From Streptomyces sp. B21-083 (GTDB lineage Bacteria; Actinomycetota; Actinomycetes; Streptomycetales; Streptomycetaceae): DNA of 64,000 bases. Under the pieces are notes generated by a model. The model saw nothing but the letters and a program-made list of their open reading frames with translations, was not told where the DNA came from and ran no database searches. Below are positions 1 to 64,000 of this stretch, piece after piece. The stretch lies in assembly GCF_036898825.1 (NCBI RefSeq), contig NZ_JARUND010000001.1:5146001-5210000 (forward strand), given 5' to 3'. Position numbers and translations under genes: made by a program. Position 1 is the first letter of the stretch; each line of letters starts with the position of its first letter.

Positions 1-3000
1 TACCGGGGGTTGGCCCCCTTCGGCTCGGACGACCGGGACCTGTTCTTCGGACGGGACGAACTCGTCGTCGAGCTGCTGCGGTTGGTGCGGGAACACCGGT
101 TCGCGGTGGTGTTCGGGGCGTCGGGGAGCGGGAAGTCGTCACTGCTGCGGGCCGGCCTGATACCCCGCCTCCAGCAGGAGAGCGCCTGCCAGGGGCAGCA
201 GCGGTCCGGCCCCGCCGTGGTGCGGGTGTTCACGCCCGGCGAGCGGCCCGCCGAGACGTACGGGCAGCTGCTGAGCCCCGCCGAGGGCGCGCCGGAGAGC
301 TGGGTGGTGGTCGATCAGTTCGAGGAGGTCTTCACCCTGTGCCACGACCGCGCCGAGCGGGCCCGGTTCGTCGACCTCCTGCTCGCCGCCCGCGCCCCGG
401 ACAGCCGGTTGCGCGTCCTGGTGTCCGTACGGGCCGACTTCTACGCCCGCTGCGCCGAGCACCGGGAGTTCGCCGACGCGCTCGCCGGGGCCGGGCTGCT
501 GGTCGGGGCGATGACGGCGGACGAACTGCGGGAGGCGGTGACCAGACCGGCGGCGGCCGTCGGGCTCCTGGTCGAACGGGAGCTGACCGCGCGGATCGTC
601 GACGAGGTCCTGGACCGGCCGGGCGCGCTGCCGATGCTGTCGCACGTGCTGCTGGAGACCTGGCGGCGGCGCCGGGGCCGACTGCTGACGCTGGCCGCGT
701 ACGAGGCGGCGGGCGGGGTGCGCGGGGCGATCGCGGCGAGCGCGGAGGAGGTGTACGGGCAGCTGACTCCCGCCCAGGCGCGCTGCGCACGGCGGTTGCT
801 GCTGCGGATGGTCGAGCCGGGGCAGGGCAGCGCCGACACCCGGCGCCCGCTGACCCGGGCCGAACTGGCGGAGTCGACGACCGACCCGGATGTGCCCGTG
901 GTGGTGGAACGGCTGGCCAGGGCCCGGCTCCTCACCGCCGACGAGACGGGCGTCCAGCTCGCCCACGAGGCGCTGATCACCTGCTGGCCGAGGCTGCGCG
1001 ACTGGATCGAGGCGGACCGGGAGTGGCTGGGCCACCATCGGCGACTGGCCGAGGAGGTCCGGCTCTGGCTGGAGCACGACCGTGACCCGGGCGCGCTGGT
1101 CCGGGGCAGCAGACTGGCCCGCGCCGAGGAACTGTTCGCGGGGGAACCGGCCGGCGAAGGGGGCCGGCTCACCTCGGCCGAGCGGGAGTTCCTCGACGCG
1201 GCGCTCGCGGCCCGCGTCGCGGAGTCCCGGGCCGCCGCCCGCACCACCCGGCGCTCGCGCGTCCTGGTCGCCGCGCTGTCCGCCGTACTGGCGCTGGCTC
1301 TGCTGGGTGGGCTGGCCGCCTGGCACCTGGGCGCCGACAACGCGCGCCACCACACCGACATCGCCGCCCGCCGGGTCGCGGACCTCGCCGACGCGATGCG
1401 GACGACCGACCCGCGCACCGCGATGCTGCTGAGCGTCGCCGCCTGGCGCGTCTCGCCGCTCCCGGAGGCCCGCCGGGCGCTGCTCGGCTCCCTCGCCCAG
1501 GCGGAACACGCCGTGTTCACCGACCCGGCGCCCGGTGACAGCCCGGCGCGGTTCCTCGCCGACTCCGGTCGTACGCTGCTCAGCGCCGCCGGCCGCACCT
1601 GGCGGACCTGGGACGTGGCCGGGGTCCGCAGCACCGGCTCCGGACCGCTGCCGGCCGGCGAGGTGATCGCGGCCGGCCCCGACGCCCGGGTCCTCGCGAT
1701 CGCCGGGGACGCCGGAATCCGCCTGTGGGACACGGCCACCGGCCGCTGGACCGGAGATCCGCGCCCCCTCTCCCTCACCTCTGTCACGGACCTCGCGGCG
1801 GGCGCCCAGATCGTGAGCGACATCTACGACGACCGGGTACGTCTGCGGTCCGTCACCGACGGCCACGTGCTGTTCGAGGGCCGGGCGGCGGGCCTGGTGA
1901 CCCCGGCCGTGAGCGCCGACGGCCGGCTGGCCGCCGTCTGCCCCGAGGGCGGTTCCCCGCAGGTCTGGGACATCGCCCGCCGACGCGTCCGACCCGGCCC
2001 CTGGGACCGCGCCCGAGGCCTGTGCGAGGAGGTGGAGGCGACTGCCCTGGTGTTCGGTGCCGGCGGCGACCGGCTCGCCGCGCTCTCGGAGTCGGGCGTG
2101 ACGGTGTGGGACACCGCGTCCGCCCGCGAGATCGCCCACCTCGACGAACCGGGCGCCGGGCGGGCCGCGTTCACCCCGGACGGCGCCTTCCTCGCGACGG
2201 CGGGCGGCGCCGAGATCCGGGTGTGGCGGCTGTCCGACCCGGCGGCCCCCGTGTTCCGGCACTCCCTCAACAACCAGCACCTGTACGCGATTTCGTGGGA
2301 CCCCGTCCGCCGCACCACCCTGCGCTACCTCGAAGGCGGCGCCGTCCACTGCCTGGAACTGGGGATGGCGGTCACCCCCGCCTGGCACCAGGACGCGCGG
2401 GCGGCGGTACGGGTCAGCCCCGACGCCCGTACGTACGCCACCGCCGAACTCAACCCCGAACGCACCACCGGCGCCCGCTACCGTTTCGAACTCCGGGCCA
2501 CCTCCGACGGCCGCCTCCTGCGCACCCTCCCCGCCCCGCCCCCGCCCGTCTCGGCGGACCCCGCCACCCCCGTGATCCCCGAGGACACGCTGGCCCTCCT
2601 CGCGTTCAGCCCCGACGGTCACGCGCTCTCCTACGGTGTCTCCGCGCCCGGCAGGGAGGCGTCCCCGCAACGCCTCACCGTGTGGGACCTGACCCGTGAC
2701 CGGGTCCGGGCGACCCTGGAACTCGCGACCCCCGAGTCCGCCGCCCCGGTGATCGCCCTGGCCCTGGGCCCCGAAGGCTCCACCGTGTACGCGGCCCGGA
2801 TGCCGGTCCTGGGCGCCCTGCGCGACGAGGCGTGGGACACCGGAACGGGCCGCAGGACCACCGTCCTGACCGGGCTCACCAGCGGCCACCTGGCCGTGCA
2901 CCCGGCCGGTGGCCTCCTCGTCGGTGACAACCGCACGGCGGATCCCCGCACGGGGAACGTCACCGGCAAGGGCCTGGTCCAGGGCGAACAGATCAGCGCC

Positions 3001-3471
3001 CTCGCCTTCTCCCCCGACGGTTCACGCCTCGCCGCGGGCGACCTGACCGGCCGCGTCGCCCTGTGGGACGGGGAGTTGGACGAGCGTACGGGCATCCTGC
3101 GCAACGTCTTCCCCGCTCCCCTGGGCGCGGAACCGGAAGCGGTGAGCGCGCTGGTCCTCAGCCCCGACGGCGCCACCCTCGCGGTCGGCGGCGGCGCCGG
3201 CACCCTCCAGCTCTGGGACATCGCCACCCAGCAGCCCCTGGGCGGCCCGCTGACCACGCCGGGCGAGCCGGTCGACACCCTCGCCTTCAGCCCCGACAGC
3301 GGCACGCTGTACGCGGGGAGCGCGCACGTCCCGCTTCAGCGGTACGCCGTCGATCCGGAGCGCGCGGTCGCCCGGATGTGCGCCCGCGCGGGCACGGGGG
3401 CGGAGCTTTCGCGGGAGCAGTGGCGGGTTTACGTTCCGGAGGTGGCGTACCGCCGGGTGTGCGTCAGTTGA
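1..3471 (+). CDS. nSTAND1 NTPase / TM / WD40-repeat protein (5' end outside window)
   Basis: The frame is open from base 1, so the true start lies upstream. The first visible residues (YRGLAPFGSDDRDLFFGRD) align with residue ~107 onward of the full-length paralogue at 4885-8703, whose N-terminus is a DNA-binding-like domain. Visible parts in order: P-loop GASGSGKSS with a Walker B-like VVVDQFEE (nSTAND1 family), a helical STAND arm, one membrane segment near in-window residues 420-440 (SAVLALALLGGLAAW), then WD40-like blades to the C-terminus, several ending in LWD or VWD. STAND proteins are signal-transducing NTPase switches, and the WD40 part is usually the sensor. The membrane segment suggests a cytoplasmic NTPase and an outside propeller, though the topology is inferred. 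The stop overlaps the end of the convergent glucanase gene by 8 bp. The ligand and output are unknown. Confidence 0.85.
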   Translation, partial: YRGLAPFGSDDRDLFFGRDELVVELLRLVREHRFAVVFGASGSGKSSLLRAGLIPRLQQESACQGQQRSGPAVVRVFTPGERPAETYGQLLSPAEGAPESWVVVDQFEEVFTLCHDRAERARFVDLLLAARAPDSRLRVLVSVRADFYARCAEHREFADALAGAGLLVGAMTADELREAVTRPAAAVGLLVERELTARIVDEVLDRPGALPMLSHVLLETWRRRRGRLLTLAAYEAAGGVRGAIAASAEEVYGQLTPAQARCARRLLLRMVEPGQGSADTRRPLTRAELAESTTDPDVPVVVERLARARLLTADETGVQLAHEALITCWPRLRDWIEADREWLGHHRRLAEEVRLWLEHDRDPGALVRGSRLARAEELFAGEPAGEGGRLTSAEREFLDAALAARVAESRAAARTTRRSRVLVAALSAVLALALLGGLAAWHLGADNARHHTDIAARRVADLADAMRTTDPRTAMLLSVAAWRVSPLPEARRALLGSLAQAEHAVFTDPAPGDSPARFLADSGRTLLSAAGRTWRTWDVAGVRSTGSGPLPAGEVIAAGPDARVLAIAGDAGIRLWDTATGRWTGDPRPLSLTSVTDLAAGAQIVSDIYDDRVRLRSVTDGHVLFEGRAAGLVTPAVSADGRLAAVCPEGGSPQVWDIARRRVRPGPWDRARGLCEEVEATALVFGAGGDRLAALSESGVTVWDTASAREIAHLDEPGAGRAAFTPDGAFLATAGGAEIRVWRLSDPAAPVFRHSLNNQHLYAISWDPVRRTTLRYLEGGAVHCLELGMAVTPAWHQDARAAVRVSPDARTYATAELNPERTTGARYRFELRATSDGRLLRTLPAPPPPVSADPATPVIPEDTLALLAFSPDGHALSYGVSAPGREASPQRLTVWDLTRDRVRATLELATPESAAPVIALALGPEGSTVYAARMPVLGALRDEAWDTGTGRRTTVLTGLTSGHLAVHPAGGLLVGDNRTADPRTGNVTGKGLVQGEQISALAFSPDGSRLAAGDLTGRVALWDGELDERTGILRNVFPAPLGAEPEAVSALVLSPDGATLAVGGGAGTLQLWDIATQQPLGGPLTTPGEPVDTLAFSPDSGTLYAGSAHVPLQRYAVDPERAVARMCARAGTGAELSREQWRVYVPEVAYRRVCVS

Positions 3472-4669
3472 ACGGGTCGAGGGTGATGTACGCCGTCTGC
3501 GGTGAGCCGTCGTTGACCAGCGACTCGTGGTGGCCGACGTCGTCGAAGGCGAAGGCGTACGCCGTGCCGTCGGCCATCTGGGCGTGGATCTTCCGGGCGT
3601 AGTGGTTGGTCACGGCGTCCTGGTAGAAGCCGGCCGAACTCGTGTCGGGCTGGCTGGAGTTGGTCAGGAGCGTGGAGCGGTTGTAGCCGGCGCACAGGGT
3701 GCGGGAGATCGGGCCGCGCACCAGGTCGTTCGGTGCGTCCAGGAGTTTGTGGCAGCCGAAGATGCTGTCGGCGTCGGGCTTCTGGAAGCTGGTGACGACA
3801 GCGCCGGCGCCGTTGGTGAAGTTCATGACGTTGCCCGAGACCCGGCCGTAGTACTTGGTGCCCGGCTGGTCGGCGAACGGGGTCACCGTCAGCGTGGAGC
3901 TGGCGTACTTGGTCCACACGCGGTTGACGTAGTCGTCCATGACGGTGCTCGGCAGGGCGCCTGACTCGATGCCGTGGCCGGGCGAGAGGGCGCGCAGGAT
4001 GGTGCCGTCGGACCGGGTTCTGATGAGGTTGGCCCAGCCGCCGGGCTGGCCCTTCAGGGCGTTGAAGAACCCGGCGTAGCCGCCCGCCTTCAGATGGCCG
4101 GTGTTCTTGACGGTGCCGGAGGTGTTCTTGACGCCCACGGCGTAGGGGGCCGAGAACATGTCCACCTGTGTGCTGTTGATCCACAGACCGGCGTCGCTCA
4201 GCGTGTACTCGGTCCAGTTGAAGAGGATGTTCGCGTTGGGGTCGGAGGGGTTCTGCACGGCTGGCTGGACCAGGCCGCCGGTGGTCAGCTTGAACACGAG
4301 TTTCTGGCCGTAGGAGAAGTAGACGCGGCCGGAGAACTTCGGCATCCGGAGCGTCATCGACGACCCGTTGGCCGGCCCGGTGATCGACGCGTCGGGCGCG
4401 GGGGTCGGCGGGTTGCCGCCGCCGGGCCAGGCGTGGAACGTGCCGTTCGCGTCCGCCCAGCCCTGCTGGCCGGTCGAGAGCAGGGTCCCGATGTTGTAGA
4501 CGTAGACCTGGTCACCGCGCCCGGAGTCGTTCCGGAACTGGAGCGGGATGGTCGTGGGCACCGCGGCTTCCGCGTGGGGCGCGGGCCCCGCCGCCGTGAG
4601 CCCCGTGGCGACGGCCGCCGCGGCGACCAGGGGCACCAGTACGCTCCGTACTTTCCCTTGGGCAAACAC
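3464..4669 (-). CDS. Secreted beta-1,3-glucanase, GH64 (laminaripentaose-producing type)
   Basis: This is a glycoside hydrolase family 64 protein of about 400 aa that should cut beta-1,3-glucan (laminarin, fungal walls) outside the cell. A GTG at 4669 is chosen because a GGAGGA ribosome site lies 5 nt upstream. An in-frame ATG 14 codons earlier (4711) has no such site and sits on the upstream palindrome region. The N-terminus is a signal peptide ending near AHAEAA-like residues (APHAEAAVP). The GH64 catalytic region is recognisable from WTEYTL followed by TQVDMFSAP, the segments that carry the catalytic Glu and Asp in the family. No carbohydrate-binding module follows. The gene lies between the two nSTAND1-WD40 genes on the opposite strand. 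A perfect 16-bp CG-centred palindrome just upstream (4715-4730) predicts LacI-family control by sugar. Confidence 0.9.
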   Translation of the reverse strand: MFAQGKVRSVLVPLVAAAAVATGLTAAGPAPHAEAAVPTTIPLQFRNDSGRGDQVYVYNIGTLLSTGQQGWADANGTFHAWPGGGNPPTPAPDASITGPANGSSMTLRMPKFSGRVYFSYGQKLVFKLTTGGLVQPAVQNPSDPNANILFNWTEYTLSDAGLWINSTQVDMFSAPYAVGVKNTSGTVKNTGHLKAGGYAGFFNALKGQPGGWANLIRTRSDGTILRALSPGHGIESGALPSTVMDDYVNRVWTKYASSTLTVTPFADQPGTKYYGRVSGNVMNFTNGAGAVVTSFQKPDADSIFGCHKLLDAPNDLVRGPISRTLCAGYNRSTLLTNSSQPDTSSAGFYQDAVTNHYARKIHAQMADGTAYAFAFDDVGHHESLVNDGSPQTAYITLDPFN

Positions 4670-4714
4670 GTTCGTCCTCCTCGTGTCGCTTTCCCGAGAG
4701 CTTCCGACCACCTT

Positions 4715-4730
4715 CTGAGAGCGCTCTCAG
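4715..4730. promoter_or_regulatory. LacI-type operator palindrome upstream of GH64 gene
   Basis: CTGAGAGCGCTCTCAG is a perfect 16-bp palindrome centred on CG, 45 bp before the glucanase start. LacI-family repressors in Streptomyces (CebR-like) bind sites of the form GGGAGCGCTCCC, and this has the same CG-centred core. Control of the glucanase by a beta-glucan oligosaccharide sensor is inferred. Confidence 0.6.
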
Positions 4731-4884
4731 GCTGCTCGCGTGAACGGAGCACGTCAAGGTCTAGACCGGATGGTTGCTTCTTCGTGCTGTCGTCAACGCC
4801 ACATCAAGGTCGGTTTACGACGTCGGCGTACGAATCGTAAATTGACCACCTGAACATCGCTTTCACCCGGATGGTGGTAATCCC

Positions 4885-7800
4885 GTGGGGCGTCCCGAAA
4901 GACCGCTGGACCCCGACGCCGGCCCCGTGCAGCGGCTCGCGCACGAGCTGCGCGAGCTGCGCGGGGCGGCGGGCGGGCCGTCGTACCGGACGATGACCGA
5001 GGTGGCCGGCTGCTCGGTGAGCTCGCTGTCCGAGGCGGCGGCCGGGCGGAAACTGCCCTCGTTCACCGTCTTCCAGGGATACGTACGGGCTTGCGGCGGC
5101 GATCTCGGCGAGTGGGAACCCCGGTGGAAGGACGCCGACGCGCAAGCCGCCGGAACCGTGCGCGAGGAAGCGCCGGACGCGGCACCCCCGTACCGCGGAC
5201 TGGCCCGCTTCGAACCCGGCGACCACGCCCTCTTCTTCGGCCGGGACCGGCTCGTCGAGGAGGCGCGGGAACTGGTGTGCACCCACCGGTTCGCCGTCCT
5301 GTTCGGGGCGTCCGGGAGCGGGAAGTCGTCGCTGCTGAGGGCCGGACTGATACCCCACCTGCGCGCCGAGATCGCGCGCGCCGGGGCCCCGGCCGCGCTC
5401 CGGGTGCTGACCCCCGGGGCCGCGCCGGCACGGACGTACGGCCATCTGCTGACCCCGAAGGACGGCGAGCCGGAGAGCTGGGTCGTGGTGGACCAGTTCG
5501 AAGAGGTCTTCACCCTCTGCCGCGACTCACGGGAGCGCTCCCACTTCATCGACCTGCTGCTCGCCGCCCGGAACCCGGACAGCCGGCTGCGGGTGCTCAT
5601 CGCCGTACGCGCCGACTTCTACGCCCGCTGCGCCGAGCACCGGGAACTCGCCGACGCCCTGCGCGGCGCGGGGCTGCCGGTCGGCCCGATGAGCGCGGAG
5701 GAGCTGCGCGAGGCGGTCGTCGGACCGGCCCAGGCCGCCGGACTGCTGGTGGAACGGGACCTGACCGCGCGGATCGTCGACGAGGTCCAGGACCAGCCGG
5801 GCGCGCTGCCCATGCTGTCCCACGCCCTCCTGGAGACCTGGCGCCGCCGCCGCAGCCGCATGCTCACCCTGACGGGGTACGAGGCGGTCGGCGGCGTCCT
5901 CGGCGCCATCGCCGCGACCGCCGAGGACGTGTACGGCAGGCTGTCCGAGGCCGAGGCACGCACCGCCCGCCAGTTGCTGCTGCGCCTGATCGAGCCCGGC
6001 CAGGGCAACGCCGACACCCGGCGCCCCCTGGTCCGCGCCGAACTCGACGACTGGAACGGCGACGACGTGCCCGTGGTGGTGGACAGGCTGGCCCGCGCCC
6101 GCCTTGTCACCGTCGACGAGGACGGCGTCCAGCTCGCCCACGAGGCGCTCATCACCTGCTGGCCGAGGCTGCGCGGCTGGATCGAGGAGGACCGGGAGCG
6201 GCTGCGCCACCACCGGCGCCTCACCGAGGCCGCCCGCGCCTGGCTGGAGCACGACCGCGACCCCGGCGCCCTCTACCGGGGCAGCCGCCTGGTCCGTGCC
6301 GAGGAACTGTTCGCCGACGACCGCAGCGCGCTGACGGCACCGGAGTGCGCGTTCCTCACGGCCGCCCTGGCAGCCCGCGAGTCGGAACGCCGGGCCGTGA
6401 CCCGGACCGCCCGCCGCTCCCGCACCCTCGTCGGCGCGCTGTCCGCCGTACTGGCGGTGGCGCTCCTGATCGGCCTCGCCGCCTGGCAGCAGGCCGAGGA
6501 CAGCCAGAAGCGGCGCACCGACGACGCGGCCCGCCGGGTCGCCGAGGTCGCCGACGGCCTCCGCACGACCGACCCGCGCACCGCGATGCTGCTGGGCGTC
6601 GCCGCCTGGCGCATCTCGCCGCTGCCCGAGGCCCGGCGCGCCCTCCTGGGCTCTCTCACCCAGCCCGAAAGGGGCACCTTCACCGACCCCGCGACAGCCG
6701 CCGACCCCGTACGACTCCTTCTCGACTCCGGCCGTACGCTGCTCAGTTCGGACGGCGGCAACTGGCGGACCTGGGACCTGGCGACCGGGCGGCACACCGC
6801 CTCGGGCCGCCTCCCGGACGGAGGCGCGGACGCCCTCGTCACCGCCGGGCCGGGCGCCAGGGTGCTCGCCGTCGCCGCGAAGGACGGCGTCCGGCTGTGG
6901 GACGCGACTTCTCGGCACTGGACCGGCGGCTCCCCCCGACTCGCGGCGAACTGGGCGAACGTCCACTTCAGCCCCGACGGCGCCACCTTCCTCGTCAGCA
7001 CCACCGAGGGCCGGGTCCAGCTGCGGTCGGTCGCGGACGGCCGCCTCCTCTACGCGACGCACGGCTCGGCCGACCTGTCCGACGTGGCGTCGGGGCCGGA
7101 CGGCCGACTGGTGGCCCTCTGCCCGGACGGCCGGGCACCGCAGCTGTGGGACCTCCGCGACCGGCGTCTCGTGCACGGCTCATGGGAGCGGTCTCGGAAA
7201 CTCTGCGACGAGAACTCGACGTTGGTGTTCGGAGGGGGCGGCGGCGCGGGCGGGGGCGGCGGCCGGTTCGCGGTTCTCTCGTACACAGGCCGGCGCCCCG
7301 AGGGCAACGGATCCACCGGGACGAGCGGGAACACCGGCCTGCGTGTCTGGGACGCGGACACCGGGCGCCAGGTCGCCGGCATCCGCTCGCTGGGCGTGGA
7401 CTCCGCCGCGTTCAGCCCGGACGGGACGCTGCTGGCGACGGCAGACGACACCGAGGTCCGGGTCTGGCGTCTCGACGGCCGTGCGACGACCCCCGTCTTC
7501 CGGCACGCCCTGAACAACCAGAGCCTCTCGGCCGGCCTCAGCTGGGTGCCCGGCCGCCGTCCGGTGCTGCGCTACCTGGAGGAGCGCACCGTCCACACCC
7601 TCGACCTCGGCCCGGCGGCCACCTCTGCCTGGCGCGCACACCCGGCGGACGACGTCCTGCTCAGCCCGGACGGTCACACGCTGGCCACCGCCGAACGCAC
7701 CACCGGCGCCAACTACCGCTTCCGGCTCCTCGACACCCGCGACGGCCACGACCTGGGCACCCTGCCGTCCCCGCCCGCGCCCGTCTCCGACGACCCCTCC

Positions 7801-8703
7801 ATGCCGGTGGACCCGCCGAGCACGCTCGCCGTGACGTCCTTCAGCCCCGACGGCACGACGTTCGCGTACGGGGTCTCCGCGCCCGGCGTCGAGACGGCGC
7901 CGCAGCCCATCACGGTCTGGGACGTCGGACGCCACCGTGCCCTCACCACCCTGTCCCTGCCGAACGCCGGCTCGGTCGATGGGGCCGTGGAACTGCGTCT
8001 GGGCCCGGCCGGACACCGCCTCTACGTCACCCGTGTATCGGACGTCGGCATACTCGACGAGGAGGTCTGGGACGTCACCCGGCATCGCCGGACCGGCAGG
8101 CTCCATGGGCTGGAGGGCATGCCCCTGGCCATCCGCCCGGACGGGGGCCTCCTCGTCGGCGACAACCGCGCCGTCCGCCTGCCCGCCGGCAAGGTCACCA
8201 GGCCCAGCCTCGTCCAGGGCGCCCGGACCGGCGCCCTGGCCTTCTCCTCGGACGGCTCCCTGCTGGCGGCGGGCGACTGGTCCGGCCGCGTCGCCCTGTG
8301 GGACGGCGACCTCCGGCGCAGCACGGGCGTCATGCGCAGCGTCTTCCCGACCGCCCTCGAAGGGGGCCCGGAGGGAGTCGGCGCGCTGGCTGTCAGCCCC
8401 GACCGCCGCACCTTGGCGGTCGCCGGCGACCAGGGCACTCTCCAGCTGTGGGACATCCCGACCGGCCAGCCCCTGGGCGGCACGCTGACCACCCCCGGCG
8501 ACGCGATCACGACCCTGGCCTTCGCTCCCGACAGCACGACGCTGTACGCGGGGAGCGCCTACGTCCCCCTCCAGCGCTACTCGATAGACCCGGCGGGCGC
8601 GGTACGGCAGGTATGCGACCGAGCGGGCGGCCACGGCCTGACACGGGAACAGTGGCGGACGTACATCCCGGACGCGGGGTTCAAGGGGGTGTGCGGGACC
8701 TAG
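4885..8703 (+). CDS. HTH-like / nSTAND1 NTPase / TM / WD40-repeat protein
   Basis: 1272 aa. The GTG at 4885 is preceded by a weak GGTGGT site and no better in-frame start exists. Residues ~10-80 resemble the XRE-like N-terminal domain common in streptomycete proteins (YRTMTEVAGCSVSSLSEAAAG). The nSTAND1 NTPase follows, with P-loop GASGSGKSS at 141-149 and Walker B with D203 (VVVDQFEE). A basic/helical linker leads to one membrane segment near 515-535, then a long WD40 propeller (about residues 590-1265, blades ending in VWD or LWD). It is a close paralogue of the protein at 1-3471, with the same order and many identical stretches. It carries an extra low-complexity glycine run (~residues 780-795) and a loop insertion in one blade. 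Families of this build are proposed regulators of stress or conflict responses; the signal sensed here is not known. Confidence 0.88.
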   Translation: MGRPERPLDPDAGPVQRLAHELRELRGAAGGPSYRTMTEVAGCSVSSLSEAAAGRKLPSFTVFQGYVRACGGDLGEWEPRWKDADAQAAGTVREEAPDAAPPYRGLARFEPGDHALFFGRDRLVEEARELVCTHRFAVLFGASGSGKSSLLRAGLIPHLRAEIARAGAPAALRVLTPGAAPARTYGHLLTPKDGEPESWVVVDQFEEVFTLCRDSRERSHFIDLLLAARNPDSRLRVLIAVRADFYARCAEHRELADALRGAGLPVGPMSAEELREAVVGPAQAAGLLVERDLTARIVDEVQDQPGALPMLSHALLETWRRRRSRMLTLTGYEAVGGVLGAIAATAEDVYGRLSEAEARTARQLLLRLIEPGQGNADTRRPLVRAELDDWNGDDVPVVVDRLARARLVTVDEDGVQLAHEALITCWPRLRGWIEEDRERLRHHRRLTEAARAWLEHDRDPGALYRGSRLVRAEELFADDRSALTAPECAFLTAALAARESERRAVTRTARRSRTLVGALSAVLAVALLIGLAAWQQAEDSQKRRTDDAARRVAEVADGLRTTDPRTAMLLGVAAWRISPLPEARRALLGSLTQPERGTFTDPATAADPVRLLLDSGRTLLSSDGGNWRTWDLATGRHTASGRLPDGGADALVTAGPGARVLAVAAKDGVRLWDATSRHWTGGSPRLAANWANVHFSPDGATFLVSTTEGRVQLRSVADGRLLYATHGSADLSDVASGPDGRLVALCPDGRAPQLWDLRDRRLVHGSWERSRKLCDENSTLVFGGGGGAGGGGGRFAVLSYTGRRPEGNGSTGTSGNTGLRVWDADTGRQVAGIRSLGVDSAAFSPDGTLLATADDTEVRVWRLDGRATTPVFRHALNNQSLSAGLSWVPGRRPVLRYLEERTVHTLDLGPAATSAWRAHPADDVLLSPDGHTLATAERTTGANYRFRLLDTRDGHDLGTLPSPPAPVSDDPSMPVDPPSTLAVTSFSPDGTTFAYGVSAPGVETAPQPITVWDVGRHRALTTLSLPNAGSVDGAVELRLGPAGHRLYVTRVSDVGILDEEVWDVTRHRRTGRLHGLEGMPLAIRPDGGLLVGDNRAVRLPAGKVTRPSLVQGARTGALAFSSDGSLLAAGDWSGRVALWDGDLRRSTGVMRSVFPTALEGGPEGVGALAVSPDRRTLAVAGDQGTLQLWDIPTGQPLGGTLTTPGDAITTLAFAPDSTTLYAGSAYVPLQRYSIDPAGAVRQVCDRAGGHGLTREQWRTYIPDAGFKGVCGT

Positions 8704-8736
8704 ACGTATGGATCACGAGGGGGTCACTTGCCATCC

Positions 8737-8784
8737 CGGAAACTCGTCTCTTTCCGTACCGGAAACTATCGGCTACTCTTTCCG
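8737..8784. promoter_or_regulatory. Alternating CGGAAA/TTTCCG repeats, probable operator-promoter
   Basis: CGGAAA occurs at 8737-8742 and 8760-8765, and TTTCCG at 8751-8756 and 8779-8784. This gives two copies of CGGAAACT...TTTCCG, the last ending 2 nt before the ATG at 8787. A TACTCT at 8774-8779 could be a -10 box for a leaderless or near-leaderless transcript. The repeats probably bind the winged-helix regulator encoded second in this operon (autoregulation is inferred). Confidence 0.5.
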
Positions 8785-8786
8785 TC

Positions 8787-9278
8787 ATGGAAACAAACGG
8801 GCCACGACTGACGCCGGAACAGGCACGTTCCGCCCTGGCCGACACCGAGCACGTCCGGGCCTCCGCCGCGGCGGTGTCGGCCACACCATGGCCGACCTGG
8901 TTCTTCGTCACGCTCACGCTCTACATCGCCGCGCTTCCGATCACCTACGGAGGCATCACGGCCGAGTCGGACTGGCTGCTGCCGCGCCTCGCCTGGATCG
9001 GCATCATGCTGGCGACCACCGCCGTGTACGGGGCGCTCCTCTCCGTCGCGTCCAGGTCCTGGCGTGACAGGACCGGGGTGGCGCTGCGGTTCGACGTGCT
9101 GCCGAAGCGGGTGACCGTGCCGCTCAAGGTAGGCCTGCCCATGCTGCTGGTGGGGTCGGCGTTCGCGTTCCGGCTCACGGGACGGCCGGCGTGGCTGATC
9201 GCGGCCTCGCTCATCGGCGCCGCCGTGTCCGTCGGCTTCCACCTCACCTTCGTCCGGCTCCACCGGAAGTCCGCGTGA
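8787..9278 (+). CDS. Small integral membrane protein of unknown function
   Basis: 163 aa starting at ATG 8787. After about 35 polar residues come four hydrophobic segments (WFFVTLTLYIAALPITYG; WIGIMLATTAVYGALLSV; VGLPMLLVGSAFAF; LIAASLIGAAVSVGF). There is no signal peptide and no enzymatic motif. The gene overlaps the downstream HTH gene by 4 nt (GTGA), so the two are translationally coupled. Streptomycetes often pair such a membrane protein with a HTH_34 regulator; what the pair senses is not known. There is no clear Shine-Dalgarno site, which fits the short or absent leader suggested by the promoter-like sequence directly upstream. Confidence 0.75.
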   Translation: METNGPRLTPEQARSALADTEHVRASAAAVSATPWPTWFFVTLTLYIAALPITYGGITAESDWLLPRLAWIGIMLATTAVYGALLSVASRSWRDRTGVALRFDVLPKRVTVPLKVGLPMLLVGSAFAFRLTGRPAWLIAASLIGAAVSVGFHLTFVRLHRKSA

Positions 9279-9595
9279 GCGCCGAGGCCGACGACGGGCC
9301 GGCGGGTTTCGACACCACCATCCACGCCCCGAACCGACTGCGCGTCTGCGCCCTGCTGGACACGGCGGGCGAGGCGGAGTTCGGCATGGTCCAGAAACAA
9401 CTCGCCCTCTCCGCCTCCGTATTGAGCAAGCACGTCACCGTCCTGATGGACATCGGCTACGTCGAGCAGCGCAAGGCCGTCCGCGACGCCCGGCAACGCG
9501 TGTGGCTCCGCCTGACCGACCGAGGCCGCGCCGCCTACCGGGGGCACCTGGCGGCGCTGCGGGCGATCGTGGGGCCGTCGGATCCGGCTCTCTGA
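9275..9595 (+). CDS. Winged-helix transcriptional regulator (HTH_34, ArsR/MarR-like)
   Basis: 106 aa. The GTG at 9275 overlaps the TGA of the upstream gene, with GGAAG about 6 nt ahead. The sequence NRLRVCALLDTAGEAEFGMVQKQLALSASVLSKHV is a typical recognition-helix region of the PF13601-type 'winged helix DNA-binding domain', followed by a wing (QRVWLRLTDRGRAAYRGH). No metal-binding cysteines are seen. Together with the membrane protein it probably forms a two-gene sensory unit, and the alternating TTTCCG/CGGAAA repeats before the operon are the obvious candidate binding site. Confidence 0.85.
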   Translation: MSAEADDGPAGFDTTIHAPNRLRVCALLDTAGEAEFGMVQKQLALSASVLSKHVTVLMDIGYVEQRKAVRDARQRVWLRLTDRGRAAYRGHLAALRAIVGPSDPAL

Positions 9596-9597
9596 CC

Positions 9598-10023
9598 TCA
9601 GCGTCGGTCAGGGCTGTCGCCGTTCTTGGCGTCACACTCGAACCAGACGGTCTTCCCGGTGCGCGTGGGATACGTGGGGGTGGGGTGCGGGGGCGTGCGG
9701 TGCCAGCCCCAGCGGTCGGTGACGGCCTCGACGATCAGAAGTCCGCGCCCGCCTTCCCCGTCCACGGCTGTGGACAACCCCGGAAACACCGGGACCCGCG
9801 AGTCCGTGTCGGCGACCTCGACCCGGACTCCGTCCCCGCCGGGCTTCCGCAGCAGCAGTACGGTGGCACGCCGGTCGGGGACATGCCGCACGACGTTGGA
9901 CACCAGCTCGGTCAGAGCGAGGGTGGCGGAGTCGGAGAGGCCGGGCATGCCCCAGGCGCCGAGGTAGGCGCGGAGGATGCGGCGCAGGTGCAGGGCCGAA
10001 TGCTCACTGAGGGTGAAGTTCAT
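9598..10023 (-). CDS. RsbW-like ATP-binding protein (HATPase_c_2)
   Basis: 141 aa from ATG 10023, which has GAGG 6 nt upstream. An alternative GTG at 10074 lies within the palindrome at 10064-10076 and lacks a good site. The fold is a single GHKL ATPase domain as in anti-sigma kinases: N-box TELVSNVVRH, then VEVADTDSRVP, and glycine-rich lid GGRGLLIVEAVTDRWGW. There is no other domain. In Streptomyces such solo ATPases sit beside XRE-DUF5753 and DUF397 genes, as here (divergent XRE gene at 10158). The family phosphorylates or sequesters regulators; the partner here is not determined by sequence. Confidence 0.85.
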   Translation of the reverse strand: MNFTLSEHSALHLRRILRAYLGAWGMPGLSDSATLALTELVSNVVRHVPDRRATVLLLRKPGGDGVRVEVADTDSRVPVFPGLSTAVDGEGGRGLLIVEAVTDRWGWHRTPPHPTPTYPTRTGKTVWFECDAKNGDSPDRR

Positions 10024-10063
10024 GCCGTACCTCGGCCCAAGGGGGCTGTCGCCCAGGTCAGTT

Positions 10064-10076
10064 ACGTGATTCACGT
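10064..10076. promoter_or_regulatory. Palindrome between divergent ATPase and XRE genes
   Basis: ACGTGA-T-TCACGT has perfect 6-bp arms around one base. It lies 41 bp before the ATPase start and 82 bp before the XRE start, so one bound dimer could control both directions. The neighbouring XRE protein is the natural candidate (inference). Confidence 0.45.
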
Positions 10077-10157
10077 CACCAGAGTGGAGTGGCGCGATTA
10101 CGCTGGGCTACAGACTGAATCCAACGACGCTCAGCGTCAGCTTGGGGGTGGCCCGCC

Positions 10158-11006
10158 GTGCCCAACATCCGCGAACTCGACCCCAGTGCCTCTCCGCTGG
10201 ACTACTTCGGCTTCGAGCTGCGCCGAAGGAGAGAGGAAGCGGGCCTCAAGCAGAGCCAGTTGGGTGACTGCGTCTTCTGTACGGCGTCCCTGATCGGCCA
10301 GATCGAGACAGCGAGGAAGGTTCCCACCAGGGATTTCGCGGAGCGGGTGGACGCGGCACTGGGAACGGACGGGATGTTCTCGCGCCTGGTGGGGCTGGTG
10401 CTGCGAAGCCAACTTCCGCACTGGTTTCAGGCGTACGCGGAGATGGAGGCGCGGGCCACCTATATCTCGTCGTATCAGGCTCAGTTGATCGACGGGCTTC
10501 TGCAAACGGAGGCGTACGCACGCGCGGTGCTGGGTGTCCGAGGCGGCGACGATCTCGATGCGCGCGTGGCCGCACGGCTGGACCGCCAGCGCATCCTGTC
10601 GCAGAAGGAACCGCCGCTGGTGTGGGTGGTGATGAGCGAGGCTGCGCTCTATCAGACGGTCGGCGGCCGGGAGGCCATGCGGGGCCAACTCGCGCACCTG
10701 TTGGACTTCTCGGCGAGTGGGTGGACGCAGATTCAGGTGCTGCCGTTCGACGCGGGGCAACACCCGGGACTGATGGGGTCGTTCAACCTCCTGCGCTTCG
10801 ACAGCGACCCGGACCTCGTCTACACGGAGGACTTCGTCCAGGGCCATATGACCGCCGATCCAGGCAAGTTCAAGGAAGGCTCCCTCCGTTACGATCAACT
10901 GAAAGCGTCCGCCCTGCCGGTTGGCGACTCGGCGGCGTTGATCGCGCGCGTAATGGAGGAGCGGTATGGGCACCAACCAGGACCTGTCAACCGCGCGGTG
11001 GCGTAA
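10158..11006 (+). CDS. XRE-family regulator with DUF5753 (WhiJ-like)
   Basis: 282 aa. GTG at 10158 with GGGGTGG ahead. Residues ~15-70 form a helix-turn-helix (LRRRREEAGLKQSQLGDCVFCTASLIGQIETARKVP). The rest is the DUF5753 ligand/regulatory domain with its typical WFQAYAEMEARATYISSYQAQLIDGLLQTE-type start at about residue 95. It overlaps the DUF397 gene by 41 nt. Proteins of this architecture, with a DUF397 partner and an RsbW-like ATPase, act in development and antibiotic control in streptomycetes (WhiJ, and BldB-associated loci), the small partner modulating the DNA-binding protein. The promoter target is probably the shared upstream region. Confidence 0.9.
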   Translation: MPNIRELDPSASPLDYFGFELRRRREEAGLKQSQLGDCVFCTASLIGQIETARKVPTRDFAERVDAALGTDGMFSRLVGLVLRSQLPHWFQAYAEMEARATYISSYQAQLIDGLLQTEAYARAVLGVRGGDDLDARVAARLDRQRILSQKEPPLVWVVMSEAALYQTVGGREAMRGQLAHLLDFSASGWTQIQVLPFDAGQHPGLMGSFNLLRFDSDPDLVYTEDFVQGHMTADPGKFKEGSLRYDQLKASALPVGDSAALIARVMEERYGHQPGPVNRAVA

Positions 11007-11226
11007 GTCCAGCTACAGCGGCGACACGGGCGGCCAGTGCGTCGAGTGCGCCCCCCTCGGCACCGCAACCTGGCGCAAGTCCTCGTACAGCGGCAACACG
11101 GGCGGCGAGTGCGTCGAGGTCGCCGACCTCACCCCCCACATCGTGGTCCGCGACTCGAAGGACCCCGGCGTCGGTGCCCTCACGCTCACGCCGGAGGCCT
11201 TCGTCGCGTTCGTGCATGCGATCTAG
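10966..11226 (+). CDS. DUF397 protein with internally duplicated motif
   Basis: 86 aa. ATG 10966 with GGAGG 7 nt ahead, starting inside the 3' end of the XRE gene. DUF397 proteins normally carry one W-x-KSSYSG...C-VEVA motif. Here the first half is repeated: WRKSSYSGDTGGQCVECAPL followed by WRKSSYSGNTGGECVEVADL, then the usual VRDSKDPG and the terminal VAFVHA. The family members are small partners (antitoxin-like or co-regulators) of DUF5753 XRE proteins. The duplication suggests a slipped copy of about 25 codons. It is probably co-transcribed with the regulator. Confidence 0.9.
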   Translation: MGTNQDLSTARWRKSSYSGDTGGQCVECAPLGTATWRKSSYSGNTGGECVEVADLTPHIVVRDSKDPGVGALTLTPEAFVAFVHAI

Positions 11227-11237
11227 CGGACGTCGAA

Positions 11238-13481
11238 CTAGCTTGTGAGAACGACGAGTTGCTGAGTGGCCCGGGTCATCGACACATAGCGGTCCACCGC
11301 CCCCTCGATGCCCTCGCCGAAGCTCGCCGGGTCGATGACGACGACCAGGTCGAATTCGAGGCCCTTGGACAGTTCCGGGGTCAGTGAGCGGACGCGGGGT
11401 GTTGCCTGGAAGCTCGGGGCGCCGATGACGCAGGCGATGCCGTCGGGGTGGGAGGTGAGCCAGGTGTCGAGGACCGGGTCGAGGTCCGAGGCCGGGCCGT
11501 GGGTGACGGGGATGCCGCCGCTGCGGATGGACGTCGGGACGTTGGCGTCGGGAAGGGCGGCCCGGATGACCGGCTCGGCCTCCGCCATGATCTCCTCGGG
11601 CGTCCGGTAGTTGATGCTGAGGGACGCCAGGGTGATCCGGTCGAGCCCGACGCGTTCGAGGCGTTCCTCCCACGACTCCGTGAACCCGTGCCGGGCCTGG
11701 GCGCGGTCCCCGACGATGGTGAAACTCCGGGACGGGCACCGTAGAAGCAGCATCTGCCACTCCGCGTCGGTCAGTTCCTGAGCCTCGTCGACGACGATGT
11801 GCGCGAACGGCCCGGCCAGCAGGTCCGGCGCGGCGAGGGCCAGTTCGGACTCGTCGACCAGGCTGACCTTGGCGTCCTGGCCGCGCAGCATCCGCACCAG
11901 GCCCACCCCTTCGTCACCGTCGGCGCCGGAGGCGGACGCGGCCTCGATCAGGTTGTCGACCACCTGGTCCATGCGCTCGCGCTGGGCGGCGAGAACGCTC
12001 TCGTGCCGGTGCTTTTGCCGGGCCGCCTCCGGGTCGCCGAGCCGCAGTCGGGCCGCGTCCAGCCACGGCAGGTCGGACACGGTCCAGGCCCGGGCGTCCG
12101 CGCGCTGCAGCTTCCGTACCTCGTCACGGGTGAGCCAGGGCGCGCACATGCGGAGATACGCGGGCACGGACCACAGGTCGCCGACCACATCGGCCGCTTC
12201 CAGCAGCGGCCACGCGCGGTTGAAGGCTGCGACCAACTCCCGGTCCTGCGCGAGGGCCTTGCGGAGCCGGGCGGGCGACACCCCGTGAGGTTCGGGGGCG
12301 TCGCCCTCTCCGGCCCCATACCCGTCCCTGTCCCTGTCAGGGTCCCCGTCTGCGTCGCCGTGCTTGTCCGCCAGGATCGTGAGGAGTTCCTCCCAGACCT
12401 GGTCGCGGGCCTCGTTGTGCGGGACGCCGGGTGCCGCCTCGAAGGCGACGGCCCAGTCCCCGGCGGTCAGCCGGACGTCGGACCAGGGTGTCGAGACCGT
12501 CATCCCTTGGGTGGGCGGCTCCTCGTAGAAGCGGACGGCCCTCTCGATCGCCTGCACCAGCTCCGCCGACGACTTCAGACGGGCCACTTCCGGGTCGGCC
12601 TCGGCCGCAGCCGAGGCACCCTCGTCGACGAGGTCCCGCAGGGTGCAGGTCTGCACGCCCTCCTCGCCGAGACTGGGCAGCACATCGGCGACGTACGACA
12701 GGTACGGCCGGTGCGGGCCGACGAACAGGATGCCGCCACGGCGGTGACCGAGACGCGGGTCGGCGTAGAGGAGGTAGGCCGAACGGTGCAGGGCGACGAC
12801 GGTCTTGCCGGTGCCCGGGCCGCCGTCGACGACGAGCGCGCCCCGCGAACCCGCGCGGATGATGGCGTCCTGGTCGGCCTGGATGGTGCCGAGCACGTCA
12901 CGCATGCGCGGCGAACGGTTGCTGCCGAGGCTGGCGATGAAGGCGGACTGGTCGTCGAGGGCGGCGGCATGCCCGTCCAGCCCGTCCGGGGTGAACACCT
13001 CGTCCCAGTAGTCGCTGATCCGGCCGTCGGTCCAGCGGTACCGGCGGCGGCTCGCCAGCCCCATCGGGTTGCCGTGGGTGGCGCCGAAGAACGGCTCGGC
13101 GGCGGGGGAGCGCCAGTCCAGCAGCAGCCGCCGGCCGGTGCTGTCGGTGAGGCCGAGCCGTCCGACGTACACGGACCGCTCGGGGTCGTCCGCGTCGACC
13201 ATGTGCCCGAGGCAGAGGTCGAGGCCGAAGCGGCGCAGGGCGCGCAGACGGGCGGTGATGCGGTGGATCTCGGTGTCCCGGTCCATCGCGTCCCGGCCGG
13301 TGCCGCCGGGTGCTTTGCGCTCCGCGTCGAGACGGTCGGACAGTTCGGCGATCGTCTGCCGCAGGCACTCCGCGATGGCGGCGAAGTGCCGCTCGTCGCG
13401 GGCGATCAGCTTCGGGTCGGCCTTGGCGGAGAGACGGTCGGGAAGGTCGAATGCGCTGGTGGTGGTCAGGGGGGTGGTCAA
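11238..13481 (-). CDS. helR: HelR/HelD-type RNA polymerase-recycling helicase-like ATPase
   Basis: 747 aa UvrD/Rep-fold ATPase of the HelD family. TTG start at 13481 with GGAG 8 nt upstream. An N-terminal coiled coil (~20-85; AIAECLRQTIAELSDRLDAE) is typical of the arm that enters the RNA-polymerase channel. Then come Walker A GGPGTGKTVVALHR, motif II VVDEAQELTDAEW, GDRAQARHGF, SINYRTPEE and a C-terminal VSMTRATQQLVVLT. HelD proteins dislodge stalled RNA polymerase; actinomycete HelR also displaces rifamycins and gives resistance or tolerance. The assignment to HelR rather than plain HelD rests on the RAE motif 240 bp upstream, the hallmark of rifamycin-induced genes. It is convergent with the DUF397 gene. 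Confidence 0.85.
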   Translation of the reverse strand: MTTPLTTTSAFDLPDRLSAKADPKLIARDERHFAAIAECLRQTIAELSDRLDAERKAPGGTGRDAMDRDTEIHRITARLRALRRFGLDLCLGHMVDADDPERSVYVGRLGLTDSTGRRLLLDWRSPAAEPFFGATHGNPMGLASRRRYRWTDGRISDYWDEVFTPDGLDGHAAALDDQSAFIASLGSNRSPRMRDVLGTIQADQDAIIRAGSRGALVVDGGPGTGKTVVALHRSAYLLYADPRLGHRRGGILFVGPHRPYLSYVADVLPSLGEEGVQTCTLRDLVDEGASAAAEADPEVARLKSSAELVQAIERAVRFYEEPPTQGMTVSTPWSDVRLTAGDWAVAFEAAPGVPHNEARDQVWEELLTILADKHGDADGDPDRDRDGYGAGEGDAPEPHGVSPARLRKALAQDRELVAAFNRAWPLLEAADVVGDLWSVPAYLRMCAPWLTRDEVRKLQRADARAWTVSDLPWLDAARLRLGDPEAARQKHRHESVLAAQRERMDQVVDNLIEAASASGADGDEGVGLVRMLRGQDAKVSLVDESELALAAPDLLAGPFAHIVVDEAQELTDAEWQMLLLRCPSRSFTIVGDRAQARHGFTESWEERLERVGLDRITLASLSINYRTPEEIMAEAEPVIRAALPDANVPTSIRSGGIPVTHGPASDLDPVLDTWLTSHPDGIACVIGAPSFQATPRVRSLTPELSKGLEFDLVVVIDPASFGEGIEGAVDRYVSMTRATQQLVVLTS

Positions 13482-13545
13482 GTCATCAACTCCGGTGTTC
13501 CGAGGCGCTGGTGATCAGGTGTGCGGTGTTCAGGCGGCGTCCTGA

Positions 13546-13662
13546 CTACCGGCCGACCGTGTCGGGCAGCAGCGTCGCGGCCACGGCCCGCTCGCGCGTC
13601 TCAGGGGATGGGCTGGACACCCCCGCGCGCGACCCATAGGTCGGCAGCAACAAAGCACGCAC
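13546..13662 (-). CDS. Possible 38-aa leader ORF upstream of helR
   Basis: In the helR leader a GTG at 13662 is preceded by GGGGAG with 7-nt spacing and opens a 38-codon frame ending at TAG 13546, about 65 nt before the helR start. It encodes VRALLLPTYGSRAG... to ...LLPDTVGR. It lies between the RAE and helR, so it would be on the same mRNA. No homologue is recognised, and the frame could be chance, but the ribosome site is good. Translation-dependent control of helR is a possibility, not shown. Confidence 0.4.
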   Translation of the reverse strand: MRALLLPTYGSRAGVSSPSPETRERAVAATLLPDTVGR

Positions 13663-13720
13663 TTCGAGACTCCCCGTTTCCGCGAATTCCGGCCTAGGCC
13701 GGAGATTCTGCGGTACGACG

Positions 13721-13740
13721 GGGGCCTTGCCGCAAGCCCC
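13721..13740 (-). promoter_or_regulatory. Rifamycin-associated element (RAE)
   Basis: On the minus strand the sequence reads GGGGCTTGCGGCAAGGCCCC, which matches the RAE inverted repeat as I remember it from rifamycin-inactivating genes of actinomycetes. It is oriented toward helR. A CAGAAT at 13705-13710 downstream of it could be the -10 region. It predicts induction of helR by rifamycins. Confidence 0.85.
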
Positions 13741-13763
13741 CCGGTGCGCTATATCTTGAACAT

Positions 13764-13788
13764 GGCAAGGGGTCCGCGATCCCTTGCC
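13764..13788. terminator. Hairpin upstream of the RAE, possible terminator
   Basis: GGCAAGGG and CCCTTGCC form an 8-bp stem around 9 nt, followed on the plus strand by TTTGTCCTTTTC, one of the few T-rich tracts in the region. No gene clearly ends here on the plus strand, so it may be a relic of the degraded region or may shield the helR promoter. Confidence 0.35.
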
Positions 13789-13870
13789 TTTGTCCTTTTC
13801 GGCGGGCCCGAACGGTGAGACTCAACCCTGCGCGCCCCGCCGCTCCCTTCTCGCCCTGACCTTGACGACG

Positions 13871-14014
13871 ATCAACGCCGGGCCGGCGTTCTTCGACGTA
13901 GCGGACCAGCAGGTTGCGCACGGGTGTGCTCTGGAGGTTGTAGAAGTCGACCAGTTCGGCGCTGGGCCGCTGGCCGTGCCGCAGCGCGTCTTTGGGAAAA
14001 GGGAGTTGGGGAAA
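13871..14014 (-). pseudogene. Fragment resembling a streptomycete integrase-like protein
   Basis: One minus-strand frame reads FPQLPFPKDALRHGQ followed by ELVDFYNLQSTPVRNLLVRY and EERRPGVD. This resembles the N-terminal part of large site-specific recombinase-like proteins of streptomycetes, where the text normally continues with a core-binding domain. Here it is lost after about 48 residues. There is no start, no ribosome site and no catalytic domain in the 13.7-14.2 kb stretch, so it is called a remnant. Recognition is from memory only. The rest of 13800-14200 shows no convincing gene. Confidence 0.3.
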
Positions 14015-14255
14015 CCCGATGACACACGACGGGACCGCCACCCCAACTCCCGTTCGATCACCGGTGGTCGAACGCTGCCGCGCCCTGACCGACACCCGCC
14101 GGTTCGCGGCAGCCGTCCTCACACTCATCCTCCCCAAAAGCCCCCCGGCACCTCCCATCCCCACCCGGTAACCTGCTGATCCGCGCCGGGGTTCCATACA
14201 TCAATCGATGAGACAGCCGCCCGGTGGCGCGGACGGCGGCCGTCAGAGGTATGTA

Positions 14256-14696
14256 GTGCGTAGCACAACGGGGAAGATTCTCACGCTGACCACCATGGCG
14301 GCACTGGCGCTCGGCGTCAGCGTCTCGCCGGCCTCCGCGGCGACGACGGACAAGACGATCCGCAAGGTCAACGGCGTCTACGGGACGAGCGGCGAGTACT
14401 GGTACACCAACGGCAAGTCCTGGCGTGCCCTCAACGCGGTCGGCGCCCACAAGTCCGACATCACGGGCAAGAGGAAGCCGACGCTGTACGCCCGCTTCCT
14501 CTACAAGAAGCCCGGCGGCACGTACAAGGCCGCCAGTGGCTGGAAGAAAGCCGACGTCTACAAGATCCGCGGCCTATGGGAGGCCCACACCGGCTGGGGC
14601 AAGGAGGGCCACTCGGGCGCGAAGTACCCCAAGAACACGCAGATCTGCACCCAGTTCAAGGGCAGCACCGTGAAGACCTGCGCCCCCCTGAAGTAA
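14256..14696 (+). CDS. Small secreted protein of unknown function
   Basis: 146 aa from GTG 14256, chosen because AGAGG lies 6 nt upstream; an upstream ATG at 14208 has no site. The N-terminus is a signal peptide (RSTTGKILTLTTMAALALG...SPASA, cleaved before ATT). The mature part of ~115 aa is rich in Lys, Gly, Tyr and Trp (YWYTNGKSWRALNAVGAH, YARFLYKKPGG) and has two cysteines near the C-terminus that could pair. No family is recognised. It is a monocistronic gene: a strong hairpin follows within 20 bp, and degraded recombinase and transposase pieces lie on both sides. Confidence 0.75.
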   Translation: MRSTTGKILTLTTMAALALGVSVSPASAATTDKTIRKVNGVYGTSGEYWYTNGKSWRALNAVGAHKSDITGKRKPTLYARFLYKKPGGTYKAASGWKKADVYKIRGLWEAHTGWGKEGHSGAKYPKNTQICTQFKGSTVKTCAPLK

Positions 14697-14714
14697 CGAC
14701 TCACCAGTGACCGA

Positions 14715-14743
14715 CCGGAGGCGGCACACCGGACCGCCTCCGG
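14715..14743. terminator. Hairpin terminator after the small secreted protein gene
   Basis: CCGGAGGCGG and CCGCCTCCGG form a perfect 10-bp stem with a 9-nt loop, 18 bp after the stop at 14696. No T-run follows, as is usual in streptomycetes. Confidence 0.65.
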
Positions 14744-14824
14744 CACGGCCTCTCCGTAGGCCGAACACCTCTCGCTGGGAGCCGCTCCCTGAAGTCGGCT
14801 CCAAGAGGTCCTCACGCGCCGGGT

Positions 14825-14971
14825 TGCCCTGACGTGGGAGGAGTCGATCACCGCTCGCGACCAGTCGAGCTTCTTCGCGGCCCGCAGCTTCCTCAGCAGC
14901 ACCAGATGCAGTGCGTCCCACACCCCGGCCCGGTTCCACGCGACAAGACGCCGCCAGCAGTGGAAGATAAT
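14825..14971 (-). pseudogene. IS5-family transposase remnant
   Basis: A minus-strand frame encodes FHCWRRLVAWNRAGVWDALH and then LDWSRAVIDSSHVRA. This is the segment around the first catalytic Asp of IS5/IS427-type DDE transposases (consensus DWSR-x-VIDSSHVRA). After SSHVRA the frame no longer matches the expected KGG-TGPSPVDR text. Neither the N-terminal nor the DDE C-terminal part is present. Terminal inverted repeats were not found. It is an internal fragment of about 50 codons, not a functional element. Confidence 0.65.
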
Positions 14972-15078
14972 TTCCATTGACGAGCTGGTTACTCGCGCGG
15001 CATTTGGGGGAAACATCCTGCCCGTTCTCTTTAGGCCATCCGGCGCCATCGTGGCGACCCGCGCAGGAAGAGAACCCG

Positions 15079-16578
15079 ATGACGGACACGGGCACGGACA
15101 GACCCACGGAGATCACGGGCAGGGAGGACTACTCCCCCCGCCTCTACAACGAGGACCTCGCCCCGGCCACCGAGCGCAAGTGGGGCGCGTTCAGCATCTT
15201 CAACGTCTGGACCTCGGACGTACACAGTCTCTACGGCTACTTCCTCGCCGCCAGTCTGTTCCTGGTCGCCGGTAACACCTTCAAGTTCCTGATCGGCATC
15301 GGCGTCGGATCGCTGGTCATCTACTACCTGATGACGCTGATCGGCAAGGCCGGCGTACGGACGGGCGTCCCCTACCCCGTCCTGGCCCGCGCCTCCTTCG
15401 GCACCTTCGGCGCGAACGTCCCCGCCCTCGTCCGGGCCGTGGTCGCGACGTTCTGGTACGGCGCCCAGACCAGCGCGGCGGCGGGCGCGATCGTCGCGTT
15501 CCTGGTGCGGTACGACGGTCCGAAGCACCTGCACGAGACGACCCGTCTGTTCGACCACAGCGGGCTGGAGGTCATCTGCTACCTCGCCGTCTGGGCTGCC
15601 CAGTTGCTGATCATCAGCAAGGGCATGGAGACGGTCCGCCGCTTCCAGGACTTCGCCGGCCCGGCGGTCTGGCTGATGATGCTGGTGCTGGCCGTGGTCC
15701 TGTCGGTGAAGGCGGGCACGCTGTCCTTCACCGTCGACATGCCGGCCAAGGACCTCGCCGCCCTGGCGAAGAACGCGACCGGCCTGGACGTGACGCCGGG
15801 TTCGTTCGCCGCGATAGCGGCCATCGCCGCGACCTGGGTGACGTACTTCGCCGCGCTGTTCCTGAACTTCGGGGACTTCGCCCGGTTCGCGCCGGACGAG
15901 AAGACCCTGAAGAAGGGCAACGTCTGGGGTCTGCCGGTCAACCTGATCCTGTTCTCGCTGGTCGCGGCGATGACAACGGCCTCCGCCAGCAAGGTGTACG
16001 GCGAGGTCATCCTCGAACCGGCGGCGATCTCGGCGAAGTTCGACAGCGCGTTCCTCGTCCTGCTGGCCGCCCTGACGTTCGCCGTCGCGACCCTGGGCAT
16101 CAACGTCGTCGCCAACTTCGTCAGCCCGGCCTTCGACTTCGCCAACGTGGCCCCGAAGCACATCACCTTCAAGCGCGGCGGCCTGATCGCCGCCGTCATC
16201 GCCCTGCTCCTCTACCCCCTCCACCCCTGGGACAACGCCCCGAGCTTCGTCAACGCCATCGGCTCGACCATGGGCCCCATCTTCGGCGTGGTCGTCGTCG
16301 ACTACTACCTTCTCCGCAAGGCCCAGCTGAACGTCCCCGACCTCTACAAGGAGGACGGCGAGTTCCGCTTCCAGGGCGGCTGGAACATCCGCGCCTTCGC
16401 GGCGGCGGCGGTCGGCGCGGTCTTCTCCAGCATCCTGCCGACGTACGGTCCCGCCGGGTACGGGGCGGCGCTGGGCCCGTACTCGTGGTTCATCGGAGTG
16501 CTGGTCGCGGGGACGATCTACTTCGGGATCAGCGGAGGGAGAAGCCGACTGGTGGCTTCCGAGGAGCCCGCAGTCTGA
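15079..16578 (+). CDS. NCS1-family nucleobase/hydantoin-type permease
   Basis: 499 aa from ATG 15079 with AGGAAGAG upstream. The NCS1 signature appears early (YNEDLAPATERKWGAFSIFNVWTS), followed by about 12 membrane segments. VPYPVLARASFGTFGANVPALVRAVVATFWYGAQT corresponds to the substrate-site helices, and a late NFGDFARF and PIFGVVVVDYYLLRK are also typical. NCS1 carriers import cytosine, uracil, allantoin, hydantoins or thiamine precursors with H+ or Na+; which one cannot be read from the sequence. No catabolic enzyme gene adjoins it, so the substrate is open. The upstream 380 bp holds the IS5 remnant. Confidence 0.9.
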   Translation: MTDTGTDRPTEITGREDYSPRLYNEDLAPATERKWGAFSIFNVWTSDVHSLYGYFLAASLFLVAGNTFKFLIGIGVGSLVIYYLMTLIGKAGVRTGVPYPVLARASFGTFGANVPALVRAVVATFWYGAQTSAAAGAIVAFLVRYDGPKHLHETTRLFDHSGLEVICYLAVWAAQLLIISKGMETVRRFQDFAGPAVWLMMLVLAVVLSVKAGTLSFTVDMPAKDLAALAKNATGLDVTPGSFAAIAAIAATWVTYFAALFLNFGDFARFAPDEKTLKKGNVWGLPVNLILFSLVAAMTTASASKVYGEVILEPAAISAKFDSAFLVLLAALTFAVATLGINVVANFVSPAFDFANVAPKHITFKRGGLIAAVIALLLYPLHPWDNAPSFVNAIGSTMGPIFGVVVVDYYLLRKAQLNVPDLYKEDGEFRFQGGWNIRAFAAAAVGAVFSSILPTYGPAGYGAALGPYSWFIGVLVAGTIYFGISGGRSRLVASEEPAV

Positions 16579-16694
16579 CAGCGGGCGGGCTGCGGAAACG
16601 TAACAGCACGCTCGTTCGAGTGAAAGGCTCCGGATTCCGTATTCGGGCCGCCGGTCTACCCTGGGACTGTCGCGCTGAGCGAAGGAGGTCTGAC

Positions 16695-17354
16695 ATGGCG
16701 ACGGCGGAGCCGATCATCATGCCGGGTTACCAGGGCGAGGCCATTCACGGTCCGTACGATGATCCTGACGATCCTGATGGCGAGCGCTACGAGAGGCGTA
16801 TGCGCGAGTACCTGGGCGGCGCAAGCGTCGAGCAGGCCTTCGAGCTGTTCAGTGCGGCTGCCCCTGAGGGCTGGCGTGTGGAGCTGGTCGAAGGGGAGAT
16901 CTACGTGGTGCCACCGGCGAATGGGGAGCACGAGGAAATCGTGTCGGAGCTCAGCGGGCAGGTCCGGGACCACAACAAGGGGCTGGGCCGCTACACCGGC
17001 ATCGGCCTGAACGTTCCCGGGGCCTCCGAGACCGGCCATGTCATTCCCGACCTGGTCGTCGCCCCCAAGGGCAGCTTCGACGACGAGGAGGAGTGGCACG
17101 ATACGGCCTCCGTGCTGCTGGTCGCCGAGGTCACTTCGACCTCGACCGCCGCACGCGACCGTGACAAGAAGATCCTCGGCTACGCCCGTGCCGACATCCC
17201 CGTCTACCTGCTGATCGACCGGGAGGAGGGCGAGGTGCTGGTGTACTCCGAGCCGTCGGGCGACGACTACGCCAAGAGCCTCAAGCACAAACTGGGTCTG
17301 ACCGTGCCCTTGCCCGCGCCCCTGGGATTCGAGCTGGACACGGCGGAGTTCTGA
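16695..17354 (+). CDS. Uma2-family (DUF820) putative nuclease-fold protein
   Basis: 219 aa. ATG 16695 preceded by a near-perfect AAGGAGG. The DUF820/Uma2 core is clear: WRVELVEGEIYVVPPANGEHEEIV, then GHVIPDLVVAPKG, VLLVAEVTSTSTAARDRDKKILGYARADIPVYLLIDREE. The D...EVxS-x(n)-K pattern is the PD-(D/E)XK-like active site of this family. These proteins are abundant in cyanobacteria and streptomycetes and have no established cellular role; endonuclease activity is a fold-based prediction. It is monocistronic and has an acidic N-terminal extension (residues 15-45). Confidence 0.88.
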   Translation: MATAEPIIMPGYQGEAIHGPYDDPDDPDGERYERRMREYLGGASVEQAFELFSAAAPEGWRVELVEGEIYVVPPANGEHEEIVSELSGQVRDHNKGLGRYTGIGLNVPGASETGHVIPDLVVAPKGSFDDEEEWHDTASVLLVAEVTSTSTAARDRDKKILGYARADIPVYLLIDREEGEVLVYSEPSGDDYAKSLKHKLGLTVPLPAPLGFELDTAEF

Positions 17355-17393
17355 GTGCCGACGCTGTTCTGATCGGCTGAAACTGAGGCTTCC

Positions 17394-17543
17394 CTACCCG
17401 GGTCGGCTCAGCGCCCACTGCGCTTCGTGCACGGGCCCCGTCCGATGTGGCTCCGCCGCACGGGCCGGGCCCGCGTTCGCGGCGAGGATGAGTGTGGCGG
17501 CGGCGACGATCGCCGCGCAGATCGCTCTGGCGTGTGAGAGCAC
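17394..17543 (-). CDS. Small secreted peptide gene divergent from XRE-TPR regulator
   Basis: 49 codons. GTG start at 17543 with GAGG 5 nt upstream. The product is almost entirely a signal peptide (SHARAICAAIVAAATLILA...GPARA) followed by a mature tail of about 20 aa, AEPHRTGPVHEAQWALSRPG. The frame also extends upstream to 17585 without a better start. No cysteine and no lipobox. It is divergent from the XRE-TPR gene at 17653 with 109 bp between starts. In Firmicutes, RRNPP regulators (XRE + TPR) sense secreted peptides encoded next door. The arrangement here is the same, but the pairing is inferred and no homologue is known to me. Confidence 0.6.
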   Translation of the reverse strand: MLSHARAICAAIVAAATLILAANAGPARAAEPHRTGPVHEAQWALSRPG

Positions 17544-17585
17544 GGCAACCTCGCAACCTCGCGATGACAGCGACGTATCAAGCAC

Positions 17586-17616
17586 GCTTAACCCGTGGCT
17601 TAACGTAGAGCTTGAC
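17586..17616. promoter_or_regulatory. Three 7-bp direct repeats with 12-bp period
   Basis: GCTTAAC (17586-17592), GCTTAAC (17598-17604) and GCTTGAC (17610-17616) are exactly 12 bp apart, between the secreted-peptide gene and the XRE-TPR gene. The spacing is slightly over one helical turn, so a multimeric regulator could bind one face. TTGACG in the third copy might also be a -35 box for the plus strand. A second short repeat, GCAACCTC twice, lies at about 17545-17562. Confidence 0.45.
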
Positions 17617-17652
17617 GGTCCTCAACGGCAAGTGGGCGCAGGGGAGTTGGCG

Positions 17653-18996
17653 ATGGTGGAGCGCGACGACCCGGAAGTCATCGGGCGCAGGGTGCAGCGG
17701 CTGCGTATCGAGCAGGGGCAGACACAGAGGCAGTTGGCGGAGCCCGCCTACACACCCGCCTACATCTCCACCCTGGAAGCCGGACGCGTGCGGGCCTCCG
17801 ACGAGGCGCTGCGGCACATCGCCGAGCGGCTGGGGGTGGCGTACGAGGAGATCGTGACCGGGCGTCCGGCCCATCTGGCCACGGACCTCCGGCTGCGACT
17901 CACCGACGCCCAGCGCACCCTCGCCACCGGCGAGACCGAGGCGGCGGCCAGGCAGTACCGGGAGCTGAAGGAGGAGGCCGCGCGGCTCGGGCTCCTCGCG
18001 GAGGAGGCCGCCGCGCTGCTCGGGCTCGGCGAGTGCGGAGTGGAGACCGGGGATCTCGGCGCCGCCCAGGAGTACTTCGAGCAGGCCGAACGGTGTCTGG
18101 CCGACGAGCCCCTCACCGGACGGGTTCCCGCCTTGCGCGGGCGGGCCGTCGCGCACTATCTCGCCGGTGAACTCCGTTACTCCGTATACCTTCTGGAGTC
18201 GACGATCGACGAGCTGAACCGCGGCGGGCTGCACGACCCGGACGCGCTTCTCCCCCTCTACGCCAGCTCCATCGCCCCCTACATGGACATGGGCGCCCAC
18301 GCGCGCGCGGCCCAGGCCGCCGAACTGGCCCTCGCGCTCGCGCCGCAGGTGCGCGATCCGGCGCTCATCGCCCGGATGCACCGGCAGGTGGCCCGGACGA
18401 TGCTCGCCGAGGGACGGTACGCGGAGGCCGACGCCTCGCTGGCGAAGGCCGCCGAGCTGTACCGGCAGCTGCAGATCCGCACCGAGCTGGCCAACTGCCA
18501 CTGGATGCGCGGGTATCTGTACGCCCAGCAGAACGAACTCGCCCGCGCAGAAGCCGAGTTGAGGGAGGCGCACGCCATGCTGTCCGCCAAGCGCGCAGCC
18601 CTCTACAGCAGCCAGGTCACGGTCGAGCTGGCCGACGTACTGCACCGGCGCGGCAAGTCCGACGAGGCGGCGGCGCTGCTGCACGACGTACTCGGGGACC
18701 TGTCGTCGGAGCGCGGCGCCGTGCACTCGGCCGCCGCCCACCGGCTGCTCGGCATCATCGCGGAGGACGCCCGCGACACGGACCGGGCGGAGGAGCACTA
18801 CGTCCGCGCCCTCAGTGTCCTGGAGCGCGCGGGCGCCGCCGGAGACCTCGCCGACCTGTGCCGGCTGCTCGGCGATCTGCTGCGCCGGACCGGCCGGGTG
18901 GAGGCCGCGCTCGACGCGTACCGCACGGGGCTGGGGCATCGTACGGCCCCCGGCACCACGACGCTCGGCCCGGCGCCCGCGCAGCCCCCTCTTTGA
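17653..18996 (+). CDS. XRE-family regulator with TPR array (RRNPP-like architecture)
   Basis: 447 aa. ATG 17653 with GGGGAG 6 nt upstream; the frame is open further upstream (to 17488) but has no better start. Residues ~5-65 form an XRE helix-turn-helix (IGRRVQRLRIEQGQTQRQLAEPAYTPAYISTLEAGRVRAS). From ~85 to the end runs an alpha-helical tetratricopeptide array (AARQYRELKEEAARLGLLAEEAAALLGLG; AQEYFEQAERCL; AEEHYVRALSVLERAG, and others). This is the architecture of peptide-binding regulators (NprR, PlcR, Rap) and also of many uncharacterised actinomycete proteins. The divergent 49-codon secreted peptide gene is the most likely partner. The gene downstream starts 110 bp away. Confidence 0.88.
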   Translation: MVERDDPEVIGRRVQRLRIEQGQTQRQLAEPAYTPAYISTLEAGRVRASDEALRHIAERLGVAYEEIVTGRPAHLATDLRLRLTDAQRTLATGETEAAARQYRELKEEAARLGLLAEEAAALLGLGECGVETGDLGAAQEYFEQAERCLADEPLTGRVPALRGRAVAHYLAGELRYSVYLLESTIDELNRGGLHDPDALLPLYASSIAPYMDMGAHARAAQAAELALALAPQVRDPALIARMHRQVARTMLAEGRYAEADASLAKAAELYRQLQIRTELANCHWMRGYLYAQQNELARAEAELREAHAMLSAKRAALYSSQVTVELADVLHRRGKSDEAAALLHDVLGDLSSERGAVHSAAAHRLLGIIAEDARDTDRAEEHYVRALSVLERAGAAGDLADLCRLLGDLLRRTGRVEAALDAYRTGLGHRTAPGTTTLGPAPAQPPL

Positions 18997-19055
18997 CGAA
19001 TCGGGGTCGGCGCACAGCGCTGACGGCTACCCTTCGGTCGAACTGTGGCTATTTG

Positions 19056-19081
19056 GGCCTTTGGGTATCCAGGCCTTTGGG
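19056..19081. repeat. Direct repeat GGCCTTTGGG x2 before the metal permease operon
   Basis: GGCCTTTGGG occurs at 19056-19065 and 19072-19081, 16 bp apart, ending 25 bp before the permease start at 19107. It could be an operator for the operon or a duplicated promoter segment. It does not resemble the AT-rich Zur box known from Streptomyces. Confidence 0.35.
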
Positions 19082-19106
19082 CTTTTGACCGGGACGGTAC
19101 GAGCGC

Positions 19107-20162
19107 GTGAACGGCGAGTACGGCGAGCAGGGCGGGGGGTACGGCCGGCCCGGCGGCGGGTGGAGCGTTGCCGACGGGCTGCGGTTCGCCGTCCGCGCGT
19201 TCGTGTACGCCGTCGTCGGCGGCGCCGCGCTGATCGCCATCGCGACCGTCGCCTCCGTACTCGGGCCGACCCTCGCCCTCGACCTCTACACGCCGGCCGT
19301 GGCCGCCTGGTGGACGGTGTTCACGGCGGTCGTGGTGCAGGGGGTGCCCTTCCTGCTGCTGGGCACGGTGGTGTCGGCGGCGATCGGGGCCTTCGTACCG
19401 GAACGGGTGTTCACCCGGCTGCTGCCGCGCAACCCGGCGCTCGCCGTGCCGATCGCGGGCGCGGCCGGGGTCGTCCTGCCCGGGTGCGAGTGCGCGTCCG
19501 TGCCGGTGGCGGGGAGCCTGATGCGGCGCGGGGTGGCCCCGGCCGCCGCGCTCGCGTTCCTGCTCTCCGCGCCGGCGATCAACCCCGTGGTGCTGGTCGC
19601 GACCTCGATCGCCTTTCCCGGGCAACCGAGGATGGTGCTCGGGCGGCTGGTGGCCTCCCTGGTCACGGCGGTAATCATGGGCTGGCTGTGGGCGCGGTTC
19701 GGGCGGGACGAGTGGCTTCGCAAGCCCCTGCCGGTGGGCGGGTCGTCGGCCTCCGAGCCCTCCGGCTGGCGCGGGTTCTCGGCCGGGCTCCAGCACGACT
19801 TCCTGCATGCGGGCGGCTTCCTGGTACTGGGCGCGGGGGCGGCGGCGACCTTCAACATCGTCGTCCCGAGGTCCGTGCTCGACGTGTTCACCGGCTCGGC
19901 TTGGCTCGCCGTGCTGCTGCTGGCCGTACTGGCGGTCGTCCTGTGCGTGTGCAGCGAGGCCGACGCCTTCGTGGCGGCCTCCCTCAGCGGCTTCTCCCCG
20001 ACGGCCCGGCTCGCCTTCATGGTGGTCGGCCCGATGGTCGACCTGAAGCTGATCGCCCTCCAGGCGGGCACCTTCGGCCGCGCGTTCGCCGTCCGGTTCT
20101 CGTCGGTGACGTGGGTGGTCGCGGTGAGCAGCAGTGTCGTCGTCGGGTGGTGGTTGTTGTGA
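19107..20162 (+). CDS. ArsP/YraQ-type permease (DUF318), likely metal-related
   Basis: 351 aa from GTG 19107. About eight to ten membrane segments. Family hallmarks are the cysteine motif GVVLPGCECASVPVAGSLMRRG in the first half and its echo VVLCVCSEADAFVAASLSGF in the second, plus LLSAPAINPVVL. This is the PF03773 permease family, the YcgR-type partner of TIGR03943 proteins. In Bacillus and many actinomycetes the pair is Zur-regulated and linked to zinc homeostasis. It overlaps the next gene by 4 nt (GTGA), the classical arrangement of the pair. Direction and substrate of transport are not established; metal is inferred from the family and the His-rich partner. Confidence 0.88.
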   Translation: MNGEYGEQGGGYGRPGGGWSVADGLRFAVRAFVYAVVGGAALIAIATVASVLGPTLALDLYTPAVAAWWTVFTAVVVQGVPFLLLGTVVSAAIGAFVPERVFTRLLPRNPALAVPIAGAAGVVLPGCECASVPVAGSLMRRGVAPAAALAFLLSAPAINPVVLVATSIAFPGQPRMVLGRLVASLVTAVIMGWLWARFGRDEWLRKPLPVGGSSASEPSGWRGFSAGLQHDFLHAGGFLVLGAGAAATFNIVVPRSVLDVFTGSAWLAVLLLAVLAVVLCVCSEADAFVAASLSGFSPTARLAFMVVGPMVDLKLIALQAGTFGRAFAVRFSSVTWVVAVSSSVVVGWWLL

Positions 20163-20914
20163 GGCGGTACGGGGGTGCCGTGCTGTTGCTGCTGACGGGC
20201 GGCGCGGTGCTGCGGATCTCGCTGTTCAGCGAGCTGTATCTGCGATACGTGCAGGAGGGGCTGCGGCCGTACCTGGTGGTGTCCGGAGTGGTACTGGTGC
20301 TGCTGGGGGTGGTGGCCGCCGTGGCACGGGGGCGGGGTGAGACGGAGGACCCCGAGGACGACGAGCACGACGAGCGCGACGGTCATGGTGACGGTGACGG
20401 TCATGGTCACCGGCATGGGCACGGCCCCCGAGTCGCCTGGCTGCTCACGCTTCCCGCCCTCGCGCTGCTCCTCTTCCCGCCGCCCGCCCTGGGCTCGTAC
20501 AGCGCCGACCGCGAGGCGGCTCAGCGGGCCGCGCAGGGCGTGGGTACGTTCCCCGCGCTGCCCGCCGGGAATCCGCTGGAGCTGACGGTCGGTGAGTTCG
20601 GCTCGCGCGCGATCTTCGACAGCGGTCGGTCACTGAAGGGCCGTACCGTCCGGCTGACCGGCTTCGTCACCCACGGGGACGACGGCGCCTGGTACGTCAC
20701 CCGCCTCCTCGTCTCCTGCTGCGCGGCCGACGCCACGACGGGCAAGGTCGAGATACGCGACGCCGACGCCCCGGTCACGGACACCTGGGTCACGGTCACC
20801 GGAACCTGGGTGCCCAAGGGGAAGCTGGGCTCGGACGCGGCCTGGCCACCGGTGCTGGACGCGGGGTCCGTACGGACGGTCGCGGAGCCGTCGAACCCGT
20901 ACGAGAAGCGCTGA
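20159..20914 (+). CDS. TIGR03943/DUF1980 permease-partner protein with His-rich linker
   Basis: 251 aa, GTG 20159 coupled to the permease stop. Two N-terminal membrane segments (YGGAVLLLLTGGAVLRISLF; YLVVSGVVLVLLGVVAAV) are followed by a charged linker in which GHGDGDGHGHRHGHG holds six histidines. A third hydrophobic segment follows, then an extracytoplasmic domain with the family motif LVSCCAADATTG and VTGTWV. The His-rich loop and the CC pair are plausible metal ligands. This is the YcgQ-like partner of the upstream permease; the two form an operon. A G3E GTPase or a Zur gene, often nearby in other genomes, is not seen here. Confidence 0.88.
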   Translation: MRRYGGAVLLLLTGGAVLRISLFSELYLRYVQEGLRPYLVVSGVVLVLLGVVAAVARGRGETEDPEDDEHDERDGHGDGDGHGHRHGHGPRVAWLLTLPALALLLFPPPALGSYSADREAAQRAAQGVGTFPALPAGNPLELTVGEFGSRAIFDSGRSLKGRTVRLTGFVTHGDDGAWYVTRLLVSCCAADATTGKVEIRDADAPVTDTWVTVTGTWVPKGKLGSDAAWPPVLDAGSVRTVAEPSNPYEKR

Positions 20915-20992
20915 CGGCCGCCCGACACGGACCTGAACGCGGCGGCGGTGAAAGGATTGCCCCGGTGCCGGACAGGGCAGGGCGTGGAATCC

Positions 20993-21538
20993 ATGACGGA
21001 GAAGAGGGCCGCCCGGGATCAGCGGGCCCGTTTCGAGGCGCTGGCGCGGGTCGTGGCGGAGCCGTTGCACCGCTATCTGCTGCGGCGTGCGGAACCCGAC
21101 CAGGTCGACGACGTCCTCGCGGAGACGCTGCTGGTGCTGTGGCGCCGTATCGAGGACGTGCCCGGGCTGGACACGGCGCCCGTCCCCGCCCCGGACCCCG
21201 ACGCCGTACTGCCCTGGTGCTACGGCGTGGCCCGCGGCTGCCTGGCCAACGCCCGCCGCGCGGACCGACGTAGACGCTCACTCCTGGAACGCCTGACGTG
21301 GACGGCGAACACGGCGGCCGGGGTAGCGGAGCCGGCGGACGCCGACCACACCGCCCTGCACACGGCGCTCGCCCAACTCCGCGCGCTGGACCGGGAGATC
21401 GTCCAGTTGTGGGCGTACGAGGAACTGACACCGAGCCGGATCGCCGAGGTGACCGGCCTGACCGCGAACGAGGAAAACTCGGAGGCCACGATCTTCGACG
21501 CCGGAACCCACCAGGCTTTCGGGGCGCCTGCGAAGTAG
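20993..21538 (+). pseudogene. ECF-like sigma factor with truncated region 4
   Basis: The frame from ATG 20993 encodes 181 aa. Region 2 is normal (FEALARVVAEPLHRYLLRRAEPDQVDDVLAETLLVLWRRIED) and region 4 starts correctly (LRALDREIVQLWAYEELTPSRIAEVTGLTANE). At about 21471, just where the recognition helix should follow (normally AVSIRLHRAKKRL-like), the text changes to NSEATIFDAGTHQ and stops at 21538. The promoter -35-reading helix is therefore missing. This looks like a deletion or recombination endpoint inside the gene. The sequence after the break carries short GAAGTAGGGA repeats. A functional role without the recognition helix is unlikely, though region 2 could still bind RNA polymerase. 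Confidence 0.65.
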
Positions 21539-21680
21539 GGAACCAAAGAAGTAGGGAAGTAGCAGACAGCGGTCCCTTCCGGCCATTCAGGAACATTGGT
21601 CACTGTCCGGCGCTAAAGTTCCCTTGATGCGCGGGGTGTGGTGCGCGTCGCACATCACTACGGTGCATCTGGGGGGCCTC

Positions 21681-23762
21681 GTGCACGAGATGGTCAAGGG
21701 CGCCAATGTAGGTCTGGCCGCGTTGAGCGAGGACGTCGGCTCGGTGATGGTGAGACTGAGCTGGAGCAGTCCGACGGGGGACGGCGACGCGGATGTGTCC
21801 GTGCTGCTGCTGACCGCCGACGGCAAGGTGCGCAGCGACGGGGACTTCTACTTCTACAACAATCCCGTTGCCGCCGACGGCAGTGTGCAACTGCTGGGCA
21901 AAGCACCCACGGCCGACGGCAACGAGGACCGCATCACCTTCGACCTGACGGTGATCGCGGACGACGTCGAGCGGATCGTCGTGGCGGCGAGCCGCTACGA
22001 GGGCGCCCGCTTCTCCGACCTGCACGACCTGCGACTGACGCTCGCCGACGGCGCCGGGGAGAACCTGCTGCGTTTCTCCGTCGACGACCCCGGCGAGGTG
22101 GGCGCGCTGCTCTTCGGCGAGCTCTACCGGCGGGGCGGGGACTGGAAGTTCCGGGCGATCGGCCAGGGGTACGAGTCCGGACTCGTGGGCCTGGCAACGG
22201 ACTTCGGCGTCGACGTCGACGACGACGCGGAGGACTCGGAGGCAGGAGAGGCGGCGGAGAAGCAGCAAGCGCAGGAAGTGCGGGAAGCGCAGGCTGCGGA
22301 GGCGCCCCAGGCATCGCAGGCCGAGCACCTGCCCGCCATCCCCGCCCAGCCTACGAGCGAGCGCCCCATGGATCCGGTGCGGCCCGTACCGCCGGATCAG
22401 CCGGCGGCCAAGGCGGCGCCTCGCCCGCGTACGGCGAAGAAGAAGGTCACGCTGCCCAGGGTGGCCAGGAAGTCCCTCGCCGAGAACGACGCCTGGCGGG
22501 TGGCGAGGCTCTTCCCCGCTTCCGCCCTCAAGAGCGACCGTGAGCGTGAGACCCGGGCGACGTCCGTACTGCTGTCGGTGATGGCCCAAGTCCCCGAGTT
22601 CGGGCGGCGGTTGACGGCTGGGTTCGGGGCGCCCGCCGGGCGGATGGAGACGTTCACCGAGGTCACGCTGCCCAGCGGTGACACCCCGCGCCGTCCCGAC
22701 GGCGTGATCCGGGTCGAGCGGGCCGGCAAACTGTGGACGGCGCTCGTCGAGACGAAGACGAACGGCAACTCCCTCAAGCCGGACCAGGTGCAGGCGTACG
22801 CGGACATCGCCGCCAGGCGCGGCTACGAGGCCGTCATCACCCTGTCCAACGACGTCGAACTCGACGGCAGTCCCCTCGTCGAGGTCAAGACGGACGGCCG
22901 GCGCAAGCACAAGGTCGCCCTCTGGCACCTGTCCTGGGCCGAAGTTGCCCACCAGGCACAGATGTTGATCCGGCACGAGGGCGTCGGCAACGCGGCCCAC
23001 GCCTGGCTGCTCCAGGAACTGCTGCACTACCTCCAGCACGAGAACTCCGGCTGCCACGGCTTCCAGAACATGGGCCCTGCCTGGGTCCCCGTACGCAACG
23101 GCATCGACGACGAGACCCTGTGCCAGGGAGACTCGCGCGCGGTCGATGTCGTCGAGAACTGGGAGCGCCTGGTCCGGCAGGTGTGCCTGCGGCTGGGCGG
23201 CGAACTCGGCCAGAAGGTACTGCCCGTGCAGCGCGCGAAACGAGGCAGTGATCCGCGCACCCGCCGTGCCGCCCTGGCCGACCAACTGTGCGCGGAGGGC
23301 AGGCTGGAGGCCGAACTCCGTATCGACGGCACACCCGGCATCCTCGCCCTCTGCGCCGACCTGCGGACCGGCAAACTGCGTACGTCCATCGAGATCCCCG
23401 CACCCGAACAGGGCTACCCCCTCACCTGGTCGAAGCGTCTGGTCCGTCAACTCGCCGACGCCCCGGCCGACTTGCACGTCGAGTCGCTGCTCGCCGACCA
23501 GGCGCCCGGCCCGCGCGGCACCCTGGAACGCCTCCGCCCGGAACCGGCCGACCTGCTGCCCAAGGACGGCACGCCGATCACCGGCTTCCGCCTGTCCCTC
23601 TTCCGGAGCATGGGCAGCACCCGCGGCAACGCCGAGTCGGGCTTCATCCGCAGCGTCGACGAATCCGTCGACCGCTTCCACGCCCACGTCGTCGTCCACC
23701 TGGACCGCCGTACGTCGTCACCCTCGCCCCGTACACGGGAGGCGGCCGTCGCCGCGAACTGA
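21681..23762 (+). CDS. TerD-domain protein fused to PD-(D/E)XK-like nuclease domain
   Basis: 693 aa. GTG 21681 follows a GGGGGG tract; the start VHEMVKGANVGL matches the usual TerD N-terminus. Residues 1-~180 are a TerD domain (VMVRLSWSSP, SDGDFYFYNNPVAADGSVQLLG, calcium-type DGNEDRI). A ~100-residue acidic and Pro/Ala-rich linker follows. From ~270 a second region includes RPDGVIRV (D340) and ALVETKT (E357-x-K359), a good PD-(D/E)XK active-site pattern, then further alpha/beta sequence to the end. TerD proteins belong to Ter stress/phage-resistance systems, for which links to DNA processing have been proposed. No other ter gene adjoins. Nuclease activity is inferred from the motif only. Confidence 0.8.
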   Translation: MHEMVKGANVGLAALSEDVGSVMVRLSWSSPTGDGDADVSVLLLTADGKVRSDGDFYFYNNPVAADGSVQLLGKAPTADGNEDRITFDLTVIADDVERIVVAASRYEGARFSDLHDLRLTLADGAGENLLRFSVDDPGEVGALLFGELYRRGGDWKFRAIGQGYESGLVGLATDFGVDVDDDAEDSEAGEAAEKQQAQEVREAQAAEAPQASQAEHLPAIPAQPTSERPMDPVRPVPPDQPAAKAAPRPRTAKKKVTLPRVARKSLAENDAWRVARLFPASALKSDRERETRATSVLLSVMAQVPEFGRRLTAGFGAPAGRMETFTEVTLPSGDTPRRPDGVIRVERAGKLWTALVETKTNGNSLKPDQVQAYADIAARRGYEAVITLSNDVELDGSPLVEVKTDGRRKHKVALWHLSWAEVAHQAQMLIRHEGVGNAAHAWLLQELLHYLQHENSGCHGFQNMGPAWVPVRNGIDDETLCQGDSRAVDVVENWERLVRQVCLRLGGELGQKVLPVQRAKRGSDPRTRRAALADQLCAEGRLEAELRIDGTPGILALCADLRTGKLRTSIEIPAPEQGYPLTWSKRLVRQLADAPADLHVESLLADQAPGPRGTLERLRPEPADLLPKDGTPITGFRLSLFRSMGSTRGNAESGFIRSVDESVDRFHAHVVVHLDRRTSSPSPRTREAAVAAN

Positions 23763-23768
23763 CACGCG

Positions 23769-23826
23769 CCCGTACGGACATCGCGGCGCCCTGCCGGGGA
23801 GGCGGGCGCCGCGATGTCCGTACGGG
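23769..23826. terminator. Bidirectional terminator, 23-bp perfect stem
   Basis: Arms 23769-23791 and 23804-23826 are perfectly complementary (CCCGTACGGACATCGCGGCG... and its complement) around a 12-nt loop. It lies 7 bp after the TerD-fusion stop and 41 bp from the end of the convergent membrane-protein gene, so it can serve both. Confidence 0.8.
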
Positions 23827-23866
23827 GCAGGGCAGTTGAGGGAGTCTCAGTCTCAGAACCCCAGTC

Positions 23867-24581
23867 TCAGCGCTTCGCGCCGCTGCGGTACGTCGAGATG
23901 CCCAGGGCGAGCAGCCAGTAGCTGAGGATCGCGCCCATCAGGGCTGTCGTGCCCCAGCCGTTCGCCGCGTAGAAGTGGGCCCGGGGTGTTGCCGAAGTAC
24001 AGGGACGGTACGAAGGCCAGGTTGATGCCCGCCAGGACGTACGCCGAGCGGGTGGTCCAGCGGGGGAGGAGGTTCGTGCGGGCGATCGTGTATCCGGTCG
24101 CCGCCAGGAAGAGGGCGAGCAGGAGGCGGCTGATCGAGCCGTAGAGGATGGAGGTGCCGTTCACCTCGATCGTCGGGTCGATCGAGTGGTCGGTGGCGAT
24201 CACCGCGCCGGCCTCCAGGCCCATGGAGACCAGGGTGATCGTCGCGTAGACGAGGCCCGTCGAGTAGGCCAGCGAGGCCGCCCACTCGTAGGCCGGGTTC
24301 ACCCGCTTCACCAGTTGGCGGAAGCTCGTCACGAAGACGATCAGGAACGCCGGCGCGATGATCCCGACCAGGAGGCGGGCCAGGACGTTCGCGTCCGGGG
24401 GTGGGCCCGAGTAGATGAAGTACAGGGGCACTTCGACGATCAGGGCGACGGCGGTGGCGATACCCGTGACGCCGGTCAGGCGACGGGCGGTCCGCTCGCT
24501 CATGCCGGCCGGGTGGGGCGTGTCCGTGGTCTGCCGCGTTGTCTGCCGCACTGGCTGCTGTGTCTTCGTCGTCTTGTTCAT
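23867..24581 (-). pseudogene. Integral membrane protein gene with a single-base frameshift
   Basis: From ATG 24581 the frame encodes a six-segment membrane protein (GIATAVALIVEVPLYFIYSG; LLVGIIAPAFLIVFVTSF; YSTGLVYATITLVSMG; and others). After LYFGNTP, near 23976-23986, the frame runs into non-membrane text and ends at 23853. Removing one G from the CCGGGCCC run restores PAHFYAANGWGTTALMGAIL, a last membrane helix and a natural end, GISTYRSGAKR, at 23867. The gene is therefore one base too long, by mutation or by sequencing error. No family with known function is recognised. There is no clear ribosome site at 24581; MSERTARR at 24503 is an alternative start. Confidence 0.75.
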
Positions 24582-24786
24582 GTAATGGATCGTGCCGGTC
24601 GCGGCGCGCTTCGTCCCTGGGCCTGAGTGGCCGATGTGGGGGTGGTGTCACCAACACCGTGCTGCCCTTGCGGGACGGAGGGTGATCGGTGATCGATTTA
24701 CAGCGGCGTGTGCATGCGTGAACGAGGTGCCGTGGGTACCCGGGACATCTGAAGGACTCGAAGGACTCGAAGGGTTCCGGGAGGCG

Positions 24787-25509
24787 ATGACCGTGTGGTT
24801 CGGGGACGGTCGGCACGAAGGGCACGATCGGCATCTTGGGCGGATGGCTGACGCGATCGTCGAGCGGGTACGGCACTCCCGACCCGGCGAGATTCCCCGG
24901 CGCCTCTGTGATGTCGCCGTCGAACTGCTGCCGGTGACCGGCGCGAGTGTGTCGCTGCGCTCCGACGGCGTGCCCGTACGGCTGACCGAGACCGACGCGC
25001 GGGCTGCCCAACTGGCCGAGATACAGGCGACCTTGGGTGACGGGCCCTGTCAGTGTGCCGGTTCCTCCGGCGTTGCCGTGCTCGCGTCCGATCTGACGTC
25101 CGGCCGGGACGCGCGCCGCTGGCCGGTCTTCGCCCAGGAGGCGAGGGAACTGGGCGTGTGCGCGGTGTACGCGCTGCCCCTCGGCAGTGGCCGGATCTGC
25201 GTGGGCACACTGGACCTCTACCGTGACACCGTCGGGGAGCTGACACCCGGCGAGCTGGGGACGGCCGTTTGCGTGGCGAGGATCGTGACGGTGTCGCTGA
25301 CGGACCTGTCCAGGACCGCCCGGCTGGGCGGGCTGGTCGCGGACCACGACGAGATCCACCAGGCCACCGGGATGATCATGGTCCAGCTCGGCGTCGACGC
25401 GGACGAGGCCCTGGTGCGCCTTCGCGCGCACGCCTACTCCCACGGCCGCACGGTGCTCGCGGTGGCGCGGGAGGTGGTGGGACGGCGGAGACGGCTCGAC
25501 AGGGGGTAG
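24787..25509 (+). CDS. GAF-ANTAR transcription antitermination regulator
   Basis: About 240 aa if read from ATG 24787; GTG codons at 24718 or 24730 are possible longer starts, and ribosome sites do not decide. Residues ~25-160 are a GAF sensor domain (LCDVAVELLPVTGASVSL, EIQATLGDGPCQCAGSSG, VFAQEARELGVCAVYALPL). The C-terminal ~60 residues are an ANTAR domain (ADHDEIHQATGMIMVQLGVDADEALVRLRAHAYSHGRTVLAVAREVV). Its conserved alanine and aromatic positions in the hairpin-binding helix are kept. ANTAR proteins bind paired RNA hairpins and prevent termination. The target is not evident nearby. Two cysteines in the GAF region (CQC) might make it redox- or metal-responsive, which is speculation. Confidence 0.85.
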   Translation: MTVWFGDGRHEGHDRHLGRMADAIVERVRHSRPGEIPRRLCDVAVELLPVTGASVSLRSDGVPVRLTETDARAAQLAEIQATLGDGPCQCAGSSGVAVLASDLTSGRDARRWPVFAQEARELGVCAVYALPLGSGRICVGTLDLYRDTVGELTPGELGTAVCVARIVTVSLTDLSRTARLGGLVADHDEIHQATGMIMVQLGVDADEALVRLRAHAYSHGRTVLAVAREVVGRRRRLDRG

Positions 25510-25602
25510 ACCGCTGGGGGCTGGGCATGGGGGCAGGTGTCCGGGAAGGCGTCCGGGGCAGGTGTCGGTACGAGGCCCGGGGGCGAGGCCCGGGGTCGCG
25601 GG

Positions 25603-26640
25603 TCAGTACGAGTCCTCGTCCGATCCCTCCCCCTGGTCCTGATTCTGATCCGTGCCCTGTTCCTGTTGCTGTTCCTGCGCCTGCTCCGAGTCCTGTCCGT
25701 TCCCGTTGCTTGCCCCTTGCGGCTCCTGGGGCTGAGGCCGGGGCTGGGGCTGGACCGGGCCCCGCGTCGGGCTCTGGCTCACTGTCGGCGTCGGCGTCGG
25801 CGTCGGGCTCGGGCTCTGGCTCTCGTCCCGCACCGGGGTCTGCGGCGCGACCGGAGTGTCCTTCCTGGTCTGCTTCAGGCGTTCGGCGCCGACCTGGAGG
25901 GCGTGGACCGTGTACTCCGTGCGGGGCTCGGCCAGGCCGCCGTTGGTGAGGACGATCGCGTCGTCGCCGACCCGTACGGCGGCGAGATCCAGGGTGAGGG
26001 TGGCCGGGGCGCCGTCCAGTTCGCCCCTCGTCGACAGCCGCAGCCCCTGCCTGGCGTCCCCCGCGTCGGGCAGCCGGACCTCCTTGACCCGCACCTCCTG
26101 GCGGGCGCCGCGCGGTCCGACCGCCGTGAAGCGGGCGCATTTCTGCGGCATCGTCCTCAGCCAGGCGAGCCGTTCGTCGACGTCGGCGCGGTGGGCGGCC
26201 CTGACCTGGTAGCGGAGCTGTCCGCCGTCGTCGTGGTCGTCGAACCCGGCGACGGCACGGGCGCCGGCCGGTTCGCCCAGCAACTCCTCCGTGTACACGG
26301 CGTCGAGGAGACGTCCGCAGTCGGCGTTGTCCGCCTTCGCCTTGAGCAGCGCGTCCCGCCAGAGCGCGGCGCCCTCGCTGGGAGTCCACGGCGCCCCGAG
26401 GTCGGCGACGGTGAGAAGGGCGCCACGGGCCTGGGCGGCGGTGAGGGCCGGCGGGGCGGCCGGGGAGGCGGAGGCGTGCTGTGCGGGGGTGGGGGAGGCG
26501 GCGGCTCTGGCCTGCCTGAGTTCCGTGCCGCCCCCGGCGTGGGACCCGTCGTGCGTGCACGCGGCCATCGTCAGCAGGGTGCCCATCCCGAGGGCCGAGG
26601 CGAGCAGACGTACCGCACGGGGCGAGGGCCGACGGGTCAT
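25603..26640 (-). CDS. Secreted lipoprotein with long acidic/Gln-rich C-terminal tail
   Basis: 345 aa from ATG 26640 with GGAGG 9 nt upstream. Signal peptide plus lipobox LLTMAAC-T gives a predicted lipid-anchored cysteine at about residue 27. The folded part (~70-250) includes LTAAQARGALLTVADLGAPWTPSEG and WLRTMPQKCARFTAVGPRG. This pattern of a 'sensor domain' with two conserved cysteines is common in actinomycete lipoproteins of unknown function. The tail is low complexity: SPSPTPTPTPTVSQSPTRGP, then Gln-, Glu- and Asp-rich to the end (EQQQEQGTDQNQDQGEGSDE), probably a wall-spanning or disordered segment. It is divergent from the nucleoside hydrolase gene. Confidence 0.8.
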   Translation of the reverse strand: MTRRPSPRAVRLLASALGMGTLLTMAACTHDGSHAGGGTELRQARAAASPTPAQHASASPAAPPALTAAQARGALLTVADLGAPWTPSEGAALWRDALLKAKADNADCGRLLDAVYTEELLGEPAGARAVAGFDDHDDGGQLRYQVRAAHRADVDERLAWLRTMPQKCARFTAVGPRGARQEVRVKEVRLPDAGDARQGLRLSTRGELDGAPATLTLDLAAVRVGDDAIVLTNGGLAEPRTEYTVHALQVGAERLKQTRKDTPVAPQTPVRDESQSPSPTPTPTPTVSQSPTRGPVQPQPRPQPQEPQGASNGNGQDSEQAQEQQQEQGTDQNQDQGEGSDEDSY

Positions 26641-26836
26641 CAAGGGGTTCCTCCATAGGTGCCGTACGCCAGATCGCTCCTCCGACGGCACCACTGCGAG
26701 CCCGGTCCCACCACCGGGCCGGGCCGTACGGGTGAGAGACGCCCCGCGAGACGCCCCCAGGAGCACGGGGACTGAAACAGGGCGCTGAACGGCCCGGACT
26801 CTGAGAACCTGTGCAGCCGGGAAAGGAGCCCTCACC

Positions 26837-27865
26837 GTGACGACTGCGGAACCCCACACCCACGCCCAGCCCGATGCCCCCGCCGCACACGCCAGTCCAT
26901 CTCACCCCGTGCCCGTCATCATCGACTGCGACACCGGCATCGACGACGCCCTGGCCCTGCTGTTCGCCGTACGCCACCCGGGAATCGACCTCCGCGCGGT
27001 CACCTGTGTCGCCGGGAACACGGACGTCGACCAGGTCGTACGCAACACCCTCACCGTCCTCGACCAGGCCGGCGCCCCCGATGTGCCCGTCGCACGCGGG
27101 GCCGAGCGGCCGTTGATCGAGCCCGCGCGGCCCGCCGCCCATGTGCACGGACGGGACGGCCTGGGTGACCTCGGCCTGGCCGCGCCCAGCAACCGCAGGC
27201 CCGTCGACGTCGACGCGGTGACCCTGCTGCGCCGCGAGATACTCGGCTCGCCCCGCCCGGTCACGCTGATCCCGATGGCCCCGCTCACCAACATCGCCCT
27301 GCTCCTGCGTACGCACCCCGAGGTGACGGGCAACATCGAGCGGATCGTCTTCATGGGCGGCGCGGTGGAGGTCGGGAACGCCACTCCCGTCGCCGAGTTC
27401 AACGTGTGGCACGATCCGGAGGCCGCCGCCGTGCTCCTCACCGCCGGGGTGCCGATCACGATGTACGGCCTGGACGTCTTCCGGCGCGTCGTCGTGCCGG
27501 GGGTCGATGTGCAGCGGCTGCGCGCGAGCGCGGAACCGGGTGCGCGGCTCGCCGGGGAGCTGCTGGCCCACCGCGACCCGGCCGTCACCGGCGACCCCAC
27601 GCCCACCGGCGGCCTCGGCGACGCGGGCGCCGTCTGCTCGGTCGCCGACCCGGCCGGGCTGACCACCAGCCTGCTGCCGGTCGAGGTCTCCCTCGCCCCC
27701 GGCCCGGCCCGGGGTCAGACGATCGTCGACCGCAGACCACGCCCCGGCGAGTCCGAGATCCACCACGGCGCCCGTGCGCGACCGCTGGTGGACGTGGCGC
27801 TGGACATCGACGTGGACCGGTATGTGGAGCTGTATCTGAGGACGGTGGAGGGCCGGAGCCGCTAG
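26837..27865 (+). CDS. Nucleoside hydrolase (inosine/uridine-preferring type)
   Basis: 342 aa from GTG 26837 with AGGAG 9 nt ahead. The calcium/ribose-binding signature IIDCDTGIDDALALLFA is at residues ~28-44, followed by VAGNTDVDQVVRNTL, PMAPLTNIALLLR, IERIVFMGGAVEVGN and FNVWHDPEAAAVLL, all typical of IU-type N-ribohydrolases. It should split purine or pyrimidine nucleosides to base and ribose for salvage. No signal peptide, so it is cytoplasmic. The TAG stop (27863-27865) forms the first three bases of a MITE-like inverted repeat. The original 3' end may therefore have been changed by insertion, but the C-terminus looks close to normal length. Confidence 0.92.
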   Translation: MTTAEPHTHAQPDAPAAHASPSHPVPVIIDCDTGIDDALALLFAVRHPGIDLRAVTCVAGNTDVDQVVRNTLTVLDQAGAPDVPVARGAERPLIEPARPAAHVHGRDGLGDLGLAAPSNRRPVDVDAVTLLRREILGSPRPVTLIPMAPLTNIALLLRTHPEVTGNIERIVFMGGAVEVGNATPVAEFNVWHDPEAAAVLLTAGVPITMYGLDVFRRVVVPGVDVQRLRASAEPGARLAGELLAHRDPAVTGDPTPTGGLGDAGAVCSVADPAGLTTSLLPVEVSLAPGPARGQTIVDRRPRPGESEIHHGARARPLVDVALDIDVDRYVELYLRTVEGRSR

Positions 27866-27938
27866 GACCTGTCCGGCCGGTCATGTCGCAGACGCGGGGT
27901 GTGGCCCGCACAGCTGCCGCGTTGTCGTCGGTTACCGA

Positions 27939-27980
27939 CTCCCCCACGCTCGACTTCGCTCGCGCGGGGGGACCCCCATC
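27939..27980. repeat. 42-bp G/C-run repeat, copy 1
   Basis: CTCCCCCACGCTCGA begins the unit and CGCGCGGGGGGACCCCCATC ends it. The C5/G6 blocks can pair as a hairpin. Copy 2 is at 28015-28056, identical except for the loop. Similar CCCCCAC...GGGGGGACCCCCAT sequences are common between streptomycete genes. Confidence 0.7.
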
Positions 27981-28014
27981 GCGTCGACGCCCTCCTCCGC
28001 CTTGCAGCTGCACG

Positions 28015-28056
28015 CTCCCCCACGCTCGAACAACCTCGCGCGGGGGGACCCCCATC
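28015..28056. repeat. 42-bp G/C-run repeat, copy 2
   Basis: Second copy of the unit at 27939-27980, same length and orientation. It differs only around the middle (AACAACC in place of CTTCGCT). Both lie inside the MITE-like element. Confidence 0.7.
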
Positions 28057-28150
28057 ACCCCGCTCACCGGGATCAGACAGGAGCCGCTGTCTTCCTGCGA
28101 CTTGATCGGCCGGACAGGTCCTAACCGCCTGGCAAGAACACCCGTCAACG

Positions 28151-28197
28151 ACGTCCGCCCCGGTGCGGCTCGCGAGGAGCGGCACCGGGGCGGACGT
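28151..28197. terminator. Terminator hairpin, 16-bp perfect stem
   Basis: ACGTCCGCCCCGGTGC (28151-28166) pairs perfectly with GCACCGGGGCGGACGT (28182-28197) around 15 nt. It lies between convergent nucleoside-hydrolase and LAXTG-protein genes and can act on both. The MITE-like element has been placed between it and the hydrolase stop. Confidence 0.75.
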
Positions 28198-28258
28198 ACA
28201 TCAGGCCCTGTTCACGACGTCGTTCAGGACGTCGTTCAGGACATGTTCATGTTCGTGA

Positions 28259-29206
28259 TCACGAACCGGCGCGACCAGCCTTGCGTCGCTTCGTCGCCAT
28301 CACGATCGCCGCGCCGCCGATCAGCAGCGCGGCGGCGCCGCCCGCGATCGGGCCGGTGGCGCTGCCGCCGCCGGTCTCGGCCAGCGGGGGCTGGGTGCTG
28401 TCCGGGGTCGTCGGCGTGGCCGGCGGGGTGGACTCCGGGGTCGACTCGGAGGGCGTCGGGGTGCCCGGCGTCTCCGTGACGGGCGGGGTCGTCTCCGACG
28501 CGGGCTCGGAGGGAGTCGGCGTACCCGGGGTCTCCTCGACCGGAGGCGTCGGGGTCGGGGTGCCCGGGGTCTCCTCGACCGGAGGAGGCGTGGTCGTGCA
28601 GTCCTTCGTACCGCCGTTCCAGGCGGCGATCAGCTTGTCCTTGATGACCGGACGGTCCGGACCCTTGGGCAGGTCGCCGTGCTCGAAGCCGTCGTTGGTG
28701 TCGAACTCGCCGTCGAACTTGACCTTGCCTCGGTAGAGGTCGATCTGCGCGAAGCAGCCCGCGTCCGGCACCGCGATGTCGAGCGAGTCGGTCTGACCCT
28801 GCATGACCGTGACGGTGTCGAAGTCGACGAAGACCTGCAGACCGGAGGTGCCGAAGGTGGCACCGTGGGCGATGTAGGAGGCGAGGGACGCGGTGCAGGT
28901 GCTGGCGTCACCGGCGGTGCGCACCTGGACGTGGATCTTGCCGTCCTCGGTGGGCTTGAGGTTCTGGTCGTCGACGCGGACCGAGTCGAAGAAGTTCTTC
29001 CCGTCGAGGGAGAACTGGCAGCGGTCGGTCTCGGTCTTCGTGCCCGCGCCGGCGCCGGGCTTGTAGCCGCCGGTCTTGGAGCCCCAGCCGTCGCCGCCGG
29101 GCGTGCCCGTGGCCCAGGCCCCCGAGGCCGAGGCCGCACAGAGGGCGAGCGTGGCCGCGCCCGTTCCCAGGAGGTGCAGCGCGTTGACACGTCTCAGTAT
29201 GGACAT
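28259..29206 (-). CDS. LAXTG-anchored cell-wall surface protein
   Basis: 315 aa from ATG 29206. An in-frame upstream ATG at 29311 lacks a site. Signal peptide LHLLGTGAATLALCAASASG...WATG, then a ~165-residue folded region with four cysteines (RCQFSLDGKNFFDSVRVDD; ASTCTASLASYIAHGATFGT; DAGCFAQIDLYRGKVKFDGEFD; TKDC). A Pro/Thr/Glu-rich stalk follows with repeats of PPVEETPGTPTP. The end is a sortase signal: LAETG, then a hydrophobic stretch (GPIAGGAAALLIGGAAIVMA) and KRRK. LAXTG is the motif of class E sortases in Streptomyces. Function and ligand are unknown. No sortase gene is in the window. Confidence 0.88.
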   Translation of the reverse strand: MSILRRVNALHLLGTGAATLALCAASASGAWATGTPGGDGWGSKTGGYKPGAGAGTKTETDRCQFSLDGKNFFDSVRVDDQNLKPTEDGKIHVQVRTAGDASTCTASLASYIAHGATFGTSGLQVFVDFDTVTVMQGQTDSLDIAVPDAGCFAQIDLYRGKVKFDGEFDTNDGFEHGDLPKGPDRPVIKDKLIAAWNGGTKDCTTTPPPVEETPGTPTPTPPVEETPGTPTPSEPASETTPPVTETPGTPTPSESTPESTPPATPTTPDSTQPPLAETGGGSATGPIAGGAAALLIGGAAIVMATKRRKAGRAGS

Positions 29207-29519
29207 GCGGATCCCATCTTGGCGTGTGCGAGAACCCGGGTACGGCGGGAGGGCAGCGCGTTGCTGCCGGGCCGTGCCGAGGGAGTCTGGTGTGAGGAAC
29301 GCCGGGCCCATTGGTCACATGCGCCACAGCGTTCGCACATCGTGAATCGTGCGGACCGGGGTGTCAACTTGGTGGAATGCAAAGGATGTTCGTGCTTAAT
29401 TACCATTTCGCCACACAAGGAAGGGTGTGTTCCGGGGGCGCGTGGGTTCACGTTCCCGGCGAAGTGGACAGTTTGGGTTTGCCGTCCGCAGGAGAAGAGC
29501 CACAGCAAGGAGACAACGA
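29207..29519. other. Intergenic region between divergent LAXTG and GH13 genes
   Basis: 313 bp that are less G+C-rich around 29340-29420 (e.g. TTCGTGCTTAATTACCATTT). They should contain both promoters. CACAC...GTGTG (29414-29431) is a weak inverted repeat. No convincing LacI/MalR-type palindrome or coding frame was found. Confidence 0.5.
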
Positions 29520-31214
29520 GTGCCCGAACCGACTCTGGACCTTTCCTCCCGGGACCCCGACTGGTGGCGCCAGGCCGTCTTCTACCAGGTGTACCCGCGC
29601 AGCTTCGCCGACGCCGACGGCGACGGACTGGGCGACCTGAAGGGCGTCACCCGGCGTCTGACGCATCTGAGCGCGCTGGGCGTGGACGCCCTCTGGCTCT
29701 CCCCCTTCTACCCGTCCGAACTGGCCGACGGCGGCTACGACGTCGCCGACTACCGTGACGTCGACCCCCGGCTCGGCACCCTCGACGACTTCGACGCCAT
29801 GGTCGCCGAGGCGCACCGCCTCGCCCTCAAGGTGATGGTCGACATCGTCCCCAACCACACCTCCCGGCGGCACGTGTGGTTCGAGGAGGCGCTGCGCTCG
29901 GCGCCCGGCTCCCCGGCCCGCGACCGCTATGTCTTCCGGGACGGAAGGGGTGCGCACGGCGAGCTTCCGCCCACCGACTGGCAGTCCGTGTTCGGCGGCA
30001 GCGCATGGCAGCGGGTGACCGGGAACCAGGCGCCCGACGGCCAGTGGTACCTGCACCTCTTCACGCCCGAACAGCCCGACCTCAACTGGGCCAACGAGGA
30101 GATCCGCGCCGACTTCCGCACCACGCTCCGCTTCTGGTCCGACCGGGGCGTGGACGGCTTCCGCATCGACGTCGCCCACGCCCTGGCGAAGGACCTCGAC
30201 ATGCCGCTGCGGGACCTCGGCGCCCCGGAACTGAGCGGCGAGCAGGCCCTCGCCGCCCTCCCGCCCGGCACCCACCCCTTCTTCGACCGCGACGAGGTCC
30301 ACGAGATCTACCGCGACTGGCGCAAGATCCTCGACGCCTACACCCCGCCCCGCATGGCGGTCGCCGAGGCCTGGGTCCCGGGCGCCCGCCGCGCCCTGTA
30401 CGCCCGCCCGGACGAACTCGGCCAGGCCTTCAACTTCGAGTATCTGCAGGCGGGCTGGGACGCGGAGGAGCTGCGCCGGGTCATCACCGACTCCCTCGCC
30501 ACGGCCCGCTCGGCGGGCGCCTCGGCCACCTGGGTCCTCTCCAACCACGACGTCGTACGCCACGCCTCCCGTCTCGCGCTCCCGGCGGGCACCGACCTGA
30601 ACGCCTGGCTGCTGTCGGAAGGCGCCGCCCCGCCGGTCGACGAGGCCGCGGCCCTGCGCCGGGCCCGGGCGGCGACGCTGCTGATGCTGGCGCTGCCGGG
30701 TTCGTCGTACGTCTACCAGGGCGAGGAACTGGGCCTCCCCGAGGTGGCCGACCTGCCCGCCGCGGCCCTCCAGGACCCGATCTGGGAACAGACGGCGCAC
30801 ACGAGCAAGGGCCGCGACGGCTGCCGGGTGCCGCTGCCGTGGACGACGACCGGCCCGTCGTACGGGTTCGGCGCGGGCGGCGCCTGGCTGCCGCAGCCGC
30901 CGGTCTTCGCGTCGTACGCCGTCGAGGCACAGGACGGGGCCGAGGGCTCGACCCTGGAGCTGTACCGCACGGCCCTCGGCCTGCGCCGCCGCCTGCTGGA
31001 CGGCGAGGCCCTGACCTGGGCGGCGGAATCCGCCCCCGGTGTCCTCGACCTGACTCGTACGGACGACTGGCGCTGCGTGACGAACCTGTCGGCCACGCCG
31101 GTCGAACTACCGCCCGGTGACGTCCTGTTGAGCAGCGTGTCACTGGAGCCGGACGGACGGCTGGGCCCGGACACCACGGTCTGGCTCGGCAGCCGCCAGG
31201 ACCTGTCCCAGTAG
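29520..31214 (+). CDS. GH13 alpha-glucosidase (oligo-1,6-/alpha-1,4-glucosidase type)
   Basis: 564 aa from GTG 29520, with AAGGAG 7 nt upstream; no signal peptide, so it is cytoplasmic. The GH13 barrel starts at WWRQAVFYQVYPRSFADADGDG. Conserved regions are VDIVPNHTS, GFRIDVAHAL (nucleophile D217), MAVAEAWV (acid/base E283) and VLSNHDVVRH (D344). The length and the YPRSFADADGDGLGDL text fit the alpha-glucosidase/AglA group, which cuts maltose and malto-oligosaccharides delivered by ABC importers. No sugar transporter gene is adjacent. The short C-terminal beta domain ends at SRQDLSQ. Specificity among alpha-glucosides cannot be read from the sequence alone. Confidence 0.92.
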   Translation: MPEPTLDLSSRDPDWWRQAVFYQVYPRSFADADGDGLGDLKGVTRRLTHLSALGVDALWLSPFYPSELADGGYDVADYRDVDPRLGTLDDFDAMVAEAHRLALKVMVDIVPNHTSRRHVWFEEALRSAPGSPARDRYVFRDGRGAHGELPPTDWQSVFGGSAWQRVTGNQAPDGQWYLHLFTPEQPDLNWANEEIRADFRTTLRFWSDRGVDGFRIDVAHALAKDLDMPLRDLGAPELSGEQALAALPPGTHPFFDRDEVHEIYRDWRKILDAYTPPRMAVAEAWVPGARRALYARPDELGQAFNFEYLQAGWDAEELRRVITDSLATARSAGASATWVLSNHDVVRHASRLALPAGTDLNAWLLSEGAAPPVDEAAALRRARAATLLMLALPGSSYVYQGEELGLPEVADLPAAALQDPIWEQTAHTSKGRDGCRVPLPWTTTGPSYGFGAGGAWLPQPPVFASYAVEAQDGAEGSTLELYRTALGLRRRLLDGEALTWAAESAPGVLDLTRTDDWRCVTNLSATPVELPPGDVLLSSVSLEPDGRLGPDTTVWLGSRQDLSQ

Positions 31215-31230
31215 CCGTCCTGGCCGGCGC

Positions 31231-31965
31231 TCACCCTGCCGTGGGACTGGGAGACGGATAGCCGCCTGTGTTCGGCGGCGGGGTGAGGACGACGATCGGG
31301 GCGCCCGGTGCGGGGACCGGCGGCGTGACGTCGGAGGCGGGCAGCTTCGGCGGGGTGGTCTCCTGGAAGAGCACCGTGTCGAAATTGACGAGCCCCGTCT
31401 TCTCCATGACCGTGATGTGGTCGAGGACGGTGTTGTTGGCCTGGTCGGCGAGGGCGCGGACCAGCGTGTTCTTGGTGGTCGACCGGATCTTGGCGATGGT
31501 GTTGAAGATCGACCCGTGGGTGATGCGCAGGATGTTGGCGAAGTCGCTGTCGAACTGGTTCCCCCTGCTGTCCGCGGTCAGCGTGGAGATGAACCCCTGC
31601 TGCTGCGGACTGGGCAGGTTGGGAATGGTGACCCCGAGCTGCGGAGCGATCCGCCGCACTGTCGCGTCCAGCCCCGCGTGCCCGGCGATGAGATGCTGCC
31701 CGGCGGTGACGACCGCCGGTGAGGTCCCCTTCGCGATCGCCATCTGCCCGACCGGGTACTCCCAGAGCCCGGCCGCCCGCACCTTCACCACGAAGTCGCG
31801 GTCGGCCTCCGTCAACGGGCCGGCCGAGGTCTGCGCGACGACCCGGGTGGGCGAACTGGACACGGTCTGGACACCGAGCATGGCGGGGTAGGCGAGCGCG
31901 GCCAGGGTCAGGCCCAGCGCGCCACCCACAAAAAGGGTGCCGGTCGAACTCCGGGTGAAACGCAC
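31231..31965 (-). CDS. DUF4142 exported protein
   Basis: 244 aa from GTG 31965 with AGGAGG just upstream. One N-terminal membrane/signal segment (GTLFVGGALGLTLAALAYPA) is followed by the DUF4142 helical domain: LTEADRDFVVKVRAAGLWEYPVGQMAIAKG, GQHLIAGHAGLDATVRRIA, and a second helical half ending LVRALADQANNTVLDHITVMEKTGLVNFD. The domain resembles ferritin-like four-helix bundles, and the ligand is unknown. The tail is Pro-rich (TPPPNTGGYPSPSPTAG) and probably disordered. It converges on the GH13 gene with 16 bp between stops. Confidence 0.88.
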   Translation of the reverse strand: MRFTRSSTGTLFVGGALGLTLAALAYPAMLGVQTVSSSPTRVVAQTSAGPLTEADRDFVVKVRAAGLWEYPVGQMAIAKGTSPAVVTAGQHLIAGHAGLDATVRRIAPQLGVTIPNLPSPQQQGFISTLTADSRGNQFDSDFANILRITHGSIFNTIAKIRSTTKNTLVRALADQANNTVLDHITVMEKTGLVNFDTVLFQETTPPKLPASDVTPPVPAPGAPIVVLTPPPNTGGYPSPSPTAG

Positions 31966-32152
31966 CTTGCCTCCTGAAGCGACGGGAGTCGTCGAGGAGG
32001 TATACGGAGAGGGGTGATGGTCGGAACCTTTCGTCTCCGTATGGCCTCCGTAAAAGGTGCACCATGAAGCCGGGCGTCGCCGGTGTCACGAACTGACAGG
32101 ATGTCGGGTGTCACAGGCCCCGACACCGAGGGCCCTGGAGCGGGGGAAAAGC

Positions 32153-32350
32153 GTGCAGATACTCGTGCTGATCGGCGTTCTCGTGCTGGTCGTCGGAGGA
32201 TGCGTGTGTGTCGTGTGGGCGTCGCGGGGTGGGCCACGCTGGGTGCGCGGGGTGGCCCAGGTGACGTTGGTGGCGGGTGAGATGCTGCGCAAGTCGTCCC
32301 GTTCCAGCCGGAATTCGGGCAGCCAGAACTCCGGCGACGACGGTTCCTGA
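32153..32350 (+). CDS. Small single-span membrane protein
   Basis: 65 aa from GTG 32153 with GGGGG 6-10 nt upstream. The frame continues upstream to 32057 but has no better start. One strong membrane helix at the N-terminus (VQILVLIGVLVLVVGGCVCVVWA) is followed by a basic, Ser-rich tail (RKSSRSSRNSGSQNSGDDGS). No family is recognised. It is divergent from the DUF4142 gene. There is no obvious partner downstream, where a 490-bp gap follows. It could be a membrane-associated small protein of the type abundant in streptomycetes. Confidence 0.55.
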   Translation: MQILVLIGVLVLVVGGCVCVVWASRGGPRWVRGVAQVTLVAGEMLRKSSRSSRNSGSQNSGDDGS

Positions 32351-32838
32351 AGCACCGGCCGAGAAAACGCTGCCCCTCCCCGGCCCCGCCGCCGGCAGCG
32401 CGCCCAGTTCGGGGAGGCGGTCGCGGGTGACGCGGGCTGCCGTGCCCGAGACGCTCGGCCCGCGCCGCGGACATCGTCTGCCTCGGCCTTGACGAGGCCG
32501 ACTCCCGAAACGCCTTCGCAGCCGGGATACCTCGCCGCCCTCCTCGAAGATCGGGATGCCACGGCGGGGCGGCGACTGGGGCACCGCATGGCCGCACTCA
32601 CCCTGGGCACCCGTGAGGACGTCCCCACGGCCCCTGACCTGGGTGAGCTTGAGCGAGTATTCCCGTCGGACGTGTGACATTGCCGCACGTCCGTGGGGCC
32701 AGGTTCTGTGCTAGCGTAGTTTTCAGTTGCAGTTGTGGTTCCCAAAGATTTCCGGTGTAAGTTCCGGCGGGGCGATCATTGCGGCGACGCGGGGTCCGCA
32801 CGGTGCGGGCCCCCGAGCATGCCCCAAGGAGATTTGAC
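32351..32838. other. 488-bp gap holding the cold-shock gene promoter and leader
   Basis: Frames here lack convincing starts and conserved text; a plus-strand 62-codon frame at 32489-32677 is possible but unsupported. CTAGCGTAGTTTTCAGTTGCAG near 32711-32732 is the most AT-rich part, and TAGCGT could be a -10 box. That would give the csp mRNA a leader of over 100 nt, as usual for cold-shock genes. Confidence 0.4.
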
Positions 32839-33042
32839 ATGGCCACCGGTACCGTGAAGTGGTTCAACGCGGAAAAGGGCTTCGGCTTCATCGAGCAGGA
32901 CGGCGGCGGCGCCGACGTCTTCGCTCACTACTCGAACATCGCCACCCAGGGCTTCCGTGAGCTCCACGAGGGCCAGAAGGTGACGTTCGACGTCACGCAG
33001 GGTCAGAAGGGCCCGCAGGCGGAGAACATTCTCCCCGCCTGA
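32839..33042 (+). CDS. Cold-shock domain protein (CspA family)
   Basis: 67 aa from ATG 32839, AAGGAGA upstream. A complete cold-shock OB fold with RNP1 KGFGFIEQD and RNP2 VFAHYSNI, starting [18 protein letters not shown]. It binds single-stranded RNA/DNA and acts as an RNA chaperone at low temperature or in stress. The size is normal. A strong terminator follows at 33096, so it is mainly monocistronic, but a DEAD-box helicase gene lies next in the same direction, a functional neighbour in RNA unfolding. Confidence 0.95.
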
Positions 33043-33095
33043 TCCGCGTGAACCTGGCGGTCCACCAGTGGACCGGCAAACCCACGTGATTGTGG

Positions 33096-33139
33096 CCGGG
33101 GCCCGCACCTAGGGGTGCGGGCCCCGGCTCACAGTTTTT
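33096..33139 (+). terminator. Rho-independent terminator after csp
   Basis: CCGGGGCCCGCACC and GGTGCGGGCCCCGG form a 14-bp perfect stem with a TAGG loop, followed by CTCACAGTTTTTT. This is the clearest classical terminator in the window because it has a six-T tract. Confidence 0.9.
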
Positions 33140-33313
33140 TCGGGACGGTTCAGTACCGGACATCGGTCGCCGTCCCTGATTCTTGGGGTCATTCCCCTTC
33201 ACCGCTCGTTTCCTTTCGGCCCGTCCCCACGGCCCCTGTGTGCTGCCGCTGTCGCGGCGGACGCTGAGCGCTGCCGTGATTCTGTCGACGTGCCGCATTG
33301 AGGAAGGTTCTGC

Positions 33314-34879
33314 ATGAACCGGTCGTTCGCCGACCTGGGCCTGCCGCCCTCGCTGCTGGCCTCCCTCACCGTCGAGGGCATCACCGTCCCCTTCCCGATC
33401 CAGGCGGCCACGCTGCCGGACACCCTCGCGGGTCACGACGTCATGGGCCGTGGTCAGACCGGCTCGGGCAAGACCCTGGCCTTCGGCCTGGCCATGCTGG
33501 CCCGCCTCGCCGGACAGCGCGCCGAGGCGGGACGTCCGCTGGCCCTCGTCCTCGTACCGACCCGTGAACTCGCCCAGCAGGTCGTGGACGCGCTCACCCC
33601 GCACGCCCACGCCATGAACCTGCGGATGACGACGATCGTAGGCGGCCTGCCCATCGCGCGTCAGGCCCGTGCGCTGAGCGCCGGCACCGAGGTCGTCATC
33701 GCGACGCCCGGCCGGCTCCGCGACCTCGTCGACCGCCGCGACTGCCGCCTCGACCGGGTCTCCGTCACCGTCCTCGACGAGGCCGACCAGATGGTCGACA
33801 TGGGCTTCCTGCCGCAGGTCACCTACTTGCTCGACCAGGTGCCGCGCAGGGGCCAGCGCATGCTGTTCTCCGCCACCCTCGACGCGGACGTCGGCCGGCT
33901 CGCCCGCCGCTACCTGCACGAGCCCCTGGTGCACGAGACGGACCCGCACGCCGGCGCCGTCACCACGATGGAGCACCACGTGCTCTATGTCGACGACGTC
34001 GACAAGAAGACGGTCGCCACCGAGATCGCCGCCCGTGACGGGCGCGTGCTCATGTTCATGGACACCCGGCGCAGCGTCGACCGTCTCACCAAGCACCTGC
34101 TGAAGAGCGGAGTCCGCGCGGCAGCCCTGCACGGCGGCCGTTCCCAGCCCCAACGCACGCGCACACTCGCCCAGTTCAAGACGGGCGAGGTCACCGTGCT
34201 GGTGGCGTCCGACGTGGCCGCGCGTGGCATCCACATCGACGACCTCGACCTGGTCGTCAACGTGGACCCGCCCGGCGGCGCCAAGGACTACCTCCACCGC
34301 GGCGGCCGTACGGCACGTGCCGGAGCCTCCGGCAGTGTGGTCACCCTGGTCCTGCCCGAGCAGCGCCGCGAGATGCGGAGCCTGACGCGGGCGGCGGGCG
34401 TCGACCCGAACACGGCCAAGGTCTCCCCCGGTGCGGCCGAACTGACCCGCATCACCGGTGCCCGTACGCCTTCGGGCATACCTGTGGTCATCCCGGTTCC
34501 GGCCCCCACCCCGCCGGCCGCCCCCAAGGGCGACGGCTCCGGCGGCCGGTCCAGATCCTCGCGGTCCCGGTCCGGTTCGGGCGCGGGTTCCGGCTCGGGT
34601 ACGGGTTCGGGTTCACGTTCCCGCCGCGGCTCCACCGAGGGCGGTTCGGCCACGGCGCGCACAGCGGGCGGTGGCGCCGCCGGCAAGGGCCGTACGGCGG
34701 CCGGTGGCAGTGCCAAGAAGGCGTCACGTCCGACCGGTGGCGGTGCCAAGCCGCCGCGTGTGTCGGGCGGTAACCCGTCCGCCCGTACGGAGCAGGACTC
34801 CGCCGGTGAGCCTCGCAGCCGCCGACGCAGGGCGCCCCGTAACCGGCGCCCGGGTTCCGACGCCCGTCAGGCCGGCTGA
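33314..34879 (+). CDS. DEAD-box ATP-dependent RNA helicase with basic Ser/Gly/Arg tail
   Basis: 521 aa from ATG 33314 with AGGAAGG upstream. It has all helicase motifs in order: Q motif (FADLGLP...PFPIQ), I GQTGSGKT, Ia PTRELAQQ, GG, Ib ATPGRL, II VLDEADQM, III FSATL, IV VLMFMDTRR, V ASDVAARGIHID, VI HRGGRTARAG. The core ends near residue 375. The remaining ~145 residues are a disordered tail rich in S, G, R and K (RSRSSRSRSGSGAGSGSG...), typical of cold-shock helicases of streptomycetes and probably RNA-binding. The neighbouring csp gene supports a role in RNA remodelling at low temperature. Confidence 0.93.
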   Translation: MNRSFADLGLPPSLLASLTVEGITVPFPIQAATLPDTLAGHDVMGRGQTGSGKTLAFGLAMLARLAGQRAEAGRPLALVLVPTRELAQQVVDALTPHAHAMNLRMTTIVGGLPIARQARALSAGTEVVIATPGRLRDLVDRRDCRLDRVSVTVLDEADQMVDMGFLPQVTYLLDQVPRRGQRMLFSATLDADVGRLARRYLHEPLVHETDPHAGAVTTMEHHVLYVDDVDKKTVATEIAARDGRVLMFMDTRRSVDRLTKHLLKSGVRAAALHGGRSQPQRTRTLAQFKTGEVTVLVASDVAARGIHIDDLDLVVNVDPPGGAKDYLHRGGRTARAGASGSVVTLVLPEQRREMRSLTRAAGVDPNTAKVSPGAAELTRITGARTPSGIPVVIPVPAPTPPAAPKGDGSGGRSRSSRSRSGSGAGSGSGTGSGSRSRRGSTEGGSATARTAGGGAAGKGRTAAGGSAKKASRPTGGGAKPPRVSGGNPSARTEQDSAGEPRSRRRRAPRNRRPGSDARQAG

Positions 34880-34974
34880 CCCCCGCGCCGCCCCAGCTCC
34901 ACCCCAGCCGGTCGGTTCAGGCCGACCGGCGCCAGAACCACTGACCCCGGACCCTTCTGACCTGCGGAGGCACC

Positions 34975-35262
34975 ATGCGTTGTGTGATCGCCCGATTCCC
35001 GTTCGACCTGATCATGAGCGAGGTCACGCACAAGATGGACGGGGTAGCTCCCGAGCCCATCACCAGTGCGGCCGTCGGTATCGGTGGCGTGGACTACCCC
35101 GTCAAGCAGGTCGGCGCGGTGATCACCCGCCTCGACCGGCGGGACTTCACCGAGAAGGAGATGATCGCGGCGCTGAACCGGCTCGGCTTCACCTGCCGTC
35201 CGGCCGCCGCGCCCGCTCCGGCCCGGCCGGCGGTCATCGACCCTTGGGCCGAGATGCAGTAG
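34975..35262 (+). CDS. Small conserved protein downstream of the DEAD-box helicase
   Basis: 95 aa from ATG 34975 with GGAGG 6 nt ahead; 95 bp after the helicase stop, same strand. The sequence MRCVIARFPFDLIMSEVTHKMDG and VDYPVKQVGAVITRLDRRDFTEKEMIAALNRLGFTCRP looks like a compact alpha/beta protein, followed by an Ala/Pro tail ending DPWAEMQ. I recognise it as a conserved streptomycete hypothetical regularly found beside csp/DEAD-box genes, with no known function. It is probably co-transcribed with the helicase. Confidence 0.75.
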   Translation: MRCVIARFPFDLIMSEVTHKMDGVAPEPITSAAVGIGGVDYPVKQVGAVITRLDRRDFTEKEMIAALNRLGFTCRPAAAPAPARPAVIDPWAEMQ

Positions 35263-35328
35263 CACTCCGTTTGTAGGGCGGTTCGGCGGGTTCCGGTGCG
35301 TTCTTGGCTGCGGGTGCGTTGTGGTTTT

Positions 35329-35443
35329 GCGCAGTTCCCCGCGCCCCTTGAACCTGCGGGTGCGTCGTGGCTGGTCGCGCAGTTCCCCGCGCCCCTAAAG
35401 GCCAGTTCCCCGCGCTCCTGAAAGGTCAGATTCCCGCGCCCCT
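35329..35443. repeat. Intergenic GCAGTTCCCCGCGCCCC repeats
   Basis: GCGCAGTTCCCCGCGCCCCT occurs at 35329-35348 and 35377-35396. Decayed copies are at 35402-35419 (CAGTTCCCCGCGCTCCT) and 35427-35443. The complementary form is at 44491-44507. This short intergenic repeat is frequent in streptomycete genomes; its function is unknown, and it often adjoins or forms terminators, as here. Confidence 0.7.
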
Positions 35444-35458
35444 GGAGAGGGGCGCGGG
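35433..35458. terminator. Terminator hairpin for the GH84 gene
   Basis: CCCGCGCCCCT-GGAG-AGGGGCGCGGG is an 11-bp perfect stem with a 4-nt loop, 16 bp beyond the stop of the minus-strand GH84 gene. Its left arm is part of the last intergenic repeat copy. Confidence 0.75.
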
Positions 35459-35473
35459 TGGACCTGGTCGGAA

Positions 35474-38400
35474 CTAGTTGATCGGTACTCCTGTCACCGT
35501 TGCTGCCAATGGGTAGGCGCCCGTCTTGAGGGGGGTGCCTACCTTTTCTGTTGCTGTTGTCACCGGGATGAGGGTGCCCGCGTCGGCCGTGGTGACGTAG
35601 GCCGTGGTGCCGTTCCAGTCGAGGGTGACGTCGAAGGCGGAGCGGCCGACGGTGACCGGGGTGCCCGGAGCGCCGGTCACCGTGTCCAGCGGGGTGATCG
35701 TGTCACCGTTGCTCGCGCTGACCCAGAGGGTGCGGCCGTCAGGGGAGACGGCGAGGCCGTACGCCTGACCGGTGACCAGGAAGGTCGGGCGGGTGTCGTT
35801 CGTGGTGGTGTCTATGGGAGTGACCGTCGAGCCGCCGGAGTTGGACACGTACACCGTCCGCCCGTCGGGAGCCGCGACCACGTTGAACGGGTTCGGCCCG
35901 ACCGCGATCGGCGTGTCCGCCCTGCCTGTCGCGATGTCGACCGGGCTCACCGTGCTGTCGTGGATGTTCGCCACGTACAAGGTGGTGCCGTCCGGGGTGA
36001 TCGCCATGTTCTCCGGGCCGTCGCCCACCGGGATCTTCGCGCCCGGTGTGTTCGTGGCGAGGTCGATCGGCTGGACGGCGTCGTCCGAGTAGTCGGCGAC
36101 CCAGAGGGTGCGGCCGTCGGGGGTGAGGGCGAGGCCCGCCGGTACGTCCCCGACCGCCACGGTCGAGGTGACCTTCGCGGTGGCGACATCGATGACGCTC
36201 ACCGTGTCCGAACCCTGGTTCGCCGCATAGGCGGTACGGCCGTCCGAACTGACCACGACCTCCCCCGGGTTGGCGCCGACCGGAATCTCCGTCGACGTGC
36301 CGGAGGTCAGGTCCACCGAACTGACCGACGCACCACTGAAGTTGGCGGTCAGGGCGCGTTCGCTGCCGCCGACAACTCCGGTTATCCGTACGGGGATTGC
36401 TCGGCTCAGCAGGCCGTCTCCGGCGACGGCGACCGACCTTGTGCCCGCACTCGCTCCGGATGCCGCCGTGAACGTGATTGTGGCGGTGGCCTTGCCGCCT
36501 GCCGGGACGGTGACCGTACCCGTGGACGGGGTGACGGTCAGACCGTCAACCGCCTTGATGTTCCAGGTAGTTGCACGGGCGGTGGTGGAGCGGTTGTCGG
36601 CGATCGTGAGGGTCGCTGTCGTCGTGCCGCCGGGGGTCAGGGAGAGGGAGGTGGGGGTGAAGGAGGCGTCCGGGCCCGGGTCGGGGGCGGCTCGCAGGGT
36701 CGCGTCGAACAGGAAGCGGTCCAGTACGCCGGGGGCGACCTGCTGCGGGACCGAGTCGAGTTGCCTGCGCTGCGACTGGAGGCGGGCATAGAGGGTGGAC
36801 ACCGCGTCAGAGTCGCCGGCTGCCTGCGCGAGCATCAGCTGTACGGCGGTCCTCCCTGCCTCCCCGTATGCGCCCAGTTTGTCCAGCCACGCCGAAGTCT
36901 CGCTCAGGAAACGTGAGTTGGGGAGGTTCGCGCGGAGGTCGGCGGGGGTGGCGGCCATCGTCCCGAAGTAGGCGGTCAGGGCGCGGGCCGCCTTGCCGAG
37001 GCCGTCGCCGCTCTCGTAGGCGGTCGTGAACGCCTTGAGGAGCGGGGTGAGGGTGGGGGATTCGGTGGCGTCGAGGAGGGAGGAGTAGTTGTTCTCCGCG
37101 AAGACGCGAAGGGAAGTGGCCGTGTGCTCCGGCGCGTTGGCCGCGAAGTCCCGCACCGAGGCGAGGAAGGCGGCCCGGGGGTCGTACGCCTTCGGGTTCC
37201 AGGCATAGGACGCCGAGGTGAAGAGGGCGAGTCTGCTGGCCTCCGCCTGGATCATCGGGTTGGCCGTGATGCCCGTGACCTGGGTGGCCACGCCTGCCTC
37301 GCGGCCGGTGTAGGGGCCCAGGAGGAGGCGGCTGGTGGTGTAGTCGTTCACCGGGTAGTTGTCCCAGATGAGGATCGGGTGGCCGAACAACTCCCGTGCC
37401 TGACGCGCCTGTTCGGTGCTGACCGTCGGCGCGATGACCCCGACGCCCGTCCATTCGACGACGACCGAGGAGTCGAGCTTCTCCCGCAGCGCGGTCTTGT
37501 ACGGGGAGTCGGCCAGGTCGGAGTACTCGGTCGGGACCATCTCCAGCGGGGTCACGTCCGCGTGTGCGGCGACGAAGTCCTTGACGATCGAGTTGAGGAG
37601 CGTCGACTGGGCGGTGCCGGCCGCGCCGCCCCCGGTGCCGAACTTCTCCTTGTCGGCAGGGCAGTTCCAGGCCGTGTAGCTGATGTCGTCCAGCGGCACG
37701 GCGAACGAGCGCACGCCGATCGCGTACAGCGACTCGAACTTGGCGACCAGGGCGCGGACGTCGGCGGCCGAGGAGTAGCAGACCGACAGGCCCGGGGAGA
37801 GGGCGTAGGTGAAGCGGACATGGTTCTCGGCGGCCCGGTCGACCAGTTGCTTCAGGGTCGCCAACTGGGCGGGCGGGTAGTCGTCGCCAGTTCGCGCGCA
37901 GATACGGGTCGTCCTTGGGGGAGTAGACGTACACGTTCTGCTTCGTGCGGCCGTAGAAGTCGAGTTGGGAGAGACGGTCCTGCTGGGTCCAGGGGGCGCC
38001 GTAGAAGCCCTCGATGACTCCGCGCAGGGCGGTCGTCGGCCAGTCCCGGACGGTCGCGGAGGGGACCGAGCCGTGAGTGATCAGCTGGCGGAGGGTCTGG
38101 GCCGCGTAGAACGTGCCCGTCGTGTCCACACCGGACAGGGCGATGGTGCCCTTGCCGGTGGCCAACGTGTAGCCGCCGGAGGGGAGTTGGCTGGGGGGTG
38201 CGGCGTGCAGGCGCTTGAGTGCCCGTGCCGTCGCCGGGTTCTCGGTGGGGCCGCCGACGTAGACGGTGAGGGCGGCGGGGGGTGTCGGGCGGCCCGCGAT
38301 GACGGTACGGATGCTGCGGGCGCCGGCGTCACGCAGGACGCGTTCGACGAGGGCGCGGGCGGCGGGGTCGGTGGCGTGGCCGATGACCTCGACGACCTGC

Positions 38401-38582
38401 TTCGGAACCGGTTGGGTGCCGTGGCCGGGTCGCGACTGCTGGGGTGTCGGCCAGATGTGGGGGAGGGAGGCCGCGGTGGCGGAGTGGGGCGTCGCCGTCG
38501 CGGCGGGGGCCGGGGCGGTGCCCAGCACACAGAGGGCCAGCGCGGCCAGAAGGCCGCTCGCTGACTTCAGTGCCGGGGTCAC
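35474..38582 (-). pseudogene. Secreted GH84 beta-N-acetylglucosaminidase with YVTN propeller (frameshifted)
   Basis: Two overlapping frames together make one ~1035-codon gene. GTG 38582 (GGAG upstream) gives a signal peptide and an N-terminal domain. The GH84 barrel starts with LRGVIEGFYGAPWTQQDR and YVYSPKDDPYLRANWR. Near 37884-37890 the frame breaks. In the next frame the barrel continues from LATLKQLVDRAAENHVRFTY with the catalytic pair VPLDDIS. Two bases (or one extra) appear to be missing in what should be NWR-DDYPPAQL. After the barrel come a helical region, an Ig-like NEW3-type domain (SLTPGGTTTATLTI) and six or seven YVTN propeller repeats (LALTPDGRTLWVADYSDDAVQPIDLAT). It would act outside the cell on GlcNAc glycans. 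A real mutation or a sequencing error is possible. Confidence 0.85.
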
Positions 38583-38677
38583 GGCCGGCTCCGGTTCAAT
38601 ATTTTATCCATCGTGCGGAATCTTGGTGGATGGATTCACCGGACGGCAAGACCCCGTCCACTTGCTTTACTGGCCTT

Positions 38678-39574
38678 ATGACCGACATCGAGACCCCCGC
38701 ACTCTCCGTCGCTGTACTCGGCACCGGCATCATGGGCGCCGCCATGGCCCGTAACCTCGCCCGGTCCGGCCACACCGTCCGGGTGTGGAACCGGACCCGC
38801 GCCAAGGCCGAACCGCTGGCCGCCGAGAACGGCGTCCAGGTCTCCGACACGCCCGCCGACGCCGTACGGGACGCGGATGTCGTCCTGACGATGCTCTACG
38901 ACGGTGACGCCGTCCGGGACGTCATGCGCGAGGCCGCGTCCGCGCTCCGGCCGGGGGTCGGGTGGGTGCAGTCGACCACTGCGGGGGTGGACGCCATTGG
39001 TGAACTGGGCGTGATGGCTGAGGAGTTGGGGCTTCCCTTCTTCGACGCGCCCGTGCTGGGGACCCGGCAGCCGGCCGAGGCCGGGCAGTTGCTCGTACTC
39101 GCCGCAGGGCCCACGGAGCACCGGGCGGCCGTCGCGCCCGTCCTCGACGCGGTCGGCGCCCGTACGGTGTGGACCGGCGAGGAGGGCGGGGCGGGCAGCG
39201 CGACGCGGCTCAAGCTCGTCGCCAACAGCTGGGTGCTCGCCGCCACCAACGCGACCGGCGAGGTGCTCGCCCTCGCCCAGGCCCTCGGTGTCGACCCACA
39301 GAGCTTCTTCGACGTCATCGCCGGCGGCCCGCTCGACATGGGCTACCTGCGAGCCAAGGCCGCCCTGATCCTGGACGACAAGCTGACCCCGGCGAGTTTC
39401 GCGGTGTCCACGGCCGCGAAGGACGCCCGGCTGATCGTCGAGGCGGGCGAGCGGGGCGGCGTACGGCTCGATGTGGCCGCCGCGAGCGCCGAACGGTTCC
39501 GGCGTGCGGCCGAACAGGGGCACGGGGACGAGGACATGGCAGCCGCGTACTTCGCCTCCTTCGAGGAGAAGTAG
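38678..39574 (+). CDS. NAD(P)-dependent beta-hydroxyacid dehydrogenase family protein
   Basis: 298 aa from ATG 38678. Residues 10-30 form the Rossmann dinucleotide motif VAVLGTGIMGAAMARNLARSGH. WNRT after the second strand suggests NADP(H). The family motif around the substrate site reads FFDAPVLGTRQPAEAGQL, and the catalytic lysine region LKLVANSWVLAATNATGE is present. It belongs with 3-hydroxyisobutyrate dehydrogenases and imine-reductase-like enzymes; the substrate is unknown. No Shine-Dalgarno sequence precedes the ATG and a TTTACT lies 10 nt before it, so the transcript may be leaderless. A weak TCCATC/GGATGGA inverted repeat lies at 38606-38632. It is divergent from the GH84 gene. Confidence 0.9.
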   Translation: MTDIETPALSVAVLGTGIMGAAMARNLARSGHTVRVWNRTRAKAEPLAAENGVQVSDTPADAVRDADVVLTMLYDGDAVRDVMREAASALRPGVGWVQSTTAGVDAIGELGVMAEELGLPFFDAPVLGTRQPAEAGQLLVLAAGPTEHRAAVAPVLDAVGARTVWTGEEGGAGSATRLKLVANSWVLAATNATGEVLALAQALGVDPQSFFDVIAGGPLDMGYLRAKAALILDDKLTPASFAVSTAAKDARLIVEAGERGGVRLDVAAASAERFRRAAEQGHGDEDMAAAYFASFEEK

Positions 39575-39616
39575 GCGGGCGGCGGACCTTCGGTCGGCTC
39601 CGCGCCGGGTCTCGCC

Positions 39617-39859
39617 TCAGCCGACCCGCACCTTGCGGCTGCCGCAAGCGCCGCACACGGCGTCGGTCAGGGGGGAGGGCATGGCGCGGCCGTCCTCGTC
39701 GACGTACTCCAGGGGGTTGAGACAACCGGCCGGGTCGAGGAGGGAGACGAGGTCGAAGGTGCGGGTCCAGGCCGCGCCGCAGTCGAGGCAGACGAAGGCG
39801 AAGGTCTCGGTGAGTTGGCCGGAACCGGCCGGGACGGGATTCTCGTTCGGGCCGGGCAT
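39617..39859 (-). CDS. Small putative zinc-ribbon protein
   Basis: 80 aa from ATG 39859 with GGGAG upstream. Two CxxCG knuckles (FVCLDCGAAWTRTFDLVSLLD and TDAVCGACGSRKVRV) could hold one zinc ion. Short acidic linkers, no membrane segment. It resembles streptomycete hypothetical zinc-ribbon proteins without known function. It converges on the dehydrogenase gene (42 bp apart) and lies 105 bp downstream of a YdeI-family gene on the same strand, so the two might share a transcript. Confidence 0.75.
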   Translation of the reverse strand: MPGPNENPVPAGSGQLTETFAFVCLDCGAAWTRTFDLVSLLDPAGCLNPLEYVDEDGRAMPSPLTDAVCGACGSRKVRVG

Positions 39860-39964
39860 ACGGCTGCTCCCTTGCTGGTGGGCGGGGCCCGTCCTCGTCA
39901 GGTGGCGCGAGAATCACCTCGCCGCGTGACCGGGCGCGTGACCGGCTGTGTGAACGGGTGCTGA

Positions 39965-40540
39965 CTACGGGCGGGGTTTCTCGCCCTTCGCCAGCATCTC
40001 CACGTACGTCTGGATCCGGCGGGCGCGGGTCTCGGCCTTCTTGGCGTCCTGGACCCGGTACAGGATCGAGTAGCGGGTCTGCCGGTCCAGCGTCTCGAAG
40101 GACGCCGCCGCGGCCGGGTCGGCCTTCAGGGCCGCCGCGAGGTCGTCGGGCACCGTGGCGGTCCTCGGGCTGTCGTACGCCGCCTCCCAGCGGCCGTCCG
40201 CCTTGGCGCGGTCGATCTCCGCGAGCCCCTGGGGACGCATCCGGCCCTGTTCGATCAGGACGGCCACCTTGCCGCAGTTGACCTTGGACCATCTGCTGCG
40301 CGGCCTGCGCGGAGTGAACCGCTGGAGCCACCACTCGTCGTCGAACGCGGCCTTCTGGCCGTCGATCCAGCCGTAGCAGAGCGCCACGTCGAGGGCCTGG
40401 GCGTAGTCCAGCGCGATGATTCCGGGACCCTTCTTGCGCAGCTTCAGCCAGATGCCTGGCGAGGCTGTGTGGTTCTCACTGAGCCATGCCTCGAAGGCCT
40501 CGGCGGATTCGAATACGACGGTCTCCCGGTCTTGAGTCAC
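39965..40540 (-). CDS. YdeI/OmpD-associated family protein
   Basis: 191 aa. Starts MTQDRETVVFESAEAFEAWL, followed by the family signature SPGIWLKLRKKGPG, LDYAQALDVALCYGWIDGQK, WWLQRFTPRRPRSRWSKVNCGKVAVLIEQGRM and a C-terminal RYSILYRVQDAKKAETRARRIQTYVEMLAKGE. This is a full-length member of the bacteriocin-protection/YdeI family of small cytoplasmic proteins. The biochemical role is not established, and in enterics it is linked to stress and antimicrobial tolerance. No signal peptide. A terminator-like hairpin lies before it (40595-40627). Confidence 0.9.
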   Translation of the reverse strand: MTQDRETVVFESAEAFEAWLSENHTASPGIWLKLRKKGPGIIALDYAQALDVALCYGWIDGQKAAFDDEWWLQRFTPRRPRSRWSKVNCGKVAVLIEQGRMRPQGLAEIDRAKADGRWEAAYDSPRTATVPDDLAAALKADPAAAASFETLDRQTRYSILYRVQDAKKAETRARRIQTYVEMLAKGEKPRP

Positions 40541-40594
40541 CCCGGCAGCGAATCACATTCGGACGAGGTCACGGGCGCGGTTCGCGGGAACCGG

Positions 40595-40627
40595 GGCCCG
40601 TCCCGGCGACAGCCGAGGGGACGGGCC
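40595..40627. terminator. Terminator hairpin after the Ala/Leu-rich secreted protein gene
   Basis: GGCCCGTCCC (40595-40604) pairs with GGGACGGGCC (40618-40627) around 13 nt, 29 bp past the stop of the minus-strand gene at 40656. Confidence 0.65.
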
Positions 40628-40655
40628 ATCCGGCCATCGGGCTAGCGCGTCCGAG

Positions 40656-41384
40656 TCACTGAACCGTGCCCGCCGTACTTCCCGTCGCCGCCACGTCTCC
40701 TGCCGCCACGTCTCCTGCCGTCAGCGGCGCCGGCAGCGGGGCCGGGGGCAGTTCCAGCGGGGGGAGCGCGACCGGGAGGGGTGGCAGGCCGCCCAGGAGG
40801 CCGCCGAGGAGGCTGCCGAGGGTGTCGAGGAGGCCGCTCACCAGGCCCGTGACCGTGCCGAGCAGGCCGCCGACCAGGCCGGTCACCGTGTCGAGGAGGC
40901 CGCTGAGCGTTGCCTGGAGCTGGTCCAGGAGGTCCGAGACCGGGTCGGCCATGGCTGCCGCGGCCCGGTTCGTCGTGCCGGTCCGGTCCGCGAGGCGCTG
41001 CTTGAGAGAGGCCTTCGCCGTCTCGACCGCCTCGGCGAAGCCGGCCGCCTGGGTCGCCGTCAGGCGGCCGGTGCCCGTCTGCTCGGTGAGGTCGGTCAGG
41101 ACGTTCAGCACCGGGGCGAGTACGTCACTCCGGTCGGCGCGGTCCAGGGCGCCGAGCCGCTTGAGCATCCGGTCCGCGTACGGGGAGGCCGTGGAAGACG
41201 CCACGGACGCGAAGGACCACGACGCGCGGGCGCCGATGGAGGCGTAGGCGTCCCGGCTCGCGTCGCTGACGGCGGCGGCCGTGCCGACCGGACCGAATAT
41301 GAGTGCGGCACAGACGACGGACGACGGGAGGAGGAGCCCGCGGGAGCGGGAACCGAGGCCGGAACGGGATACGAGGGCGCGCAT
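40656..41384 (-). CDS. Secreted Leu/Gly-repeat protein of unknown function
   Basis: 242 aa from ATG 41384 with AAAGGA 6 nt ahead. The signal peptide ends near GPVGTAAAVSD. A helical part follows (~40-140; YADRMLKRLGALDRADRSDV, LTATQAAGFAEAVETAKASLKQRL). Then comes a striking Leu/Gly repeat in which LLDTVTGLVGGLLGTVTGLV and SGLLDTLGSLLGGLLGGL recur every 7-14 residues, and a Pro/Ala-rich end. The repeats could form amphipathic helices or self-associate; no family function is known to me. A GAGAG-CTG-CTCTC inverted repeat (41398-41410) just upstream of the start may be regulatory. Confidence 0.75.
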   Translation of the reverse strand: MRALVSRSGLGSRSRGLLLPSSVVCAALIFGPVGTAAAVSDASRDAYASIGARASWSFASVASSTASPYADRMLKRLGALDRADRSDVLAPVLNVLTDLTEQTGTGRLTATQAAGFAEAVETAKASLKQRLADRTGTTNRAAAAMADPVSDLLDQLQATLSGLLDTVTGLVGGLLGTVTGLVSGLLDTLGSLLGGLLGGLPPLPVALPPLELPPAPLPAPLTAGDVAAGDVAATGSTAGTVQ

Positions 41385-41573
41385 GCGCAGTCCTTTCGAG
41401 AGCTGCTCTCTTTGGGCCCAGGGTGAGAAGATCCGGACACCGCCCGCAACCGCTCGCCGACCCTCAGTAACCGAAAGGATGTCCCCTGTCACGCTGCTGA
41501 CCTGCGAGTTTTGCCGTCACGGCCCTCGCTGCCCCGGCTGGCGCCATTCGGCTGTCAGGGGGAGGCCCGCCTC

Positions 41574-41762
41574 CTACCGCTTCAGCGCCCGGTACCGCTT
41601 GAGCAGGGCGGTGATCCGGTCGGGGTCGGCGGCCCCGTTGAGCTCGGTGAGCAGGTCGTCGGGGCACAGCTCGTACAGATCGCCCCACCAACGCTGTCCC
41701 CGGTTGTTCCAGATCCGGTAGCCGCCGGGGACGCCCCGGGCGACGTAACGTTTCCTGCTCAC
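41574..41762 (-). CDS. Small basic Trp-rich hypothetical protein
   Basis: 62 aa from GTG 41762 with AGGAG 6 nt upstream. The sequence starts MSRKRYVARGVPGGYRIWNN and continues with RWWGDLYELCPDDLLTELNG to ITALLKRYRALKR. It is basic at both ends, with a Trp-rich centre and a helical C-terminus. It has no membrane segment and no known motif. It looks like a conserved streptomycete short protein, but no function can be given. It is divergent from the betaine transporter operon. Confidence 0.65.
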   Translation of the reverse strand: MSRKRYVARGVPGGYRIWNNRGQRWWGDLYELCPDDLLTELNGAADPDRITALLKRYRALKR

Positions 41763-41927
41763 TGTCGCTCCTGAGAGTGGAGGGAACGAAGGTGTCTTCG
41801 TCGGCGAGGGCGGCCTTCACCCGCTGAACGGCCGAAACGGCAGCGGTTTAGACTCTCTCCGCAACGGCCCGAACCTGGCTGGTCAAGGGTGGGCGGAACG
41901 AGCCAGACCCGAAGGGCGTTCGGCGTT

Positions 41928-43109
41928 TTGATACGGATAGATTCAGTCACCAAGCGATACCCGGATGGCACGGTGGCCGTCGACCGGCTCTCCCTCGACA
42001 TTCCGGATCGTTCGATCACCGTCCTCGTCGGCCCCTCAGGCTGCGGCAAGACGACCACCCTACGGATGATCAACCGGATGGTCGAGCCCAGCGAGGGCGC
42101 CATCCTCATCGACGGTGTCGACAGCCGGCAGCAGTCGGTCAACACCCTGCGCCGGGGCATGGGTTACGTCATCCAGAACGCCGGGCTCTTCCAGCACCGG
42201 ACGATCGTCGACAACATCGCCACCGTGCCCCGGATGCTCGGCTGGAGCAAGGACAAGGCCCGGGCGAGGGCGCGGGAACTGATGGAACGGGTGGGGCTCG
42301 ACGCCTCGTTCGCCAAGCGGTACCCCTATCAGCTCTCCGGCGGTCAGCAGCAACGCGTCGGTGTGGCACGCGCGTTGGCCGCCGATCCTCCGGTGCTGCT
42401 GATGGACGAGCCGTTCTCCGCCGTCGACCCCGTCGTCCGCAAGGGGCTTCAGGACGAACTCCTGCGCCTTCAGGAGGAGTTGGGCAAGACCATCGTCTTC
42501 GTCACGCATGACATCGACGAGGCCGTCAAGCTCGGCACGCTGGTCGCCGTACTGCGCACCGGCGGCCGGCTCGCCCAGTTCGCGCCGCCCGCCGAGCTGT
42601 TGTCCGACCCGGCCGACGAGTTCGTCGAGGACTTCCTCGGCGCCGACCGGGGCATCCGGCGCCTGTCGTTCTTCTCCTCCGCCGACCTGGACCTGCTCAC
42701 CACACCGATCGTCGCGATCGACGCCACCGCCGAGCAGCTCGCCGCACGGGGCGCGACCGAGGCCCCCTACCTTCTCGTCACCGGTCTGGACGGCCGTCCG
42801 CTCGGCTGGAGCGAGCCCGGCGCGCTGACGGCCGGACAGGTCGACGCCGGCCGACTGCTGCCGTACGGGCGGCCGTTCGCCGCCGGAAGGGACTCGCTGC
42901 GCGCCGCGCTCGACTGCGCCGTCCTGTCGCCCACCGGCTGGGCGGTCGCCGTCGACGCCGAGGGCCGGGCCGCCGGGGTCGTCTCGCAGGCGGCCATCGG
43001 CGAGGCCATCCGCGGCGCCCACGCGGCAGGCCGTGAGGAGCGGACGACCACAGGGGACGGCGGGGACGGCGGGGGCGGCGGGAAGAGCGGGCAGAAGGTC
43101 GTCAGGTGA
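41928..43109 (+). CDS. Glycine betaine/choline-type ABC transporter ATPase
   Basis: About 393 aa from TTG 41928 (MIRIDSVTKRYPDGTVAV), the start that matches the family. A GTG at 41889 would add 13 residues, and ribosome sites do not decide. ABC motifs: Walker A GPSGCGKTT, Q-loop VIQNAGLF, signature LSGGQQQR, Walker B VLLMDEPF, H-loop VTHD. Beyond residue 240 is a CBS-like accessory domain (VVAIDATAEQLAARG, VTGLDGRPLGWS), typical of OpuCA/ProV proteins and used to sense ionic strength. A Gly/Asp-rich tail follows. It overlaps the first permease by 4 nt. It probably powers uptake of an osmoprotectant. Confidence 0.9.
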   Translation: MIRIDSVTKRYPDGTVAVDRLSLDIPDRSITVLVGPSGCGKTTTLRMINRMVEPSEGAILIDGVDSRQQSVNTLRRGMGYVIQNAGLFQHRTIVDNIATVPRMLGWSKDKARARARELMERVGLDASFAKRYPYQLSGGQQQRVGVARALAADPPVLLMDEPFSAVDPVVRKGLQDELLRLQEELGKTIVFVTHDIDEAVKLGTLVAVLRTGGRLAQFAPPAELLSDPADEFVEDFLGADRGIRRLSFFSSADLDLLTTPIVAIDATAEQLAARGATEAPYLLVTGLDGRPLGWSEPGALTAGQVDAGRLLPYGRPFAAGRDSLRAALDCAVLSPTGWAVAVDAEGRAAGVVSQAAIGEAIRGAHAAGREERTTTGDGGDGGGGGKSGQKVVR

Positions 43110-43828
43110 ACTGGAACCGCTTCTTCGACATCCCCAGCGACCTCCAGCACGACTGGCTCGGCCTCATCGGGCTCCATCTGCGCGAGGCCCTGCTGCCGGT
43201 GCTGGGCGGGCTGCTGCTGGCGCTCCCGCTGGCCCAGCTGTGCGTGCGGCTGCGCTGGCTGTACCCGCCCGTGCTGTGGGTGACGACCATCCTCTACGCC
43301 ATCCCGTCCCTGGCCTTCTTCGTCGTCCTCATCGACTACACGGGGCAGACCGAACTGACGGTGATGATCCCGCTCACCGTCTACAGCCTGGTCGTGCTCG
43401 TCCCGGCGATCGTCGACGGCGTCCGGTCGGTTCCGCAGGAGACCCTCGCCGCCGCGACCGCCATGGGCTTCGGACCTGTACGCCGTTACGTCCAGGTCCA
43501 GTTGCCGATCGCGGTGCCCGCCATCATCGCCGGTCTGCGGGTGGCCACCGTGTCCAGCATCAGCCTCGTCAGCGTCGGCATGCTGATCGGCAACCAGGGC
43601 GCGCTCGGCAACCTGCTCCACGACGCGCAGATCTACAACCGGCCGGAACTCGCCTGGAACTCCGTGATCACCAGTGCCGCCCTGGCGGTGCTCGCGGACG
43701 CGGCGCTGGTCGTCGTACGCCTCCTGCTCACCCCCTGGATGCCGAGCGCCACGCGCGGCGCGAAGTCCAGGCCCGCCGGGGCCCGTCCCGAGCCGGCCGT
43801 GCCCGCCCTGGAGGACGCAGCCCGGTGA
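43106..43828 (+). CDS. Betaine-type ABC permease, subunit 1
   Basis: 240 aa, GTG 43106 overlapping the ATPase stop (GTGA). Five to six membrane segments, with the BPD_transp_1 coupling motif VRSVPQETLAAATAMGFGPVRRYVQVQLPIAVPAIIAGLRV. QIYNRPELAW and MLIGNQGALGNLL are typical of OpuCB/OsmW permeases. The Ala/Pro-rich C-terminal tail is cytoplasmic. It forms a heterodimeric channel with the next gene product, and both start by stop/start overlap, so the stoichiometry is set by translational coupling. Confidence 0.9.
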   Translation: MNWNRFFDIPSDLQHDWLGLIGLHLREALLPVLGGLLLALPLAQLCVRLRWLYPPVLWVTTILYAIPSLAFFVVLIDYTGQTELTVMIPLTVYSLVVLVPAIVDGVRSVPQETLAAATAMGFGPVRRYVQVQLPIAVPAIIAGLRVATVSSISLVSVGMLIGNQGALGNLLHDAQIYNRPELAWNSVITSAALAVLADAALVVVRLLLTPWMPSATRGAKSRPAGARPEPAVPALEDAAR

Positions 43829-44490
43829 ACGTCATCAACTTCATCAACCACTTCTTCAGCGACAGCGCGCACTGGCAGGGTTACGACGGAATACCCACCC
43901 GGCTGTGGGAGCACGTCCAGTACTCCCTGCAGGCGCTCGCCCTCGCATCCGTGATCGGCCTGCCGGTCGGCCTGATCACCGGTCACTACGGGCGGGGCGG
44001 CAACGTGCTCTCCCTGGTGGCCACCGCCGGCCGCGCACTGCCCACCTTCGGTCTGCTGGTGGTGGCGACCCTCGCGCTCGGCTTCGGCATGCTGCCCGTG
44101 ATGATCCCGTTGGTCGTCCTCGCCGTCCCGCCGATCCTGGTCACCACCTATGAGGCGATGCGCTCCGTGGACCCGCCTCCCGTGGACGCCGCGCGGGGCA
44201 TGGGCATGCGCGAGTCCGACATCCTGCTCCGCGTCGAACTGCCCGTCGCGCTCCCGCTGATCCTCGGCGGTCTGCGCTCGGCGGCCATCCAGATCGTCTC
44301 CACGGCCACCATCGCCGCTTACGTCAGCCTCGGCGGCCTCGGCCGCTACATCGTCGACGGTCTCTACCAGCACGACTACGAGAAGGTCGTGGGCGGCGCC
44401 ACCCTGGTCGCCGGCATGGCGCTCGCGACGCTGGCACTGTTCTGGGCGGCAGGCCGGGCGGCGGTCTCTCCCGGCGTACGCCGGGGTTGA
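43825..44490 (+). CDS. Betaine-type ABC permease, subunit 2
   Basis: 221 aa, GTG 43825 overlapping the previous stop by 4 nt. Membrane segments and the BPD_transp_1 loop EAMRSVDPPPVDAARGMGMRESDILLRVELPVALPLILGGLRS are present. ATIAAYVSLGGLGRYIVDGLYQHDYEKVVGGA matches OpuCD/OsmY-type permeases. It is the last gene of this operon part. A hairpin (44498-44538) ends it, and the substrate-binding protein gene expected next is found only at 49731, beyond the conservon. Confidence 0.9.
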   Translation: MNVINFINHFFSDSAHWQGYDGIPTRLWEHVQYSLQALALASVIGLPVGLITGHYGRGGNVLSLVATAGRALPTFGLLVVATLALGFGMLPVMIPLVVLAVPPILVTTYEAMRSVDPPPVDAARGMGMRESDILLRVELPVALPLILGGLRSAAIQIVSTATIAAYVSLGGLGRYIVDGLYQHDYEKVVGGATLVAGMALATLALFWAAGRAAVSPGVRRG

Positions 44491-44497
44491 GGGGCGC

Positions 44498-44538
44498 GGG
44501 GAACTGCGCGAGCAGCCACAACGGGCCGGCAGTTCCCC
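44498..44538. terminator. Bidirectional terminator between permease and cvnD
   Basis: GGGGAACTGC (44498-44507) pairs with GCAGTTCCCC (44529-44538) around 21 nt, between convergent stops at 44490 and 44572. The left arm is the complement of the intergenic repeat seen at 35329-35396, showing the repeat can serve as a terminator arm. Confidence 0.65.
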
Positions 44539-44571
44539 ACAACCGTCAGTAGGTATGTGTACGTACGGTGC

Positions 44572-45171
44572 CTACCCGCCACTCCGGGCCAGCGCCTGCT
44601 CCAGCACAACCAGCAGAGCGTCCCGTACCGAGCCGCGCTCGCGGGCGTCGAAGACGAGCAGTGGTACGCCCTCGGACACGTCGAGGGCCCAGCGGACCTC
44701 GTCCAGTGTGTGCGCGGTCCGGCCGTCGAAGGCGTTCACGGCGACGGCGAACGGGATCTGCTTGTGCTCGAAGTAGTCGACGGCGGCATAGCAGTCGTCG
44801 AGTCGACGGGTGTCCACGATGACCAGCCCGCCGATCGCGCCCTCCACGATGTCGTCCCACATGAACCCGAACCGCTCCTGTCCGGGCGTGCCGAACAGGT
44901 ACAGCTTCAGGGTCGGGTCGATGGTGATGCAGCCGAAGTCCATCGCGACCGTGGTGGTGGTCTTGGTCGGGGTGTGGCTGAGGTCGTCGACGCCGGCCGC
45001 CACCTCGGTGATGGCGGCCTCGGTGGTCAGCGGCTCGATCTCGGAGATCGAGCCGACGGCGGTGGTCTTGCCCACGCCGAAGCCACCCGCGATCACCAGT
45101 TTCACCGGCAACGGCGGCCGTACGGCGGCCTGTCCGGCCGAGGCGCGTACCAGCGGTTCAGTCGGTGTCAC
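44572..45171 (-). CDS. cvnD: Conservon GTP-binding protein CvnD
   Basis: 199 aa from GTG 45171, with GGAGGG 6 nt upstream, inside the end of cvnC. Small Ras-like GTPase of the conservon type: G1 VIAGGFGVGKTTAVG, switch region TVAMDFGCI, G3 LFGTPGQERF, G4 VNAFDG, and VFDARERGSVRDALLVVLEQAL at the end. In conservons the CvnD GTPase interacts with CvnA, B and C at the membrane in a system likened to eukaryotic G-protein signalling. The fourth gene completes the module; no cytochrome P450 gene (cvnE/F) follows. Confidence 0.95.
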   Translation of the reverse strand: MTPTEPLVRASAGQAAVRPPLPVKLVIAGGFGVGKTTAVGSISEIEPLTTEAAITEVAAGVDDLSHTPTKTTTTVAMDFGCITIDPTLKLYLFGTPGQERFGFMWDDIVEGAIGGLVIVDTRRLDDCYAAVDYFEHKQIPFAVAVNAFDGRTAHTLDEVRWALDVSEGVPLLVFDARERGSVRDALLVVLEQALARSGG

Positions 45172-45601
45172 GGAGTACCCTCCGGGAGTCGGGGATGGCC
45201 CGCAGGCCATCGATAACCCTGCGCAGAACGGATGCGTCGTGGGTGACGCCGGAGTCGGGCACGTGCACCGACAGCTGGCCCGCCGTCCGGAGGTCCTCGG
45301 CGAGGACCCGCACCACGTTCAGGTGCAGCCGCAGCCTGGCCGCGATCTCCGCGATGGACTGCGGAACGCGGCAGGCGGCGACGATGTCGTGCTGTTCGAA
45401 GGAGAGCCGGTGGAGCGTGTCGAGCCCGTTGGTGGTGGCCACCAGTTGGGTCTCCACGGGCATCGTCCGGCCGGACGACGCCTCGCCCGCGCCGCCCGCG
45501 ACCCGGCCGGCGGTGACCAGGAAGGGCCGGACGGCGGGTGCGGGGCCGACTGGGGCGACGCCGTCCTCGCCGGCCCCGCGCGGTGTGCGGCCGTCCGCCA
45601 T
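45158..45601 (-). CDS. cvnC: Conservon DUF742 protein CvnC
   Basis: 147 aa. DUF742 core VRPFLVTAGR, LSFEQHDIVAACRVPQSIAEIAARLRLHLNVVRVLAEDLRTAGQLSVH: a winged-helix-like fold that is the constant third gene of conservons. It overlaps cvnD by 14 nt and starts 31 bp after cvnB. The N-terminal 25 residues are variable and Gly/Pro-rich. The family probably links the roadblock protein to the GTPase; no DNA target is known. Confidence 0.95.
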   Translation of the reverse strand: MADGRTPRGAGEDGVAPVGPAPAVRPFLVTAGRVAGGAGEASSGRTMPVETQLVATTNGLDTLHRLSFEQHDIVAACRVPQSIAEIAARLRLHLNVVRVLAEDLRTAGQLSVHVPDSGVTHDASVLRRVIDGLRAIPDSRRVLRDTD

Positions 45602-45632
45602 CGGTGTTCGCTCTCTCTACGGTGGCACGCGC

Positions 45633-46109
45633 TCAGCGCGTATGCGTCGCGCCGACGCTGTTCTTCAGTTCCAGGACGAGCTGCGGACTGAGCGCGGTGC
45701 CCGCGCGGTTGGCGAACACCGTCATCTCGTAGGCGATGTTGCCGAGCTTGGCTTCCTTGCCGGTGACCACGCCGAGTACGGCGCCGCTGCCGATCGCGGA
45801 GACCAGGACATGACCGCCCTCCAGGTCGATGATGACCTTGTTCAGGCCGCCCAGGCCGTAGTTGCCGGAGGCGCCGGCGGCCAGGCTGGTGATGCCCGAG
45901 ACGATCGCGGCCAGCCGTTCCGAGTCGGCGTGCTCGCGCAGCGCCGACACGGCGATCAGCAGCCCGTCGGAGGACACCGCGATGGCGTCGACGACGCCGG
46001 CGGTCTCGGTGGCGAAACGGCTCAACAGCCAAGTGAAGTCGGCTGCGGCGGCCCGAAGATCGATCGGCTTTGTTTCTCCGGCGGGAGTCTCACCTGTCGA
46101 CGTGCTCAC
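45633..46109 (-). CDS. cvnB: Conservon roadblock/LC7 protein CvnB
   Basis: 158 aa. Roadblock/LC7 fold: FTWLLSRFATETAGVVDAIAVSSDGLLIAVSA, LAAIVSGITSLAAGASGNYG, KVIIDLEGGHVLVSAIGSGAVLGVVTGKEAKLGNIAYEMTVF. Roadblock proteins act as GTPase-activating or -regulating partners of small GTPases (MglB-like), here of CvnD. The start overlaps the stop of cvnA by 4 nt, so the two are coupled. The N-terminal 15 residues are Ser/Thr/Gly-rich. Confidence 0.95.
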   Translation of the reverse strand: MSTSTGETPAGETKPIDLRAAAADFTWLLSRFATETAGVVDAIAVSSDGLLIAVSALREHADSERLAAIVSGITSLAAGASGNYGLGGLNKVIIDLEGGHVLVSAIGSGAVLGVVTGKEAKLGNIAYEMTVFANRAGTALSPQLVLELKNSVGATHTR

Positions 46110-49100
46110 TGCTCGGCTCCTTCCGGAAGGTGGTTCTGGTGGTTCTGGCGGTGGGGGGTGTCCGTGACGGTGATCGGGTCGGACGGGTCGGACGGCTCTG
46201 TCCGGTCGGTCCGGTCGGTCCGGTCGGGTGAAACGTCGGGACGGTGGTCGCGCCGGCGGTCGTTCCCGCGAGCGACCGGGTTTTCGGTGGGGCGACGGTG
46301 CTCGCCGGTGTCGCGGTGCGCGCGGGCCACTGCGGCCTCGAACTCGTCGAGCGAATCGCGTACGGCGTCCGCGTCGGCGGGACGGGCCGCCTGCCGCGCG
46401 GCCTGCTGGGCGGCGGCGTCGGCGGTGGTCCGCAGCGTCGCCCCACGCACCCGCCGCCGAAGCGGACGGGACCCGTCGGGACCGACGGCGAACGGGTCGG
46501 CCCCGGCCTGCCCGGAGAGGGGACGGGCGGTGGGCTGGGGGGCGACCGGGTGGCCGGTGGCACCCTGTCCCGGTCCGCGTCCGGAGTCGCCGGGGGCAGG
46601 TGCCGTCCGGGGGAGACCGTTCTCGGAGCCGACCGGGTAGACGTGCGGCGGCTGGTCTGTTGTACGGCTGTCGCCGGCCGCAGCCGGCCGGTTGGTGGGA
46701 CCGGCCTCAGTCGTGTGGCTGGTGGGTCCGGGGGGCATCGTGTGGTTGGTGGGACCGGCCTCAGTCGTGTGGCTGGTGGGTCCGGGGGCCACCGTGTGGT
46801 TGGTGGGACCGGCCTCAGTCGTGTGGGTGGTGGGTCCGGGGGGCATCGTGTGGTTGGTGGGACCGGCCTCAGTCGTGTGGGTGGTGGGTCCGGGGGGCAT
46901 CGTGTGGTTGGTGGGACCGGCCTCAGTCGTGTGGCTGGTGGGACCGGGGGCCACCGTGTGGCCGATGGAACCGGCCTCAGCGGTGTGGCCGGTGGAGCCG
47001 GTCGCCGCCGCGTAGCTGTTGGCACCGGTCGCCGTCGTGTGGCCTGCGGCGCCAGTGGCGTCCGTCAGGGCGGACGAGGGGGCCGTGGCCGCGTCCGTCT
47101 CGGTGGCGGACGCCGAACGCAGCGGGTCCCCGGTTTCCGGGTCGTCGGGGGATGCGTCGCGGCGGGGGACACGGCGGGGGAGGGCGGTCGCCTCGTCGTC
47201 CTTCGTGGCCCAGGACGGGACCTTGGCCGGTATCGGGGCCGGTATCGAGGACGACGGGGAGGGGCCTGCCGCGGGGGCCGACGGGGCGGCGAGTGCGGCG
47301 GCCATGGCGGGCGTGTTGGGGGTGGCGGGCCGGGCCGCCGGCTCCAGCTCGCTCGCCGTCTGGAGCAGCGTCGACGGGATCAGCACCTCGGCGGTCACTC
47401 CGCCGCCCGGGGTACGGGACAGGGTGACATCGACGTCCCAGCGGCGCGCCAACGCACCGACCACGAACAGACCGAGCACCTTCGTCGGGATGACGTCGAG
47501 GCGTTCGCGGCGCACGAGGCGGGCGTTCTCCTCGGCGAGGCGCTCGGCGCTCATGCCCAGGCCGTGGTCCGAGACGGTGATCGACGCGCTGTCGTGCTCG
47601 GAGCCGACCACCACCTCGACGGGGCTGTCCTCGGGCGAGAACGACACGGCGTTCTCGAGGAGTTCGGCGATCATCAGCGTCAGGTCACCGATGATGTCGG
47701 GCTCCACCATGGCCTCGGTCGCGGCTCGCAGCCGTACCCGCTGGAAGCCCTCGATCTGGCCCAGCGCGGCACGTACGACGTTGGTGAGCGCGGTCGGCCC
47801 CGACTCCAGCACGGTCTCGCGGATGCCGGCCAGCAGCATCAGGCTGTCGGCGTTGCGGCGCAGACGGACCGCGATGTGGTCGATGGAGTAGAGACGTTCG
47901 AGCAGCGCCGGGTCGGTCTCGCCGCGTTCCACCGCGTCGATCAGCGCGAGCTGCCGGGTGGTCAGGTTGCTGACGCGGCGACCGACGTTGCCGAACATCT
48001 CGGCGACGTTGCGCCGACTGTGCACCTGCCGCTCCAGCAGCGCGGCGGCGGTGGTCTGCACGTTGTTGAAGGCCTCGGCGAGTTCACCGATCTCGTCGTC
48101 CGCGGTGACCGGCAGCTGACGCAACCGCGGGGAGCCGGACTCCTCGGCGTCGTCGTCGGCGACGCGGGCGAGTTCGCGGCCCGCCACGTCGGCGACCTCC
48201 TGGGCGGCGCCCGTGAGCGCCAGCACCGGGCGGACCACGGAGCGGCGGACCAGGATGGAGAAGGCGATCCACACGGCGAAGCAGAACAGCGCCAGGGTCA
48301 GCAGCAGGCCCGCACGCACCTTGGCGCTGGTCGCGATGCTGTCGGCCCGGTCCGCGATCTGGTCGATGAGCGAGGTGGAGATGTCCAGCCGGGTCCCGGA
48401 CTGCGCGCGGTAGTTGGGGTAGGAGACGATGGCCGCTCGCAGTGCCGTCCGGATCGCGCTCTTGGACTCGGCCTGCAACGCGCTGGGGTCCACGGCCAGT
48501 TCGGCGTACTGCCGGCCGATGGAGGCCTGCCAGGAGTTGTGCTCGATACCGCCCAACTTGTCGGTCTGTGCCTCGTCGGCGAACCGGGCGAACCGCTCGG
48601 CCTGGTAGGTGAACAGCTCGTAGGAGCCGACCGCTCCGGTGAACTCGATGAGCGCGTTGCTGTCGCGGGTCCCCGCGGAGAAGACGCCGGTCTCATAGGC
48701 GCCGTGGGCGGTGTCGGCGCGCAGTAGCGAGTCGAGGAGGTCACCGGTGAAGGTGGTCGCGAGGTCGGCGTTGCGGTCCAGGCCCAGGCCGTCGATGAGT
48801 CCGTCGGCCGCACCCGAGTACGCCGGGTCGATGTTGGTGGCGGGCAGATAGCCCTGCTCGATGATGGCCCGCAGGCTCGCCAGGGCCTGGACGTCCTTGA
48901 GCGCCTGCACCTCGGTGTCAGGCAGCCGGTCGCCGAAGGCGTCGACGACCTTCCGCACCTGGTCGTCCACGGCCGACTGCGCCTGCCGGTAGCTGACGGT
49001 GGAGGGGGTGCCGGCGTCGAACGCCGCTTCGTATCGCACCGAGAGCAGGATGGCCTGCTGGTGTTCGGCCTGCAGCTTGGCGACCAGCTGAGCGACCTGG

Positions 49101-49330
49101 GCGCTGTCGCGCACCAGCTGGGCGGCGTCCTCCGCGCGGCCGGCCTCCCGCACCAGGTCGACGATGAGGTACGACAGCAGCAGCGCGATCACCGTCAGCG
49201 GGATACCGACGAGCACGTTCAGTTTGCGCTGGAAGGGCCATCGGTCGGCGAAACCCCGCAGGCCCCGGCGCACGGACGTCGGTGCCGAGGATGCGGACCG
49301 GGGGGACGCGTCCACTTCTTTCGTGGACAC
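46106..49330 (-). CDS. cvnA: Conservon sensor-kinase-like membrane protein CvnA
   Basis: 1074 aa from GTG 49330 with AAGGAGG 5 nt upstream. Order: cytoplasmic N-terminus; membrane segment ~35-58 (LNVLVGIPLTVIALLLSYLIV); large nitrate-sensor-like (NIT) extracytoplasmic domain; second membrane segment ~345-370 (GLLLTLALFCFAVWIAFSILV); HAMP; helical region; GHKL ATPase with LMIAELLENAVSFSPEDSPV and VSDHGLGMSA. The HisKA phospho-acceptor is not evident, as is usual for CvnA. After ~700 a long Pro/Ala/Thr tail holds an 18-residue repeat (…GPTNHTMPPGPTTHTTEA…) encoded by 54-bp tandem repeats. Acts as membrane receptor of the conservon. Confidence 0.93.
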   Translation of the reverse strand: MSTKEVDASPRSASSAPTSVRRGLRGFADRWPFQRKLNVLVGIPLTVIALLLSYLIVDLVREAGRAEDAAQLVRDSAQVAQLVAKLQAEHQQAILLSVRYEAAFDAGTPSTVSYRQAQSAVDDQVRKVVDAFGDRLPDTEVQALKDVQALASLRAIIEQGYLPATNIDPAYSGAADGLIDGLGLDRNADLATTFTGDLLDSLLRADTAHGAYETGVFSAGTRDSNALIEFTGAVGSYELFTYQAERFARFADEAQTDKLGGIEHNSWQASIGRQYAELAVDPSALQAESKSAIRTALRAAIVSYPNYRAQSGTRLDISTSLIDQIADRADSIATSAKVRAGLLLTLALFCFAVWIAFSILVRRSVVRPVLALTGAAQEVADVAGRELARVADDDAEESGSPRLRQLPVTADDEIGELAEAFNNVQTTAAALLERQVHSRRNVAEMFGNVGRRVSNLTTRQLALIDAVERGETDPALLERLYSIDHIAVRLRRNADSLMLLAGIRETVLESGPTALTNVVRAALGQIEGFQRVRLRAATEAMVEPDIIGDLTLMIAELLENAVSFSPEDSPVEVVVGSEHDSASITVSDHGLGMSAERLAEENARLVRRERLDVIPTKVLGLFVVGALARRWDVDVTLSRTPGGGVTAEVLIPSTLLQTASELEPAARPATPNTPAMAAALAAPSAPAAGPSPSSSIPAPIPAKVPSWATKDDEATALPRRVPRRDASPDDPETGDPLRSASATETDAATAPSSALTDATGAAGHTTATGANSYAAATGSTGHTAEAGSIGHTVAPGPTSHTTEAGPTNHTMPPGPTTHTTEAGPTNHTMPPGPTTHTTEAGPTNHTVAPGPTSHTTEAGPTNHTMPPGPTSHTTEAGPTNRPAAAGDSRTTDQPPHVYPVGSENGLPRTAPAPGDSGRGPGQGATGHPVAPQPTARPLSGQAGADPFAVGPDGSRPLRRRVRGATLRTTADAAAQQAARQAARPADADAVRDSLDEFEAAVARAHRDTGEHRRPTENPVARGNDRRRDHRPDVSPDRTDRTDRTEPSDPSDPITVTDTPHRQNHQNHLPEGAEQ
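46690..46959 (-). repeat. 54-bp tandem repeat array in cvnA (about five units)
   Basis: Copies start at 46690, 46744, 46798, 46852 and 46906 on the plus strand (GGTTGGTGGGACCGGCCTCA...), then decay after 46960. Each unit encodes 18 residues, mostly GPTNHT-x-PPGPT-x-HTTEA. Units differ only at a few positions. The period is a multiple of three, so copy-number change would keep the frame. Confidence 0.85.
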
Positions 49331-49730
49331 CGGGCCTCCTTCAGAAGGTGTCGCAGACGTGCAAATGGGGGGCGCGTGCATGTCGTTTTCCGCATGCACG
49401 TGTCCGAATACAAACGATACGGAAGCGGCCCCCGCACACCGCCACGGCCTCCACCGACTGCTGTGGCGGATGTCAACCCCCGGGGAGACTATCGCCTCTT
49501 CCAGCGGTCGGACGGGTGGCCCTAAGTCAAGAATCCATTACGAAGCGGTACCCGGAGGCTTGTTGGGGAGCTCCTGGGGAGTACACAGGTGATCTCCCGA
49601 TCCATGCACAATGATCACGGAGAGAAGTCGATCGGTAACACGATGCTTCTTGACTGATCAAGAAGTGGCCGGATTGGATCAGCTCAAAGTATTTGAGTCT
49701 TCATCAACACTCCACGCCGGAACGGGAACC
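49331..49730. other. 400-bp region between cvnA and the betaine-binding protein gene
   Basis: Both promoters must lie here. CGTGCATG (49375-49382) and CATGCACG (49393-49400) form an 8-bp inverted repeat with 10-bp spacing, 45-70 bp before the cvnA start. 49600-49710 is AT-rich for this genome (e.g. TCAAAGTATTTGAGTC) and probably holds the plus-strand promoter. No coding frame with a site was seen. Confidence 0.45.
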
Positions 49731-50690
49731 GTGACTATCAACGCCCACAGCAGCAGGTCTCTCAGGAACCACCCAGGTGCGGCGGTCGTCGCCCTCGGGG
49801 CGGTGACAGTCCTGCTGGCGGGATGCTCCTCCTCGTCCGACAGCACGTCCGACCCGCTCGCCGGCGACAAGGCGGCCGGTGACACCGTGGTCGTCGGCTC
49901 CAACAACTTCGCCGAAAGCATCCTGCTCGCCGACATCTACGGCGAGGCCCTGAAGGCCAAGGGCATCAAGGTGTCCTACAAGCCCAACATCGGCAGCCGC
50001 GAGACCACGTACGGCCTGCTCAAGAACGGTTCCATCACCGTCCTGCCGGAGTACAACGGCTCGCTCCTGGCCTACCTGGACGCGAAGGCCGCGCAGACCT
50101 CGCTCAGTGCCGTGAACACCGCTGCGAAGGCCAAGCTCGACTCCAAGCTCACGCTGCTGGAGTCGTCGCCGGCCGAGAACAAGGACTCCGTCACGCTCAA
50201 CGCGGCGACCGCGAAGCAGTACAACCTCACCGCGACCTCCACGCTCGCCGACCTCAAGGACATCGCGCCGCAGCTGGTCCTCGGCGGCTCGCCCGAGTTC
50301 CAGACCCGCCAGCAGGGCATGCTCGGCCTGGACGCGATGTACGGGCTGAAGTTCAAGTCCTTCAAGGCGCTCGACGCGGGCGGCCCGCTCACCCAGGCCG
50401 CGTTGAAGAAGAACACGGTGCAGGCCGCGGACATCTTCACCACGGACCCGACCATCCTCAAGGAGAAGTTCGTCGTCCTCCAGGACCCGAAGAACCTCTT
50501 CGGATTCGCGAACGTGACCCCGCTGGTCTACAAGAGCGGGCTCTCCCCGGAGGGTGTCGCCGTCCTCAACGCCGTCTCCGCCAAGCTCGACACGAAGGCC
50601 CTGCTCGACCTGGACACCCAGGTGCAGCTGGAGAGCAAGGACCCGCTGGACGTGGCCAAGGCCTGGCTGAAGACGGCCAACCTGGGCTGA
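49731..50690 (+). CDS. Glycine betaine/choline ABC transporter substrate-binding lipoprotein
   Basis: 319 aa from GTG 49731. Lipobox VLLAGC with acceptor C32, then a Ser-rich linker. The OpuAC/OsmF-type binding domain follows: DTVVVGSNNFAESILLADIYGEALKAKGIKVSYKPNIGSRETTYGLLKNGSITVLPEYNGSLLAYLD, with the characteristic GSRET and PEYNG motifs. It should deliver an osmoprotectant (betaine, choline or a related compound) to the permease pair encoded at 43106-44490. It lies 5.2 kb from those genes, because the conservon in opposite orientation sits between, so it needs its own promoter. Confidence 0.92.
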   Translation: MTINAHSSRSLRNHPGAAVVALGAVTVLLAGCSSSSDSTSDPLAGDKAAGDTVVVGSNNFAESILLADIYGEALKAKGIKVSYKPNIGSRETTYGLLKNGSITVLPEYNGSLLAYLDAKAAQTSLSAVNTAAKAKLDSKLTLLESSPAENKDSVTLNAATAKQYNLTATSTLADLKDIAPQLVLGGSPEFQTRQQGMLGLDAMYGLKFKSFKALDAGGPLTQAALKKNTVQAADIFTTDPTILKEKFVVLQDPKNLFGFANVTPLVYKSGLSPEGVAVLNAVSAKLDTKALLDLDTQVQLESKDPLDVAKAWLKTANLG

Positions 50691-50827
50691 CGGTCCGCCG
50701 GACCGCCGTGACGAAACCGCCCCCACCGTCGCCGAGCCGATCGCGCTCGCCGGCTGTGGGGGCGCTCTCGTCGGGGCGCCTTCGGCGGGTGTGGCGCGGG
50801 TGCGGCGCCGGGTGTGGCCGCGCGGCG

Positions 50828-51262
50828 TCAGTAGGACTCACAGAACTTCCCCCGCCACCAGACGACGTCCGGCGCGTCCGCACGGAGCACCTTGGCCCGG
50901 TCGAGGATCGTGCGGTCCAACGACCGTACGAGAGTGCGCAGTTCGCGGGCGCTCTTCCTGGGGAGGGCGTGGAGGACCTCTTCGAGGTGATCGCGGGAGA
51001 GGCCGGGTCGGCACTCGCAGTAGATCGAACAGGACCCGCGCTCGGGGTGTGTTCTCGCGAGTCGGCTCAGCGGCCCGTGGGCCAGCGTCGTCCAGTCCCG
51101 GAAGGCCTGCGTGGTCGACTCGGGGGAGAAGCGGGCCCGTTCCAGTCGCCGTATGTCGGCCGTGCAGGAACCGGAGAGGCGGTCGATCGGGGCGTACGGC
51201 GGCCGGTACTGCCCCCGGACGGGAATCTCGCCCCGCAGGGCGGACGGGCGCCTACGCGGCAT
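50828..51262 (-). CDS. Hypothetical protein with four cysteines
   Basis: 144 aa from ATG 51262 with AAAGGG upstream. Basic Arg-rich N-terminus, then RFSPESTTQAFRDWTTLAHGPLSRLARTHPERGSCSIYCECRPGLSRDHLEEVLHALPRKSARELRTLVRSLDRTILDRAKVLRAD, ending VVWWRGKFCESY. A helical protein with a cysteine cluster (CSIYCEC) that might bind metal; no membrane segment. I recognise no family with known function. The coding bias matches its neighbours, so it is probably a real gene. It is separate from the SsgA-like gene by 223 bp. Confidence 0.65.
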   Translation of the reverse strand: MPRRRPSALRGEIPVRGQYRPPYAPIDRLSGSCTADIRRLERARFSPESTTQAFRDWTTLAHGPLSRLARTHPERGSCSIYCECRPGLSRDHLEEVLHALPRKSARELRTLVRSLDRTILDRAKVLRADAPDVVWWRGKFCESY

Positions 51263-51485
51263 GGCCCTTTCGGCTGTCGGTCATGGGCGGCAACGTACCG
51301 GCGGGAGCGGCCGGTTGCCAGGGAATATCGGCTGGACGGTGTCCGGTGGTGTCCCTCCGGTGTCGTCCTTCCGGTGGCGCCCCTCCGGGGGAGTGTGGCT
51401 CCCCGGGCTCCGCCACCGGATGGTTCAGGGCCTCCCGCTGCCCCTGGCCGGTCCGGATCACACACAGGTCGCTGTCGCCGCCGGG

Positions 51486-51911
51486 TCAGTTGACGCCGCC
51501 CAGCAGCAGGGCGAGTCCGCGTTCGACGTCGGGGCCCAGGTCCTCCATGCCCGGCGCGACAACGCCGTACGAGCGGTGGAGGAAGCGCTGCAGTTGCGCC
51601 GTGCGGAACCGGACCACGGCCAGCCCGTACGGCGAGTGGAGTTCGACGACCGTGTGGGTCGGGCCGCACGGCCAGAGGTGGACCTCGCCTATCCCGGCCG
51701 GGTTTTCCAGCCCCTCTTCCAGGAGCAGCCGGGAGAAGGTCCAGGTCACTCCCTCGCCGCCGGCCGAGACCTCGACGGGGAAGGCGAGGTGGACGGCGAG
51801 CGGATCGGCGGATTCGTAGCGCAGGGTGACGACGAGTGGAAGCTCCTCGTAACCGGGGGTGATCAGGCGGGCGCGGGCGGACTGCTCCAGGGAGCGGACG
51901 GGTCTGGACAT
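51486..51911 (-). CDS. SsgA-like sporulation/cell-division regulator (SALP)
   Basis: 141 aa from ATG 51911 with GGGAAG upstream; an upstream in-frame start at 51989 has no site. The SsgA-family fold is clear: LPLVVTLRYESADPLAVHLAFPVEVSAGGEGVTWTFSRLLLEEGLENPAGIGEVHLWPCGPTHTVVELHSPYGLAVVRFRTAQLQRFLHRSYGVV. These actinomycete-specific proteins control septum-site choice and wall events in sporulation (SsgB recruits FtsZ). Length and text do not tell which SsgA-G paralogue this is; SsgB usually starts MNTTVSCELHLRLVVSS and does not match. It probably acts in spore maturation. Confidence 0.85.
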   Translation of the reverse strand: MSRPVRSLEQSARARLITPGYEELPLVVTLRYESADPLAVHLAFPVEVSAGGEGVTWTFSRLLLEEGLENPAGIGEVHLWPCGPTHTVVELHSPYGLAVVRFRTAQLQRFLHRSYGVVAPGMEDLGPDVERGLALLLGGVN

Positions 51912-52117
51912 GATCGACTTCCCGTTCGGGTGAGGCGTTGGGCCAGTTGGGTCGAGCTGCCTTCTCGACCATCGGTAGTGCCCGCGCATTACGCCGATAC
52001 GGGAGTCACTTCATGTGACGTGCGTCACCTTCTGTAATTACTCAACAGTTTTTGTCATCTAGCCATACAAACTCGTCCCCGATACCTCGTCCGCAGGTAA
52101 CTGGAGTGTTCCTGCCC

Positions 52118-53920
52118 ATGATTGACAACACCGCCACCGCCGCCGCGACCGACGCGTACGCCCGTATCTACGAGGAACAGCAGCCGCGTCTCGTTGCGTT
52201 CGCGCGTTCGCTCACCAAGAGCAGCTGGGCCGCGGAGGATCTGGTCGCCGAGGCGCACTTCCGCGTGTGGCGGCGCCTGTCGGCGGGGCACGAGATCGAC
52301 AACGTGCCCGCGTACCTGATGACGACGCTCCGGCACCTGGCCGCCACCGCGGGCAGCAACTCGGCGCGCGAGACCCCGCAGGATCCGCAGGGCGGCCCGG
52401 AACGGCTGGAGAGGTCCGAACGGGTCGTCTCCCAGGGGCGTCACATCGACGACCCCGCCGAACAGGTGTCCTCGGTCGACCTGTTGGTACGGGTACTGGG
52501 TCAACTCCCCGACCGCTGGGTCAAGGCGTTGTGGCTGGCGGAGGCGGAGGGGCAGCCCCTGGCGGACATCGGGCCCCAGCTCGGCGACGGCATCAAGGAG
52601 GGCGCCACCGCGGTACTCCTCCACCGCGCCCGTGAGGGCATGCGTCAGGCGTTCCTGCGTGAGCAGCTCGGAGTCCCGGACAACACGGCGTGCGAGCCGT
52701 ACTGGGTCCGCATGCCCGCGTACGTGCGCGGCACCGCGACCCGCCGCCAGTCCGACCAGCTCCTCGCCCACACGGACACCTGCGACGACTGCCGTCACCG
52801 ACTCGCTTTGCTGATGCGCACGAACGACCGCCTGCCCGCGCTCGTCGGGCCGGCCCTGCTGGTGCTTCTGGTGGGCGGCACGGGGAAGTACCTGCTGGCG
52901 GGCGCGACGGGGTCGGTGGCGGCGTCCGTCGGTGCGTCGACCGCGTCCGGCGTGACCTCCGCGGGGGCCGGCCATGGTGGTGGGGTGCTGCACGCGGTAC
53001 GGCACGGTGTGGCCGGCGGCTCGAAGATACCCAAGGCGCTCGCGCTGAGCTCGGGGGCGGCGGCAGTGGCCGTCGCGATCACCATCGCCCTCACCTCTCC
53101 GCAGATCCAGCTGCGGGAACAGCCCCGAGTCCCCCTGGCGGACAACCCGTTGACACCGGCGCCGGTCGCGGAGGTCCCGGTGACGGTGCCTGTGCCCGCC
53201 CCGCTGAAGGCGAGTGCGGTGACCGTGCCGGGCAGGGTGCCGGTGGCGGTGCTGCGGGGCGCCGCTTCGGGGATCCCGGCCGGCTTGGCTGTCCCGGCGG
53301 TGCCGCCGGTGCCGTCGGTGCCTGTGGTCACGGTGGTTCGGGGGAGCGGGGACGGGGGGTCCGGTGGGGCCGGTGGGTCGGGTGGGGCCGATGGGTCCGG
53401 TGAGGTCAGCGGGTCCGGTGGAGGTTCCGGTACGGAGGTGACGCCTCCGCCCGCTCCCAGCGCACCGGCCGAGCCCGCGCCTTCGGCGCCGGAACCTCCG
53501 GTCGAGCAGCCGGTGCCGCCGGTACCGCCGGTGAGCGAGGTACCTGTGCCTCCTGTGCCGCCGGAGACGTCTGTGCCTCCTGTGGCTCCTGATCCGGAGG
53601 TTCCGGCGTACGTGCCGCCGGTGCCGCCGGTGAGCGAGGTACCTGTGCCTCCTGTGCCGCCGGAGACGTCTGTGCCTCCTGTGGCTCCTGATCCGGAGGT
53701 CCCGGCGTACGTGCCTCCGGTGCCGCCGGTGGAGGAGGCGCCCCCAGTTACGGTGCCTCCGGTGCCGCCCGTGCCGCCGGTCCCGCCCTTGCCGCCGGAG
53801 GTTTCTGTGCCGACACCTGAGCCGGAGCCGGTTGTTTCAACCCCCTTGGATCCGGGGCCGGTTGACGAGACGCCGGTTCCGGATCCGGTCGTTGCTGATC
53901 CTGATCCCGGGGGTTGTTGA
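52118..53920 (+). CDS. Sigma factor fused to zinc anti-sigma motif, membrane segments and Pro-rich exodomain
   Basis: 600 aa from ATG 52118 (GTG 52106 is possible). Region 2 is at ~15-85 (YEEQQPRLVAFARSLTKSSWAAEDLVAEAHFRVWRRL). Region 4 is at ~125-185 (VRVLGQLPDRWVKALWLAEAEGQPLADIG). A zinc anti-sigma (ZAS) motif follows, H218-x3-C222-x2-C225 (HTDTCDDC). Then come hydrophobic segments (LPALVGPALLVLLVGG and SSGAAAVAVAITIAL), and ~240 residues of Pro/Val repeats presumably outside the membrane. Both partners of an ECF/anti-sigma pair are thus in one chain, so release would need proteolysis or zinc/thiol change. It precedes a lysyl-oxidase-like gene on the same strand, a likely target. Confidence 0.85.
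   Translation: MIDNTATAAATDAYARIYEEQQPRLVAFARSLTKSSWAAEDLVAEAHFRVWRRLSAGHEIDNVPAYLMTTLRHLAATAGSNSARETPQDPQGGPERLERSERVVSQGRHIDDPAEQVSSVDLLVRVLGQLPDRWVKALWLAEAEGQPLADIGPQLGDGIKEGATAVLLHRAREGMRQAFLREQLGVPDNTACEPYWVRMPAYVRGTATRRQSDQLLAHTDTCDDCRHRLALLMRTNDRLPALVGPALLVLLVGGTGKYLLAGATGSVAASVGASTASGVTSAGAGHGGGVLHAVRHGVAGGSKIPKALALSSGAAAVAVAITIALTSPQIQLREQPRVPLADNPLTPAPVAEVPVTVPVPAPLKASAVTVPGRVPVAVLRGAASGIPAGLAVPAVPPVPSVPVVTVVRGSGDGGSGGAGGSGGADGSGEVSGSGGGSGTEVTPPPAPSAPAEPAPSAPEPPVEQPVPPVPPVSEVPVPPVPPETSVPPVAPDPEVPAYVPPVPPVSEVPVPPVPPETSVPPVAPDPEVPAYVPPVPPVEEAPPVTVPPVPPVPPVPPLPPEVSVPTPEPEPVVSTPLDPGPVDETPVPDPVVADPDPGGC
53531..53728 (+). repeat. 99-bp tandem duplication in the sigma-fusion gene
   Basis: 53531-53629 and 53630-53728 are near-identical 99-bp copies, each encoding 33 residues (VSEVPVPPVPPETSVPPVAP and so on, ending YVPPVPP). 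They keep the frame. The surrounding sequence has shorter PPVPPV repeats of the same kind. Confidence 0.85.
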
Positions 53921-54107
53921 GAGGTCGGTCGGACCGCTTTCGGTTGAATTTCTCCTCGCCGAGCAACCTGAACACCGCTTCCCCTGTCTCACAGGTTGCT
54001 CACAGAAACGGCTTGGGCGCGTGGGGTGCGTCCGTACGTATGTCGGCCGTCGTGGGCGGTGTCCAGTCCGATGCCACTTGACCATGGCACTGGCAGACGA
54101 GGAACCG

Positions 54108-55877
54108 ATGACCACTCAGCAGCACAGCACCACCAGCGGCAAAAAGAGCGACAGCCAACGTAACAAAAAGCGTTTGCAGCACTCGGCACTCGCCGCGGGG
54201 GCCGCGCTGGCCGTCGTCGTGTCGGTGGCCGGAGCGGCTCCGGGCGCCGGAACCGCTTCGAGCGCCGCGCCCACGAAGCCGAAGCTCAGGCTCGTGGCCG
54301 CGTCGGACTCCGTGACCACCGAACGCTACGAGGGGGAACCCGGCGTCTACCTGGACCTCGGCACGTACGTCACGGTGGACGACGTACCGCTGGAGTTCAA
54401 GGTGACCCGGAAGTCGTACAAGGACCCGGTGATCGCCGAGCAGATCATCCGCAAGGGCGGCAAGGCGCAGGCGAAGAGACTGCCTCCCGGGATGGTGAAG
54501 GACTTCGCGGGTCTGCCGGGCTTCCTGGAGGTGTCGTTCACGAACGCGGCTGGTCAGGAGGTCGCGAAGAGCAAGGGCACGTTCTGCCCGAACAACGCCT
54601 CCGGGCGCATCCGTCCGGACGGCCCGGCCACCTCGCACTTCCCGGAGAGCTGCTCCACCAACCCCTTCACGCTGGGCGGCGTGTGGGGCGTGGAGAAGGG
54701 CTGGGCCACCAACGCCGGCTCGGTCGACTACGACAACCCGTTGGACCTGCAGGCGGGGGAGTACACCGCCAAGGTGTCGATCGGGAAGGTGTACCGCGAC
54801 TTCTTCGGCATCCCCAATGACCAGCCGACCATCAAGGTGACGGTACTGCCGCCGAGCAACGGCGGCGAAAGCGGAAGCGGAGGCGGAGGCGGCGGAGTGG
54901 GGCTGGCCGCGCGATCCTCCGCCCACCACGCAGGGGGCCACGGGGGACAGGGCGGCCACGAGGGTCATGCGGGCCGAATGTCCGCTCCGCCCACGTCACA
55001 TCACTACGGTCCACGTGGCGCGGACATGCCCACCATCCCGGCCTTCCCCAACGCGCTGATCGACCTGGGCACGGCGAACCACCTGGGCGACGGTCCGGGC
55101 CACACCGACGGTTCGCGTGTCGCGCCCGCGCTGAAGGCCGCCGCCCAGCGGCCCACGGGCAGGGCGGCCGTACCGGCCAACGTGCCCAAGCCGGACCTGC
55201 GTTCACTGCCGGCGTGGGACATCGCGGTCACGGACGGCGAGGACGGGGACGTAGCCGGAAAGGACTACCTGGCGTTCAGCGCGAACGTCTGGAACGCCGG
55301 CCCGGGCCCGCTGGTCGTCGACGGCTTCCGCAAGCCGGGCAAGGACCTGATGGACGCCTACCAGTACTTCTACGACGCGAACGGCAAGCAGGTCGGCTAC
55401 ACGCCGACCGGCACCATGGAGTGGGACCCGCGGATCGGCCACGAGCACTGGCACTTCACCGACTTCGCGAGCTACCGCCTCCTGAGCGCCGACCAGAAGG
55501 AGGAAGTGCGCAGCGGCAAGGAGGCGTTCTGCCTCGCCAACACCGACGCGATCGACTACACGGTGAAGAACGCCAACTGGCACCCCTACAACACCGACCT
55601 GTCGACCGCGTGCGGTGAGAAGAGCGCCCTCTCGGTACGTGAGGTGCTCGACGTGGGCTCCGGCGACACGTACACCCAGTACCGTCCGGGCCAGTCCTTC
55701 GACATCACCGGCCTCCCGAACGGCACGTACTACATCCAGGTCATCGCCAACCCGGAGAAGCGCCTCCAGGAGACCAACCTCGACAACAACGTCGCCCTGC
55801 GCAAGGTGATCCTCGGCGGCACGGAGGGCGCGCGGACGGTGACGGTACCGCCGCACGACCTGATCGACGTGAAGTAA
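54108..55877 (+). CDS. Secreted lysyl-oxidase-family protein
   Basis: 589 aa from ATG 54108 (GAGGAA 4-5 nt upstream); ATG 54084 is an alternative. Long Tat/Sec-like signal peptide (NKKRLQHSALAAGAALAVVVSVAG...). A first domain (~60-250) is followed by a Gly/His-rich linker (HHAGGHGGQGGHEGHAG) and the C-terminal lysyl-oxidase domain. The copper-binding motif is H445-E-H-W-H449-F in MEWDPRIGHEHWHFTDFASY. LPAWDIAVTDGEDG and the end TYYIQVIANPEKRLQETNLDNN are also typical. Animal enzymes crosslink collagen through an oxidised lysine-tyrosine cofactor; the bacterial substrates are unknown, and whether the cofactor residues are present needs alignment. It probably acts in the envelope. Confidence 0.88.
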   Translation: MTTQQHSTTSGKKSDSQRNKKRLQHSALAAGAALAVVVSVAGAAPGAGTASSAAPTKPKLRLVAASDSVTTERYEGEPGVYLDLGTYVTVDDVPLEFKVTRKSYKDPVIAEQIIRKGGKAQAKRLPPGMVKDFAGLPGFLEVSFTNAAGQEVAKSKGTFCPNNASGRIRPDGPATSHFPESCSTNPFTLGGVWGVEKGWATNAGSVDYDNPLDLQAGEYTAKVSIGKVYRDFFGIPNDQPTIKVTVLPPSNGGESGSGGGGGGVGLAARSSAHHAGGHGGQGGHEGHAGRMSAPPTSHHYGPRGADMPTIPAFPNALIDLGTANHLGDGPGHTDGSRVAPALKAAAQRPTGRAAVPANVPKPDLRSLPAWDIAVTDGEDGDVAGKDYLAFSANVWNAGPGPLVVDGFRKPGKDLMDAYQYFYDANGKQVGYTPTGTMEWDPRIGHEHWHFTDFASYRLLSADQKEEVRSGKEAFCLANTDAIDYTVKNANWHPYNTDLSTACGEKSALSVREVLDVGSGDTYTQYRPGQSFDITGLPNGTYYIQVIANPEKRLQETNLDNNVALRKVILGGTEGARTVTVPPHDLIDVK

Positions 55878-55901
55878 CCGGACGACGCAAACAGGCCGCG
55901 T

Positions 55902-55943
55902 GCCGCACCTCCGGGGGGAGAACAGCCCGCTCGGAGGTGCGGC
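55902..55943. terminator. Terminator hairpin after the lysyl-oxidase gene
   Basis: GCCGCACCTCCG (55902-55913) pairs with CGGAGGTGCGGC (55932-55943) around 18 nt, 25 bp after the stop. Confidence 0.7.
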
Positions 55944-56033
55944 GGGCCACACCCTTGTTCCGGCCTTCCACCGCCTGGACGAGGCGGCCGTCTGATTCCG
56001 TACGTCCTCCGTCCTACTGCCTACGTCCTACCA

Positions 56034-56093
56034 GGTCGGCCCTGGCGGCAGAGGCCCCGGAGAGATCCGGGGCCTCTGCCGCCAGGGCCGACC
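56034..56093. terminator. 28-bp perfect hairpin with GAGA loop between convergent genes
   Basis: 56034-56061 and 56066-56093 are exact complements (GGTCGGCCCTGGCGGCAGAG... and ...CTCTGCCGCCAGGGCCGACC) around the tetraloop GAGA. It lies 30 bp from the stop of the minus-strand RTX gene and beyond another terminator for the plus strand. It is unusually long for a plain terminator. Confidence 0.75.
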
Positions 56094-56123
56094 CTGTGGC
56101 ATGTGGCGTTCTACGACCAACCG

Positions 56124-56993
56124 TCAGGCCTGGCGTACGACGTTCGTGCCCGCGCCGGCCGAGAGGACGTCCTGGCCGGCGCCGCCGTACAGCTTGTCGT
56201 TGCCGCTGTTGCCCCAGATGTAGTCGTTGCCGTCGTTGCCGTACAGGACGTCGTTGCCCTTGCCGCCGAGCAGGCTGTCGTCGTCGGCTCCGCCGTAGAC
56301 CGTGTCGTTGCCGTCGTCACCGTTCAGGGACTGGCCCCCGGCGCCGCCGCGGATCACGTCGTCGCCCTTGCCGCCCTCGACGATGTCACCGGAGGTGGTG
56401 ATGGTGTCGTTGCCGTCACCGCCGGCCACGCGCAACGAGTTACCCGTGCTGATGGTGTCGTCGCCTGCCCCACCGTCCACGAAGTTGCCGGCGAGGTCGC
56501 CCCGGCCGGTCAGCCTGTCCTTGCCCGCGCCGAGGATGAACGCGGTGGTGAGGTAGGTCTCGTCGCTCTTGTTGGTGAAGTCGACCACGTCATTGCCGTC
56601 GCCGAGGTTCATCCGCATGATCTGGTACGGGCTCTGGCTGTCCACGGTGACAACGGTGCACAGGACCTTCGTGTGGTCGGCGGCGCTGGGGTAGGCACAC
56701 CCGCGCCCGACACTGATCGGAACGACGTCGTCGATCACGAAGGTGATGTCCGTGGCGTTGGCGTAGGACTCGGTGACAGTCGGCTTGTTGGTCTGGCCGG
56801 CGGCGGCCGTGTAGGTCAACTCCTGGTCGTTGAAGCTGACTTCGGCCTTGGCGGACGGTGTCGCGGCACCGGCGGTACCGGCGGCCAGCGCGAGCGGAAC
56901 GGCCGCCAGTCCGGCACCGAGGGCCAGCGTCAACGCCAGTGCCGATGCTGACGCGGTGCGTGTCGTACGACGACGGGTGGGGGAAGAGGGCAT
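56124..56993 (-). CDS. Secreted RTX (hemolysin-type) calcium-binding repeat protein
   Basis: 289 aa from ATG 56993 with GGAGG 7 nt upstream. The signal peptide ends near AAGTAGAATPSAKA. A beta-rich N-domain (~50-135; SFNDQELTYTAAAGQTN, VPISVGRGCAYPSAADHTKVLCTVV) holds two cysteines. Then come about ten GGxGxDxLx-type nonapeptides (LGDGNDVVDF, GGAGDDTIS, GGDGNDTIT, GGKGDDVIR, YGGADDDSLLGGKGNDVLYGNDGNDYIWGN) to the end. RTX repeats wind into a calcium-loaded parallel beta-roll. There is no toxin, protease or lipase domain. In actinomycetes such proteins are secreted surface proteins of unknown role. Confidence 0.9.
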   Translation of the reverse strand: MPSSPTRRRTTRTASASALALTLALGAGLAAVPLALAAGTAGAATPSAKAEVSFNDQELTYTAAAGQTNKPTVTESYANATDITFVIDDVVPISVGRGCAYPSAADHTKVLCTVVTVDSQSPYQIMRMNLGDGNDVVDFTNKSDETYLTTAFILGAGKDRLTGRGDLAGNFVDGGAGDDTISTGNSLRVAGGDGNDTITTSGDIVEGGKGDDVIRGGAGGQSLNGDDGNDTVYGGADDDSLLGGKGNDVLYGNDGNDYIWGNSGNDKLYGGAGQDVLSAGAGTNVVRQA

Positions 56994-57030
56994 GCGAGTA
57001 ACCTCCAGGGCCACATGGGCACTTGAGCGA

Positions 57031-57056
57031 ATTCAGGATTCAGATTCAGGATTCAG
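57031..57056. repeat. 13-bp tandem repeat x2 between RTX and pectate-lyase genes
   Basis: ATTCAGGATTCAG occurs twice head to tail (57031-57043, 57044-57056), 38 bp before the RTX start. It is itself made of ATTCAG/GATTCAG halves. It is AT-rich for this genome and could be a promoter or operator duplication. Confidence 0.5.
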
Positions 57057-57243
57057 TGACGCCATGTGAGACGGCGGAGGTACGCCCTGGGTTGTGGTCG
57101 TCCGCCCAGCGGACGGCCAAGCGTTCGGGCACGCACCCACGCATGCGAGGTGACCAAAACCGGCTTCAGTCGTCCATCCATGTGAACAACGATCAAGTAC
57201 GCGACTCTTGACGTGTCCAGGACCACCCCTCTAACTTCCGAGA

Positions 57244-57255
57244 GAAAGCGCTTTC
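57244..57255. promoter_or_regulatory. LacI-type palindrome upstream of pectate-lyase gene
   Basis: GAAAGCGCTTTC is a perfect 12-bp palindrome centred on CG, 60 bp before the start at 57316. It has the same CG-centred plan as the site before the GH64 gene (4715-4730) but different flanks. A LacI-family sugar-responsive repressor is expected. Confidence 0.55.
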
Positions 57256-57315
57256 CAATCCGGTCCGGCAGCAGATCCTCCGCCTCGTCCAACCGTCTGG
57301 AGATGGAGAACCACG

Positions 57316-58881
57316 ATGCAACTGAGACCCGTCATCGCGTGCGTCAGCCTGCTGGCAGGCACACTCGTCGCGCTCTCCGGCACCACCGCACAGGCCGCGA
57401 CCACGCGGTATGAGGCCGAGACCACGCCAGCGGTCTGCACCGGCACCATCGACTCCGACTGGACCGGCTTCTCCGGCAGCGGATTCTGCAACGGCACCAA
57501 CTCGACTGGCTCGTATGCCCAGTTCACCGTATCCGCACCCGCATCGGGCACGGCGACACTGGGTGTCCGGTTCGCCAACGGCACCACCACCGCCCGTTCC
57601 GTGAGCGTCATCGTGAACGGTGCGACGGTCTCGACGGCGTCGTTCGAGGGCACGAGCACCTGGACGGCGTGGACGACGAAGACCCTGACCGTGCCGGTGG
57701 TCGCGGGCAACAACACCATCCGCCTCAACCCGACGGCCGCCGCGGGCCTGCCCAACATCGACTACCTCGACGCCAACGTCCCGGACGGCGGCACCACACC
57801 ACCCCCCACGGCCTCCGCCCTCTACGTGTCCCCGTCCGGCACGGACAGCGCGGCGGGCACGTCGTCGGCGCCGACGACCCTCACCTCCGCGATCGGCCGC
57901 ATCACGGCGGGCGGCACGATCTACGTACGCGGCGGCACGTACAACTACGCCTCGACGGTGACGATCCCGGTCGGCAACAACGGCACCGCGTCCGCCCGTA
58001 CCGTCCTGGCCGCCTACCCGGGTGAGACTCCGGTCCTCAACTTCTCGGCGCAGACCGAGAGTTCCTCGAACCGGGGCCTCCAGCTCAACGCCAACTACTG
58101 GCACATCAAGGGCCTCGTCGTCGAACGCGCCGGTGACAACGGCATCTACGTCGGCGGCAGCAACAACGTCGTCGAGCGCACGGTGACCCGCTTCAACCGT
58201 GACACGGGCCTCCAGCTCGGCCGTATCGCCTCCACCACCCCGGCCGCCGACTGGCCCGCCAACAACCTGATCCTGAGTGCCGAGTCGCACGACAACGCCG
58301 ACTCGGACGGCGAGGACGCGGACGGTTTCGCGGCGAAACTGACGACGGGCGCGGGCAACGTCTTCCGCTACGCCGTGTCCCACAACAACATCGATGACGG
58401 CTGGGACCTCTACACCAAGGCGGACACGGGCCCCATCAGCCCGGTGACGATCGAGGACTCGCTCTCCTACAAGAACGGCACCCTCACCGACGGCTCCCAG
58501 GCCGGCAACGGCGACCGCAACGGCTACAAGCTCGGCGGCGACGACATCGCCGTCAACCACATAGTCCGGCGCAGCATCGCCTACGGCAACGGCAAACACG
58601 GCTTCACCTGGAACAGCAACCCCGGCACGATGACGGTGTCGGACAATGTCAGCATCGACAACACGGAGCGCAACTTCAACTTCGACGGCGGTACGTCGGT
58701 GTTCCGCACGAACACGTCCTGCCGCAGCGGCAGCGGCACGAACGACCGGATCGTCGGCAACTCCGACACGTCGAACCAGTTCTGGTCGGGCACGAACGGC
58801 GCGCGCTGCTCGTCGTACGCGGGCGCCCTGCACTGGTCGTTCGCATCCGACGGGCACCTGGTGGTGACGTTCGGGGGATAG
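57316..58881 (+). CDS. Secreted PL9-like pectate lyase with N-terminal CBM
   Basis: 521 aa from ATG 57316 with GGAGA upstream. Signal peptide RPVIACVSLLAGTLVALSGTTAQA. Residues ~28-150 are a CBM35/CBM6-like module (RYEAETTPAVCTGTIDSDWTGFSGSGFCN; AGNNTIRLNPTAAAGLPNIDYLDA). A Pro/Thr linker leads to a right-handed parallel beta-helix (~172-521): YVSPSGTDSAAGTSSAPTTL, TIYVRGGTYNY, WHIKGLVVERAGDNGIYVGG. DADGFAAKLTTGAGNVFRYAVSHNNIDDGWDLYTK is typical of family PL9 (PelX-type) lyases, where a lysine acts as base. It should cut polygalacturonate outside the cell. A LacI-type palindrome precedes it and a 15-bp stem terminator follows. Confidence 0.88.
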   Translation: MQLRPVIACVSLLAGTLVALSGTTAQAATTRYEAETTPAVCTGTIDSDWTGFSGSGFCNGTNSTGSYAQFTVSAPASGTATLGVRFANGTTTARSVSVIVNGATVSTASFEGTSTWTAWTTKTLTVPVVAGNNTIRLNPTAAAGLPNIDYLDANVPDGGTTPPPTASALYVSPSGTDSAAGTSSAPTTLTSAIGRITAGGTIYVRGGTYNYASTVTIPVGNNGTASARTVLAAYPGETPVLNFSAQTESSSNRGLQLNANYWHIKGLVVERAGDNGIYVGGSNNVVERTVTRFNRDTGLQLGRIASTTPAADWPANNLILSAESHDNADSDGEDADGFAAKLTTGAGNVFRYAVSHNNIDDGWDLYTKADTGPISPVTIEDSLSYKNGTLTDGSQAGNGDRNGYKLGGDDIAVNHIVRRSIAYGNGKHGFTWNSNPGTMTVSDNVSIDNTERNFNFDGGTSVFRTNTSCRSGSGTNDRIVGNSDTSNQFWSGTNGARCSSYAGALHWSFASDGHLVVTFGG

Positions 58882-58928
58882 GAGGCTCCTGCTTCCCGTA
58901 GGAAGCTGAGCCTGGCTTGGTACTGCCA

Positions 58929-58963
58929 CGGACGCCCCCAGGTAGCTGACCTGGGGGCGTCCG
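58929..58963 (+). terminator. Terminator hairpin after the pectate-lyase gene
   Basis: CGGACGCCCCCAGGT (58929-58943) pairs perfectly with ACCTGGGGGCGTCCG (58949-58963) around a 5-nt loop, 48 bp after the stop. Confidence 0.8.
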
Positions 58964-58971
58964 CCATTCGC

Positions 58972-59163
58972 GTGGTGGTGATCCTCTTTCGATTGGACAT
59001 CGATGTTACCGACGAGCATGAGCGCAGGCTGGTCCAGGGTGATCCGGACTGGGGGCAGGGCGCGACACTGCATCCGTCGGTGTGGGCCGGCATCCAGCGC
59101 TTCCAGGTCGACGAGGGTTGGGATCCCCGAGCGACGGTTTCCTTCTGGCGGGAACTTCTCTGA
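58972..59163 (+). CDS. Possible short protein or gene fragment
   Basis: A GTG frame of 63 codons directly after the pectate-lyase terminator, with no ribosome site. The text (VVILFRLDIDVTDEHERRLV, HPSVWAGIQRFQVDEGWDPRATVSFWRELL) looks protein-like, rich in Trp, Asp and Arg and ending in an amphipathic helix. It matches nothing I recognise. It converges on the gene at 59182 with 18 bp between. It could be the C-terminal remnant of a longer gene whose start has been lost. Confidence 0.3.
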   Translation: MVVILFRLDIDVTDEHERRLVQGDPDWGQGATLHPSVWAGIQRFQVDEGWDPRATVSFWRELL

Positions 59164-59181
59164 CCGATCCCGGAGAGTCCG

Positions 59182-59547
59182 TCACGGTCGGTCGGTGACG
59201 TGGAACTCCATCCATTCGATGCCCGGGACGCTGAACTGTGCGCCGGTGTTGGCGGCGGCGATGCCCGTGAACTCGTGGTGGGTGCCTATTTCTTGGCTGC
59301 CGAGGCTCCATGGCGTGGCGAACTTCCACGCGCTCTCGAGAGCCGCCATCAGCGCTTGCTCCGGAGTGGGGCACCCGAGCGGCGAGGCCAGTCGCAGCAC
59401 GGCGAGTTCGGGGAACTTGCAGTATCGCTCGTAGGTCTCCATCTCGACCGAGCGATCCAACCGGACCGCGAGACGCCCGACGACCCGCTCGGCGGCGTGG
59501 CGGTCGTTCGCGTGTACGTGACAGCGCCAACGGATTGTCTCGAACAT
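59182..59547 (-). CDS. Hypothetical 121-aa protein
   Basis: From the ATG at 59547, with TAAGG 7 nt upstream. Sequence MFETIRWRCHVHANDRHAAERVVGRLAVRLDRSVEMETYERYCKF, then LGCPTPEQALMAALESAWKFATPWSLGS and a beta-rich end IEWMEFHVTDRP. An alpha/beta single domain without membrane segments; size and style recall immunity-type or DUF proteins, but no family is assigned. G+C content is somewhat lower than neighbours, which may point to recent acquisition. Confidence 0.6.
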   Translation of the reverse strand: MFETIRWRCHVHANDRHAAERVVGRLAVRLDRSVEMETYERYCKFPELAVLRLASPLGCPTPEQALMAALESAWKFATPWSLGSQEIGTHHEFTGIAAANTGAQFSVPGIEWMEFHVTDRP

Positions 59548-59622
59548 GCCGAAACCTTACGGCCAGGTGGCGACATTTGTAGTCCGAAGCGGTCACCTGG
59601 CCCAGCGCAGAAATGGGAGAGA

Positions 59623-59655
59623 GGCGCGCCGGCCCCCGAACGGGACCGGCGCGCC
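59623..59655. terminator. Terminator hairpin after the lamin-tail protein gene
   Basis: GGCGCGCCGG (59623-59632) pairs with CCGGCGCGCC (59646-59655) around 13 nt; the inner bases can extend the stem. It lies 62 bp beyond the stop of the minus-strand gene at 59717. Confidence 0.65.
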
Positions 59656-59716
59656 GGCGTTTCATGCGCGTGTGCGGGTGGCGTGGTCAGCCATCAGCCG
59701 CTCCTGGTGTGGAGCG

Positions 59717-60238
59717 TCAGTGGCGGTTGCCGTTGTGATGGCGGTCCTCGTCGTGACGGTTGTCGCCGTGGTGACGGTCGCGGCCCCATGATTCGTCGTC
59801 GACGAAGCGGCCGTGGTCGTTGCGCAGGGTCGCGGTGTCGGTGCGGTTGTCCCACACGTAGTTGCGGCGGTCCTGAAAGAGGTCGGTGCGGGTGTCGCGG
59901 CCCTCACCGGTGTGGATGCGGACGGTGGCACGGCCCTCCAACCTGTAGTGGTGGAAGGTGTAGGTACGGCCGTCCTTGTTCTTGAGGGTCCAGCCGTCGA
60001 GGTTGACGGTGTGGCGCTTGGTGTTGGTGAGTTCCACCCACTCCCTGTTCAGCGAACGCTGGGAACGGTCCTCGCGTCCCGGGGAGGCGTACTGCACGGC
60101 CGAGATCTCCACGTTCGGGCGGTCCGGGCGCGTGTGGTCGGCAGCCGACGAGGGCAGTGACACCGCCCCGACCAGAGCGCCGGCCGCGAGCGCGGCGGCG
60201 GCGAGACGACGGGCAGTGACAGAAGCGGAAGCGGACAA
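59717..60238 (-). CDS. Secreted lamin-tail-domain (LTD) protein
   Basis: 173 aa from TTG 60238, chosen because AGGAG lies 5 nt upstream; the TTG at 60253 lacks a site. Signal peptide SVTARRLAAAALAAGALVGAVSLPSSAADH. The LTD fold is clear: VEISAVQYASPG, NREWVELTNTKRHTVNLDGWTLKNKDGRTYTFHHYRLEGRATVRIHTGEG, RRNYVWDNRTDTATLRNDHGRFVDDESW. A His/Arg/Asp-rich tail (DRHHGDNRHDEDRHHNGNRH) could bind metal. LTD domains are often attached to nucleases or surface proteins; here the domain is alone, as in many streptomycete exported proteins of unknown role. Confidence 0.85.
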   Translation of the reverse strand: MSASASVTARRLAAAALAAGALVGAVSLPSSAADHTRPDRPNVEISAVQYASPGREDRSQRSLNREWVELTNTKRHTVNLDGWTLKNKDGRTYTFHHYRLEGRATVRIHTGEGRDTRTDLFQDRRNYVWDNRTDTATLRNDHGRFVDDESWGRDRHHGDNRHDEDRHHNGNRH

Positions 60239-60725
60239 AGAATTCTCCTGCAAGGTGCGGGCGCCCTCCCGCCGACGGCCTTCGTGGCCGCCGCGGGAGT
60301 GGATGCGGTGTGCGGGTGGCGGCCGGCTGGCCGCACATCCGCACTCTGTCCCTCATGTGCGGGAGTTGGGGAGGAAAACTGCGCAGTGTTACCTATTGAC
60401 CGCATTTCCGTGACTCTCGGATGTAACACCCACTTATGTCACCTCTGCGGTCCGTTGACGTCCTGGAAAGCCATGCGCTCTTACGGGCCTTGGGGCGTGT
60501 CCTCTGTCCGCCATGGCGCGCCACCTCGCCCGGCTCCGGTCCATCACCCGTAAGTGAGCAACAGCCGGTTCGCGCCGGGCACCGGTACCCTGTAACCGGC
60601 GGAGCGCCCGTCCGTCCTCGACAGGTGCGGGCCATCCGGGCGAGGCGCCAAGGCCCGTACGGCATGGTGCCCAGGGCCGCGGCACCCCGCGGCGGATGCT
60701 GACGCCTCCCCACGCAGGAGAGGCC
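60239..60725. other. 487-bp region between divergent LTD and membrane-protein genes
   Basis: It must hold both promoters. The stretch 60355-60440 is AT-richer (AACTGCGCAGTGTTACCTATTGACCGCA; TGTAACACCCACTTATGTCACC) and is the likely promoter zone. Frames on both strands lack ribosome sites and conserved text, so no gene is called. Confidence 0.4.
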
Positions 60726-61340
60726 GTGACTGATCCCAGCCCGCGAGTGACACCGAGGCCGGCGTCCGTCGCGGCAGGCGACGACATTCCCGCTCCGGGG
60801 GTCATCGGCATCGGACTCGCCGCGGTGCTGACGTTCGCGCTCGCCCAGGGTTCGTGGCAGTGGTTCGCCACGTTCATCGGGGTGACGCTCCTCGCGGTGA
60901 TCCTCGCCTTCCAGCGCCGGGCGCAGTGGACGCCGGACATCCGCTCGGCGTACATGCGCGGCCTGGTCGCGTACGCGCTGGTCGTCGGCCTGTGCGTGGC
61001 GGTCGCACTCGCTCCCCTGCTGCAGCGCCGGGCCTGGCTGTTCCCGATGCCGGGCACGCGCAGGGAGTGCGAGCTGACGGGCAGGTACGAGGCCCTCCAC
61101 GTGAGGGCCGCGCTGGGGAACCTGGCCGGCAACGACCAGGCTGCCCTTGCGTTCGCGCAGGAGGCCCAGGCCCGCCAGGCCGTCGCCGAGTGCCTGGCGG
61201 CCACGACGACTCTGTGGCTGCCTCTGTACGGGCTTGGGGTGGCGGCGCTGGTGGGGGCGGCTGCGTGGTTCCGCGACCGCGACCGCGACCGGGATCGGGA
61301 TCGGGGTCGGTCCCGGTCCCGGCCGGGTCCTGTCGGCTGA
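60726..61340 (+). CDS. Membrane protein with Arg/Asp hexanucleotide-encoded tail
   Basis: 204 aa from GTG 60726 with AGGAGAGG just ahead. Membrane segments at ~25-45 (GVIGIGLAAVLTFALAQG), 48-62, 84-102 (GLVAYALVVGLCVAVALAPLL) and ~168-185 (YGLGVAALVGAAAWF). The loop between the third and fourth has two cysteines (RRECELTGRYE, VAECLAATTTLW). The tail RDRDRDRDRDRGRSRSR is encoded by a GCGACC/GGGATC hexamer run (about 61274-61320) and is probably expandable. No family function is recognised. Converges on the lipase gene with 30 bp between stops. Confidence 0.65.
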   Translation: MTDPSPRVTPRPASVAAGDDIPAPGVIGIGLAAVLTFALAQGSWQWFATFIGVTLLAVILAFQRRAQWTPDIRSAYMRGLVAYALVVGLCVAVALAPLLQRRAWLFPMPGTRRECELTGRYEALHVRAALGNLAGNDQAALAFAQEAQARQAVAECLAATTTLWLPLYGLGVAALVGAAAWFRDRDRDRDRDRGRSRSRPGPVG

Positions 61341-61370
61341 TGAGGTCGGCTGACCGGAGTGCACACCGCC

Positions 61371-62714
61371 TCAAGGCAGGATCGGCAGCACCCCGCAGTT
61401 CGAGGTAGCAGGCTTTCCCGACAGGCGGTCTGTCAGCCAGTTGACCGCGTTTCCCTGGTCCGCGAGGAGGGGAGTGACGTGGTTCAGCAGAGGGCTGACC
61501 ACGTTCGGCAGGATCACCGGCACGTACGTGACGTTCGCGCCCTTCGCGCACCAGTCCTTGGCGAGGCGGCGGGCCTGCTTGTGCGGGACCAGGTTGTCGC
61601 TGGTCCCTGTTGCGACGCGTACCGGGCCCTGGGGATTCAGGGTGCCGATGCGCTGGCTGTTCAGGAAGGTCTGGAGGGCCGGGGTGGACGCGATGATGTC
61701 GGAGAGGGACTCGCCGTCCGTCGTCCACTTCGTGCTCTTCGCGTAGCCGTAGTGCAGCAGGGCGTCGCCCACGCACATCGTCGACAGGTCGGTCATGGCC
61801 GCTTTGCCCGCCGCGTTCAGATGGGCCTCCGCCAGTGGTCTCAGCGTGGGGTCCGACTGGAGGAAGCCGTTGAGGGACCAGCCGAGCGCGCCCGCCAGTT
61901 CGCTGCCGTCGATCGCCTTCGTGACCGACGCCAGGTCGGCCGGTGGGGCGCCCGAGTAGGTGCCGGCGAGGGTGATGTCGGGGGCGTAGGAAGGCTGGAG
62001 TTCCGCTGCCGCCGCTGTCGCTCCGCCGCCCTGGCTGTAGCCGAACAGGCCCACCCTCGATGCGGACGTGACCGAGGTGCCGGGGAGGGAGCGGGCGGCG
62101 CGTACGGCGTCCAGTACCGCGTGGGCCTCGTCGAGCCGGTTGACGTACGTGTGGAGGCGGTCCGTCGCGCCCAGGCCGGCGTAGTCCGTGACGACCACGG
62201 CGGCGCCGGTCGCGAGGAGGCGGTAGATCGCCACGTCCTCATAACCGACGGACACCGTACGGCCGTTGAGGAGCAGGGGGTGCTCCAGGCCCATGGACGC
62301 CGCGCACTGGTCGCCCTGTCCCATCGTGCCGGGGGCCACCGCCACGAGCGGACGGGCGCCGCCGCCCTTCCAGGCCGCCGTCGGTTCGATGTACGCGCCG
62401 GTGACCGCCACCGGGGCGCCGTTCGAGTCCGTGGACCTGTACATCAGGCGGGTCGCCCGGCCGGGCAGCGGGCCGTCGAGGGTGGGGAGGGAGATGGCCA
62501 GGGGGAGTGGTTCCGAGCGGACCACCGCGCCGTTGGCGGCGGGGAGCGTGGTCGGGGGTGTGTAGAACGCCGGGATCTCCACACCCCCGGACACGACCGC
62601 CTCCGTAGCGGAGGAGGCGTCCGAGGCCGTGGCTGTCGTGTACGAGAGAACCTGAGCGCCCAGGCAGGTCGCAGCGGTGAGCGCTGCGGCCAGGAGCCGT
62701 CTGCGTGCGGGCAT
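61371..62714 (-). CDS. Secreted lipase (LIP family, PF03583)
   Basis: 447 aa from ATG 62714 with AGGAGG 7 nt upstream; the first 30 residues are a signal peptide (LLAAALTAATCLGAQVLSYTTATA). The alpha/beta-hydrolase fold has its nucleophile serine in VGLFGYSQGGGATAAAAELQP, oxyanion/early strand VVVTDYAGLGATDRLHTYVN and a late acid/His region LVPHKQARRLAKDWCAKGA and LLNHVTPLLADQG. This is the secretory lipase family (fungal LIP and actinomycete homologues) that splits triacylglycerols or esters outside the cell. Four cysteines may form disulphides. Two direct half-sites upstream (62782-62822) look like an operator. Confidence 0.88.
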   Translation of the reverse strand: MPARRRLLAAALTAATCLGAQVLSYTTATASDASSATEAVVSGGVEIPAFYTPPTTLPAANGAVVRSEPLPLAISLPTLDGPLPGRATRLMYRSTDSNGAPVAVTGAYIEPTAAWKGGGARPLVAVAPGTMGQGDQCAASMGLEHPLLLNGRTVSVGYEDVAIYRLLATGAAVVVTDYAGLGATDRLHTYVNRLDEAHAVLDAVRAARSLPGTSVTSASRVGLFGYSQGGGATAAAAELQPSYAPDITLAGTYSGAPPADLASVTKAIDGSELAGALGWSLNGFLQSDPTLRPLAEAHLNAAGKAAMTDLSTMCVGDALLHYGYAKSTKWTTDGESLSDIIASTPALQTFLNSQRIGTLNPQGPVRVATGTSDNLVPHKQARRLAKDWCAKGANVTYVPVILPNVVSPLLNHVTPLLADQGNAVNWLTDRLSGKPATSNCGVLPILP

Positions 62715-62781
62715 GGCGAACCTCCTGTGAAGTGGGGCAGGAAGCAGAGAGGAACCGGGAGACGCCAAGAGGCCGCCTCTC

Positions 62782-62822
62782 CCTACTGATTGGTTCGCCA
62801 GGACCGTACCTACTGGTCGGTT
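62782..62822. promoter_or_regulatory. Direct repeat CCTACTG-NNT/C-GGTT before the lipase gene
   Basis: CCTACTGATTGGTT (62782-62795) and CCTACTGGTCGGTT (62809-62822) are 27 bp apart, 70-110 bp before the lipase start. Complementary ACCGACCAGTAGG is of the kind bound by TetR-family regulators. Assignment is inferred. Confidence 0.45.
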
Positions 62823-62905
62823 ACCTCGGGTAGCAGTCGGAGGGTTACGGTTGAGTAACTTGACTCGCTGTCTAATTGGGGGAACCGGACGTCACCGGTG
62901 ACCGT

Positions 62906-63460
62906 TCAGCAGCCGGTGGACCTCGGGGTGAACTTCAGGAGGGTGAGCCGGTCCGCGGCGGCGGCCTCGTTGTAGGTCGCGTGGGTGACCTGGTACCAGA
63001 CGGCGTCCTTGGCCTTGTCGCCGTTCACGTCGTCCAGCTTCACGCACCAGCGTTCCTGCCGTACGACCCGCGTGTACGTCTCCGTGCCGCTGCGTACCTT
63101 CGTGCACTTCTGGGAGCTCTCGGTGGTGTACCAGGTACGCGTCTTCTTCTTGCTGCCCGTGCCCGTACGCGACGTGTGCTTGACCTTCTCGGTGGTGAGC
63201 GCGCACTTCTTGACCAGGTGCGGGCGGGTGGCCTTGGCGGTCTTGCGGGTGATGTGGCGGACGGTGCCACGGAGGCCGGAGACGGTGGTCGGTTCCGGAG
63301 TGGGCTGCGGGGCGCTGTCGTACTTGCCGCTGCCGCTGCCGTTGTTCCCGCTGGCGGAGGAGTCCCCCCGTGGGGCGTCCTTCCCGTCGCCGCACGCGCC
63401 GAGTCCGGCCATGAGGAGCATCGTCAGACCGGCCACCATCAGGCGTTTCCTGCTGGGCAT
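62906..63460 (-). CDS. Secreted lipoprotein of unknown function
   Basis: 184 aa from ATG 63460 with GGGGAA upstream. Lipobox LLMAGLGAC gives a predicted lipid-modified cysteine at about residue 23, followed by a disordered Ser/Gly/Asn linker. The folded part (VSGLRGTVRHITRKTAKATRPHLVKKCALTTEKVKHTSRTGTGSKKKTRTWYTTESSQKCTKVRSGTETYTRVVRQERWCVKLDDVNGDKAKDAVWYQVT) is lysine-rich with four further cysteines, ending STGC. It looks like a small extracytoplasmic domain stabilised by disulphides. It belongs with conserved actinomycete lipoproteins without known role. Confidence 0.8.
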   Translation of the reverse strand: MPSRKRLMVAGLTMLLMAGLGACGDGKDAPRGDSSASGNNGSGSGKYDSAPQPTPEPTTVSGLRGTVRHITRKTAKATRPHLVKKCALTTEKVKHTSRTGTGSKKKTRTWYTTESSQKCTKVRSGTETYTRVVRQERWCVKLDDVNGDKAKDAVWYQVTHATYNEAAAADRLTLLKFTPRSTGC

Positions 63461-63548
63461 GTGGTGTTCCCCGTTCGCTGCTGTCCCAAAAAAGACGGTC
63501 AGCGTACCTCCCTTGCAGGGGGTGTCTCCCTCGCGCGGGGTGTCTCCC

Positions 63549-63956
63549 TCACATGGCGATCACCACGATCACGATGAGTACGACGATCATCGTGACGCAC
63601 GCCCCGACCACACAGCCCACGTCGCTCGTCAGCTTGTCGAGGCCGGACAAGGGGGCCGGGGACTGCGGCGTGGTGGTGGGCGGTGGCGGGAGAGCGGCCG
63701 GCTGTGATCCGGCCGGGCGGACCAGCACGTCGCGCAGGATCTGCTGCCAGACCGACGGCGGCAGGTCGGGGACCTCGCCGTTCGTCGGGGAAACAAGCGT
63801 CCGCGAGAGCCAGTTGGTCCAGACGGGGTGCGGAGCCCGGACCATGGCGTACAGCATTTCGTGCAGGTCGTGCAGATACTCCTCCTCGCGGGCCAGCGGG
63901 GCCACGGCCCAGGAGAAGAGATGCGCCGCCCGGTCTGCCAGGGCCGTGCCCGACAT
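63549..63956 (-). CDS. Tail-anchored membrane protein, start possibly beyond window
   Basis: 135 aa if read from the ATG at 63956 (GGGAG 3-4 nt upstream). The frame is open to the window edge (HLYLTPHGQTRES just before the ATG), so the true start may lie outside. The N-terminal ~85 residues are helical and polar (LADRAAHLFSWAVAPLAREEEYLHDLHEMLYAMVRAPH; VPDLPPSVWQQILRDVLVRP). A Pro-rich linker follows, and a C-terminal membrane segment (CVVGACVTMIVVLIVIVVIA) ends the protein, so it would be tail-anchored with the main part in the cytoplasm. No family is recognised. Confidence 0.65.
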   Translation of the reverse strand: MSGTALADRAAHLFSWAVAPLAREEEYLHDLHEMLYAMVRAPHPVWTNWLSRTLVSPTNGEVPDLPPSVWQQILRDVLVRPAGSQPAALPPPPTTTPQSPAPLSGLDKLTSDVGCVVGACVTMIVVLIVIVVIAM

Positions 63957-64000
63957 GGACTCCCTGGTCTGTCCGTGGGGCGTCAGGTACAGATGGTTGC

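Follow-up and report, generated by a model that had tools for sequence, protein, structure and literature searches.

Does this stretch of a Streptomyces genome encode a peptide together with the receptor that senses it? The stretch that we analyzed (the window) comprises 64,000 nucleotides of the 10.5-Mb genome of Streptomyces sp. B21-083. In the available part of one source (PMC10075063), intracellular peptide signaling through TPR receptors is described as a Bacillota system and the signals of Actinomycetota as typically small molecules. The original prediction, made from the letters of the window, was that a short secreted peptide is encoded opposite an XRE-TPR regulator that would respond to it.

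We found that the genes are laid out as predicted. A 49-aa ORF, part of which resembles an export signal, and an XRE-TPR regulator are encoded divergently, and the coordinates, the domains, and the 109-bp spacer (about 110 nt between the starts) all agree with the claim (Table 1). The small ORF also has the ribosome site of its own that had been claimed, a GAGG ahead of the GTG start, and a TGCGAGGT-type Shine-Dalgarno sequence precedes the start in most of its orthologues. The segment around this site (17545-17560) is a perfect 8-bp tandem duplication (GCAACCTC twice). By eye, the small ORF shows the n/h/c layout of a Sec export signal, and no Pfam family matched the peptide. For the regulator, Pfam returned HTH_3 at 23.2 bits (cut-off, 23), TPR_12 at an E value of 1.7e-12, and other TPR families over the cut-off. 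A Uma2-family protein is the upstream neighbor of the pair, and an ArsP_1 permease and a TIGR03943 protein are its downstream neighbors. A scan for promoter and terminator consensus sequences found 0 and 0, and is uninformative for a genome as GC rich as this one. Elsewhere in the window, 4885-8703 is a large gene whose product starts with VGRPERPLDPDAGPVQRLAHELRELRGAAGG; a relative with a similar start adjoins the small ORF in locus L199.

Table 1. Positions of the small ORF, the regulator, their parts, and the downstream neighbors in the window
Feature	Position	Strand	Basis or remark
Small ORF, 49 aa, GTG start	17394..17543	-	Signal-peptide-like segment plus variable tail; stop included
Small-ORF Shine-Dalgarno GAGGT (GAGG at 17552-17549)	17548..17552	-	Conserved as TGCGAGGT
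Conserved core, small-ORF residues 9-29, CAAIVAAATLILAANAGPARA	17457..17519	-	Purifying selection, alignment A1
Variable tail of small ORF, AEPHRTGPVHEAQWALSRPG	17397..17456	-	pN/pS 0.68; absent in 14/79 named loci
Palindromic operator TCAAGCACGCTTAA, consensus TTAAGCnnGCTTAA	17578..17591		Spacer conservation
Third half-site CTTAACGTAGAG, consensus TTTAACcTAGGG	17599..17610	+	69/80 spacers vs 0.5 expected
XRE-TPR regulator, 447 aa, candidate peptide receptor	17653..18996	+	Pfam HTH_3, TPR_12, TPR_2, TPR_8
HTH (XRE) domain, regulator residues ~8-72	17674..17868	+	Pfam HTH_3 15-66, HTH_19 11-70; PlcR match
TPR region, regulator residues ~86-428, candidate peptide-binding surface	17908..18936	+	Pfam
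ArsP_1 permease	19107..20162	+	Pfam; frequent neighbor of pair
TIGR03943 family protein (DUF1980 C-terminal domain)	20162..20914	+	Usually adjoins permease

A regulator match with an E value of <=1e-60 occurs in 253 of 392 genomes of the genus. We compared the best 80 of 426 stretches that encode a relative (the named loci), of which 78 are titled Streptomyces and two "Actinobacteria bacterium." The original prediction had named the lack of a conserved short ORF beside orthologous regulators as its refuting condition; we found the small ORF, divergent from the regulator, in 79 of these best 80 loci. Its start, as chosen by script, lies 91 to 221 nt from the regulator in 73 of the 79, and the ORF lies 0.6 to 1.9 kb away in six (L067-L070, L072, and L073). 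The sole named locus with the regulator and without the small ORF is L128, from S. stelliscabiei. There, the first core profile scored 31.6 bits on a stretch that has no hydrophobic segment and profile A1 found no match, and we counted the small ORF as absent.

We also searched whole genomes with profile A1, an alignment of 38 small ORFs, which matches the window's small ORF in its own genome with an E value of 4.4e-15. A match (E <= 2.1e-5) was found in 78 of 199 genomes, among them every one of the 72 whose regulator matched at E <= 1e-200; the remaining six are G013, G022, G086, G148, G163, and G200. Both coordinates are listed for 70 of the 72, and in all 70 the genes are adjacent and divergent, 68 of them within 300 nt. 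Of a second sample (119 genomes of the order, some of them shared with the first), all 48 with a regulator match at E <= 8.1e-232 have the small ORF. Small-ORF matches at E <= 1e-4 were confined to one of the five genera in this sample. Beyond the 48, they were found in G013 (no regulator match), G230 (a regulator without the HTH), and G432, where the match (E = 9.5e-5) lies in a long open frame and is probably due to chance. That the small ORF truly encodes a protein and is functionally linked to the regulator is strongly supported. TTA codons, which place genes under bldA control, are found in none of the 79 small ORFs, nor in the window's regulator.

The ArsP permease lies within the fetched stretch in only 41 of the 80 named loci (some stretches end at contig ends). 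We therefore rejected the permease/TIGR03943 pair as an obligate partner, and the permease probably lies outside the core module. In L074, L077, L078, L105, L115, and L117, the cassette is inverted relative to the permease/TIGR03943 pair, with the permease on the side and strand of the small ORF.

What is conserved as protein is a hydrophobic signal segment that ends in AANxGPxRA. The consensus is approximately RYxRGxxAAVxAVAALxxAANAGPARA, followed by a variable tail, and AANAGPARA and LILAANAGPARA are examples of core fragments. Among 97 distinct cores, entropies at the three codon positions are 0.74, 0.51, and 1.21, the third position being the most variable, and residue entropy is lowest in the small ORF's own reading frame among the six frames. 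In 151 close pairs, pN/pS is 0.24 for the core versus 0.68 for the tail, the tail value resting on a forced alignment. L013 and L157, which have the small ORF, were left out of the codon-entropy and pN/pS analyses because a wrong start had been picked in a long open frame, and L087 was without an anchor in the codon-entropy analysis. The core profile scored <=6.7 bits on 47 other secreted or membrane N termini, versus about 22 to 68 bits within the family; this test of specificity is partly circular because the profile was built from family members, and one chance score reached 31.6 bits (L128).

The tail behaves differently from what had been predicted. The signal had been placed in a tail of about 20 residues, and a conserved C terminus had been expected beside orthologous regulators. 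We found that the C-terminal tail (AEPHRTGPVHEAQWALSRPG in the window) is the variable part of the peptide. We compared eight loci whose regulators share 94 to 96% identity with that of the window: the tail is similar to the window's only in L063, and in the other seven it differs in sequence and length. In 14 of the 79 loci, the tail is absent and the ORF stops straight after the core (…TAANAVRPN* and …SAANAVPH*). On a FastTree tree of 124 regulators, these short forms are found in two distinct clades, and two changes are required to account for the label; by this reconstruction, the tail is lost twice independently while the core is kept.

A tail that changes this quickly could still be a pheromone, freed by signal peptidase and diverging fast by pherotype. 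Tails do differ between close strains, as in fast-evolving pherotypes, and 62 of the 65 long forms (and none of the 14 short forms) have an A-x-A no more than 6 residues away from the conserved Pro. But most tails, L063 being the exception, differ in both sequence and length even at 94 to 96% regulator identity, the tail pN/pS is high, and the tailless loci keep both core and regulator, so we consider a tail pheromone improbable. As a conserved signal, the tail was rejected on the basis of alignment, selection, and truncations. Since the tail is variable and has been lost and the core is conserved, the model of a mature tail finds little support, and the conserved information lies in the signal segment.

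The spacer between the two genes had been predicted to hold three repeats 12 bp apart. This trio is real in the window (CTTAAC, CTTAAC, and CTTGAC at 17587, 17599, and 17611), but it occurs in its exact form in only 2 of 81 spacers; two half-site copies 12 bp apart are found in 62 of 81. By eye, the spacer consensus is gtaTTAAGCATGCTTAATccGCcGTTTAACcTAGGGG. Of 80 spacers (from the window and 79 loci), 62 contain the palindrome TTAAGCnnGCTTAA with no more than one mismatch, and shuffled spacers gave none at 0 or 1 mismatch. The third half-site usually lies 22 nt from the palindrome start and, judging from its position, probably overlaps the regulator promoter. At L128, the two remaining half-sites read TCGA by eye, not TTAA.

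The displaced loci bear on what the operator serves. In all four that were printed (L067, L069, L072, and L073), it lies beside the small ORF, far from the regulator. Because the operator stays with the displaced small ORF, it serves the small-ORF promoter. It is well supported by these patterns in the DNA that the regulator would bind TTAAGCnnGCTTAA and the third half-site and would control the small ORF and probably itself. In L067, L068, L070, and L073, an insertion separates the operator and small ORF from the regulator. The DNA just upstream of the regulator in these four loci translates by eye to a DUF397-like protein, and a second, regulator-proximal site, GGCATGATTA, remains by the regulator. 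Sites of this kind (GGCATGCTTA or GGCATGATTA) occur near the regulator in 23 of 81 spacers.

We also looked for the operator elsewhere. The window's own genome has one site at <=1 mismatch (17578-17591) and the reversed control pattern gives three, so the single hit shows only the absence of a second site. In 41 genomes, we found 19 forward hits, 7 of them in small-ORF/regulator spacers, versus 81 hits for the reversed control. Because control hits outnumber forward hits, we did not read the scattered hits elsewhere as targets, and a wider regulon defined by this operator was rejected.

How did the pair arise? The regulator tree places a single gain of the small ORF at the base of a 107-row clade (support, 99), with one later loss, at L128. 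For this tree, L036 was set as present (displaced), because little flanking sequence is stored for it and the small ORF is found in its close relatives L067-L073. The distant part of the family consists of 15 loci from 15 genomes, plus L156 and L246. By tblastn, 15 of 16 more distant regulators face a peptidase gene, encoding an S33-like hydrolase and/or an M64 peptidase. At L141-L155 (52 to 71% identity), the regulator is orthologous, the layout is divergent, and half-site arrays related to the operator precede the regulator by eye; unlike the window, these loci have an S33 aminopeptidase-like hydrolase and/or an M64 peptidase as the partner, and no small ORF was found. Pfam confirmed the peptidase partner at six of these loci, and the partner at L148 was typed by tblastn. 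With its related half-site array, the L141-L155 group is an uncharacterized peptidase control system in its own right. L156 (35% identity), a second homologue in the genome of L146 that is probably a paralogue, lacks both the peptidases and the small ORF. In the 80 named loci, tblastn found no S33 or M64 match within the fetched stretches, and M64 is absent from the window's own genome. Since peptidases face the sister regulators and are absent from the fetched stretches of these 80 loci, and M64 from the own genome, a peptidase gene seems to have been replaced by the peptide gene.

This apparent replacement raises the question of whether the small ORF is a nonfunctional remnant, such as the signal-peptide stump of a lost secreted peptidase, given that sister loci have a divergent secreted M64 peptidase gene at this position. 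The M64 N termini of nine loci scored -5.4 to 5.3 bits on the core profile, versus <=6.7 bits for the 47 controls (one control is the L147 M64 itself, and the L149 frame is doubtful). The M64 N termini match no better than controls, and descent of the small ORF from an M64 signal peptide is not supported. The core is also under purifying selection, and the ORF has been retained over the whole 107-row clade and after insertions. The remnant reading is thus largely refuted, and we give it almost no weight.

The main rival possibility is that the small ORF is a regulated target only, a small membrane or envelope effector, while the TPR region senses other things, for example, nutrient peptides, as the peptidase-linked relatives may do. 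With a peptidase as the divergent gene in 15 of 16 distant homologues, this position would be where a target is encoded and not where a ligand is. The operator remains with the displaced small ORF, and the core is hydrophobic, with the short forms ending straight after it. In the sister clade, regulators have no small ORF beside them, so a regulator of this kind does not as a rule require the peptide to function, and L128 keeps its regulator without one; both observations count against the peptide being a ligand. Short forms have no signal peptidase site and may simply be membrane peptides. Two other findings speak against a mere effector role: the AAN-x-x-P at the core end is kept beyond hydrophobicity (by the partly circular comparison with the 47 controls above), and in two loci whose regulator has lost the HTH, TPR and small ORF were both retained. 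We regard the effector reading as a real possibility, on balance doubtful.

Natural losses of the regulator also inform the function of the peptide. Homologues of the small ORF persist in G013, G022, G148, and G163, genomes in which there is no intact regulator. In G022, the small ORF is intact and the regulator is reduced to its last residues. G148 and G163 keep the small ORF and have their regulators only in pieces (assembly errors are possible). G013 has no regulator match; a homologue of the small ORF is there, but the preceding conserved segment (ribosome site and start) is changed. A small basic-hydrophobic peptide divergent from an XRE repressor-like gene might suggest a toxin-antitoxin-like pair, in which the XRE protein represses a small hydrophobic toxin. 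A toxin gene is not expected to be retained without its antitoxin, and the retention of the small ORF in G022, G148, and G163 speaks against a toxin, as does the fact that TPR regulators of the sister clade face peptidases. We rejected this candidate on the natural losses, above all G022, and consider it very improbable.

In two related species, G200 and G230 (L202 and L245), the small ORF faces a regulator that lacks the HTH, apparently through an in-frame deletion. The palindrome is gone from both loci (the best match has 5 mismatches, as in shuffled spacers), and the third half-site remains. Between L202 and L245, the TPR part has a pN/pS of 0.25, a sign of purifying selection, and the small ORF is kept. 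The loss of HTH and palindrome together with the retention of TPR and small ORF points to a link between TPR and peptide, not to DNA alone. This is the best hint, from two related genomes, that peptide and TPR may act together at the protein level. L246 (G472) has also lost the HTH; the script found no small ORF there, and the adjacent DNA resembles an S33 start by eye.

The regulator itself resembles RRNPP receptors in part. At 447 aa it falls within their size of 250 to 500 aa, and both domains of the predicted RRNPP-like XRE-plus-TPR architecture were found. The predicted similarity did not extend specifically to the TPR part: in a PDB profile search, the matches to PlcR (E = 1.3e-7; profile 5-61) and ComR cover only the HTH, and the TPR part matched kinesin light chains, designed TPRs, and MalT, among others, and no RRNPP receptor by sequence. 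N189 is the only Asn conserved in >=70% of 45 regulators, and this, like the lack of a TPR match to RRNPP receptors, weighs against a peptide ligand. The lineage-specific positions 169, 267, 281, 331, 360, 368, and 372 are all in the TPR region and track the clade. N281 follows the presence of the small ORF closely, but it changes only about four times on the tree, so we did not use it as evidence. The regulator ends (18937-18993) in a nearly invariant tail, RTAPGTTTLGPAPAQPPL, whose mean identity to the window's version is 99% across the small-ORF clade. Such a tail is unusual for a TPR protein and may be a pseudo-ligand or docking segment. A literature search for nsdA, a possible family name of the regulator, found no paper.

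Five RRNPP criteria can be computed, according to the available part of PMC10075063: a small propeptide, Sec export, a receptor of 250 to 500 aa, TPRs, and direct neighborhood. Judged by this partial source, all five are found here in outline, with Sec export assessed by eye, as in the RRNPP(A) systems of Bacillota (PlcR-PapR, NprR-NprX, Rgg-SHP, PrgX, and AimR). A TPR receptor in this size range with an N-terminal XRE HTH, itself a sequence match to PlcR, lies beside a gene for an export-signal-like propeptide of 49 aa (range, 10 to 100 aa). The pair differs from these systems in being divergent and in an actinomycete, whereas the accessible portion of PMC9765709 places the peptide gene of Bacillales RRNPP systems immediately 3' of the receptor gene and describes RRNPPA evolution within Bacilli. 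The TPR part also differs in having no specific sequence link to RRNPP receptors. The mature RRNPP(A) signal lies at or near a conserved propeptide C terminus, and here the propeptide C terminus is not conserved. Rap proteins are the RRNPP(A) exception without a DNA-binding HTH; the L202 and L245 regulators, which keep TPR and small ORF without the HTH, are similar to them, but their HTH loss arose locally by deletion.

The enterococcal pheromones cAD1, cCF10, and cPD1 derive from lipoprotein precursors, which are cleaved by signal peptidase II and the site-2 protease Eep. In these pheromones, the signal lies within the signal peptide (PMC10202637, available in part). As far as that source goes, they and the streptococcal SHPs share with our pair the placement of conserved information at the end of a signal or hydrophobic segment. 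The Streptomyces gene differs in being a dedicated small gene beside its regulator, with an A-x-A (type I) in place of a lipobox, and its processing is predicted. We consider the pair a good candidate for one that works like RRNPP or signal-peptide pheromone systems, not a proven member of either. It would most resemble the enterococcal pheromones and the SHPs, in which the hydrophobic segment carries the signal.

We favor a local module in which a fragment of the peptide's signal segment would be the ligand of the TPR receptor, and we hold this to be evenly balanced between right and wrong. The regulator would act through TTAAGCnnGCTTAA and the third half-site on the small ORF and probably on itself, and the small product would enter the Sec pathway. 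In long forms, signal peptidase I would cut after A-x-A and the variable tail would be discarded; in short forms, the stop codon would make a similar end. The fragment around LxxAANxGPxRA would then bind the TPR region, which is the least certain step. It might be detected inside the cell directly or only once exported and taken up again, and the module would thereby report its own expression or cell density. Of the peptide-signaling interpretation in the original prediction, the dedicated regulator/small-peptide pair with a conserved operator between the genes has held, and the tail as the signal has not.

A more specific account is that a single rewiring, at the base of a large clade, turned a peptidase-controlling peptide sensor into a signal-peptide-derived pheromone circuit. 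The opposite peptidase gene would have been replaced by a gene that encodes little more than a signal peptide, the end of which would be the ligand. The released tail would be a by-product, which would explain why it drifts and was dropped twice. This account is tentative, and we think it rather unlikely in full.

S. coelicolor peptide uptake systems are thought to import a peptide with a part in sporulation and secondary metabolism (PMC3924187, in the part available). A literature search, covering titles and the openings of abstracts, found no announcement of a Streptomyces gene pair of a peptide and a TPR receptor. The conserved pair with its defined operator is a directly testable candidate for Streptomyces peptide signaling, and the apparent exchange of a peptidase gene for a peptide gene points to a way in which such circuits come about. 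If this is true, a nutrient-peptide sensor would have turned into a receptor for cell-cell signaling, outside Bacillota.
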